In this document: positions 1 to 39,415 of the stretch, in pieces
Layout of the letters: each line of letters opens with the position of its first letter
Position numbering within the stretch: position 1 is the first letter of the stretch
Assembly (NCBI GenBank): GCA_017453465.1
Contig: JAFTEV010000032.1
Location: forward strand, 1 to 39,415
Direction: 5' to 3'
DNA from: Bacteroidaceae bacterium
GTDB taxonomy: Bacteria > Bacteroidota > Bacteroidia > Bacteroidales > Bacteroidaceae
DNA: 39,415 nt
The notes under the pieces: model-generated
What the model saw: the letters and a program-made list of their open reading frames with translations, nothing else
Told to the model about the DNA's origin: nothing
Database searches by the model: none
Made by a program: the position numbers and the translations under genes

Positions 1-121
1 AAAAATATTTGACATACGCAAGTTGTTTACCTGATAATCAGTGTGTTGCGACAATATTTCCTTGCTAGACAAGTCGAAGTGGATTTCGTGTATAAAACAG
101 ACGTCTTTAGTCAACTTTTAG

Positions 122-532
122 GCTTTACAGACTACTAGTGCCGCTAATACATCTTCTAATAGTTATAAAAACTATTGTTTCCATAACAATGTATTAACCG
201 TTGGCTCAGGAAACACTATTGAGCACAACATCCAAAGTCAGCCACTCAGTGCAGATTTTCCCCAAAACAGCGTGAACTTCTCTATCAATCAGCTTTTTGT
301 AAATACGGGAACTTTCTCTGATAAATATAAATTGAAGACAAATGTAACTGACAACTATGCTCTTACTTATGCCACAGACGGTGGCGAAGTAGGCTGTCAC
401 GGCGGTATGTTCGGCTGTCCCAGCGGTGGTCGTCCACAGTACATTCCTTACTTCTCGAAAGTGACAGTAGGTCAGCGCAGCGAGAACGGCAAGCTGCCCG
501 TGTCTGTGACCATTAAGATTCAAGACGAATAA
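122..532 (+). pseudogene. 3' remnant of a secreted beta-helix-like surface protein
   Basis: The frame is open from base 122 to the TAA at 530-532, but it is closed just upstream by a TAG at 119-121. The only start-like codon inside is a GTG at 272. The residues read like the end of a Bacteroidales surface protein: an N-rich stretch (YKNYCFHNN, TIEHNIQ), as in parallel beta-helix turns, then a tail with GGEVGCHGG, a G/P-rich loop and a final DGKL-like strand (NGKLPVSVTIK). The first 120 bases are open in frame 1 (about 13-135) and then stop, so a frameshift near 120-136 would join the two parts. I infer a decayed or frameshifted gene whose 5' end lies outside the window. It is followed after 26 bases by the secreted protein at 559. 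The alternative is a small intact gene starting at GTG 272, which I think is less likely. Confidence 0.45.
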
Positions 533-558
533 AAAACTGAAAGACACAGAAACGCATT

Positions 559-2244
559 ATGAAACCATTATACAATACCCTATGGGCCGTCCTGCTGTCT
601 GCCCTGTCCGCTGTGCCTGTGAATGCACAAAAGCAGCGGGTGGAATACTTCTGGGACACCGACCCTGGCATTGGCAGGGGACAGGTGTTGCAGCGGTTGA
701 CAAGTTCGGCAGACACCATCACGACCGAACTGGACGTGAGCGGCCTCACGGCGGGCATCCACAAGCTGGGACTGCGTGCGCTGAACGACACGCTCCGCTC
801 TGCCACCTACTACCGCCAGTTCTATGTGCCAGCCAAGGAAGAAAAGATTGTGCGCGTGGAATACGCCTGGGACAAGGCGCCCACTCTTGGTAAAGGCTCA
901 ACCCTTTCGTTCACCGAAGGCTCTGTCATCGATATGACCAAGAGCCTCTCCGTCAAGTCGCTTTCGGCTGGTATGCATACGTTCTACATCCGTGCGCTCT
1001 CCACGAATCACCACTCTGCCACGTATACACGTTCCTTCTATGTCGCTCCCACACCCCATGCCGTGGAAGCCATTGAGTATTACTTCGACACCGACCCCGG
1101 CATTGGCCAAGCCACCCGCATGAGTGCTGCCATTGAGGGCGACTCGCTCAACATGGCTTTCGATGTGGAGACCGACGGACTCAGCGACGGTGTTCACCAC
1201 ATCGGCATCCGCACCCTGACCGACGGCACGTGGTCGGCCACCAAGGTACGCCAATTCCTGGTGCGCCGCATGGTGGAGAACTACATTACCCGCGTGGAAT
1301 ACTTCTGGAACACCGACCCCGGACAGGGTAATGGCATTGCCGTTGACATCGTGCCTGGGCAGGAAGTCAATGTAGATTTCGAGGCTGATATGACAGAACT
1401 GCCAGCTGGTCCCCATACGCTGGGACTGCGCGCCCAGTCGGGTTCGCTGGGTTGGAGCACAGCTTCGCTCACAACGGGCACTGAGTTTGAGGGCTGGGAC
1501 GTTTTGCAGGATTATCTCAACTCGCTCACCGACACGGAGGATGCACTGACGACCAGCAAATACACACGTCAGTTCCGCAACCGAGACTGGCAAGCCTTCT
1601 ATGTGCCGTTCACACTGAAGTACAGCGACTGGTCGGCTCACTTCGATGTAGCCCGCATCAATGCCTTCTATCAGTATGACGACGACGAGGACGGCGTGGT
1701 AGATAGACAAGTGCTTGAAGCCATCATCGTGCGCCCGCAAAACGGCACGCTGAAAGCCAACTATCCCTACCTGATTCGTGCCAAATCGAAAGACACATTC
1801 AGCTTCAACACTGGCACACAGCAACCACAGGAAATCAACTCCGTCAGCTGTTCCACAGTGGAAGCCCGCTACACCTTCACCGGCAACTACACCGACATGA
1901 AGGGTCTGAAGTCTGCCGGGCTGTATCGTCTGCGTGGTGGTTCGCTCTCCATTCCCGACTCTGACGACGAGGTGCTGCCGCCCTACCGCTGGTACCTCAG
2001 CATCGACGACCTGGGCAATCAGCTTGACCCCGCCGCTGGCGCAAAGATTCGCGTCAAGGTGGTAGGCGACGAAACCGCCACGGGCATTGACGATGTGCTC
2101 ATTGCTGATGAGGACGAACTTGTGGGCAATCGCAAAGTCTATGACCTCGCTGGCCGTCGCGTCAACATCAGTGCCGATGCGCCGCTGAACTCCCTGCCAA
2201 GGGGCATATACATTATAAATAATAAGAAGTACATTAACAAATAA
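559..2244 (+). CDS. Secreted protein with four VEYFWDTDPG repeats and C-terminal sorting-like tail
   Basis: The 561-aa product begins with a clear signal peptide (hydrophobic core LWAVLLSALSAV, cleavage near VNAQ). Four modules of about 65-75 residues follow, each opening with a variant of [RA]-[VI]-E-Y-[FAY]-[WF]-D-T-D-P-G and closing with G-x-H-x-L-G-x-R-x-L and a Y-x-R-x-F-Y-V strand. They occupy roughly residues 27-300. A less repetitive region follows. The last 35 residues (VYDLAGRRV, then LPRGIYIINNKK) match the short tail that ends many Prevotella and Bacteroides exported proteins and resembles a type IX secretion sorting domain. I infer a cell-surface or secreted protein; no enzymatic motif is visible. 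It lies 5 bases upstream of the next secreted protein, so the two are probably co-transcribed. The repeats read like beta-sandwich units, which is inference. Confidence 0.8.
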   Translation: MKPLYNTLWAVLLSALSAVPVNAQKQRVEYFWDTDPGIGRGQVLQRLTSSADTITTELDVSGLTAGIHKLGLRALNDTLRSATYYRQFYVPAKEEKIVRVEYAWDKAPTLGKGSTLSFTEGSVIDMTKSLSVKSLSAGMHTFYIRALSTNHHSATYTRSFYVAPTPHAVEAIEYYFDTDPGIGQATRMSAAIEGDSLNMAFDVETDGLSDGVHHIGIRTLTDGTWSATKVRQFLVRRMVENYITRVEYFWNTDPGQGNGIAVDIVPGQEVNVDFEADMTELPAGPHTLGLRAQSGSLGWSTASLTTGTEFEGWDVLQDYLNSLTDTEDALTTSKYTRQFRNRDWQAFYVPFTLKYSDWSAHFDVARINAFYQYDDDEDGVVDRQVLEAIIVRPQNGTLKANYPYLIRAKSKDTFSFNTGTQQPQEINSVSCSTVEARYTFTGNYTDMKGLKSAGLYRLRGGSLSIPDSDDEVLPPYRWYLSIDDLGNQLDPAAGAKIRVKVVGDETATGIDDVLIADEDELVGNRKVYDLAGRRVNISADAPLNSLPRGIYIINNKKYINK

Positions 2245-2249
2245 CAGCT

Positions 2250-5200
2250 ATGCTACAGAAAACAAAATGGCTCGCAGTGCTGACTTGCCTCTTCTCCCTC
2301 TTTGCCGCCCCGCTCAGGGCACAGGAGGTGGACGACCTGCAAGCGTACCTCGACGAGTTGGCTGCCCAGCAAGGGACACAGCCAAAAGTCAGCTCTGGGC
2401 GGCGCAAGGCCGAGTCGGTCACCATTCCCGTGGGTTTGACCGAGGTGGATCTCTCCAAGTTTGCCAGCTATCAGAGCAGAACAAAAGTCTTGAACATCAA
2501 GGCCAGTGTGAAATTCACTAACGGTATCATCACTGCCGCCTCCAACTTCGCGGGCGGCACCTCTCTGCTGAAGGTCTATGGCGGTGCTTCCGTTGTGCTC
2601 GATGCTTCCGCAGGTGTGGATGCCAGCAGCGTAAGCAGTGCCAACTGTTTTGCCGCCGTGGGTATCTACGAATCGAGCACCTTCTATGAGTGTGGCGACA
2701 TCACCGCACCCGACAAGGGCACAGGCATTGCCATCTACATCGACGGCCAGGGCGACACCTTCAACTATGTATCGGGCACACTCACTGGCATCGTCAGCAA
2801 CGACAATGGCGGTACGGTGAACGGTGTGGATGTGGTTACATACACCAAGGAGGAGTTGCAGGAAAAGCTTGATGCCATCTATGCAGAACTGGCTGTTATC
2901 AACGAGGACTATACAAAGGCTTCCACGCAGTACAATACCCTTGCCCCGTATGTTCCAGCAGACCTCAATGCTACTGTACAGGCACAGATAACACAAGTGG
3001 GCAACCAAATTGCGGCTCTGCAGAAGCAGGAGACAGAGCTGCAAAACCAGTTGAACACGGCTCCATCTTCTTCCTACACCTCGCTGAACAACGACATTGA
3101 AGAGTTGGCCGCTGAAGTCTCGTCTTACCACAGCAATCTGACTGCCACGCTCAGTGCCGCCAACGAAACGGCCAAGGCTGGTGCTGCTGCCGACTTGCAG
3201 GCTAAGCTGACGGCAATGGGCAATGAGATTAACCAGTTGGGGCAGCAGATTACTGCAATGGAAAAGGAAGGCAATGCAATGTTGACGCAGCAGATTGGTT
3301 TCGACTATTTTTTGCGTAAGTCAAACCCTGAATTTGCTGCAAGCTACTATGAATTTATTGGACGAGAATCAGATTGTAAAGATGAATATACACAAGTTGC
3401 TTATGATTATAATACTTTGGTTTCACAAAGTTCCATCAGTAATATCAGCGACGCTGTAGCTGTCTATGAAGCATATAACAAACTTAAAGATGGAGATCTC
3501 GAACAATTGAAAAGAGATGTGGTTGAAGCACAAACCTCCCTTGATAGTGCTCAAGAAGATCTTAACAACATTGAAATCAACTTCCCCGACCAGGAACTCA
3601 TCTTCAACATCAGGCCGACGGGCATCACGGAGGAAATCCAGATTGGCTACAAGTCGAACCGTGGATTTGTACTCACATCGGCTGGCATGATGCAGTTTGA
3701 GCAGGTAAGCGGCGCGGACTTCCGCCTGAAGGACAGCGAGGGCAACTACCTTGTGGCCAAGGCTGGTTCGCAGACCATCACAATGGGCACACAGGCCGAG
3801 GCTACTGTTTGGACAGGCAAGAGCCTGGGCAATGGCAGCTACTCCTTCTACAGCAGCAAGGCCGGTCGCTACCTCTCCGCCACTGCGGGCAAGGTGAATG
3901 CGGCCATCACTGCGGCTACATCCCCGCTGGCATGGAGCATCACTGAGTCTGACCTCGACGAACTGCAAGCCTTCCTCAACCTGCTGGCCGAGGAGGACGA
4001 AGTGGCAGAGGAGAATAAGGAGCAAGGAACTGAAGAGAAAGACAAGGACACACTGCTTGTCTATATTCCACCAGCAACGGGTGCTACCATTATTGAGCCT
4101 ATCGTGCTGCCACGCACGCCCTATCCTGTCAAGCTGGTTGGCGACCTGCCCGTGCCACGTCCTGGCACAGGTATGCACCCAATCTATGTGCCCGACGGCA
4201 CAAAGGTCATCCTCGACAGCCTGAACATCAAGGACACACAAGGCGGCGACTACATCATCTACATTGACGGTACGGTGGAGGTCAACGTCTATGTGAACAT
4301 CGACATCGAGGGCTGGGACTGGTTTGCACACATTGGTCCTAACGGTCATGTAGTGTGGAAACCTACTGGGCCACGTCCGCGCATCTGGAATGAAGGTACG
4401 CTCGACGTAAGCGGAAACCTTGGCTATATCGACAACAGAGGAACTACCAACGTGAAGAGCGGTACCATTGACCAAATGGAGAACACCGGCACGGTGAACC
4501 ACACAAGCGGGACCATCACCTACGTCTATAACCGCAAGACATATTACTTCGACGGCGGCGTGGTCACAAACCTCTATAACAACGGCCACCACTACCACCG
4601 TGGCGGTACGACCCGCTGGATTCGCAACTTCTCTGGAGGCCAGTACGACATGACAAGCGGAAGCATCCGCCAGACCACTGTGAACAAGACGGATACCATC
4701 TTCGTCAACTGGGGTACATTCAACTTCACGGGCGGAACCATCGGCGGCTACGGCAGCCGACTGCTCTACCACCACAAGGGGGCACACCTGCGCATCGATG
4801 GCGGACTGTTCGACTTCACAGGCATTGCAGACTACTTCATCGAGGCCCACGATGACTTCTACATCCGTGGCGACTACGACTACAAGGCCACAGTGCCCAT
4901 GCTGCTCGACCCCTCGGTGTCTGTACGCATCATTTATAACTGGACGTACAAGTTCAACATTGTCTTCATTGGCGGGCGACCCACTCCGCGCCGTCCCATC
5001 TTCTATGGCGACGACTTCCCGCTTGGCCCTGGCTTCTGCAACTACATAGACTGGACGTTGCCCAACAAGCGTTGGCGCTGGGTTTATCGCGACGAGGACA
5101 ATGCCATCGAGGTGCGCGACGAAGAAGTGGAAGATGAAGATGACCTGCAAGCCTACCTTGACTGGCTGGCCGAGAACCAGGAAGACGAATCGGCCAGCAC

Positions 5201-6032
5201 GCCAGAGGAGCCGCAGGAGCTTGACCTGAAGAACCGCACTATCGTCATCACCGAGCCAGTGGTGCTGCCTGTAGGCACCCACGTATGGTGGAAGCGCGGT
5301 AACTTCGTACCCAAAGGTTGGACGGGCGACAACCTGTTCTATGTACCAGAAAACAGCAGCGTGAAGATGGATGGTACGGTCATCGACGTTTCGTCCAGCA
5401 CAGTCTATGTCATTGACGGCCAGCCCGTACAGCGCACCCTCTTCGACGTGAAGGGTGACCTGCACTTCGGCCCTGGCTCATCCATCAAGGGCTACCTGAA
5501 CTGGGACTACAGCTTCACCGACGAGAACATTCCCGGAGCCATCGTCAATGTAGGGCCGACAGGACGTTTCTACCTGGACGGCGGACGCTTCGACAATGTG
5601 GTTATCCGTACAGGCAAGGTGAACATCTTCGTGACGGTCAACGTGACATACGACCTCTACATCTATGTGCCCACAGAATATCGCTACGACGGCTACCGCG
5701 TCTTTGCACCGTGGAGCAACTTCTACTTCACATCGACCGACGTGCGCCGCATCCATCTGATTGACGGCGACAAGTGGGGGCTGAAACTGGATGATGACGG
5801 CTACGTGTCCCTCTATGACACGGGCGACTCTTCGGGCGTACTGGGCGACATGAACAACGACGGCCTGATTGATCTGGAGGACATCACCATCCTCATCAAT
5901 GTCTATCTCGGCGAGGAGTGGAAATGGTGGCGCAACGGCGATATGAACCGCGACGGCGTTATCACCGTGACCGACATCACCGACCTCATCGACAAGTATC
6001 TGAACGACAACCAGCCAGCTGTGAAAGATTGA
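2250..6032 (+). CDS. Giant secreted dockerin-bearing protein with DLQAYL modules
   Basis: The 1260-aa product starts with a signal peptide ending near PLRAQ. Three copies of an acidic helix D-[DE]-L-Q-A-[YF]-L occur at about residues 28, 570 and 964, each followed by an acidic low-complexity linker and then a G/T/N-rich beta-strand region with many short GG turns. This suggests three related adhesive or beta-helical segments. Residues about 200-450 are A/Q/L/E-rich and probably coiled coil. The C-terminus from residue 1199 is a dockerin type I-like pair: two calcium loops (GDMNNDGLIDLEDIT and GDMNRDGVITVTDIT) with intervening helix. Dockerins normally bind cohesins, but isolated ones are common on Bacteroidetes exported proteins. 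No catalytic motif was recognised. Bases about 3296-3575 are clearly more AT-rich than the rest of the gene. It follows the 561-aa protein by 5 bases, and a terminator lies 40 bases beyond its stop. Confidence 0.8.
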   Translation: MLQKTKWLAVLTCLFSLFAAPLRAQEVDDLQAYLDELAAQQGTQPKVSSGRRKAESVTIPVGLTEVDLSKFASYQSRTKVLNIKASVKFTNGIITAASNFAGGTSLLKVYGGASVVLDASAGVDASSVSSANCFAAVGIYESSTFYECGDITAPDKGTGIAIYIDGQGDTFNYVSGTLTGIVSNDNGGTVNGVDVVTYTKEELQEKLDAIYAELAVINEDYTKASTQYNTLAPYVPADLNATVQAQITQVGNQIAALQKQETELQNQLNTAPSSSYTSLNNDIEELAAEVSSYHSNLTATLSAANETAKAGAAADLQAKLTAMGNEINQLGQQITAMEKEGNAMLTQQIGFDYFLRKSNPEFAASYYEFIGRESDCKDEYTQVAYDYNTLVSQSSISNISDAVAVYEAYNKLKDGDLEQLKRDVVEAQTSLDSAQEDLNNIEINFPDQELIFNIRPTGITEEIQIGYKSNRGFVLTSAGMMQFEQVSGADFRLKDSEGNYLVAKAGSQTITMGTQAEATVWTGKSLGNGSYSFYSSKAGRYLSATAGKVNAAITAATSPLAWSITESDLDELQAFLNLLAEEDEVAEENKEQGTEEKDKDTLLVYIPPATGATIIEPIVLPRTPYPVKLVGDLPVPRPGTGMHPIYVPDGTKVILDSLNIKDTQGGDYIIYIDGTVEVNVYVNIDIEGWDWFAHIGPNGHVVWKPTGPRPRIWNEGTLDVSGNLGYIDNRGTTNVKSGTIDQMENTGTVNHTSGTITYVYNRKTYYFDGGVVTNLYNNGHHYHRGGTTRWIRNFSGGQYDMTSGSIRQTTVNKTDTIFVNWGTFNFTGGTIGGYGSRLLYHHKGAHLRIDGGLFDFTGIADYFIEAHDDFYIRGDYDYKATVPMLLDPSVSVRIIYNWTYKFNIVFIGGRPTPRRPIFYGDDFPLGPGFCNYIDWTLPNKRWRWVYRDEDNAIEVRDEEVEDEDDLQAYLDWLAENQEDESASTPEEPQELDLKNRTIVITEPVVLPVGTHVWWKRGNFVPKGWTGDNLFYVPENSSVKMDGTVIDVSSSTVYVIDGQPVQRTLFDVKGDLHFGPGSSIKGYLNWDYSFTDENIPGAIVNVGPTGRFYLDGGRFDNVVIRTGKVNIFVTVNVTYDLYIYVPTEYRYDGYRVFAPWSNFYFTSTDVRRIHLIDGDKWGLKLDDDGYVSLYDTGDSSGVLGDMNNDGLIDLEDITILINVYLGEEWKWWRNGDMNRDGVITVTDITDLIDKYLNDNQPAVKD

Positions 6033-6072
6033 GCCGCCACCTCGACCGCACAGCGAAAATGTTCGCTTCTTT

Positions 6073-6109
6073 CATCCGCAAGACCAATCCACGGCCTTGC
6101 GGATGTTTT
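6073..6109 (+). terminator. Rho-independent terminator after the secreted-protein pair
   Basis: A perfect 10-bp stem (CATCCGCAAG at 6073-6082, CTTGCGGATG at 6096-6105) with a 13-base loop is followed by TTTTA. It lies 40 bases after the stop of the dockerin protein and probably ends the 559-6032 transcript. Confidence 0.75.
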
Positions 6110-6330
6110 ATACCCCTGTGCCATTTCAGCCGAATCCCATTCTGCCAGCAGTGAGAAAGCTTCCCCACGGCGGTGAGACTGAAGTCTGCCGCAGGTGGCA
6201 ATGCAGCGGGACTGGGGCGGGAATGCAGTGCCAAAGATGTGGCAATGCAGTGCCACCGAAGCAGCAAAACTGTGTGTTTCCAGGCAGAAAGCAGCGGATT
6301 TTGGGCGCAAACGGCATTTTTTTTAGTTTT
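6110..6330. repeat. GC-rich intergenic stretch with degenerate GGCAATGCAG repeats
   Basis: No convincing gene is present. The sequence holds three imperfect copies of a roughly 24-base unit built on GGCAATGCAG or GGGAATGCAG (about 6195-6260). The 18-base word at 6197-6214, GGCAATGCAGCGGGACTG, recurs in inverted orientation with one change at 18027-18044. A second shared word, GTGAGAAAGCTTCC-like, occurs at about 6151 and 17964. I read it as non-coding repeat DNA of unknown function. Confidence 0.45.
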
Positions 6331-6357
6331 CATTGCAATCAGATAAAAGTTTTTTCG

Positions 6358-6365
6358 TAATTTTG
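6358..6365 (+). promoter_or_regulatory. Bacteroidetes -7 element for the foldase gene
   Basis: TAATTTTG matches the TAnnTTTG consensus and lies in AT-rich sequence 93 bases upstream of the ATG at 6458. No good -33 box sits at the usual 19-20 base distance; the nearest TTG (6333-6335) is 22 bases away. Confidence 0.5.
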
Positions 6366-6457
6366 TGCGCTTTTATGTGCTCTTCCCTCTCGATGAGGGA
6401 GAGTAGTTTTGTTTGCGATATATAATTAAATAATGTAATAATAACTCTAAAAACAAA

Positions 6458-8605
6458 ATGGCAGCATTACAATCAATCAGAAACAGGGGTGTGCTCCTTG
6501 TTAGCGCCATCGCCGTGGCCCTCTTCCTCTTCGTTGTGGGAGATGCGCTGCGCGGAGGCGAAAGTTTTTTCAATCAGTCGAAAATGAATGTAGGTGAAGT
6601 AGATGGCGAGAAGGTGTCCATCCAGGACTATCAGCAGATGGTCGAGGACTTCACCACGTTCTATGAGATTCAGCAGAACAAGAGCGGTCTCACCGAAGAC
6701 GAAAACAACCGCATCAAGGATGAGGCTTGGCAGACTTTCATCCAGAACCAACTCATCGGCAGCGAATGCAAGAAGCTGGGCCTGGCTGTGACGGACGAAG
6801 AGGTGTCGGAAGTCATCAAGAGCGGCTACAGCCAGATGTTGCAGGTGCCTGTGTTCATGAATCAGCAGACGGGCCGCTACGACTACGCTTCGGTGCAGAC
6901 TTTCCTCACAGAATACAAGAAGGCTAAGGATGCAGGTCAGCAGTTGCCCGATGCCTACCAGAAGATTTACAAGTATTACATCTTCGCACAGAAGCAGATT
7001 CGCAACCAGCTGCTCGTGCAGAAGTATCAGTCGCTGCTTTCGGCCTGCTTCCTCTCCAACCCCGTTGAGGCCAAGGCCGCATTCGAGGGTCGTGCCAGCG
7101 AGAGCGACGTGCTGCTGGCTGCTGTGCCTTTCACTACTGTGGATGACAAGGCCGTAGAAGTGAGCGAGGCTGACATCAAGGCTAAGTATGACAAGGATAA
7201 GGAGCAGTATCGTCAGTATGTGGAAACTCGCGATGCCAAGATTCTGGACATCCAGGTGCAGCCCAGCACGGCTGACAAGGCTGCCGCAGAGAAGGATATG
7301 GACGAGGTGTATGGAAAGCTGGTCGAGGCTCAGACTGCCGAGGCTGCTGGCAATGTGGTTCGTCAGGCCACTTCCATCATGCCCTACACCAACATTCTGA
7401 AGACAAAGGATGCCTTCCCTCCACTGCTTTCTGCCCGCATCGACTCGCTGGCTGTAGGCACAACGACTAAGCCCGTGTTTGACGCAGCACAGAACGTGTA
7501 CTACACGCTGAAGATGATTGACAAGGCTACGAAGCCCGACTCAGTGCTCTTCCGTCAGATTGGCGTGGTTGCCAAGAATGAAGCCGACGTGGAAAAGCGT
7601 GCCGACTCCATTATGACTGCTCTGGCCAGCGGTGCAAACTTCAAGGCCATTGCTAAGAAATATAACCAGGTGGGCGACTCCTCTTGGCTCTCATCCTCGC
7701 AGTACCAGAATGCTCAGCTCGACGGAGACAACGCGCTCTTCGTTACCACACTGTCCGACATGGCTGCCGGACAGACCAAGAAGCTGAAGCTGGACGGCGG
7801 CACCATCATCCTGCAGGTGCTGGAGACTCGCAACCCTGTGCAGAAGTACAACATGGCAGCCGTCGTGAAGGAACTGAAGTTCTCTGACGACACCTACAGT
7901 GCCGAGTACAACAAGTTCAGCTCTTTCATCGCAGCCAACCCGACATTGGAGCAGATTGAGGCCAACGCACAGAAGAACGGCTACGTGGTACGTCCGCTCA
8001 ACGACCTGACCAGCAATGGCCACAACATTGCTGGTATCCGCAACACACGCGACGCTGTGAAGTGGCTCTTCGACGATGCAAAGGAAGGCCAGGTTTCTCA
8101 GCTCTACGAGTGCGGCAACAACGACCATCTGATGATTCTTGCCCTTACAGGCGTGAACAAGGAAGGCTATCGTGCCATCAGCAAAGTGAACGAAATCATC
8201 ACCGAACAGGTGAAGGCCGAGAAGAAAGGCGAGAAGCTCATGGCCGACCTCAGCGGCGTGAATTCATGGGCTAAGGCCAAGGCTACGAAGGGTGCCATCT
8301 GCGACACACTGCGCCACATCAACTTCACGTCGCCATCGTTCATCGCTGCCACCAACGCCAGCGAACCTGTAGTGAGCGCACTGGCTTCGAAGACAGCCGC
8401 AGGTGCATTCGCCGGCCCCGTGAAGGGCAACAGCGGTGTCTATATGCTGCAGGTCATCAACAAGAGCAAGTCTGCCGAGAAGTTCGACGCCAAGCAGGAG
8501 CAGCAGAGCCTTGCCTCACAGAACTACCGCAGGGTGGCCAACTCTGTGATGCAGACCCTCTACCTCAACGCAAAGGTGAAAGATCAACGCTATAAGTTCT
8601 TCTAA
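6458..8605 (+). CDS. PpiD/SurA-type peptidyl-prolyl isomerase, membrane-anchored foldase
   Basis: The 715-aa product has one N-terminal membrane segment (about residues 11-28, VLLVSAIAVALFLFVVG). A SurA/PpiD N-terminal chaperone region follows (VGEVDGEKVSIQDYQ at about 45-60, then helices with YQQMVEDF). A parvulin-like rotamase region spans about 360-470: a conserved LFRQIGV strand, an A-x-S-G-A-x-F turn and a closing G-G-T-I-I-L-Q-V strand. A weaker second rotamase-like region lies near 540-660. The family assists folding of proteins crossing the inner membrane, acting on the periplasmic face, and the anchor and length fit PpiD. The gene stands alone between its own promoter and a strong terminator. 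This gene is usually named ppiD by homology; the active-site residues of the isomerase domain were not checked, so catalytic activity is uncertain. Confidence 0.85.
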   Translation: MAALQSIRNRGVLLVSAIAVALFLFVVGDALRGGESFFNQSKMNVGEVDGEKVSIQDYQQMVEDFTTFYEIQQNKSGLTEDENNRIKDEAWQTFIQNQLIGSECKKLGLAVTDEEVSEVIKSGYSQMLQVPVFMNQQTGRYDYASVQTFLTEYKKAKDAGQQLPDAYQKIYKYYIFAQKQIRNQLLVQKYQSLLSACFLSNPVEAKAAFEGRASESDVLLAAVPFTTVDDKAVEVSEADIKAKYDKDKEQYRQYVETRDAKILDIQVQPSTADKAAAEKDMDEVYGKLVEAQTAEAAGNVVRQATSIMPYTNILKTKDAFPPLLSARIDSLAVGTTTKPVFDAAQNVYYTLKMIDKATKPDSVLFRQIGVVAKNEADVEKRADSIMTALASGANFKAIAKKYNQVGDSSWLSSSQYQNAQLDGDNALFVTTLSDMAAGQTKKLKLDGGTIILQVLETRNPVQKYNMAAVVKELKFSDDTYSAEYNKFSSFIAANPTLEQIEANAQKNGYVVRPLNDLTSNGHNIAGIRNTRDAVKWLFDDAKEGQVSQLYECGNNDHLMILALTGVNKEGYRAISKVNEIITEQVKAEKKGEKLMADLSGVNSWAKAKATKGAICDTLRHINFTSPSFIAATNASEPVVSALASKTAAGAFAGPVKGNSGVYMLQVINKSKSAEKFDAKQEQQSLASQNYRRVANSVMQTLYLNAKVKDQRYKFF

Positions 8606-8663
8606 ACAGAACGAACTGAGCAAAAAGAATCATTTATCCGTAAAATCTAATGTGTTTAATGGG

Positions 8664-8701
8664 AAAGTGGACTTGCTTGTGAAAGCAGGTTCACTTTTTT
8701 T
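8664..8701 (+). terminator. Rho-independent terminator after the foldase gene
   Basis: A 15-bp stem with two G-U wobbles (AAAGTGGACTTGCTT at 8664-8678, AAGCAGGTTCACTTT at 8683-8697) has a 4-base loop and runs into TTTT. It lies 58 bases past the stop. Confidence 0.85.
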
Positions 8702-8713
8702 ATAGCTACAATT

Positions 8714-8744
8714 TTGTTCTTTTAAAAAATATGCAGTACATTTG
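8714..8744 (+). promoter_or_regulatory. Promoter of the GH43 gene
   Basis: TTG at 8714-8716, a 20-base gap and TACATTTG at 8737-8744 form a full Bacteroidetes promoter. It sits between the upstream terminator and the ATG at 8802, giving a leader of about 50 bases. Confidence 0.7.
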
Positions 8745-8801
8745 TGCACAAAATTCGCCCTTTTTCCCAAAAGAATGTCGGGCCCTTAAAATCATATTCC
8801 C

Positions 8802-11800
8802 ATGCGCTGTCTAATTACATTCTGCTCTTTTCTCTTCACTGTGGCAACCTATGCCCAACCGTTGGCTACCTGGAACACACCAGGCAATCTGAACCCCATC
8901 ATCCCAGGCTACTTTGCCGACCCCACCATCCGCAAGTTTGGCGACACATATTATATATATGCCACCACCGACGGCACGGGCAATGGCTATGGTCCCGCCC
9001 AGGTGTGGGTCAGCAAAGACTTTACCCACTGGAAGAACGTGGTCATGAACTGGCCCACAACCGAAGTGGTGTGGGCACCCGACGTGGTGCAGCAGCCCAA
9101 CGGGAAATACCGCTACTACTATTGTGAGCCGTGCAACATCAACATTGGCGAGAGCGACAGTCCGCTGGGTCCATGGCACAACATTCTGGGCAAACCCGAT
9201 GCCGTGATGGTGCCCGACCGCTACGTCCACAATGCCATAACACTCGACCCACAGCTCTTCCGCGACGACGACGGTTCGGAGTATCTCTACTTCACCACAT
9301 GGGGCATATACAAGGGGTTCGGTTGTGGTGTGGCGCGGCTGAACAAGGAGTATCAGCCCGGACAAGCCGGGCTTTCCGGGGATTCTGGCGATGCCCGCCG
9401 CTGGAACGAGAACGCTCCCTTCCCCATTGCAGCCGATGAGTTTTTCAGCGAAAAGCGGCTGATTCCCAACACGGAACTGGTGGACATCTTCGAGGCTCCT
9501 TTCGTGTTCAAGCGCAATGGAATCTACTACTTCACCTACTCCAGCGGTTCGTGCCACGACGATACTTACCGCGTGCAATATGCCGTCTCGAAGGAAAGCC
9601 CCATGGGGCCGTTTGAATACAAGGGTTGCATCCTGAAGACCAATGCAGACGGTACCATCCACGGCCCAGGCCACCACTCCATGCTGGAAGTGGATGGCAA
9701 CTACTACATTGTGTACCACCGCCACAATAATCCCCACTCCATCCACGGTTTCAACCGTCAGGTGTGCATCGACAAAGTGGAGTTCGATGCAGATGGCAAC
9801 ATCCTGCCCGTCGTGCCGACCCACACCGGCATTGCCCCCAGACTGCTCTGCAAGCAGAAGGGTCAGCCCGAAAACCTGGCCTACCGCTGTCAGGTGAAGG
9901 CTTCGTCCGTCTATTCCAATGACTTCAAGGCAGAGTTTGCCGTTGACGACAACAACGGAACCCTCTGGCGAGCCGCCCGCTGCAACGCCGAGAGCGACTC
10001 CGTATGGCTGGAGCTGAACCTCGGCAAGGTGCAGAAACTGAATCAGGTGTGGATTCAGTTTGAATACCCCACCTTCTTCTACCAGTACAAGGTGCTCACC
10101 TCTGCCGACGGAAAAAAGTGGACGCTGTATGCCGACAAGACCCGCAACACACAGGCGGGTTCGCCCATGATAGAAGAAGGCGAGGTGAAGGCACAATACA
10201 TCCGCATCTACATCACCGACACGCAGAAGAACGGCCACATGCCCGCCATCTGGAATGTAAAGGTGTTCAACGCCACAAAGAAGAATAACCCCAAGCTCAT
10301 GCTGCCCAACACCGACGGCATGGACTTGAAAGCCGTGGAGGAAGGCTATCCCAACCTGCACAAGAAGGACGTAAGCCGCGCCGAGCGCATTGTGTCGAGA
10401 GAGAAAGACCACACGATTATCGACATCAATGCCGACGACTACGCCACCAGCGGCAGAGCGAGCAGCATGTCGCGCATACTGAACCGCAAGGGCGGGTACT
10501 TCGACAGCGAAAACAAAGTTCGGATGGAGGTGAAAGCGGGCAAGAATGCCTTCTTCTTCAATGGGAAGACACAGTTCAAGTCCAGTTTCGACCTGCCCAA
10601 CACATTTGTTTACAACGCTCCCTACACCATTGTGGCCTGGACACTGAACCCCATCGTCGGCACCCAGGAAACGGTGCTCAGCCTCAGTCCAGCCCGCAAC
10701 GACCTGGCCACAACCGAGTTCCGCCAGGGCAGCGACCGAGCCACAGGACTCATCCAGCACAACGGCTCGTTTGAAAGCAGTGGTGCCACGAAAGCCATCA
10801 CCGAGGGAGCTGGACAGTGGCAGCACTGGGTCATCACCTTCGATGGCTACATGGAACGAGTTTATCTCAATGGCAAACTGCTGCAAGAGAAGAACAACTT
10901 CATCATGGTTCGTCCGCAAGGTCCGCTCACACTGGGTGCCTCTGCCGACGGAAGCAACAAGTTCAGCGGCTACATCCATTCGCTGCAACTCCTCGACCGC
11001 AGTTTCTCTGCCGAAGAAGCATTGGCTGCCTTCCGCGAAAAGTCGGACACCGACAACAAGACAGTCTATGACAAGACTCCCGCAATTGTGACCGAAGACC
11101 TTTCGCCCGAACTCATCAGCGTAAAACTCGTTGACGACAAGGGAGAAACCATCGAGACGGGACTCTTGACCTTCCAGTTTGCCATCACATCGCAGTTCAG
11201 CAAGAAGGACACTGTGGGCCTGAAGTTCTCTGCCCCGTCCAACAACTCTGCCATCCTGCTCAGCACCGACGGCAAGAAGCAGCAGAAAGTGTTTGTTCAC
11301 TTGAAAGACGACACCGGCACAGTGGACAAGGTGATTACCAAAACCCAGTTCATGAACCAGATTGCCTTCCAGCTCACCGAGCAGAAACAAGCAGAAAAGC
11401 TCTCGTTCACTACGGGCGAGCAGTTCAACGAAGACCCCGCCAGCAGTTCACACATCTTCAAGGAAACCACCAACGACTTCGTAATGCAGACCCGCATCTG
11501 TGGCATCGACGGAGAAGAACGCCACAACACTCCTGCCTATAATGAAGGCGGCATCATCATCTGTGGTGACGAACTCACCATCCAACTGGGCGTGTTCCCC
11601 GCCTACAACTGCGGCAATATGCTCACCGTGCTCAGTCGCCATGGCCGTCCACAGTACCCCAACGGCAAAGGCTGGCAATACGACCCCTACTTGCAGCTAG
11701 AGCGGCGCGGACAAGTCATCTATGCCCGCACCAGCAAAGACGGACGCTCATGGGAAGACATTGACGGCAGCCCCATCTATTGCCCACAGCTGGAAGGCAA

Positions 11801-11891
11801 AAAGGTGCGGCTCGGCCTTTACCAGACAACCTACACCGAGAACTCCAGCTGGGTGAAAGCCGACCAGTTCAAGATTTACACCGCAAAATAG
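8802..11891 (+). CDS. Secreted multidomain glycoside hydrolase family 43 enzyme
   Basis: The 1029-aa product has a short signal peptide ending near ATYAQ. Residues about 30-350 are a five-bladed propeller of GH43 type. The likely catalytic triad is D40 (in FADPT), D149 (in TLDPQLF) and E231 (in DIFEAPF), with HGPGHHS further on, as in beta-xylosidase or arabinofuranosidase members. Residues about 365-500 resemble a discoidin (F5/8 type C) carbohydrate-binding domain (LWLELNLGK-like strand, VKVF end). Residues about 560-740 resemble a LamG/concanavalin-like domain (W-V-I-T-F-D-G, V-Y-L-N-G-K). The last 170 residues resemble the beta-sandwich that closes GH43 or DUF1349 proteins. I infer action on arabinoxylan or a similar plant polysaccharide outside or in the periplasm. 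No SusC/SusD pair is nearby, so this is an isolated enzyme and not part of a visible utilisation locus. The substrate is not certain. Confidence 0.85.
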   Translation: MRCLITFCSFLFTVATYAQPLATWNTPGNLNPIIPGYFADPTIRKFGDTYYIYATTDGTGNGYGPAQVWVSKDFTHWKNVVMNWPTTEVVWAPDVVQQPNGKYRYYYCEPCNINIGESDSPLGPWHNILGKPDAVMVPDRYVHNAITLDPQLFRDDDGSEYLYFTTWGIYKGFGCGVARLNKEYQPGQAGLSGDSGDARRWNENAPFPIAADEFFSEKRLIPNTELVDIFEAPFVFKRNGIYYFTYSSGSCHDDTYRVQYAVSKESPMGPFEYKGCILKTNADGTIHGPGHHSMLEVDGNYYIVYHRHNNPHSIHGFNRQVCIDKVEFDADGNILPVVPTHTGIAPRLLCKQKGQPENLAYRCQVKASSVYSNDFKAEFAVDDNNGTLWRAARCNAESDSVWLELNLGKVQKLNQVWIQFEYPTFFYQYKVLTSADGKKWTLYADKTRNTQAGSPMIEEGEVKAQYIRIYITDTQKNGHMPAIWNVKVFNATKKNNPKLMLPNTDGMDLKAVEEGYPNLHKKDVSRAERIVSREKDHTIIDINADDYATSGRASSMSRILNRKGGYFDSENKVRMEVKAGKNAFFFNGKTQFKSSFDLPNTFVYNAPYTIVAWTLNPIVGTQETVLSLSPARNDLATTEFRQGSDRATGLIQHNGSFESSGATKAITEGAGQWQHWVITFDGYMERVYLNGKLLQEKNNFIMVRPQGPLTLGASADGSNKFSGYIHSLQLLDRSFSAEEALAAFREKSDTDNKTVYDKTPAIVTEDLSPELISVKLVDDKGETIETGLLTFQFAITSQFSKKDTVGLKFSAPSNNSAILLSTDGKKQQKVFVHLKDDTGTVDKVITKTQFMNQIAFQLTEQKQAEKLSFTTGEQFNEDPASSSHIFKETTNDFVMQTRICGIDGEERHNTPAYNEGGIIICGDELTIQLGVFPAYNCGNMLTVLSRHGRPQYPNGKGWQYDPYLQLERRGQVIYARTSKDGRSWEDIDGSPIYCPQLEGKKVRLGLYQTTYTENSSWVKADQFKIYTAK

Positions 11892-11902
11892 CCCCAAAAA
11901 CA

Positions 11903-11936
11903 ATTGAAGATTGAAAATTGAAGATTGAAGATTGCC
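11903..11936. repeat. ATTGAAG/ATTGAAA short tandem repeat before the helicase gene
   Basis: Four to five imperfect copies of a 7-8 base unit (ATTGAAG, ATTGAAAA) fill the gap between the GH43 stop and the helicase start. It is an intergenic low-complexity array with units close to those elsewhere in the window. It also creates a TTG at 11925 in frame with the helicase. Confidence 0.6.
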
Positions 11937-11945
11937 CAATTCCTC

Positions 11946-14900
11946 ATGCGTCCACTCAAACTCTACAGAGCATCGGCTGGCAGCGGAAAAACCTTCACGC
12001 TGGCCGTTGAATACATCAAACTGCTCATCATCAACCAATGGGAATACAAACACATCTTGGCCGTGACCTTCACCAACAAGGCTACAGCCGAGATGAAGGA
12101 ACGCATTCTCAGCACACTCTACGGACTGACCCACGGGCTGGAGAGTGCCAGTGGCTACATGAACGTCATCAAGGAAGCCGAAGAAATCAAGGCTCTCCAC
12201 ATTTCTGACGACGAAATACGCCGACGGGCAGGCATTGCACTGGGCAACCTGGCACACGACTACAGCCGATTCCACATCGAGACCATCGACTCCTTCTTCA
12301 TCAGTGTCATCAAGGATTTAGCCCGTGAACTCGACCTCACGGCCAACCTGAATATCGACCTGAACGCCACCGACGTGCTCGACGAAGCTGTGGATAACAT
12401 CATTGACAGTCTGCAAGAAGGCAGCGAAACCTTCCGCAACATCAAGGACTTTATTCAAGAGAAGATTGACGCAGAAAGCAACTGGAAGATTGACCAGGAA
12501 GTGAAAGACTTCGGACTGAACATCTTCAACGAGCACTATTTGGCCAAAAGCTACCTCATCGCCAGTAAGATACAGGACAGCCAGTTCATGGCCTCCTACC
12601 GCAAACAGCTCCGTGCAGCCAAGGCCGAAGTGCTGCGGCAGACAAAGGGTGCTGCTGAAGAGTTCCTGCACTTCTGCGAAGCCCATGGCTACACGGCGGA
12701 GAACTTCAAGCAAAAGGAACGAGGCGTGTGGGGATTCTTCAACAAACTGGCACAAGGCAAGGAACTGCCCGAACCCAACAGCTACGTGCTGAAATGCCTT
12801 GAAAGCAAAGAACAGTGGAGCAAGGATGCCACACTCTGCGAACTGGCCGAATCGGCCCTCATGCCCCTGTTGCAAAACCTCATCGCAGCCATGCCCAAGG
12901 CTCGGCAAACGCTTTCCACCGTGAGTGCCATCAGTCAGCACCTCAGCCATTTGCAGTTGCTCCACGCCATCAGTCAACAGGTAGAACAGCTGAACAACGA
13001 TGCCAACCGATTTCTGCTGGCCAATTCTGCCCACTTCCTGCAGCGCATGATTGACAAGTCGAATGTGCCCTTCATCTACGAAAAGAGCGGAGCACGTTTC
13101 AACCACATCATGATTGACGAATTTCAAGATACCTCCGCCCTGCAATGGAGCAACTTCCTGCCGCTACTTTCCAACAGCCTCGATGCAGCCCAAAGCTGCC
13201 TCGTTGTGGGCGATGTGAAGCAGAGCATCTACCGCTTCCGCAACAGCGACTGGCAGATACTCAACACGCTGGGCGATGTGCCCGAACTGAGCGGCAAGAT
13301 TGAGGAACATCACTTGGCATTCAATCGCCGCAGTCTGGGCAACATCATCCACTTCAACAACGCCTTCTTCCAGAACGCCACCAGTGCACTGAACGAAGAC
13401 TACCGCCAGGCACACGACGGCCAGGACTCCACCCAGCTGCTCAAGGCATACAGCGATGTAGAGCAGCAGCAACTGGCCAGCAAGCAAGGCCAAGGCTATG
13501 TGCGCATCGAAATCCTGCAAAAAGAGGAGGATGAGGACCCACCCGACTACGAAGCCCTGACCCTCGACCGCCTTGTCAGCTATCTGCAAGAACTCACCGG
13601 GCAGGGAATTGCCCAGCGCGACATCACTATCCTGCTGCGCTACAACCGTCACATCCCCCTCATCAGCCGTCACATCGCCATCCATGCACCCAGCATCCAC
13701 CTCGTGTCCGACGAAGCCTTCCAGCTGAAAGCCTCGGCCACAGTGAATGCCATCATTCTGGCACTGAAGTACCTCGTCAATGCGGACGATAAATACACGC
13801 TGGCACAGCTGGCCGACATCTGCCTCTCGCTCCAGTCGCCCACCGCTGCCCCGAAGCTCAGCGACCTGCTGCTGACCGACACGGCACAGCTCGAAGCCCT
13901 CCTGCCCCCAGCCTACATCGAGGGGAAACACACGCTGGTCTTTGAACCCCTGAAGGAACTCATCGAGAAGATTTATGTCATCTTCCAGCTCGACAGGATT
14001 CACGGCCAGGACGCATACCTCTTCTACTTCCACGACCAAATTGCCGCCTTCACCGAAGACATGAAGGCAGACCCCGTCAGCTTCCTCAACTATTGGGACG
14101 AAACGCTCTCCGTGAAGACCATCCCCGGCAGCGTGGACGACGGCGTGCGCATCATGTCCATCCACAAGTCAAAGGGACTGGAGTTTCACACCGTCATCAT
14201 CCCATTCTGCGACTGGACCACACTGGGCAAACCCTCAGAACTGCTCTGGTGCACACCTACCGAAACTCCCTACGACCAACTGAAACTCATCCCCGTAGGC
14301 TTCAACAAGACCACACAAGAGAGCATCTTCGCAGCCGACTATGAAAACGAAGTGCTGCTGAACAACGTTGACAACCTCAACCTGCTATATGTAGCCTTCA
14401 CACGTGCCGTCAACAACCTGCTCATCATTACCCAAAGCTGCGAATCGGCTGGGAAGAAAAGTGACAGCACAGGCACTGTGAAGGACATTCGCAGGCTCAT
14501 AGCCCGTTCCCTGCCCGACTTCATGGCCAGCCCAGAAGCCGATGGCACGGGCACACTGGAGTATGGCACACTTGTCACCACACACGAGGAAAAACTGACG
14601 ACCGATGACAACGTGCTCACACAGCCCTACCAGAAAGAATACATCCAGTTCCAGACCAGCGACACACTGCCCCAATTCCGCCAGTCCAACAAGTCGAAAG
14701 ACTTCATCGCTCAGTTTTCCGACAGCCCCACAACTCCCACTACCTACATCGACCGTGGCCTACTCTACCACGCCATCTTTCAAGAAATCAACACACTCCA
14801 AGACATTGACCGTGTCATTGACAAGATGAACATGGAGGGCCACTTCCACAGCCTTGCCGAACAGCAGGAAGTCAGCCAGCACGTCCATGCCGCCCTGAGC

Positions 14901-15191
14901 GACACCTTTGCCGCCCGCTGGTTCACAGACCAGTGGCAGGTGGTCAACGAGCGTGCCATCCTCACGCCCACTGCTACGGGCCAATGGCAGGAATACCGTG
15001 CCGACCGCGTTATCATGTCCCCCACCGAAACCATCGTCATCGACTACAAGACTGGACACCCACGTCCCGAACACAAGGAACAGGTGCGCACCTACATGAA
15101 CCTACTCCAGCAGATGGGCTACCCCAACGTGAAAGGCTACGTGTGGTACATCATGAGCGGAAAGACCTATTCAGTCGAAATGAGGAATTAG
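11946..15191 (+). CDS. UvrD/AddA-like helicase-nuclease (RecB family)
   Basis: About 1081 aa. Superfamily 1A helicase motifs are in order: Walker A ASAGSGKT at residues 9-16, motif Ia VTFTNKATAEMKERI, Walker B MIDEFQDTSALQW, motif III VVGDVKQSIYRFR, a late motif V/VI block (IMSIHKSKGLEF and LLYVAFTRA). The C-terminus has a PD-(D/E)XK nuclease core (YRADRV, then VIDYKTG) typical of AddA/RecB. The role is resection of double-strand breaks and recombination repair in the cytoplasm. The AddB-like partner that often neighbours it is not in this window. I chose ATG 11946 and not the in-frame TTG at 11925, because the upstream codons come from repeat DNA and the Walker A motif then starts near the N-terminus, as is usual in the family. 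It is followed by ruvC, which also acts in recombination. Confidence 0.88.
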   Translation: MRPLKLYRASAGSGKTFTLAVEYIKLLIINQWEYKHILAVTFTNKATAEMKERILSTLYGLTHGLESASGYMNVIKEAEEIKALHISDDEIRRRAGIALGNLAHDYSRFHIETIDSFFISVIKDLARELDLTANLNIDLNATDVLDEAVDNIIDSLQEGSETFRNIKDFIQEKIDAESNWKIDQEVKDFGLNIFNEHYLAKSYLIASKIQDSQFMASYRKQLRAAKAEVLRQTKGAAEEFLHFCEAHGYTAENFKQKERGVWGFFNKLAQGKELPEPNSYVLKCLESKEQWSKDATLCELAESALMPLLQNLIAAMPKARQTLSTVSAISQHLSHLQLLHAISQQVEQLNNDANRFLLANSAHFLQRMIDKSNVPFIYEKSGARFNHIMIDEFQDTSALQWSNFLPLLSNSLDAAQSCLVVGDVKQSIYRFRNSDWQILNTLGDVPELSGKIEEHHLAFNRRSLGNIIHFNNAFFQNATSALNEDYRQAHDGQDSTQLLKAYSDVEQQQLASKQGQGYVRIEILQKEEDEDPPDYEALTLDRLVSYLQELTGQGIAQRDITILLRYNRHIPLISRHIAIHAPSIHLVSDEAFQLKASATVNAIILALKYLVNADDKYTLAQLADICLSLQSPTAAPKLSDLLLTDTAQLEALLPPAYIEGKHTLVFEPLKELIEKIYVIFQLDRIHGQDAYLFYFHDQIAAFTEDMKADPVSFLNYWDETLSVKTIPGSVDDGVRIMSIHKSKGLEFHTVIIPFCDWTTLGKPSELLWCTPTETPYDQLKLIPVGFNKTTQESIFAADYENEVLLNNVDNLNLLYVAFTRAVNNLLIITQSCESAGKKSDSTGTVKDIRRLIARSLPDFMASPEADGTGTLEYGTLVTTHEEKLTTDDNVLTQPYQKEYIQFQTSDTLPQFRQSNKSKDFIAQFSDSPTTPTTYIDRGLLYHAIFQEINTLQDIDRVIDKMNMEGHFHSLAEQQEVSQHVHAALSDTFAARWFTDQWQVVNERAILTPTATGQWQEYRADRVIMSPTETIVIDYKTGHPRPEHKEQVRTYMNLLQQMGYPNVKGYVWYIMSGKTYSVEMRN

Positions 15192-15298
15192 GAATGAGAA
15201 ATTAGAAATGAGGAACCTTAAGCTCGGTGTAGCCAATTGATACTCAAATTGTGAATTGTCAATTGTGAATTGTCAAATTGTAAATTGTCCAATTGTGA
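15188..15298. repeat. Composite AT-rich intergenic repeat before ruvC
   Basis: From left to right: imperfect GAATTAGGAATGAG-type 7-base units, a unique 25-base core, then TTGATACTCAAATTGTGAAT and alternating AATTGTGAATTGTC units up to the ruvC ATG. Read on the minus strand this is the same composite seen at 19487-19556 and 22621-22783 (ACAATTCACAATTTGAGT joined to TTCCTCAT units), here inverted. The last unit supplies the bases immediately before the ruvC start. Confidence 0.65.
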
Positions 15299-15853
15299 AT
15301 GGAAAAAATAATTCTCGGCGTTGACCCAGGCACCAACGTAATGGGTTACGGCATCCTGCGCGTCGTTGGCAACAAAGCCGAACTGATGACCATGGGTGTC
15401 ATCGAACTTCACAAATACGAAAGCCACTACCTGCGGCTTGGCAAAATCTTCGAGCGCATCACCGGCATCATCGACTCGTTCCACCCCGACGAAATGGCCA
15501 TCGAAGCCCCCTTCTTCGGCAAGAACGTGCAGAGTATGCTCAAGCTGGGCCGTGCCCAAGGTGTAGCCATCACAGCCGCCATCATGCGCGACATCCCCAT
15601 CACCGAATACGAACCCCGCAAAATCAAGGTAGCCATCACCGGCAACGGTGCAGCCGCCAAAGAACAAGTAGCCGGAATGCTCCAGCGCATCCTCCACATC
15701 CCCGCAGAAGAAATGCAAGTGCAGTTCGATGCCACCGACGCCCTCGGCGCAGCCTACTGCCACTTCGTCCAGATGGGCAAACCCCAAGTGGATAAACACT
15801 ACGGCAGCTGGAAAGACTTCATTGCCAAAAATGCCGACAAGGTGCATCAATGA
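15299..15853 (+). CDS. ruvC: Holliday junction endonuclease RuvC
   Basis: 184 aa, close to the usual length. The RNase H-fold acidic residues are visible: D9 in [14 protein letters not shown]69 in MAIEAPFF, and the pair D144 and D147 in [13 protein letters not shown]. The FFGKN stretch with N-x-x-S-x-x-K-L-G-x-A-x-G matches the conserved dimer and junction-binding region. RuvC resolves Holliday junctions with RuvAB. Here it follows the AddA-like helicase-nuclease after about 107 bases of repeat DNA, so the pair may be co-transcribed. The ATG lies inside the final repeat unit (GTGAATGG), so repeat changes could alter the leader without touching the protein. Confidence 0.95.
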
Positions 15854-15945
15854 AGAATGAGGAATTAGGAATGTGGAATTAGGAATGATTACTGTGCCTT
15901 TTCAGTATCAAATCCTAATTCCTCATTCCTCATTCCTAATTCTTG
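15854..15945. repeat. Inverted 7-base-unit repeat between convergent genes
   Basis: GAATTAGGAATG-type units on the left (about 15858-15886) are complementary to CATTCCTCATTCCTAATTC units on the right (about 15911-15943), so RNA from either strand can fold into a long hairpin around a loop containing CAGTATCAAATCC. It lies between the ends of ruvC (plus) and the BtpA-family gene (minus) and may act as a bidirectional terminator, although no clean T-run is present. Confidence 0.55.
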
Positions 15946-16662
15946 TCAAATTGTCAAATTCAATATCTGCTTTACATATTCCTCTTTTACACACCCCACG
16001 TCGTAATGACCTTCCTTGAACCAACTGCCGATGATGGCTCCGTCGGCCACGCGAAAGGTTTCCTGAACGGTTTCAAGAGTGACACCAGCTCCCACAATAA
16101 TAGGGAAATCGTTCAGCACAGAGCGAAATTCCGCCACTTTGCCGAAGGGGGTCGGTATGCCGGTGCCATCGCCTGTACATACAATAGCATCGCATCGACT
16201 GGTACCAAGTCTCAAGTCTTCATCCAGGGTGCGCCCCGAAAGTACGGGCTGATATTTGAACCGCACACCACCCAGAAGAACTGCGTCCGACTCCTGCCTA
16301 AGCTGGGAGAGACTCTCGGCGTATGCTGCATCTTCTTTGGGTCTAAGATGGCCACATACCGAGTCTATTTGTATGAACGAAGCCTTGTACTTTTTAGCCA
16401 AGTGGAATGCCTTCTGGTAGTTGCCCAGTATATTCACACCGTAGATAGCATCGGGGTGCTCCCTTTGCATCCAGGCCAAAACCGTCTCGCAGTCATTCGT
16501 GTCGCCGAAGTAATTCTCTATCAGTGGACAGACACCATGCTTCAGGTAAATCTCAATCTCTTCCTTGGCCAGTTCCAATGCAGAAAGGCTGCACGTAGAA
16601 TTGGTGTGAATCATGCCAATCAGGGGTTTCCTGCCAGCAAATAAAGTTTCAAATTTCATCAT
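15946..16662 (-). CDS. BtpA/SgcQ family TIM-barrel protein
   Basis: About 238 aa from the M-M-K-F-E start at 16662; M at 16659 is equally possible. An in-frame ATG at 16695 would add 11 residues encoded by repeat-like CAATTG sequence, so I reject it. The protein matches the BtpA family: GMIHTN near the start, a G-V-x-x-x-I-E-N-Y-F-G strand, G-V-N-I-L-G-N-Y, then A-I-V-C-T-G-D-G-T-G and a final phosphate-site-like G-A-I-I-G-S-W-F-K. The family is a (beta/alpha)8 barrel of poorly known function; BtpA affects photosystem I assembly in cyanobacteria, which cannot be its role here. It is the only confident minus-strand protein gene in the window, and it ends convergently with ruvC. Confidence 0.75.
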   Translation of the reverse strand: MMKFETLFAGRKPLIGMIHTNSTCSLSALELAKEEIEIYLKHGVCPLIENYFGDTNDCETVLAWMQREHPDAIYGVNILGNYQKAFHLAKKYKASFIQIDSVCGHLRPKEDAAYAESLSQLRQESDAVLLGGVRFKYQPVLSGRTLDEDLRLGTSRCDAIVCTGDGTGIPTPFGKVAEFRSVLNDFPIIVGAGVTLETVQETFRVADGAIIGSWFKEGHYDVGCVKEEYVKQILNLTI

Positions 16663-16725
16663 ATACAATTGACAATTGAACAATGTTACAGACATTCTTC
16701 ATGCTATAACATAAGATTTTGGGCA

Positions 16726-16757
16726 CAAAGATAAGGATTTTTTGACTTCACAGCAAA
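16726..16757 (-). promoter_or_regulatory. Promoter of the BtpA-family gene
   Basis: On the minus strand, TTTG (plus 16754-16757), a 20-base gap and TATCTTTG (plus 16726-16733) make an ideal Bacteroidetes promoter about 65 bases upstream of the BtpA-family start. Confidence 0.75.
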
Positions 16758-16817
16758 AAAGTTATAAATTAAGAGTTATAAGTTAAAATGCCATGCAGGA
16801 TATTGGCATTTTCTTCC

Positions 16818-16825
16818 TAACTTTG
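16818..16825 (+). promoter_or_regulatory. -7 element for the amidotransferase-like gene
   Basis: TAACTTTG matches TAnnTTTG exactly, 40 bases before the ATG at 16866. The -33 box is weak. Just upstream (16763-16788) are AGTTATAAGTTAAAATG-type units like those at 39098. Confidence 0.6.
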
Positions 16826-16865
16826 CACCGTTTCTAAACAGAAAGAAAGGTAACAAGGCAAAGCA

Positions 16866-17897
16866 ATGAAACAGATTAAACCCTGGCTGTTCGCAGCCAT
16901 CCTCATCATTTGCGCTACAGCGGCAGCCGTGATTGTCTGTCGCCATTCAGACACCCAGAACAACAACGCTGCTGACAGCGACAACAAGATAGTGACAATA
17001 GCCATCGCTTGGCGGGCTGACACGACAAGCGAGTTCTGCACCAACATGGTGGAAACACTCAAAGAGGCTGGTGCCAACGTGGTCATCCTGCCGCAGGTAA
17101 AAGCCCCATACGTGGAATACAACGGAGCCAACGTCTCTGCCACCTGTCTTGATGCAGAAGGAATAGGCTACCTCTCCGCCCGCTGTGCACAGCAGACACG
17201 CAGCACCACCCATCGGGGGACCAACGTGCAGGAAGCACTGCGCGGCGTGGACGGTGTCATCTTCACGGGGGGCGAGGACATCAGCCCCACCCTGCTGGCC
17301 ACGCCACAAGACTGGCACCACATAGAGGCCGAGATAGACTACAACGCCGCCCGCGACGTGTCGGACTACCTGACCATGACCTACTGCCTGGACAACGACA
17401 TCCCCCTGATGGGCTTCTGCCGTGGAGCACAGATGCTGGGCGTAGTGTCGGGAGCCACGATGATACAAGACATCCCCACCTGGTTTGCCCAGCAAAGTCT
17501 CCCCTACCACGACGAGCATCGCCGCGAGAAGGCTGCGGGCGAAACCTACCGCGACTACGCCGCCCACGCAGTCACACTGGCAAATGGCTCGTTGTTGGCC
17601 CGCTACTTCAGCACCACTGCGCTCACGGGTTGCCCCTCATGGCACCACCAAGCCCTGCTCAGCACCGAGGGCACTCCCCTGCGCGTCACGGGCACCACAA
17701 CCGTGTCGGGCATCAGCATGGTGGAAGGCATTGAGCGCACAGACAAACGCTGCGCACTGGGCGTGCAGTTTCATCCCGAAGCAGCCATCGCAAAACACAT
17801 CGGGAAAGCCGTCAACAATGCGAATGCCTCGCAATTCATGCCTTACGACACAGCTATCCACCTGTTCCGCGCCTTCATCGAAGAGTGCAAGAAATGA
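16866..17897 (+). CDS. Class I glutamine amidotransferase-like hydrolase (peptidase C26 family)
   Basis: The 343-aa product has an N-terminal membrane or signal segment (residues 8-24) and is probably exported or membrane-anchored. The fold is that of gamma-glutamyl-gamma-aminobutyrate hydrolase (PuuD type): a GVIFTGGEDISP oxyanion region, nucleophile C185 in GFCRGAQMLG, a WHHQ segment and the H303/E305 pair in GVQFHPEA. The cytoplasmic relatives cut gamma-glutamyl amides; a version with a signal segment may act on extracytoplasmic gamma-glutamyl or murein-derived peptides, which is inference. It is monocistronic in appearance, with its own promoter and a long non-coding stretch after it. Confidence 0.82.
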   Translation: MKQIKPWLFAAILIICATAAAVIVCRHSDTQNNNAADSDNKIVTIAIAWRADTTSEFCTNMVETLKEAGANVVILPQVKAPYVEYNGANVSATCLDAEGIGYLSARCAQQTRSTTHRGTNVQEALRGVDGVIFTGGEDISPTLLATPQDWHHIEAEIDYNAARDVSDYLTMTYCLDNDIPLMGFCRGAQMLGVVSGATMIQDIPTWFAQQSLPYHDEHRREKAAGETYRDYAAHAVTLANGSLLARYFSTTALTGCPSWHHQALLSTEGTPLRVTGTTTVSGISMVEGIERTDKRCALGVQFHPEAAIAKHIGKAVNNANASQFMPYDTAIHLFRAFIEECKK

Positions 17898-18260
17898 AAC
17901 CGGCAAGCACTTAAGATGGGTTTCATAGGGACAACATCCAGCTGTCCTGTGTCCGCAGTTGGGTGAGAAAGTTCTCCTCGCTTGGCGGGAGAGTTCTCTG
18001 GATGCAGCGCGGCAGTTCTGTGGTTGCAGTCCCGCTACATTGCCGCCGCACCGGGAGAACTGTGTGGCGGCTGTAGCAGTGGGTTCCCACCGCAGTGGCA
18101 CAGCATTGGGACAGCACGGGAAATGAGGTCGCACGGAAAGAAGAATGGCACGAGTTTCGCAGAAACCAAAGTTCACCAAGAGTTTTACAAGGCTCCTGAA
18201 GGCGGAGGCGTGTTTTTTTGTCTGGACTCCTCAAAAAAGAGGGCTATGTGTAATGGGGTT
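17898..18260. other. Long intergenic region with GC-rich degenerate repeat
   Basis: No gene is supported here. Bases about 17960-18130 are GC-rich and contain internally similar words (GAGAAAGTTCTCC, GGGAGAGTTCTC, GGGAGAACTGTG) plus CAGTCCCGCTACATTGCC at 18027-18044, the inverse of the word at 6197-6214. It appears to be a second, partly inverted copy of the dispersed intergenic element found after the dockerin gene. Confidence 0.4.
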
Positions 18261-18273
18261 CGGAAATATTTTG

Positions 18274-18281
18274 TATCTTTG
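18274..18281 (+). promoter_or_regulatory. Orphan -7 element upstream of a candidate small RNA
   Basis: TATCTTTG is an exact TAnnTTTG match. It lies 215 bases before the glycosyltransferase start, and that gene has its own closer promoter. It could drive the short transcript described at 18288-18402. Confidence 0.45.
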
Positions 18282-18287
18282 CCGCTG

Positions 18288-18402
18288 ATTCTTGTTTTTT
18301 ATACAATTAAATTACAATTTGAGTAACCAATTTACGAAATACGAATTAAAACATAATCGCGAATGTCCGCAAAAGTCCCCCAAGATTTTTGCGGACATTT
18401 AT
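18288..18402 (+). ncRNA. Candidate short non-coding transcript ending in a hairpin
   Basis: Starting just after the TATCTTTG at 18274 there are about 75 AT-rich bases with no start codon. They are followed by a perfect 13-bp hairpin (AATGTCCGCAAAA at 18362-18374, TTTTGCGGACATT at 18387-18399) and TATTT. A second promoter for the glycosyltransferase lies beyond the hairpin. The arrangement fits a small RNA of about 110 nt or an attenuator-like leader. No family was recognised; this is inference from promoter plus hairpin. Confidence 0.3.
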
Positions 18403-18444
18403 TTAATTGTGTGGCAAAGTTCTGTGTGTTTCAGAAATTCTTTG

Positions 18445-18452
18445 TAACTTTG
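18445..18452 (+). promoter_or_regulatory. -7 element for the glycosyltransferase gene
   Basis: TAACTTTG matches TAnnTTTG and lies 37 bases upstream of the chosen ATG at 18489. It falls inside the longer open frame beginning at 18363, which argues for the downstream start. Confidence 0.6.
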
Positions 18453-18488
18453 CAGCAATTTTGTAAATACGAATTACGATTTTTTTTC

Positions 18489-19454
18489 ATGGGCATGGAT
18501 ATTTCAGTTATAGTTCCGCTGTATAATGAGGATGAGTCGTTGCAGGAGCTTCATGCGTGGATTAAGCGCGTGATGGACAATAACGGGTTCAGCTATGAGG
18601 TTATCTTCGTGAACGACGGTAGCACGGACCGCTCGTGGGAGGTGATTGAGGAGCTGGCGGGTGTGTACCCAGAGGTGCACGGCATCAAGTTCCGACGCAA
18701 TTACGGCAAGAGTCCTGCGCTCTTCTGCGGCTTTGAGCGGGCTGCGGGCGATGTGGTCATCACGATGGATGCTGACTTGCAGGACAGTCCTGACGAGATT
18801 CCTGAGCTTTACCGCATGATTGTGGAGGAGGGCTACGACCTGGTGAGCGGCTACAAGATGAACCGCAAGCAGGGTGACCCACTGTCGAAGACGATTCCGA
18901 CGAAGCTGTTCAACGCGACGGCTCGCTGGGTGAGTGGCATCAAGAATCTGCATGACTTCAACTGCGGACTGAAGGCTTACAGGAATGAGGTGGTGAAGAA
19001 CATCGAAGTGTATGGCGAAATGCACCGCTACATTCCCTATCTGGCCAAGAACGCAGGGTTCACAAGGATTGGCGAGAAGCCTGTGCACCACCAGGCGCGT
19101 CAGCACGGTGTGAGCAAATTCATGGGCTGGAACCGTTTTGTCAACGGCTATCTGGATTTGCTGAGCCTGTGGTTCATCGACAGCTTCGGACTGAAGCCTA
19201 TGCACATCTTCGGCTTTGTGGGCACGCTCATCTTCATGGCGGGTTTCGTGGCCATCCTGTGTGTGGGCGGATTCAAGCTGTGGGCGTTGCAGAATGGCGA
19301 GCCGCGTGCACTGGTGACGGACACTCCTTATTTCTACATTGCGCTGACAATGATGATTCTGGGTACGCAGCTGTTTGTGGCTGGTTTCCTGGGCGACATG
19401 ATTAGCCGCAATTCGCAGGAGCGGAATAAGTATCAGGTAGCGAAGACAATTTGA
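18489..19454 (+). CDS. Membrane-anchored family 2 glycosyltransferase (DPM1/GtrB-like)
   Basis: 322 aa from ATG 18489. The frame is open back to 18363, but the upstream 42 codons overlap the promoter and a hairpin and read as non-protein. The GT-A fold is clear: ISVIVPLYNEDESL at the N-terminus, IFVNDGSTDRSWE, FRRNYGKSPALFCGF, the metal-binding DxD-type MDADLQDSPDEIP, and the acceptor region FNCGLKAYR. Two C-terminal membrane helices (about residues 238-262 and 278-302) match the polyprenyl-phosphate sugar transferases of the DPM1/GtrB group. These transfer a sugar from a nucleotide to undecaprenyl phosphate at the inner membrane. I infer a role in glycosylating lipid-linked envelope glycans; the sugar cannot be read from sequence. 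Confidence 0.88.
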   Translation: MGMDISVIVPLYNEDESLQELHAWIKRVMDNNGFSYEVIFVNDGSTDRSWEVIEELAGVYPEVHGIKFRRNYGKSPALFCGFERAAGDVVITMDADLQDSPDEIPELYRMIVEEGYDLVSGYKMNRKQGDPLSKTIPTKLFNATARWVSGIKNLHDFNCGLKAYRNEVVKNIEVYGEMHRYIPYLAKNAGFTRIGEKPVHHQARQHGVSKFMGWNRFVNGYLDLLSLWFIDSFGLKPMHIFGFVGTLIFMAGFVAILCVGGFKLWALQNGEPRALVTDTPYFYIALTMMILGTQLFVAGFLGDMISRNSQERNKYQVAKTI

Positions 19455-19556
19455 CAATTGGACAATTTAGAATTTGACAATTTAGAATTAACAATTCACA
19501 ATTCACAATTTGAGTATCAAATCCTCATTCCTCATTCCTCATTCCTCATTCCTCAT
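19455..19556. repeat. Composite repeat with five perfect 7-base units entering a coding start
   Basis: Imperfect TTGACAATTTAGAA units (19455-19490) are followed by AACAATTCACAATTCACAAT, TTGAGTATCAAA, and then five perfect copies of TCCTCAT at 19522-19556. The TTG at 19510 and the five copies form the first codons of the DUF6452-like lipoprotein. The join of the AATTG-type part to the TCCTCAT part is the same as at 22621-22667. Confidence 0.75.
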
Positions 19557-20112
19557 TGCCCTCGTCGGGCTGCTGGTGGGGTGTAGCACGGTGACGTGTC
19601 CGATGGACACGGTGGTGACGTGCAACTATACGTTCTACAACACGAGCGGCGTGGCGGCTGCGCTGAACGATACGCTGACGGTGAGCGTGAAGAAGACGGC
19701 TTACTATTATTCGTACCATAAGGATGGGTATAGAGATACGACACTGACGCAGTCGGTGAAGGCTTTCGTTGACAATGGATATACGGAGACCGTCACCCCT
19801 TATCGCAAGGACACGGCTCTGGTGAACAGGCTCGTGGGGGGAGAGAAGATGTCGGTGCCCATGAGCTATTATAACAGGGTCGATACGCTGGTGCTGCGCT
19901 ACGGTCTCATCTTGCTGCCCGACACCATCTTTGTTTCGCACGACAGCTATACGCATGTGGAGACTCCCGAATGTGGGTCGTACAGGTTCCACACCATCAC
20001 GGATGTACGCAGCACACAGCGTGGCATTGACCACATAGAAGTGACTAACCCCATCGTAAACTATAAAGGCGAAGAGAATGTCAAGATATATTTTAATAGT
20101 TTTGCTGAGTAG
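19510..20112 (+). CDS. DUF6452-like lipoprotein with repeat-encoded signal peptide
   Basis: About 200 aa if translation begins at TTG 19510. No ATG precedes the lipobox (LVGLLVGC), and the upstream frame is closed by a TAA at 19489, so TTG (or ATT 19501) is the only available start with a signal peptide. Residues 5-16 (SSFLIPHSSFLI) are encoded by the five 7-base TCCTCAT units. The mature protein starts at the cysteine and carries the pattern of the Bacteroidales DUF6452 family: CPMDTVV, VSVKKTAYY, and a late CGSYRFHTITDVRST plus NYKGEENVKIYF strand. The function is unknown; I expect an outer-membrane or periplasmic lipoprotein. It overlaps the next gene by 35 bases, a pairing conserved for DUF6452 and DUF6048 genes as far as I recall. 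Confidence 0.7.
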   Translation: MSIKSSFLIPHSSFLIALVGLLVGCSTVTCPMDTVVTCNYTFYNTSGVAAALNDTLTVSVKKTAYYYSYHKDGYRDTTLTQSVKAFVDNGYTETVTPYRKDTALVNRLVGGEKMSVPMSYYNRVDTLVLRYGLILLPDTIFVSHDSYTHVETPECGSYRFHTITDVRSTQRGIDHIEVTNPIVNYKGEENVKIYFNSFAE

Positions 20113-20899
20113 CTGGTGGCTCTGTCTGCCGAGCCTTTCGGCACAGGTGGCCGTGAACGATTCTGTGCTGGAGGTGCAGGACTCCATCGCTGACAGTCGC
20201 CTGAAGCCAACGACTGACTCGGTGGCGACGAAGGGGGAGGAAAAGTTTTCGAAATGGATTCCCGATGCGGACGAACAGCAGAAGAAGCTCCCGCTGTTTC
20301 AGGGCTTTACCCTGTCGGCTGATGTCTTCGGACTGGGCATGTATCTGTTTGGCGACTATGGCACGATTGAGGCAGCCCTGCGCCTGAGCCTGAAGAACAA
20401 GTTTCTGCCCATTGCTGAGCTGGGCTATGGCCTGTGTGACCGCACTGACTATAACTCGAAGATTCACTACAAGGTGAATGCGCCGTTTATCCGTCTGGGT
20501 ATGGACTACAATTTGCTGAAGAACAAGTGGCAAGACAATCGTCTGTTTGTAGGACTGCGCTATGGTTTCTCCACCTATAAGTATGACATGAACGGTCCCG
20601 ACCTGGTTGACCCTGTGTTTGGAGGCAGTGCGCCTTTCGACTTTTCGGGTACCACATCGACCAGTCACTGGATGGAGATTGTGCTGGGTTGCCAAGTGAA
20701 GGTGTATAAGAATTTCCACATGGGCTGGAGTGTCCGCCTGAAGTATCACCTGCACAGCTCGAAGAACGAAAACTCGAAGGCGTACTATATTCCTGGCTAT
20801 GGCACAACAGGAAACAGCAATACTTGGGCAGGAACATATAACCTCATTTTCGATCTGAACTGGGGAAAGAAGAAAGGAAAGAACAATGAAAAAAATTGA
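20078..20899 (+). CDS. DUF6048-like outer-membrane beta-barrel protein
   Basis: 273 aa with a signal peptide (YILIVLLSSWWLCLPSLSAQ). After an acidic, S/T-rich linker, the rest alternates polar and aromatic residues in strand-length segments (GFTLSADVFGLGMYLFGDYG, FIRLGMDYNLL, LFVGLRYGFSTYKYDM, MEIVLGCQVKV), ending in F-D-L-N-W-G, as in small outer-membrane barrels. This fits the DUF6048 family of Bacteroidales. The function is unknown. It overlaps the lipoprotein upstream (35 bases) and apbE downstream (14 bases), so the three are translationally linked and probably work together at the cell envelope. Confidence 0.65.
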   Translation: MSRYILIVLLSSWWLCLPSLSAQVAVNDSVLEVQDSIADSRLKPTTDSVATKGEEKFSKWIPDADEQQKKLPLFQGFTLSADVFGLGMYLFGDYGTIEAALRLSLKNKFLPIAELGYGLCDRTDYNSKIHYKVNAPFIRLGMDYNLLKNKWQDNRLFVGLRYGFSTYKYDMNGPDLVDPVFGGSAPFDFSGTTSTSHWMEIVLGCQVKVYKNFHMGWSVRLKYHLHSSKNENSKAYYIPGYGTTGNSNTWAGTYNLIFDLNWGKKKGKNNEKN

Positions 20900-21938
20900 G
20901 TATTCATACGAACAACACAAGTTGAAGTGGTGGCACGCGCTGCTGTTGCTGCTGCTCATGGTCGGAACCTTCCTGATTGTGCAGGAACGGTGGAACACAG
21001 CGGCGGCATGGCCGCAAGGCGAGATTCAGCGTGAGGAAGGCATGGTGTTTGGCACATTCTACCACATTACCTATCGGTCCACAGGCAGTATGGAAGACAG
21101 CATCAAGGCAGTGCTGCAGCAGGTGGACAGGTCGCTTTCGCCCTTCAACAAGGAATCGACCATCACGGCCATCAACGAGAACACCAGCACTAAGGTTGAC
21201 CCCATGCTGGCAGAGGTGTTCTTGCTGGCTTGCAACATTTCCACACAGACCGACGGTGCGTTTGACATCACGGTGGCTCCGCTGGTCAATCTGTGGGGCT
21301 TTGGTTTCAAGAACATGGACAATGTTTCGCCCCAGAAGGTGGACAGTCTGCGCAAGTATGTCGGCATTGAAAAGGTGAAGCTCAACGGGGGGAGGCTCAC
21401 GAAGACAAGCTCCGAGGTGATGCTCGATTGCAGTGCCATCGCCAAGGGCTATGGCGTGGACGCTGTGGGCAAGATGCTTGAGCGCAACGGCATACAGTCC
21501 TACATGGTAGAGATTGGCGGCGAAGTGCGACTGCGGGGTTGCAACCCACAAGGAAAGGACTGGAGCGTGGGTATCAGCAAACCCGAAGAAGGCGGAGGGG
21601 GCGGCATGGAGCAAGTCATCCACACCACCAATATGTCTATGGCCACATCGGGCAACTACCGCAACTTCTACGTGAAGGACGGCAAGAAGTATGCACACAC
21701 CATCGACCCCCGCACGGGCTACCCTGTACAGCACAGCATTCTGTCTTCGACGGTGCTGGCCGAAGACTGCGCCACGGCTGATGCATACGCCACTTCGTTC
21801 ATGGTGCTGGGGCTTGACAGTGCAAAGGCTGTGCTCAAGAAGCATCCCGAACTGCAGGCGTTTTTCATCTACAGCACGAAGGACGGAGGAACCGACGAAT
21901 GGTGTTCGCCTGGACTGGAAAAACTCTTAACCAAGTGA
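20886..21938 (+). CDS. apbE: ApbE family FAD:protein FMN transferase
   Basis: 350 aa with an N-terminal membrane segment (about residues 17-33), so the enzyme faces the periplasm. Family landmarks are present: GTFYHITY near the start, SPFNKESTITAIN, DGAFDITVAPLVNLWGFG, the flavin-binding DCSAIAKGYGVDAVG, IGGEVRLRG, SGNYRNF, the H-T-I-D-P-R-T-G-Y-P metal/FAD segment and CATADAYATSFMVLG. ApbE attaches FMN covalently to threonine of proteins such as RnfG and NqrC using FAD and Mg2+. It is the third gene of an overlapping group and is followed after 3 bases by a Crp/Fnr regulator. Confidence 0.92.
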   Translation: MKKIEYSYEQHKLKWWHALLLLLLMVGTFLIVQERWNTAAAWPQGEIQREEGMVFGTFYHITYRSTGSMEDSIKAVLQQVDRSLSPFNKESTITAINENTSTKVDPMLAEVFLLACNISTQTDGAFDITVAPLVNLWGFGFKNMDNVSPQKVDSLRKYVGIEKVKLNGGRLTKTSSEVMLDCSAIAKGYGVDAVGKMLERNGIQSYMVEIGGEVRLRGCNPQGKDWSVGISKPEEGGGGGMEQVIHTTNMSMATSGNYRNFYVKDGKKYAHTIDPRTGYPVQHSILSSTVLAEDCATADAYATSFMVLGLDSAKAVLKKHPELQAFFIYSTKDGGTDEWCSPGLEKLLTK

Positions 21939-21941
21939 TTC

Positions 21942-22622
21942 ATGGAAAATTCGATGTATCGCAGACTGCTCATGTTGCCAATCTTCAACGGATTGACAAC
22001 AGGCGAGCTGACCCAAATCATAGCGCAGATACATCTGGATTTCAGCCAACACAGTGACGGCGAAACCATCGTGTCGCAAGACGACCGCTGCGACCGACTC
22101 ATCTATGTGCTCAGCGGACAAGTGGAGTGTGAATACAGAGACCCTGAAAACCGATTCACGCTGTCGGAACTGATGGGGCAGCCATTCCTGCTGGAGCCGA
22201 GCAAGCTGTACGGAATGTCGCAACGCTACGACCATTCGTACACAACCCTGGAGCCTGTGGACACGGTGACCATCAGCAAGCGCGACTTCAATAACGTCAT
22301 GCTGAACTACAGCATTGTGAAGACAAACATTCTCAATATGCTCTGCGCACGCATTCAGCATCTCACCAAATTGACACGCGAGGCTGAGCCTGGCACGGTG
22401 CAGAAAAAACTCGTCCAGTTCCTGCGTCGGCACGTCTATACACCCAAGGGGCAGAAGACGCTGTACATCAACATGGAGACATTGGCCATGCTGATACAGG
22501 AGACAAGGCTGAACGTGTCCTTTGCCCTGCGCAACCTCAACCAACAAGGGCTTATTGACCAGCCACGCCGAGGACAGATTTTGATTCCCGACATGCAAAC
22601 TTTGATAATTCATAATGCATAA
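21942..22622 (+). CDS. Crp/Fnr family transcriptional regulator
   Basis: 226 aa. Residues about 10-125 form the cyclic-nucleotide-binding-like jelly roll (SDGETIVSQDDRCDRLIYVLSG, MGQPFLLEPS). A long dimer helix follows (about 125-150), and the C-terminus is a winged helix-turn-helix (TLAMLIQETRLNVSFALRNLNQ, then GLIDQPRRGQILI). There is no cysteine cluster near the N-terminus for an Fnr iron-sulfur cluster, so the signal is more likely a small molecule or unknown. Bacteroidales members of this type often regulate metabolism or stress. The gene starts 3 bases after apbE and is probably in its operon. Confidence 0.85.
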   Translation: MENSMYRRLLMLPIFNGLTTGELTQIIAQIHLDFSQHSDGETIVSQDDRCDRLIYVLSGQVECEYRDPENRFTLSELMGQPFLLEPSKLYGMSQRYDHSYTTLEPVDTVTISKRDFNNVMLNYSIVKTNILNMLCARIQHLTKLTREAEPGTVQKKLVQFLRRHVYTPKGQKTLYINMETLAMLIQETRLNVSFALRNLNQQGLIDQPRRGQILIPDMQTLIIHNA

Positions 22623-22785
22623 TTAACAATTCACAATTCACAATTTGAGTTTCAATTCCTCATTCCTAATTCCTCATTCCTAATTCCTCATTCCTAATTC
22701 CTCATTCCTCATTCCTAATTCCTCATTCCTAATTCCTCATTCCTAATTCCTAATTCCTCATTCCTAATTCCTCATTCCTCATTGC
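22608..22785. repeat. Composite repeat with 18 uninterrupted 7-base units
   Basis: AATTAACAATTCACAATTCA and CAATTTGAGTTTCA (22621-22653) are followed by 18 perfect 7-base units at 22654-22779, each AATTCCT or CATTCCT in the order A C A C A C A C C A C A C A A C A C. The array ends with CATTGC and then the ATG of the M3 peptidase at 22786. The same CATTGC ending follows the array at 19522. It is non-coding and sits in the leader. Confidence 0.85.
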
Positions 22786-24810
22786 ATGAATATTTTTAAG
22801 ACAACATACACGACTCCACACGGCACAGTTCCTTTCGACCGCATCACGTTGGCAGATTTCAAGCCAGCCATCTTGCAGGGCATTGAAGAAGAAGATGCCG
22901 AGGTGGATGCCATTGTGAACAACCCTAAGTTCCCCACATTCCAGAACACGGTAGAGGCACTGGAAAATACGGGCGAAACGCTGCGAAAGGTGACCGACGT
23001 GTTCTACAATCTGCTCAGTGCCGAAACCAGCGACGAACTGGACGCTTTGGCACAGGAACTTTCTCCTGCCCTCACCGAGCACAGCAATAACATTTCGCTG
23101 AACAAGAAACTGTTTCAGCGCATCAAGACAGTGTATGAAGAACAGGCAGCAAAAGGATTCAGCGAACTGGACAAAGAGCAGCAACGCCTCCTGGAACTTA
23201 CTTATAAGGGATTTGTGCGCAGCGGTGCCAACCTGAACGATGAAGACCAGCAAAGACTGCGTGCCATCACCGAGGAACTGAATTTGCTCACGTTACAATT
23301 TTCACAGAACACGCTGAAAGATACCAACGACTACACGCTGCATCTGACTGAGGCTGAAGACCTGAAAGGATTGCCACCAAGCAGCATCGAAATGGCTCGC
23401 CAGGAGGCCAAGGACCGAAGTCTGGACGGATGGGTGTTTACCCTGCAAGCCCCCAGCTACGGTCCCTTCATGCAGTACTGCGACAACCAGGAACTGCGCA
23501 GGCAGATGTACATGGCACGCAACACACTCTGCACACACGACAATGCATACAACAATCTGGAGATTTGCAAAAGGCTCATCAACCTGCGGCTTAGCTATGC
23601 ACAGCTGTTGGGCTACCACACGTATGCTGACTATGTGCTGGAAAAACGCATGGCAGAAACTCCGCAGAAAGTCTATCGGCTGCTGAACCAGCTGACAGAT
23701 GCCTACAAGCCTGTAGCCCTAAACGAAATGGAGGAACTCCGCCATTTCAATCAGGGAGATTTCTCACCTTGGGATTTTGCCTATCTGTCGAACAAGCTGC
23801 AACAGCAGAAACACAACCTGAACAGCGAAATGCTGCGCCCCTATTTTGAACTGTCGAAGGTAAAGGAAGGTGTGTTTGGCCTGGCAACCCGTCTCTATGG
23901 CATTACGTTCAAGCGGAATGCCGACATCCCTGTTTACCACAAAGACGTGGAAGCCTACGAGGTGTTCGACAAGGACGGCAGTTTTCTGGCTGTGTTCTAC
24001 TGCGACTTCTTCCCACGTGCATCCAAGAAAAGCGGGGCATGGATGACCAGTTTCTGCGAACAATGGATTGACTCGGACGGCACCAACCATCGTCCACACG
24101 TTTCCATTGTGACCAACTTCACAAAACCCACCGAAGAGAAGCCGTCGTTGCTCACGCTGGGAGAGGTGGAAACTTTCCTCCACGAATTTGGCCACTCGCT
24201 CCACGGCATGTTTGCCAATACCCGATACAGAAGTCTGAGCGGAACCAATGTGCTGTGGGACTTTGTGGAATTGCCCTCACAGTTCATGGAGAACTACAGC
24301 ACTGAGAAAGATTTTCTCAACACCTTTGCCCGTCACTACGAAACGGGCGAACCCATGCCCGGCGAACTGATTCAGCGCGCCCAGAATGCACGCAACTTCA
24401 ATGTTGCCTATGCCTGTATGCGCCAAGTCAGTTTCGGACTGCTCGACATGGCTTACTATACACTTACGACCCCATTCAGCGGCGACCTGAAAGCCTTTGA
24501 AAAGAAAGCTTGGCAAACTGCCATGGTGATGCCGCAACTGTCCGGAACCTGCATGACGGTGCAGTTCAGCCACATCATGGCTGGGGGATACTCGGCTGGC
24601 TACTACAGCTACAAATGGGCAGAAGTGCTGGATGCCGATGCCTTCGGAAAATTCAAGGAAGACGGTATATTCAACCAGGCCACGGCACAGAGTTTTCGCG
24701 ACAACATCCTTTCAAGGGGAAACACCGAGCACCCCATGACACTCTACAGACGTTTTCGCGGAAAAGAGCCCAGCATCGAAGCCCTGCTCATCAGAAACGG
24801 CATTCAGTAA
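22786..24810 (+). CDS. M3 family zinc oligopeptidase (Dcp/OpdA type)
   Basis: 674 aa, the usual length for oligopeptidase A or peptidyl-dipeptidase Dcp. The zinc site is H466-E-F-G-H470 in FLHEFGHSLHGMF, with the third ligand E495 in WDFVELPSQFMENY. The helical N-terminal half and the late SGTCMTVQFSHIMAGGYSAGYYSY region with catalytic H/Y residues match the family. There is no signal peptide, so it acts in the cytoplasm on short peptides. The start codon follows directly on the 18-unit 7-base repeat. It precedes a small lipoprotein gene by 19 bases. Confidence 0.92.
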   Translation: MNIFKTTYTTPHGTVPFDRITLADFKPAILQGIEEEDAEVDAIVNNPKFPTFQNTVEALENTGETLRKVTDVFYNLLSAETSDELDALAQELSPALTEHSNNISLNKKLFQRIKTVYEEQAAKGFSELDKEQQRLLELTYKGFVRSGANLNDEDQQRLRAITEELNLLTLQFSQNTLKDTNDYTLHLTEAEDLKGLPPSSIEMARQEAKDRSLDGWVFTLQAPSYGPFMQYCDNQELRRQMYMARNTLCTHDNAYNNLEICKRLINLRLSYAQLLGYHTYADYVLEKRMAETPQKVYRLLNQLTDAYKPVALNEMEELRHFNQGDFSPWDFAYLSNKLQQQKHNLNSEMLRPYFELSKVKEGVFGLATRLYGITFKRNADIPVYHKDVEAYEVFDKDGSFLAVFYCDFFPRASKKSGAWMTSFCEQWIDSDGTNHRPHVSIVTNFTKPTEEKPSLLTLGEVETFLHEFGHSLHGMFANTRYRSLSGTNVLWDFVELPSQFMENYSTEKDFLNTFARHYETGEPMPGELIQRAQNARNFNVAYACMRQVSFGLLDMAYYTLTTPFSGDLKAFEKKAWQTAMVMPQLSGTCMTVQFSHIMAGGYSAGYYSYKWAEVLDADAFGKFKEDGIFNQATAQSFRDNILSRGNTEHPMTLYRRFRGKEPSIEALLIRNGIQ

Positions 24811-24829
24811 CTCTTATATATAATAAGGT

Positions 24830-25297
24830 ATGAAAACAATCAGAATTTTCGCCCTCATGCTAATGACCGTGGCCACCTGTGCCGTTTGTATCACTTCTTG
24901 CAAAAGGGAAGATGACCTCAGCGAAATCTTTGAAGGCAAAACCTGGTACATCACCAGCGCATATATACAGGGCAGACCACTGGGAGGAAACGACCTCAAG
25001 ACATTTTACGCCTCGGAAACAGCTTTCCTTATCAGCTTTGGCAAAGAAACTTTCACGGGCACACTGAGTGATGGCAACACTTTCAGCGGAACATGGGAGG
25101 CCAACGGCAAGACGCAACAATTTCATCTGAACATTCAGAATGAAGCCATGCCTTCCGCCACACTCGACCGCTTCATCTACAACACACTGAAGAGAGCTGT
25201 ACGCTATGAAGGCGATGCAAACATCCTGAAACTCTATGAGGACGATGCAAATTTCATCTCACTCAGCAGCAAACGAAGTCCCGAAAGCGTAATATAG
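24830..25297 (+). CDS. Small lipoprotein, lipocalin-like (DUF4847-type)
   Basis: 155 aa. It has a lipoprotein signal peptide (ALMLMTVATCAVCITSC) with lipidated cysteine at about residue 23. The mature part is a short beta-rich domain (GKTWYITSAY, FLISFGKETFTGTLSDG, FSGTWEANGKTQQFHLN) like the lipocalin-like families of Bacteroidales; DUF4847 is my best match from memory. The function is unknown. It lies in a tight run between the M3 peptidase and dCMP deaminase genes (gaps 19 and 7 bases). Confidence 0.6.
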   Translation: MKTIRIFALMLMTVATCAVCITSCKREDDLSEIFEGKTWYITSAYIQGRPLGGNDLKTFYASETAFLISFGKETFTGTLSDGNTFSGTWEANGKTQQFHLNIQNEAMPSATLDRFIYNTLKRAVRYEGDANILKLYEDDANFISLSSKRSPESVI

Positions 25298-25304
25298 AAG
25301 ACAC

Positions 25305-25745
25305 ATGAACACTGCAGAACAGAAACAGCATTTGCTCGACCAGCGATATATCCGCATGGCACGCATCTGGGCAGAAAACTCCTACTGCCAACGTCGCAAA
25401 GTAGGTGCGCTTGTCGTCAAAGAAAAGATGATTATCTCTGACGGTTACAACGGTACGCCTTCTGGATTTGAAAACGTGTGTGAAGACGAAAACAACGTGA
25501 CGAGACCCTACGTGCTCCATGCAGAAGCCAACGCCATCACCAAACTGGCACGCAGCAGCAACTCCAGCGACGGAGCCACCATGTACATCACAGCTTCGCC
25601 CTGCATCGAATGTGCAAAACTCATCATACAAGCAGGCATCAAGCGAGTGGTCTATGGGGAAAACTACCGACTCGACGACGGCATCAAACTCCTGCAACGT
25701 GCAAACATCGAAACCATCTACATTGACTTGAACAACATACAATAA
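25305..25745 (+). CDS. Deoxycytidylate (dCMP) deaminase
   Basis: 146 aa. The cytidine-deaminase zinc site is complete: H72 and E74 in LHAEANAI, and C100 and C103 in SPCIECAKLI. The N-terminal RRKVGALVV and SDGYNGTPSGFEN segments match dCMP deaminases (ComEB/Dcd type) and not cytidine or guanine deaminases. The reaction makes dUMP for thymidylate synthesis in the cytoplasm. It is flanked by 7-base gaps on both sides, so it is co-transcribed with the lipoprotein and the S41 protease. Confidence 0.9.
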   Translation: MNTAEQKQHLLDQRYIRMARIWAENSYCQRRKVGALVVKEKMIISDGYNGTPSGFENVCEDENNVTRPYVLHAEANAITKLARSSNSSDGATMYITASPCIECAKLIIQAGIKRVVYGENYRLDDGIKLLQRANIETIYIDLNNIQ

Positions 25746-25752
25746 AAAAACA

Positions 25753-27414
25753 ATGAGCATCAACAAGAACAACCCCTTCGTGCCCATCATCATTGCTGTC
25801 AGCCTGGTGATTGGCATCATCATCGGCACATTCTTTGCCAACCGTTTCTCTGGCAACAGACTGAACATCATAAATTCATCGTCCAACAAACTGAACGACT
25901 TGCTCCACATCATCGATGACCAATATGTTGACACCGTCAACATTGCCAATGTTGTGGAAGATGCCATGCCCAAAATTCTGGAGGAACTCGACCCCCACTC
26001 CACTTACATCTCTGCACAGGACGCACAGACTGCCAACGATGACCTGAAAGGCAGCTTCAGCGGTGTGGGCGTGCAGTTCACCATTCGTAACGACACCGTC
26101 CGCATCAACGGAGTCATCAAGGGCGGTCCCTCAGAGCAAGTAGGACTGCTGGCTGGCGACAAAATCATTGCCATCGACGGAAAGCCCTTCGTGGGTAAAG
26201 TCGTGACCAACGAGGAAACCATGCACCGACTGAAAGGAGAGTATGGCACAAAAGTCACCATCACCGTTGTACGGCACGGACAGAAAAAGCCGCTCAAGTT
26301 CACCGTCGTCCGTGGCGACATTCCCGTCAAGAGCATCGAGGCAGCCTACATGCTCACCAAGGAGCTGGGCTATATCAAGGTCAAGAACTTTGGCGAAACC
26401 ACCTATGCCGAACTGCTCACAGCCCTTGCCCAACTCGAAGAAGAAGGCTTCCACGGCCTGGTCATCGACCTTCGCGGCAACGGTGGCGGCTATCTGCAAA
26501 GTGCCATCCAGATGGTGAACGAGTTTTTGCCCGAAGACCGCCTCATTGTCTATACCGAAGGACGCAAGTCTAAACGCGAAGAGTACAAGAGCGACGGACG
26601 CGGTTCCTACCAGGACATCCCTATCATCGTGCTGACCGACGAAATTACGGCCAGTGCATCCGAAATCTTCTCTGGAGCCATACAGGACAACGACCGAGGC
26701 ATCATCGTAGGTCGGCGTTCCTTTGGCAAGGGACTTGTACAGCAACCCGTGGACTTCAGCGACGGCAGCATGATTCGCCTCACCATTGCCCGCTACTACA
26801 CCCCTTCGGGACGCTGCATCCAGAAACCTTACCAGAAAGGACAGAAACGGGAAGAATACGAAATGGACATCATGACACGTTACCAGCACGGAGAGTTCTT
26901 CAATGAAGACAGCATCCGGCAGACAGGCGAAGCCTATTACACCAGCATTGGGCGAGAAGTCTATGGCGGTGGCGGCATCATGCCCGACTATTTTGTTGCC
27001 GAAGACACCACCCTCTTCACTTCTTACTTTACTGAGGCCGTCAACAGCGGACTCATTTCGCAGTTCTGCTTTGAATACGTTGACAACCACCGCTCCGAAC
27101 TGCAAAAGTATGACACGCCCGACGAACTCCTTCAGTTCATCAAGCGTCAAGGACTCATTGACCAGTTTGTCCGCTTTGCCGACAACCACGAGCTGCGTCG
27201 CCGCAACAACATGATACTGCGGTCAAAGCCCCTCTTCGAGCGAAACATCTACGCCAACATCATCTACACCATCTTCGACATTGGCGAATACACCGAATAC
27301 ATCAACCGCTCGGATGCCACGGTGCTCAAGGCCGTAGAACTTTTCAAGAAGAAGTTGACCACTCCAAAACTGGAAGAACAGAAAACCAAAAAGAAAGTCA
27401 AAACCAAGGCGTAG
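25753..27414 (+). CDS. S41 C-terminal processing peptidase (CtpA type)
   Basis: 553 aa with an N-terminal membrane anchor (about residues 11-28). A PDZ domain spans about 85-170 (SGVGVQFTIRNDTVRINGVIKGGPSEQVGLL split by strands). The S41 protease core follows: GYIKVKNFGE, LVIDLRGNGGGYL, S301 in TASASEIFSGA and K326 in RSFGKGLVQQ form the serine-lysine dyad. The C-terminal 170 residues are the extension common in Bacteroidetes members, ending in a lysine-rich tail. The enzyme cleaves the C-termini of periplasmic proteins. It closes the run that starts at the M3 peptidase. Confidence 0.92.
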   Translation: MSINKNNPFVPIIIAVSLVIGIIIGTFFANRFSGNRLNIINSSSNKLNDLLHIIDDQYVDTVNIANVVEDAMPKILEELDPHSTYISAQDAQTANDDLKGSFSGVGVQFTIRNDTVRINGVIKGGPSEQVGLLAGDKIIAIDGKPFVGKVVTNEETMHRLKGEYGTKVTITVVRHGQKKPLKFTVVRGDIPVKSIEAAYMLTKELGYIKVKNFGETTYAELLTALAQLEEEGFHGLVIDLRGNGGGYLQSAIQMVNEFLPEDRLIVYTEGRKSKREEYKSDGRGSYQDIPIIVLTDEITASASEIFSGAIQDNDRGIIVGRRSFGKGLVQQPVDFSDGSMIRLTIARYYTPSGRCIQKPYQKGQKREEYEMDIMTRYQHGEFFNEDSIRQTGEAYYTSIGREVYGGGGIMPDYFVAEDTTLFTSYFTEAVNSGLISQFCFEYVDNHRSELQKYDTPDELLQFIKRQGLIDQFVRFADNHELRRRNNMILRSKPLFERNIYANIIYTIFDIGEYTEYINRSDATVLKAVELFKKKLTTPKLEEQKTKKKVKTKA

Positions 27415-27472
27415 AGCCGTGGCTTAGCTTCTCCCCCCTTTTTCTGTATATCAACAAAGAGAGAAAAATTCT

Positions 27473-27480
27473 TACATTTG
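27473..27480 (+). promoter_or_regulatory. Upstream -7 element before the ATPase gene
   Basis: TACATTTG matches TAnnTTTG. It lies 54 bases upstream of a second, better promoter, so the ATPase gene may have tandem promoters. Confidence 0.4.
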
Positions 27481-27503
27481 AGCAAAAAAATTGTAAACTC
27501 CAC

Positions 27504-27534
27504 TTTGCAAATTGCAATAAAAAGCGTACCTTTG
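27504..27534 (+). promoter_or_regulatory. Promoter of the AAA ATPase gene
   Basis: TTTG at 27504-27507, a 19-base gap and TACCTTTG at 27527-27534 match both consensus boxes. The predicted leader is about 78 AT-rich bases before the ATG at 27619. Confidence 0.75.
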
Positions 27535-27618
27535 CAGCCAAATCAATGTTTTTATCAAAAAAAACAGACGATTTTGTCCGTATTTTAGCAATTTATCATC
27601 AACAAATCGAAACATTTT

Positions 27619-28803
27619 ATGGATTCTTTCTTTCGCACCCATTCATATTTAGTCACCCATAATGGCAACCCCATCCGACGTGACCTGATGGATGAAATCA
27701 ACTGGAACGACAGGCTGATAGGAATAAAAGGAGCAAGAGGTGTAGGCAAAACCACCTTCTTGCTGCAATACGCCAAAGAAAGATTTTCGCCTGACGACCG
27801 CACTTGCCTCTACATCAACACCAATAATTTCTACGTGCAGAACGTAGGCATCACCGAGTTTGCCACCGAGTTCTACAACAACGGTGGAAAAGTGCTGCTC
27901 ATTGACCAAGTGTACAAGCAACCCGGCTGGAGTACACAGCTACGTGAGTGTTATGACAAATTGCCTGGACTGAAAATCGTCTTCACCGGGTCGCCCGTCA
28001 TGCGACTGAAGGAAGAGAACCCCGAACTCAACGGCATCGTGAAGTCATACAATCTGCGCGGCTTCTCGTTCAGGGAATACCTGCAAGTGATGACAGGCAT
28101 CAACCTACCCAAATACACACTGGAAGACATCATCAGCAATCACACCCAGATAGCAAACGACATCATGACGAAGGTAAATCCCAAGGACCACCTGCAGAAT
28201 TACCTTCACCACGGCTACTACCCCTTCTTCCTCAGTCAAGGATGCTATTCAGAGAAACTGCTGAACACCATGAACATGATGATTGAGGTGGACATCCTGC
28301 TGGTCAAACAGATTGAGCTGAAGTACCTGGCCAAGATTAAGCAGCTGTTCTACCTGCTCACCACCAGCGGCAGCATCGTGCCCAACGTGAGCCAGCTCAG
28401 TGTGGAACTGGAGATGAGCCGTGCCACCGTCATGCGCTACATCAAATACCTGATGGAAGCCCGACTGGTCAACATGGTCTATGCCAAGGGCGACCAGTAC
28501 CCCAAGAAGCCCGCACGTGTGTTGCTCCACAACACCAACCTGATGTACAGCTTCTATCCGCGCACATTCGACAGCCAAGACGTGCAGGAAACATTCTTCT
28601 GCAACTCCCTCTGGAAAGACCACGAAGTCTATAAACACGGACAACAAGCCTGCTCATTCAACATTGACGGACAATACGAATTCAAGATTGTGGAGCACTC
28701 CACCAAACTGAAGAGCAAATCGAAGACACTCTTTGCCGTGAACCACTGCGAAGTGGGCCAGGGCAACCAGATTCCGCTTTGGCTCTTCGGATTCTTGTAT
28801 TAA
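27619..28803 (+). CDS. AAA-type ATPase with DUF4143-like C-terminus
   Basis: 394 aa. The Walker A motif GARGVGKTTFLLQ is at residues 36-48, and a Walker B-like strand K-V-L-L-I-D-Q is at about 90-98. A sensor-like IVFTGSPVMRL follows near 116. Residues about 235-290 form a winged-helix-like segment (VPNVSQLSVELEMSRATVMRYIKYL), and the C-terminus resembles the DUF4143 nuclease-like domain seen in this family. Such proteins are common as orphan genes in Bacteroidales and archaea; their role is not established. It has its own promoter and overlaps no neighbour once the next start is placed at 28845. Confidence 0.8.
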   Translation: MDSFFRTHSYLVTHNGNPIRRDLMDEINWNDRLIGIKGARGVGKTTFLLQYAKERFSPDDRTCLYINTNNFYVQNVGITEFATEFYNNGGKVLLIDQVYKQPGWSTQLRECYDKLPGLKIVFTGSPVMRLKEENPELNGIVKSYNLRGFSFREYLQVMTGINLPKYTLEDIISNHTQIANDIMTKVNPKDHLQNYLHHGYYPFFLSQGCYSEKLLNTMNMMIEVDILLVKQIELKYLAKIKQLFYLLTTSGSIVPNVSQLSVELEMSRATVMRYIKYLMEARLVNMVYAKGDQYPKKPARVLLHNTNLMYSFYPRTFDSQDVQETFFCNSLWKDHEVYKHGQQACSFNIDGQYEFKIVEHSTKLKSKSKTLFAVNHCEVGQGNQIPLWLFGFLY

Positions 28804-28844
28804 GCCACCAACACTCTTTCACCTTCATCCCCCAGCACACAAAC

Positions 28845-29309
28845 ATGACGCAGCTATCGCAGACAGACCATGCCGCCCAAATGGAAAGCATGAAGGCATT
28901 TGACGAACAAATGCCCTGTGTCGGCATCTTCTGGTACGACATGGCTGAGGAGGTCTTCTTTGGTGTGCAAAAGATGGAACTGACACCCCGAATGGTGGAA
29001 GAAGCAGCAGAAAACGGAGTCCCCTTCATCAACTACCCCCACCTACACCGACAGGTATGGGCAAAGGAATATTTCCGTGCACAGGCTAAACACGAAGCAA
29101 CAAAATTCAAGGGAGATTACACACAGATTCCTCGCGGACGGGTGGCATGGAACATCGACAAATTCATTGTCCTGGTCGGCCACTGGGCAGAACCTGTTCT
29201 GGAAAAACTGACTACCCTCATCGAACAAGAGTTCTCACTGCCCTACTTCGAGTTCGTCTATGATGAACACTGGGACTTAGGTCACGGCTGGTCGGGCGAC
29301 ATGAAATAG
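28845..29309 (+). CDS. Conserved hypothetical protein
   Basis: 154 aa from ATG 28845. The frame opens at 28779 inside the ATPase gene, but that start would overlap it by 25 bases and adds residues that read like the linker. I do not recognise a named domain. Visible features are an acidic N-terminal half (CVGIFWYDMAEEVFFGV), a central basic YFRAQAKHEATKFKGDYTQ, and conserved-looking tryptophans and glycines (GRVAWN, GHWAEPV, HWDLGHGWSG at the end). No signal peptide or membrane segment is visible. It lies 41 bases after the ATPase stop and 58 bases before PFOR. Confidence 0.6.
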   Translation: MTQLSQTDHAAQMESMKAFDEQMPCVGIFWYDMAEEVFFGVQKMELTPRMVEEAAENGVPFINYPHLHRQVWAKEYFRAQAKHEATKFKGDYTQIPRGRVAWNIDKFIVLVGHWAEPVLEKLTTLIEQEFSLPYFEFVYDEHWDLGHGWSGDMK

Positions 29310-29367
29310 AAAAAACGACACTTCAACATACATTCTTTTCAATACATTTTATCTATTAACACACAAA

Positions 29368-32300
29368 ATGAGTAAAGAAAAAAAGTTTATCACGTGTGAT
29401 GGTAACACCGCTGCAGCCCATGTAGCCTACATGTTCTCAGAGGTAGCAGCCATCTACCCCATCACTCCATCGTCTCCAATGGCCGAGCACGTGGACGAAT
29501 GGGCTGTTCAGGGTCGCAAGAACCTTTTCGGCGACACTGTTCTCGTACAGGAAATGCAGTCTGAGGCTGGTGCAGCAGGTGCTGTTCACGGCTCACTCCA
29601 GGCTGGTGCACTCACTACCACATTCACAGCATCACAAGGTCTGCTGCTGATGATTCCCAACATGTACAAGATTGCAGGCGAACTCCTGCCCTCTGTCTTC
29701 CATGTTTCAGCCCGTACCGTTGCCAGCCACTCACTCTGTATCTTCGGCGACCACGGCGACGTGATGGCTTGCCGCCAGACAGGTTTCGCCATGCTCTGCG
29801 AAGGCTCTGTGCAGGAAGTCATGGACCTCAGTGCCGTTGCTCACCTGGCAGCACTGGAGACCCGCGTGCCGTTCATCAACTTCTTCGACGGCTTCCGCAC
29901 CTCTCACGAGTACCACAAGATTGAGGAGATGGACATGGAAGACATCCGTCCGCTCGTCCCCATGGACAAGGTGGCCGAGTTCCGTGCACGCGCCCTCTCG
30001 CCCGAACACCCCGAAGCAAAGGGCATGGCCGAAAACCCGGAGACATTCTTCGCACACCGCGAATCTTGCAACCCCTTCTACGAAGAGGTTCCTGCCGCAG
30101 TGGAGAAGTACATGGAAGCCATCTCCAAGATTACAGGCCGTGAGTACAAGCCATTCACATACTACGGTGCAAAGGATGCAACCGACGTCATCATCCTCAT
30201 GGGCTCGGCCACAGAAGCAGCTCGCGAGGCCATCGACTATGCCAACGCCAACGGCAAGAAGTACGGCATGGTCAGCGTACACCTCTACCGCCCATTCTCA
30301 GTAGAACGTCTGCTCGCAGCCGTGCCAAAGACCGTGAAGCGCATCGCCGTGCTCGACCGCACCAAGGAACCAGGAGCCAGCGGCGAACCCCTCTTCCTCG
30401 ACGTGAAGGATGCTTTCTACGGTCAGGAGAACGCCCCGCTCATCATCGGCGGTCGCTACGGCCTCGGTTCTGCCGACGTCACCCCCACCATGATTCTCTC
30501 CGTATATAAGAATCTGGAACTCCCCCAGCCCAAAGACCACTTCACGCTGGGCATCGTCGATGACGTTACCTTCCGCTCACTGCCACTCGACGAAGAAATG
30601 GCACTCGGCGGCGAAGGCATCTTCGAGGCCAAGTTCTTCGGCCTCGGTGCCGACGGCACAGTGGGAGCCAACAAGAACTCCGTGAAGATCATCGGCGACA
30701 ACACCAACAAATACTGCCAGGCATACTTCTCTTACGACTCCAAGAAGTCGGGCGGCTTCACCTGCTCTCACCTCCGCTTCGGCGACACACCCATCCGCTC
30801 CACCTACCAGATTAAGACACCAAACTTCGTGGCCTGCCACGTACAGGCATACCTCCGCATGTACGATGTCACTCGCGGTCTGCGTCAGAACGGCCAGTTC
30901 CTGCTCAACACCATCTGGGAGGGCGACGACCTGGTGAAGAACCTGCCAAACAACATCAAGAAATACTTCGCCGAGAAGAACATCACCGTCTATTACATCA
31001 ATGCCACCAAGATTGCACAGGAAATCGGCCTGGGCAACCGCACCAACACCATCCTGCAGTCAGCATTCTTCCGCATCACAGAGGTTATCCCCGTTGACCT
31101 CGCCGTCGAGCAGATGAAGAAGGCCATCGTGAAGTCCTACGGCAAGAAGGGCGAAGACGTGGTCAACATGAACTACGCAGCCGTTGACCGTGGTGGCGAA
31201 TACAAGAAGCTCGACGTTGACCCGGCCTGGAAAAACCTGCCAGCCGACCCTGTGGAGGCCAACGACGACCCCGAATTCATCAACAAGCTCGTGCGCCCCA
31301 TCAACGCACAGAACGGCGACCTGCTGCCCGTCTCTGCCTACAAGGGCTACGAAGACGGCATGTGGGAACAGGGCACAGCCGCCTACGAAAAGCGCGGTGT
31401 GGCAGCCTTCGTCCCCACTTGGGACGCAGAGAACTGCATCCAGTGCAACAAGTGCGCCTTCGTTTGTCCCCACGCTTGCATCCGCCCATTCGTCATGGAC
31501 GAAAAGGAAGCCGCTGGCCTCGACGCTGCCAAGCTCGACATGGTGGCACCCCCACAGTTCAAGGGCATGAAGTTCCGTATGCAGGTCGGCGTGATGGACT
31601 GCCTCGGTTGCGGCAACTGCGTCGATGTCTGCCCCGGCAAGAAAGGCAACAAGGCCCTCAAGATGGTTCCGCTCGAAGGCGAACTGCCAGAGGCAAAGAA
31701 CTGGGACTACTGCGTGAAGAACGTGGCCTCGAAGCAAGACCTCATCGACATCAAGTCCAACCCCCGCGTCAGCCAGTTCGCCACCCCGCTCTTCGAGTTC
31801 TCAGGCGCTTGCTCCGGTTGCGGCGAAACCCCCTACGTCAAGCTCATCAGCCAGCTCTTCGGCGACCGCGAGATGGTAGCCAACGCCACAGGCTGCTCAT
31901 CCATCTACTCCGGTTCCATCCCATCCACCCCATACACCAAGAACGCCAAGGGACAAGGCCCCGCATGGTCCAACTCCCTGTTCGAGGACTTCTGCGAATA
32001 CGGCCTCGGCATGGCACTGGCCAACAAGAAGATGCGCGCCCGCATCGTCACACTCCTGAACGAAGCATGTGCCAAGGACGACACACCAGCCGACTTCAAG
32101 GCAGCCGCCCAGGAATGGATTGCCGGCAAGGACAATGCCGACGCTTCAAAGGCAGCAGCCGCCAAGCTCGCACCAGCCATCGAAGCAGGTCGCAACGCAG
32201 GATGCCCCATCTGCAAGCAGCTCAGCGAACTCTCCCACTACCTCGTCAAGCGCAGCCAATGGATCATCGGCGGCGACGGCGCATCATACGACATCGGCTA

Positions 32301-32922
32301 CGGCGGACTCGACCACGCACTCGCATCGGGCGAAGACATCAACATCTTCGTCATCGACACCGAAGTTTACTCCAACACCGGCGGACAGTCCTCCAAGGCC
32401 ACCCCAATCGGAGCCATCGCCCAGTTCGCAGCCGGCGGCAAGCGCATCACCAAGAAAGACCTCGGACTCATGCAGTCAACCTACGGCTACGTCTATGTAG
32501 CCCAGATAGCCATGGGAGCCGACAACGCCCAGTGCCTCAAAGCCCTGCGCGAAGCCGAAGCCTACCCCGGCCCATCACTCGTCATCGCCTACGCCCCCTG
32601 CATCAACCACGGCCTCAAAGCCAAAGGCGGCATGGGCAAGAGCCAGGCAGAAGAAGCCAAGGCAGTAGAATGCGGCTACTGGCACCTCTGGCGATTCGAC
32701 CCACGCCTCGCCGAGCAAGGCAAGAACCCCTTCCAGCTCGACTCCAAAGAGCCACAATGGGACAAATTCCAAGACTTCCTCGACGGCGAAGTGCGCTACC
32801 TCTCCCTCAAGAAAGTAAAGCCCAACGAAGCACAAGAACTCTTCGATGCCGCCAAGAAAGCAGCCCAGCACCGCTATGCCACCTACGTGCGCATGTCGAA
32901 GATAGACTACTCAGCCGAGTAA
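29368..32922 (+). CDS. nifJ: Pyruvate:ferredoxin (flavodoxin) oxidoreductase
   Basis: 1184 aa, the full length of the single-chain homodimeric enzyme. Domains in order: the TPP pyrimidine-binding domain with YPITPSSPMAEHVDEW near residue 32, the transketolase-C-like domain II, the gamma domain (about 415-620), two 4Fe-4S motifs (CIQCNKCAFVCPHAC from C690 and CLGCGNCVDVC from C742-745), and the C-terminal TPP domain with CSGCGETPYVKL near 815, GGDGASYDIGYGG and NTGGQSSKATP. It converts pyruvate and CoA to acetyl-CoA, CO2 and reduced ferredoxin, central to anaerobic metabolism. It is followed by a strong terminator and a large foldback. The coding sequence is markedly GC-rich, in contrast to the CRISPR locus after it. 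Also called por or pfo. Confidence 0.97.
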   Translation: MSKEKKFITCDGNTAAAHVAYMFSEVAAIYPITPSSPMAEHVDEWAVQGRKNLFGDTVLVQEMQSEAGAAGAVHGSLQAGALTTTFTASQGLLLMIPNMYKIAGELLPSVFHVSARTVASHSLCIFGDHGDVMACRQTGFAMLCEGSVQEVMDLSAVAHLAALETRVPFINFFDGFRTSHEYHKIEEMDMEDIRPLVPMDKVAEFRARALSPEHPEAKGMAENPETFFAHRESCNPFYEEVPAAVEKYMEAISKITGREYKPFTYYGAKDATDVIILMGSATEAAREAIDYANANGKKYGMVSVHLYRPFSVERLLAAVPKTVKRIAVLDRTKEPGASGEPLFLDVKDAFYGQENAPLIIGGRYGLGSADVTPTMILSVYKNLELPQPKDHFTLGIVDDVTFRSLPLDEEMALGGEGIFEAKFFGLGADGTVGANKNSVKIIGDNTNKYCQAYFSYDSKKSGGFTCSHLRFGDTPIRSTYQIKTPNFVACHVQAYLRMYDVTRGLRQNGQFLLNTIWEGDDLVKNLPNNIKKYFAEKNITVYYINATKIAQEIGLGNRTNTILQSAFFRITEVIPVDLAVEQMKKAIVKSYGKKGEDVVNMNYAAVDRGGEYKKLDVDPAWKNLPADPVEANDDPEFINKLVRPINAQNGDLLPVSAYKGYEDGMWEQGTAAYEKRGVAAFVPTWDAENCIQCNKCAFVCPHACIRPFVMDEKEAAGLDAAKLDMVAPPQFKGMKFRMQVGVMDCLGCGNCVDVCPGKKGNKALKMVPLEGELPEAKNWDYCVKNVASKQDLIDIKSNPRVSQFATPLFEFSGACSGCGETPYVKLISQLFGDREMVANATGCSSIYSGSIPSTPYTKNAKGQGPAWSNSLFEDFCEYGLGMALANKKMRARIVTLLNEACAKDDTPADFKAAAQEWIAGKDNADASKAAAAKLAPAIEAGRNAGCPICKQLSELSHYLVKRSQWIIGGDGASYDIGYGGLDHALASGEDINIFVIDTEVYSNTGGQSSKATPIGAIAQFAAGGKRITKKDLGLMQSTYGYVYVAQIAMGADNAQCLKALREAEAYPGPSLVIAYAPCINHGLKAKGGMGKSQAEEAKAVECGYWHLWRFDPRLAEQGKNPFQLDSKEPQWDKFQDFLDGEVRYLSLKKVKPNEAQELFDAAKKAAQHRYATYVRMSKIDYSAE

Positions 32923-32970
32923 CGCGAAAGCCAACAAAGCCATAGACCGACATTTATATCTATAATTAGT

Positions 32971-33002
32971 AAAAGGGATGCTGAGAGAACAGCGTCCCTT
33001 TT
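32971..33002 (+). terminator. Rho-independent terminator after PFOR
   Basis: A 13-bp stem with one G-U wobble (AAAAGGGATGCTG at 32971-32983, CAGCGTCCCTTTT at 32990-33002) has a 6-base loop. The T-run is the end of the right arm. Confidence 0.85.
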
Positions 33003-33072
33003 GCGAAAGAAAACGCACTGAAAAATGCAGTTTTATTTAGGGACTGCATTTTTTCTGTGCGTTTTCTTTCGC
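33003..33072. repeat. 70-base foldback between PFOR and the CRISPR locus
   Basis: The outer arms are a perfect 16-bp inverted repeat (GCGAAAGAAAACGCAC at 33003-33018 and its complement at 33057-33072). The inner arms pair 11 bp (AAAAATGCAGT at 33021-33031, ACTGCATTTTT at 33043-33053) around an 11-base loop. It starts directly after the PFOR terminator, has no T-run behind it and codes for nothing. It may be a second terminator, a protein-binding palindrome or a relic of a small mobile element. Confidence 0.7.
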
Positions 33073-33128
33073 ATTCATTCCCTTAAAATGGACTCTACCG
33101 ATTTATCTGTACGTTTTTGATATTAAAC

Positions 33129-33160
33129 AAAAAATGCCCACCGTTAAAGGTCGATGGGCT
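33129..33160 (-). terminator. Terminator of the predicted tracrRNA
   Basis: On the minus strand, GCCCATCG (33159-33152) pairs with CGGTGGGC (33143-33136) around an 8-base loop, with one wobble, followed by ATTTTTTG. Confidence 0.75.
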
Positions 33161-33214
33161 ACCTGAATGTTCTCACAACGGAATAATCCTTATTGTGATT
33201 TGCGAAAAATTAGT
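33129..33214 (-). ncRNA. Predicted tracrRNA
   Basis: The minus-strand RNA would begin at about 33213, read the anti-repeat CTAATTTTTCGCAAATCACA (plus-strand 33192-33214 region), then a small GGATTATTCC hairpin and end at the hairpin terminator, about 85 nt in all. The anti-repeat pairs with the crRNA repeat over 11 bp (TTGTGATTTGC), a one-base bulge (A13 of the repeat) and a further 11 bp (GAAAAATTAGT). A consensus promoter lies in the right place. This is the expected trans-activating RNA that pairs with crRNA and is bound by Cas9. It is divergent from cas9 and lies about 120 bases upstream of its start. Exact ends are inferred. Confidence 0.82.
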
Positions 33215-33217
33215 GTA

Positions 33218-33249
33218 CAAAGTTAAATGTTTTTTTCCAAACTCACAAA
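33218..33249 (-). promoter_or_regulatory. tracrRNA promoter
   Basis: On the minus strand, TTTG (plus 33246-33249), a 20-base gap and TAACTTTG (plus 33218-33225) match the Bacteroidetes consensus at both boxes. Transcription would start within the first bases of the anti-repeat. Its -33 box falls where the -33 box of the divergent cas9 promoter would be. Confidence 0.78.
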
Positions 33250-33266
33250 TATTTCAGAAAAAATTA

Positions 33267-33274
33267 TACCTTTG
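33267..33274 (+). promoter_or_regulatory. cas9 -7 element within repeat-like sequence
   Basis: TACCTTTG matches TAnnTTTG, 61 bases upstream of the cas9 ATG. No good -33 box is visible. The surrounding ATTTCAGAAAAAATTATACC aligns closely with the middle of the CRISPR repeat read in crRNA sense. Confidence 0.65.
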
Positions 33275-33335
33275 TAGCATAAAACCCACAAATCAATGAA
33301 TAAGTACCAGAAGTAGAATATAAAATACGACTGCA

Positions 33336-36300
33336 ATGAAGAATATTTTGGGACTGGACTTGGGAACCACAAGTATAGGTTGGGCATTAATTAAGACTGA
33401 TGCCAATAGTAATCCTTGCGAAATACTACGCATTGGAGTTAGACGAGTGCCTTTGGCAGAAAATGAAGACAACAAGTTTGTCAAGGGACAGTCAATTACA
33501 ATTAATTCAGAAAGAACAACCACAAGAGGAATGCGTAGGAATAATGACAGATATAAACTTCGACGACTGGCATTATCACAAAAATTGTCTTCGCTTGGAA
33601 TGGAACCAAGCGATGTGTTAATGAGACTCCATCTTTTGGAACTATGGCAACTTCGTGCAAAAGCAGTAACAGAAGAGGTGTCTTTGCCAGAATTAGGCAG
33701 AATACTCTATCATATCAACAAGAAAAGGGGGTACAAGCACTCAAACATTGATGAAGAAAAATCAAAACGTGACTTTGTCAAAAAGGTGAATGAACGCTAT
33801 ACGGAATTACATGGAATGAATATGACCATAGGCCAATACTTTGCATGGAAACTGACAGACACAGCCATCACAAAAGATGGTAAAACATATTACGTTTACA
33901 GGATAAAGGATCACGTCTTTCCCCGCAGAGCTTACGAGGAAGAGTTTGATGCCATCATGCAATGCCAACAGAAGTATCATCCTGTTGTACTGACCAACGA
34001 AGTCATCGACCATATAAAAAACAATATTATATTTTATCAGCGTGACTTACGTTCATGTAAGCATCTTGTTTCTGTTTGTGATTTTGAAAAAAGACATTTC
34101 TACGATAAGGAGGGCAACTTGAAACGTAACAAAAGGGATGAGATTGTCTATGATGGACCTAGAGTAGCACCGTGCTCGTCCCCTCTCTTTCAAATATTCA
34201 AAATATGGCAATCGGCCAACAATATACGCTTTCACAACAAGAGTAAGGAATATCTTGATATAACTAGAGAGCAAAGACGTGAGATAGCTTTCTTCATGGA
34301 CTGTAATGAGAAAATTGAGCTTGAGAATGTCAAGCGTATATTGGAGTTGAACGATAACTCTGGGTGGTATTGTGACAAAGCAATAAAAAATGGTATCAGA
34401 GGCAATAGAACTAAATACACAATAGTCAAGGCTTTATCAAGGCTCCCTCAAGAAAAGATAGCAGAAATTACCCGCTTTAATCTTGAGATGGAGCCAATAG
34501 GGATTTTTGACACCGAGACAGAGGAGGTTCTCATGAAGGTTAAGAAAACTTACCAACGTGAACCACTCTACAGGCTTTGGCACATCATATATTCTATAAA
34601 AAAAGAGGAAGAGCGCAAAAGTGCAGTGACAAAATTTTTATTGTCATTTGGCGTGGATGACGATGATGTGATACAAAAACTCGCTGGTATTGATTTCACA
34701 ACATTTGGCTACGGGAACATCTCTGCAAAGGCTATCTGTAGAATACTCCCCTATATGATGGATGGCATCGAGTATAGTGAGGCTTGCGAATACGTTGGTA
34801 TAAACCACTCTAACAGTTTGAGCAAGGAAGAAAATGACAAAAGGGAATTAATGAGCCAACTGCCGTCCTTGAAAAAGAATAGTCTCCGACAGCCTACAGT
34901 TGAAAAAATACTCAACCAAACTATCAATGTGTTCAATAGTATTAATGACCGTTTAAATAAAAAAGGAGAACACATCGATGAGGTTAGAGTAGAATTGGCT
35001 CGCGAGCTGAAGCAAAGCAAGGACGAACGCCACAAGGCGAGCGAAGATATGAAAGCCTTGGAAAGCAAGAACAATGAGTATAAATCTATCATAGAAAAGG
35101 AATATAATATAAAAGCGACAAAAAAAAATCTTTTGAGATACCGATTGTGGAAAGAGTCAAACAAGAGTTGCTTCTATTGTGAACAGCCAATCGGTTTCAC
35201 ATCATTCGCCAACGAGCTTGAGGAGGAACGTGAACACATCCTTCCAAAAAGTTTGCACTACGATGACAGTTTTGCCAACCAAGTGTGTTCCTGCAGGAAA
35301 TGTAACAGCGACAAAGGAGGACGCACTGCACTTGACTACATGCGTACTACACCCTATCTTCAGCAATATATTGACAAAGTAAACAGATTGTATCAGACCA
35401 ACAAAATAAGCGGAAAGAAATACTCTCATCTACTGGCATCATACGATGACTACATAAAACGGAAAGAGGCTGGAAAAGAGACTAAAGAGGACATCCAAAT
35501 ATGGGAGAAACCCATCGACCGGCAATTACGATTATCTCAATATATCTCAAGAAAGGCTATAGAAATACTCTCCTATGCCTGTCGTAATGTTGTGGCCACT
35601 AGTGGCACCGTAACTGCTATCATTAGACATGCATGGGGGTATGACACGTTGTTAAAAGAATTGAACTTGCCTGATTATCGCAATGCTAATTTAACGGAGT
35701 TTGTTGAGTATGTCAGCAAAGGGCAAAAGAAAAAGAGGGAAACCATAAAGAACTGGACAAAACGGCTTGATAACCGCCACCATGCCATAGACGCATTGGT
35801 AGTGGCTTGTACCTCAAGTTCAATGATACAGAAGATAAACACTATCCATGCTTCAAAACAAGAAATGCGTGATGAAATTACCAATGCAAGAAAAACATGG
35901 GACGAGAACAACATTCTTGTTCAGTGGTTACGGGAAAGATGCCCCTTCAAAAGACTATGTGTATTGCAACATGTTTCCTCCATTTTCATTTCCATGAAAG
36001 TGGGGAAAAAAGTTACGACGCCTGGAAAACGTAAAGAGTTTAAGCATGGTAAGCCCGTGATTAGGCAAGAAGGCCTGAAAATTCCACGTGGACCGCTACA
36101 TGAGGAGGCTCTATATGGCTCAATAATAATAAACGGAAAGAAAGAAATTGTCAAACGATATAAACTTGGTAAAGGTGCTATCGGATACCTTTTCAGAGGA
36201 AAAGAAAAGTGTGAGGTAAAAAGGGACAAGACTGGAAAATTCATAATAAAAGATAGCATTGCAGAAGTCCTTGACAGCATTGTGGACAAGCACATTAGAA

Positions 36301-37085
36301 CCTTAGTGGAGAAAAGGCTTAACCGTAAATTTCTCCCGAAGGGTGAGACTTATCGTTCAGAAGCTGAGAAAAAATTGCAGGAAGGCTGTGAATATGATGG
36401 CGAAAAAAGATGCAAAGAGGCGTTGGAACAACTTAACGGACTTGACGATGACCCTATCTACTTTGACGATGAGAAAACTCGTGCTGTCAAGTACATTCGT
36501 TGCAAAACAGGACTTAATGCTGTTCGTCCATTGAGATACAACGAGAAAAACGAGCCTATCACCTATGCCCTGCCCAAAAACAACCACCATGTGGCAATCT
36601 ACAGGGACGAACAGGGCAATATCGTGGAAAGCGTTTGCACCTTCTGGGAGGCTGTGGAACGTACAAACCATAAAATACCTTGCATTATTTGCAATCCAAA
36701 ACAAGTATGGGAAAACATTAAGATAAGGAAGGCAAGCGGAGAAGATTTCCCTCAAGCACTGATTGACTCCCTGCCAAAGTCAGATTGGACATTCGTGGAA
36801 AGTTTACAGCAAAACGAAATGTTCATCATAAATATGAATAGAGATGAGGTACTGTATTATATCGAAAGAAACAACTTCAGTACAATAAGTCATCACCTCT
36901 ACCGCGTACAGGCATTGTCAGAAGGAGATTACATATTTCGGCTTCATACAGACACAAAAACAGAGAGAAATTCGGAATCAAGTGCTAGTAAAAGGTTTGT
37001 TAGGTTGTCACTAAAACAGTTCTTTAAGACCCAACATCAAAAAGTAATAATTTCTATTTTGGGTGAAATATCCATTGCTCCCTGA
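33336..37085 (+). CDS. cas9: Type II-C-like Cas9 RNA-guided endonuclease
   Basis: 1249 aa. RuvC-I is ILGLDLGTTSIGWALI with catalytic D8. An arginine-rich bridge helix follows (about 58-85, RTTTRGMRRNNDRYKLRR), then an alpha-helical REC lobe to about 530. RuvC-II has E553 in VRVELAREL. The HNH domain (about 600-680) has E633-H634 in EREHILPKS and N657 in CNSDKGG, the 23-residue H-to-N spacing found in SpCas9. RuvC-III has H816 and D819 in HHAIDALVVA. The rest is the PAM-interacting C-terminal region. All nuclease residues are present, so I predict an active enzyme. The HNH also has C612, C615, C651, C653 and C656, which could bind zinc. The gene has clearly lower GC and AT-ending codons compared with PFOR and the gene at 37624, suggesting transfer. 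No cas1, cas2 or csn2 follows. IscB is excluded by the length and REC lobe. Confidence 0.95.
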   Translation: MKNILGLDLGTTSIGWALIKTDANSNPCEILRIGVRRVPLAENEDNKFVKGQSITINSERTTTRGMRRNNDRYKLRRLALSQKLSSLGMEPSDVLMRLHLLELWQLRAKAVTEEVSLPELGRILYHINKKRGYKHSNIDEEKSKRDFVKKVNERYTELHGMNMTIGQYFAWKLTDTAITKDGKTYYVYRIKDHVFPRRAYEEEFDAIMQCQQKYHPVVLTNEVIDHIKNNIIFYQRDLRSCKHLVSVCDFEKRHFYDKEGNLKRNKRDEIVYDGPRVAPCSSPLFQIFKIWQSANNIRFHNKSKEYLDITREQRREIAFFMDCNEKIELENVKRILELNDNSGWYCDKAIKNGIRGNRTKYTIVKALSRLPQEKIAEITRFNLEMEPIGIFDTETEEVLMKVKKTYQREPLYRLWHIIYSIKKEEERKSAVTKFLLSFGVDDDDVIQKLAGIDFTTFGYGNISAKAICRILPYMMDGIEYSEACEYVGINHSNSLSKEENDKRELMSQLPSLKKNSLRQPTVEKILNQTINVFNSINDRLNKKGEHIDEVRVELARELKQSKDERHKASEDMKALESKNNEYKSIIEKEYNIKATKKNLLRYRLWKESNKSCFYCEQPIGFTSFANELEEEREHILPKSLHYDDSFANQVCSCRKCNSDKGGRTALDYMRTTPYLQQYIDKVNRLYQTNKISGKKYSHLLASYDDYIKRKEAGKETKEDIQIWEKPIDRQLRLSQYISRKAIEILSYACRNVVATSGTVTAIIRHAWGYDTLLKELNLPDYRNANLTEFVEYVSKGQKKKRETIKNWTKRLDNRHHAIDALVVACTSSSMIQKINTIHASKQEMRDEITNARKTWDENNILVQWLRERCPFKRLCVLQHVSSIFISMKVGKKVTTPGKRKEFKHGKPVIRQEGLKIPRGPLHEEALYGSIIINGKKEIVKRYKLGKGAIGYLFRGKEKCEVKRDKTGKFIIKDSIAEVLDSIVDKHIRTLVEKRLNRKFLPKGETYRSEAEKKLQEGCEYDGEKRCKEALEQLNGLDDDPIYFDDEKTRAVKYIRCKTGLNAVRPLRYNEKNEPITYALPKNNHHVAIYRDEQGNIVESVCTFWEAVERTNHKIPCIICNPKQVWENIKIRKASGEDFPQALIDSLPKSDWTFVESLQQNEMFIINMNRDEVLYYIERNNFSTISHHLYRVQALSEGDYIFRLHTDTKTERNSESSASKRFVRLSLKQFFKTQHQKVIISILGEISIAP

Positions 37086-37134
37086 GATTATCCAAGGTGG
37101 AGATTATCAACACCTATTAAGAAATCCTATAGAA

Positions 37135-37165
37135 CAAAAAATCCTGACCAACAATGGCCAGGATT
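37135..37165 (-). terminator. Terminator downstream of the CRISPR array
   Basis: On the minus strand, AATCCTGGCCA (37165-37155) pairs with TGGTCAGGATT (37150-37140) with one wobble, around a 4-base loop, followed by TTTTTTG. The plus-strand version has a mismatch and no T-run, so it serves the minus-strand array transcript and not cas9. Confidence 0.75.
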
Positions 37166-37241
37166 CCATTTAGTTGCACCATTTTTTCTTTGCGAAAACC
37201 TACATATATTATTGGTATTTAAATTATTACCATTATAGGGG

Positions 37242-37408
37242 GGGGGCAAAGATACTAATTTTTCTGCAAATCACAACATGTCTGCAACAAGGACAAGACC
37301 CAGAGCGGGTGCAAAGATACTAATTTTTCTGCAAATCACAACCACGGAACTTTGCCGTTGCGTCGTAAAAGTGGGTGCAAAGATACTAATTTTTCTGCAA
37401 ATCACAAC
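37242..37408 (-). CRISPR. Three-repeat CRISPR array, antisense to cas9
   Basis: Three 36-base repeats lie at 37242-37277, 37307-37342 and 37373-37408, separated by unrelated spacers of 29 (37278-37306) and 30 bases (37343-37372). The second and third repeats are identical; the first differs at one base (G for T at position 4 on the plus strand) and extends a run of nine Gs. In crRNA sense (minus strand) the repeat starts GTTGTGATTTGCAGAAAAAT and continues TAGTATCTTTGCACCC, close to the GTTGTGATTTGC class of Bacteroidetes type II-C repeats. Orientation follows from the match to the tracrRNA anti-repeat. Each repeat contains TTG at positions 2-4, 19 bases, and TATCTTTG at 24-31, a full Bacteroidetes promoter. 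A GCACCC word in a GC-poor stretch at 37432-37437 (minus sense) may be the relic of a fourth repeat. No cas1/cas2 lies nearby. Confidence 0.92.
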
Positions 37409-37570
37409 TCACGCGGTTATTCTTTTTTTTGGGGTGCGGAACTGTCTATGTAGTTTGCACTGGTCATAATGTGCCTCATTATTTGTATCTTTTGAGGGCC
37501 ATTTTTCATTTTCAACTATGCTTTTACGCATTTTTTGCTGTTGAAATCTGACTTTCTTGCGTTTCGTTGC
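37409..37570. other. Non-coding region between the array and the next gene
   Basis: T-rich intergenic sequence lying on the promoter side of the array. It could include a leader, but apart from a GGGTGC word near 37432 I see no conserved element and no gene. Confidence 0.4.
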
Positions 37571-37600
37571 TTGCTGTGTGGAAGTTTTTGTGTACTTTTG
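37571..37600 (+). promoter_or_regulatory. Promoter of the acidic-tract protein gene
   Basis: TTG at 37571-37573, a 19-base gap and TACTTTTG at 37593-37600 match the consensus. It lies 23 bases before the chosen ATG at 37624, which supports that start over the in-frame ATG at 37567. Confidence 0.72.
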
Positions 37601-37623
37601 CAGATATTGACACGTTTTTGATT

Positions 37624-39096
37624 ATGGCTAAAAAGAATACAAAGAAGAAGGCGCAGGGGACACTGCAGGCCCTGTCGCCAGAGAGGTTCCTGAGGGAGAA
37701 GGCCAGGGGGCTGGAGATTGGCAAGTGTTATGTGTCGAAAGACATCAGGATGTATGGCGAGGGGCATGTGGTGGTGTGCCGACTGCACAAGACGGGGAGG
37801 GTGAGTGTGGCTTTTTACCTGCTGGATGTTTTCTGCCTGGGCGTGAAGGATACGTTCTACAGGCTCCGCATGGACGAGTATGAGTTTGAACATCTGCTCA
37901 GGACATTGCTGTCGGGGGAGAGCATCGTGGAGTGTACATACGACGAGGCGCACAACTGGGTGTATGGGGCTGTGGCTTTTGCCGAGGAAGCGGGCATTCG
38001 GCCTCACAGGGACTTCGGCTTGACGCAATACATGCTGAAGGAGGACACGGACGAGGTGCCGCTGATAGAGTTTGAGTTTGGAAGGGAGGGCAGGCATTTC
38101 CTTGTCTGCCACAGCAATCTGGAGGCAAGCAAGTATGTGCCTACGCTGAAGGCGCACCTGGGGGAGAACTTCGACGTGCTGATTGGGGACGGAAGGGATG
38201 TGTTTGACGAGGATGAGGAGGATGATGAGGAGGATGAGGAGGATGTGTTCGACTTTTCGGACCACCCGATGTTCAAGACTTACGGCCCCAGCACGGAGTA
38301 CAGCTATAGGCACCCGGAGTATCCGCAGGTGCTCACGCTGGAAAATCGGTGGCTGGCTCCAGAGCTGTGTGACCCGAAGAATGCCGTCAGGCTTGACGAC
38401 AAGCTGATTCATCGTATCTTGTCGCTTCCACGCGATAGTGCGAGACGCGACCTTGAGGCTCTCATCATGTTCCACATAGGGCTTACCTGCGACCACCTGC
38501 CAGAGGAGGAGGAGTTTAACGGCGTGGTTGGCACGGCCTCGATGTTGCTGGCCGAGGTGGGCAACGAGGACAGCAGCCTCGATGTGGTGCTGGAGGTGTT
38601 GCGCCAGTCGGAGGACTTCTATAATTATCACATCAATGATGCTGGCGAGGAGATTTTCACGCCCACCCTCTATAAGCTGGGGCAGCGTCGGTTGCAGAAG
38701 CTGATGGACTTTGCCAAGGAGGAGGGTCTCCACACGTATGGCAAATATCAGGTGTTCCCTGCTGTGGCTCAAATCGCCATCCAGCAACCAGAACGGCGCA
38801 GTGAAGTCGTTGAGTGGTTTCGCGAATACTTGCAGTTTGCCGTCGAAGCTTTGCCCGAAACGAAGAGCCTGGACAGCATCGTTGCGGGACTGATGGTTTG
38901 CGACCTTGTGAATATCCGCGCAAAAGAATTGCTCAGCGAGATTCGTGCTCTGTTCGACACGGGCCTGGTTGACATTGGCTGTTGCGGAAGGTATGAAAGT
39001 GTTGAAAGGGACATCTTGCACCCATCCTACCCCCCTTCCTGCAATGTCCATCTTGACATTTACGAAAGATTCGCTGAGCTTGGGAAATTCACTTAA
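37624..39096 (+). CDS. Conserved Bacteroidales protein with acidic tract, possibly DUF1186-like C-terminus
   Basis: 490 aa from ATG 37624 (basic start MAKKNTKKKAQG). The in-frame ATG at 37567 precedes the promoter and is rejected. The N-terminal part (about 25-190) has G-H-V-V-V-C-R-L-H-K-T-G, Y-L-L-D-V-F-C-L-G-V-K-D-T and Y-E-F-E-H-L-L, a pattern I have seen in unnamed Bacteroidetes proteins. An acidic tract (DEDEEDDEEDEED, encoded by GAGGAT-type microsatellite) lies near residue 197. The C-terminal half is helical with E-R-R-S-E-V-V-E-W-F-R-E-Y and may be DUF1186-like. No catalytic motif or signal peptide was seen. It follows the array on the opposite strand to the array transcript, with typical host GC content, so it is probably a flanking chromosomal gene. 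Confidence 0.65.
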   Translation: MAKKNTKKKAQGTLQALSPERFLREKARGLEIGKCYVSKDIRMYGEGHVVVCRLHKTGRVSVAFYLLDVFCLGVKDTFYRLRMDEYEFEHLLRTLLSGESIVECTYDEAHNWVYGAVAFAEEAGIRPHRDFGLTQYMLKEDTDEVPLIEFEFGREGRHFLVCHSNLEASKYVPTLKAHLGENFDVLIGDGRDVFDEDEEDDEEDEEDVFDFSDHPMFKTYGPSTEYSYRHPEYPQVLTLENRWLAPELCDPKNAVRLDDKLIHRILSLPRDSARRDLEALIMFHIGLTCDHLPEEEEFNGVVGTASMLLAEVGNEDSSLDVVLEVLRQSEDFYNYHINDAGEEIFTPTLYKLGQRRLQKLMDFAKEEGLHTYGKYQVFPAVAQIAIQQPERRSEVVEWFREYLQFAVEALPETKSLDSIVAGLMVCDLVNIRAKELLSEIRALFDTGLVDIGCCGRYESVERDILHPSYPPSCNVHLDIYERFAELGKFT

Positions 39097-39097
39097 T

Positions 39098-39229
39098 TAA
39101 AAGTTAAAAGTTAAAATGGGCTTTAAGTTAAAAGTTAAAATGCCATGCGGAATGCCCGTGCACTGCGCCAGCCCATTTTAACTTTTAACTTTTAACTTTT
39201 AACTTAAAGCCCATTTTAACTTTTAAGTA
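39098..39229. repeat. Palindromic AGTTAAA-unit repeat after the acidic-tract gene
   Basis: Left arm: TTAAAAGTTAAAAGTTAAAA, TGGGCTTTAAGTTAAAAG, TTAAAATG (39098-39140). Right arm: the complement at about 39175-39229, with two extra 7-base TTTAACT units. The centre has ATGCCATGC and GCGCCAGC-type bases. RNA from either strand would fold into a very long hairpin. GTTAAAATGCCATGC also occurs at 16780-16794. It probably ends transcription of the gene before it. Confidence 0.65.
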
Positions 39230-39415
39230 TCTGTTCAAAATTAATTGTACATATAATTTGTTTTTACCACAGATTACACGGATTACACTGATTTTGTTAT
39301 AATCCTAAAATCCGCAACTAATAGTCATGGGGACTAATTTTGCTGTCTGGTGCTCCATTTGACGATTCTTCTGTCGTTATAGACGTGATTATGTTTGTTT
39401 CTTCCCCACCTTCCC
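39230..39415. other. Gene-free right edge with CCACAGATTACACGGATT motif
   Basis: No gene can be supported. CCACAGATTACACGGATTAC at 39267-39286 is a tandem ACAGATTAC/ACGGATTAC/ACTGATT repeat of a kind common in Bacteroidetes intergenic DNA. Two minus-strand frames are open from the window edge to 39318 and 39334, too short to call a gene. Confidence 0.35.

Follow-up and report, generated by a model that had tools for sequence, protein, structure and literature searches.

Promoter-like elements in the CRISPR repeats of a Bacteroidaceae Cas9 locus and their conservation among Bacteroidales

We identified putative promoter elements, oriented in the crRNA sense, within each CRISPR repeat of a Cas9 locus in a 39,415 nt stretch of DNA from a Bacteroidaceae bacterium (JAFTEV010000032.1), hereafter the window. 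Sigma-ABfr is the primary sigma factor of the Bacteroidota, and each repeat of the window array quite probably acts as a sigma-ABfr promoter in the crRNA sense, with the tracrRNA-binding handle as its promoter spacer. Judged from comparison of related loci, such repeats are very probably promoters in Bacteroidales. The tracrRNA gene lies directly upstream of cas9 and divergent from it, and the array (37242-37408), which has three repeats and two spacers, lies downstream of cas9. The features of the locus are as follows.

33128..33197, minus strand: predicted remainder of the tracrRNA, with the tag CACAATAAGG followed by a hairpin (33136-33159) and a T run; the 3' end is a prediction
33193..33213, minus strand: tracrRNA anti-repeat, pairing from repeat position 2 to the start of the -7 box (-28.1 kcal/mol)
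33218..33248, minus strand: promoter-like TTG-N20-TAACTTTG belonging to the tracrRNA gene
33267..33274, plus strand: candidate cas9 -7 box TACCTTTG, upstream of cas9 and divergent from the tracrRNA promoter; putative role
33336..37085, plus strand: cas9, 1249 aa, reading frame intact (TIGR01865, 429 bits against a cut-off of 100)
37140..37165, no strand assigned: imperfect inverted repeat with a minus-strand T run, between cas9 and the array; possible terminator
37242..37277, minus strand: CRISPR repeat 3, cas9-proximal (TTG 37274-37276, TATCTTTG 37247-37254)
37278..37306, minus strand: spacer 2, 29 nt; full-length exact match to a viral contig (L297, 2173-2201)
37307..37342, minus strand: CRISPR repeat 2 (TTG 37339-37341, TATCTTTG 37312-37319)
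37343..37372, minus strand: spacer 1, 30 nt; full-length exact match to a viral contig (L296, 1186-1215)
about 37373 or the first base of the spacer, minus strand: predicted start from repeat 1, by box geometry
37373..37408, minus strand: CRISPR repeat 1 in crRNA order, at the trailer end (TTG 37405-37407, TATCTTTG 37378-37385)

The three 36-nt repeats, read on the minus strand, consist of GTTGTGATTTGCAGAAAAATTAGTATCTTTG followed by CACCC, CACCC or CCCCC, and their exact edge rests on two copies because the third differs at position 33. The sequence-only reading had described a complete Bacteroidetes promoter in every repeat, and its anatomy is borne out in 3/3 copies, with TTG at positions 2-4, 19 nt, and TATCTTTG at 24-31, five bases before the spacer. 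As regards the consensus that it invoked, the -7 box TAnnTTTG is there and the TTTG form of the -33 element is not, the repeats having GTTG and hence TTG only. The TTG is not independent evidence, because GTTG is common to nearly all of the listed repeats both inside and outside the class. TTG-N19-TAnnTTTG occurs at five sites in the window where 0.42 are expected, and none of 100 shuffles reached five; three of these sites are the array copies and represent one event by descent, and the others lie at 27505-27534(+) and 37571-37600(+), an ATG following the second of them after about 24 nt. TAnnTTTG alone shows no enrichment (22 sites, 16.5 expected).

The locus is a Cas9 locus related to II-C, its subtype being given by resemblance only. 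No reading frame is present between cas9 and the array, and the frames adjoining the locus appear to be other than cas1 and cas2. The draft genome (85 % complete) gave no match to type II cas1 (TIGR03639, E 0.001) and none to two other cas1 models searched at E 1e-60 only, while a genome search with the repeat and its upstream DNA (E 0.001) returned these three copies only. Rfam contained nothing above the gathering score in 32900-37700. The tracrRNA promoter-like site and the candidate cas9 -7 box face away from each other and together occupy 57 bp (33218-33274). On the far side of the array, the adjoining frame at 37624-39096(+) includes an acidic stretch and has no NCBIfam match, and nested perfect inverted repeats of TTAAAAGTTAAAA units, with up to 37 nt per arm, occupy 39097-39226.

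Both spacers match viral contigs exactly over their full length, and neither match sits in an array within the 131 and 141 nt of surrounding sequence inspected. The 3' flanks of the two protospacers in the crRNA sense, CATACGCC and CATCCGCT, share CATnCGC; the two 5' flanks show no mutual agreement. A type II PAM is expected 3' of the protospacer in the crRNA sense, and the viral matches together with the PAM-side CATnCGC therefore support the crRNA sense independently of the promoter. CATnCGC is accordingly a candidate PAM for the window Cas9, from two sites only. One protospacer falls within a 529-aa frame that, by eye, looks terminase-like.

For comparison we utilized Cas9 loci obtained from searches of relatives, of the phylum, of the class and of a named genome collection (best 80 of 559). 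An array finder, which may have missed arrays, detected arrays in 158 of 214 sources, or 155 after removal of three duplicates; this non-duplicate set underlies the lineage counts, box spacing, pairing ends and tracrRNA-box rates, and other counts include duplicates. Repeats of 44 nt or more are termed long. Repeats were oriented by their GTTG-type start, with ties settled by likeness to the common Bacteroidales repeat start, membership of the Bacteroidales was taken from record titles of named loci, and loci outside Bacteroidia were recognised by kinship labels. With start positions 21-29 allowed, an exact box was present in 47/52 long and 2/9 short repeats of Bacteroidales, thus absent from 12/61 overall, in 9/47 long and 0/16 short repeats of other Bacteroidia, and in 1/11 long and 4/20 short repeats outside the class (5/31 together). 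None of the 14 arrays found among 19 control loci of other types in the class, typed from cas1 alone and including one cas1 match under the cut-off (L295), contained the box on either strand. The position of the box is not fixed, its start moving between positions 23 and 28 in different lineages, a slide of up to 5 nt, and the TTG-to-TA spacing is N18-N19 in 48/58.

The closest relative found, L177 from an uncultured Prevotella, has a Cas9 59 % identical in the best segment, and its 47-nt repeat contains TACCTTTG; the nn and the handle differ from those of the window, the tracrRNA differs to match, and TA and TTTG are kept. This comparison suggests that the 36-nt window repeat may be a shortened 47-nt form. 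L177 was missed by the array finder, probably because of a deleted repeat. In its long array, at 15302(-), a 19-nt deletion takes out the -7 box of one repeat, which is a natural promoter-less repeat. Other 35-36-nt repeats carry a box that is exact or one letter off, 5-6 nt ahead of the spacer (L211, L102, L107, L269, L276 and L092); these are scattered on the Cas9 tree, and L107 is labelled outside the class. Eight further short repeats have such a box at 3-8 nt from the spacer (L110 and, outside the class, L071-L073, L075, L076, L079 and L080).

Flavobacterium-type 36-nt repeats end in GATATT and are without TAnnTTTG (L077, L109, L115, L116, L117, L122, L123, L125 and L259), although the anti-repeat is present in L077, L123, L125 and L259. 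Loss of the box with the anti-repeat kept had been named in advance as evidence against the promoter, and it is encountered in part, in these repeats; beyond Bacteroidales the box is also often eroded to TAnnTT, its last pair varying. Short box-less Bacteroidia arrays have TAnnTTTG within 200 nt upstream in 7/19 cases (1.9 expected), and by reason of this excess may use an external promoter. In eight loci labelled outside Bacteroidia with 45-46-nt repeats (L084, L085, L086, L096, L098, L119, L124 and L128) CTTTG is kept and TA is absent (TTTCTTTG, GTTCTTTG), which may reflect another promoter code.

Conservation was followed on a Cas9 tree (FastTree, midpoint root, 152 of 158 arrays, used without support values). 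As a MAFFT repeat alignment blurred the sliding box, the motif itself was used to anchor the columns, and permuted motifs served as control. In Bacteroidales repeats (50 arrays) the parsimony steps across the box were T0 A1 n8 n4 T2 T1 T3 G2, against 7, 8, 12 and 7 in the upstream flank and 17, 18, 21 and 15 downstream; the Bacteroidales tracrRNA promoters (42) gave T1 A2 n16 n15 T2 T2 T2 G5. Repeats of other Bacteroidia gave 5,4 / 17,11 / 1,3,16,13, TAnnTT alone being firm, and their tracrRNA promoters 1,4 / 12,12 / 5,2,3,15, where of the last pair the G alone varies. Among 99 long Bacteroidia repeats TANNTTTG was exact in 56, each of the other 29 letter orders being exact in at most 7, and the total steps at specified columns were 48 for the true motif, 75 for the next-best order and 124 at the median. 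When the full TATCTTTG served as the anchor, all eight letters included, a choice that favours nn equally with the other columns, the long Bacteroidia repeats gave 5,5 / 24,15 / 3,4,19,16. In these repeats nn is free, TA and TT are firm, and the last pair is not. The pattern is shaped like a -7 element, resembling that in the tracrRNA promoters of the same loci, and the prediction that the box would be conserved beyond the needs of tracrRNA pairing holds in the free nn between firm TA and TT, above all in Bacteroidales. Where the tracrRNA box of a locus lacks the final TG, the repeat box tends to lack it as well (Fisher P = 0.008, kinship ignored).

The repeat-tracrRNA duplex of the window stops at the first bases of the -7 box. 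Among loci with an exact box and a tagged tracrRNA, pairing ended before the box or no more than 2 nt past its first base in 38/49, and by gap-permitting alignment ran further into the box in the other 11. A TAnnTTTG belonging to the tracrRNA itself, 24-42 nt before the anti-repeat end, was found in 39/47 Bacteroidales, 24/49 other Bacteroidia and 1/14 loci outside the class; TTG stands at N18-N20 before 41/64 tracrRNA boxes, with a peak at N19-N20. From the position of this TAnnTTTG, transcription of the tracrRNA most likely begins close to the anti-repeat, roughly at the point corresponding to the onset of the box in the repeat.

The arrangement of the boxes suggests how each repeat might operate. 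The -33 box would be supplied by the GTTG at the repeat start, the promoter spacer by the tracrRNA-binding handle of roughly 19 nt, and the -7 box by TATCTTTG. We infer from this geometry both that polymerase uses the repeats and where it would start, about five bases past the box, which is the repeat/spacer edge in a 36-nt repeat. A start at that edge, as the sequence-only reading proposed, fits the 35-36-nt forms; in 46-47-nt relatives the predicted start would instead lie about 11-12 nt inside the repeat. A pyrimidine-purine step occurs at the predicted start in 33/48 distinct tails and 12/23 after clustering (P = 0.007 at this site and 0.07 over all sites, both after clustering), and is suggestive at most. 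The expected RNA would comprise a spacer and the handle of the next repeat, with the tracrRNA pairing up to the next -7 box. Repeat 3 would supply the handle for spacer 2, and its own promoter would point out of the array towards cas9. Read-through from all upstream repeats would sum towards the cas-proximal end, which would be the side on which new spacers enter, as described in the literature for relatives.

A wider reading can be drawn from this arrangement, for which, taken in all its parts jointly, we hold the chances to be about even. The handle would be at once, as DNA, a sigma-ABfr promoter spacer and, as RNA, the tracrRNA-binding sequence, throughout Bacteroidales and more weakly in other Bacteroidia. 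The tracrRNA would begin approximately level with the onset of the -7 box in the repeat, and the duplex would thereby leave the box free. Summed read-through would give the newest spacers most crRNA, since transcription of such arrays is presumed to run in the direction of the leader, and the embedded promoter would track the sigma code of the host when the locus moves between classes.

Variation among copies within arrays was followed in 887 internal copies from 58 arrays, a count that left out first copies, copies with more than 4 mismatches and copies of other length. With 24 distinct events in all the mutations are few; the box was hit by 3 of the 16 events away from repeat ends, where about 2.6 are expected, and thus was not spared. 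Break points of trailer repeats, taken by eye without an identity threshold, look scattered over the repeat, the box being among the places hit. Many arrays open, in crRNA order, with a truncated copy, its 5' part being replaced and the box and tail kept (for example L158, L136, L097 and L226). Degeneration of first repeats (4.6 % mismatch in the box, 28 % in the handle) was considered as proof of the promoter and rejected, as the difference is forced by the 55 % identity threshold and the tail is equally kept.

That the box is not specially spared in internal copies or at break points accords with its being an ancestral leftover, maintained by repeat copying alone. On the same Cas9 tree, however, the flank and nn columns turned over and TA and TT did not, and we consider this explanation highly improbable. 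Conservation of the box could also have some other DNA or RNA reason, such as Cas1-Cas2 integration or the handling of pre-crRNA by Cas9 or RNase III, its likeness to a -7 element being incidental. The box sits within the repeat that Cas1-Cas2 copies, nn in the exact repeat boxes is mostly TC (39/49) and so less varied than in the tracrRNA promoters, and the last box letters drift outside Bacteroidales. Such a reason is nevertheless unlikely, as nn is free between frozen TA and TT with tracrRNA promoters behaving alike, the position slides, and the box is rare outside the class; moreover the window array retains it in a draft genome, 85 % complete, in which no type II cas1 was found at E 0.001.

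The remaining alternative is an external promoter on the trailer side combined with cutting by RNase III and tracrRNA as in type II-A, the boxes in the repeats being silent or weak. TAnnTTTG occurs within 200 nt upstream in 18 of 38 exact-box arrays, where 4.2 are expected, and in L240 a TTG-spaced box stands 107 nt upstream of a terminal repeat that has lost TA. Some of these upstream boxes, however, are those of a truncated first repeat, and in the window a scan of the crRNA strand for the exact sigma-ABfr box TAnnTTTG found none over some 1.8 kb leading into the array; the nearest lies at 39236-39243, past a divergent reading frame. Transcription from an external site alone thus appears rather improbable, and promoters within the repeats are the reading that we prefer.

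Promoters within type II repeats have precedents in several bacteria. In Campylobacter jejuni differential RNA sequencing and primer extension identified one in each repeat, the 3' end of the crRNA still being made by RNase III (PMC3656092). The window resembles that system in its minimal Cas9 locus and in crRNA units deriving from promoters in the upstream repeats, measured there and predicted here; the C. jejuni repeat, however, ends in an extended -10 element (GGTAAAAT), whereas the window has an internal -7 TAnnTTTG with the handle as promoter spacer (PMC3656092). The II-C system of Neisseria meningitidis is cited as having a promoter in every repeat, no identified leader promoter and a dispensable RNase III, and differs in that its repeats end with an extended -10-type element of the sigma-70 code (cited in PMC5006608 and PMC7038990). 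The II-C repeat of Clostridium cellulolyticum also contains an extended -10-like element, and its array is transcribed opposite to the cas genes, as predicted for the window; the element differs in its sigma-70-type code and its place in the terminal nine nucleotides (PMC7038990).

Within the phylum, a TTG 33 bp before each spacer was proposed as a promoter in the II-C array of Flavobacterium columnare, for which there were eight array reads (PMC8092290), and the same motif at 35 bp in F. psychrophilum, where TAnnTTTG was named for cas9 (PMC10309648). These systems share with the window a proposed repeat-encoded promoter and transcription towards the leader, and the general idea of repeat promoters in Bacteroidota is thus already partly in print; in the sections available, however, both reports name TTG alone for the repeat, and the Flavobacterium-type 36-nt repeats of our set are without TAnnTTTG (PMC8092290, PMC10309648). 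The accessible portion of the open-licence literature likewise did not name TAnnTTTG as part of II-C repeats. The II-C repeat of Bacteroides fragilis (Table 1 of PMC9367070), read on the opposite strand, contains TATCTTTG, and in the available text of PMC5704556 the leader of this system is not assigned. One Cas9 clade has repeats of 45-50 bp (PMC7606464). The -7 and -33 motifs of B. thetaiotaomicron are described together with purine starts (PMC7366714). The set of loci analysed here spans long and short repeats. We know of no CRISPR array in B. thetaiotaomicron.

If the window repeats are promoters, transcription of each spacer from its own repeat would reach beyond sigma-70 bacteria into a major gut phylum that uses a different promoter code, and would account for crRNA from a short array in which no leader is recognised. 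A further consequence would be that prediction of promoters from other signals can miss sites within repeats, as in Riemerella, where a study reported, in the text available, no promoter in the repeats (PMC5006608) and the repeat in our set (L235) contains TATCTTTG. Reading the repeats as promoters would open to direct test how much crRNA is made, what becomes of single spacers and how output is graded along the array.
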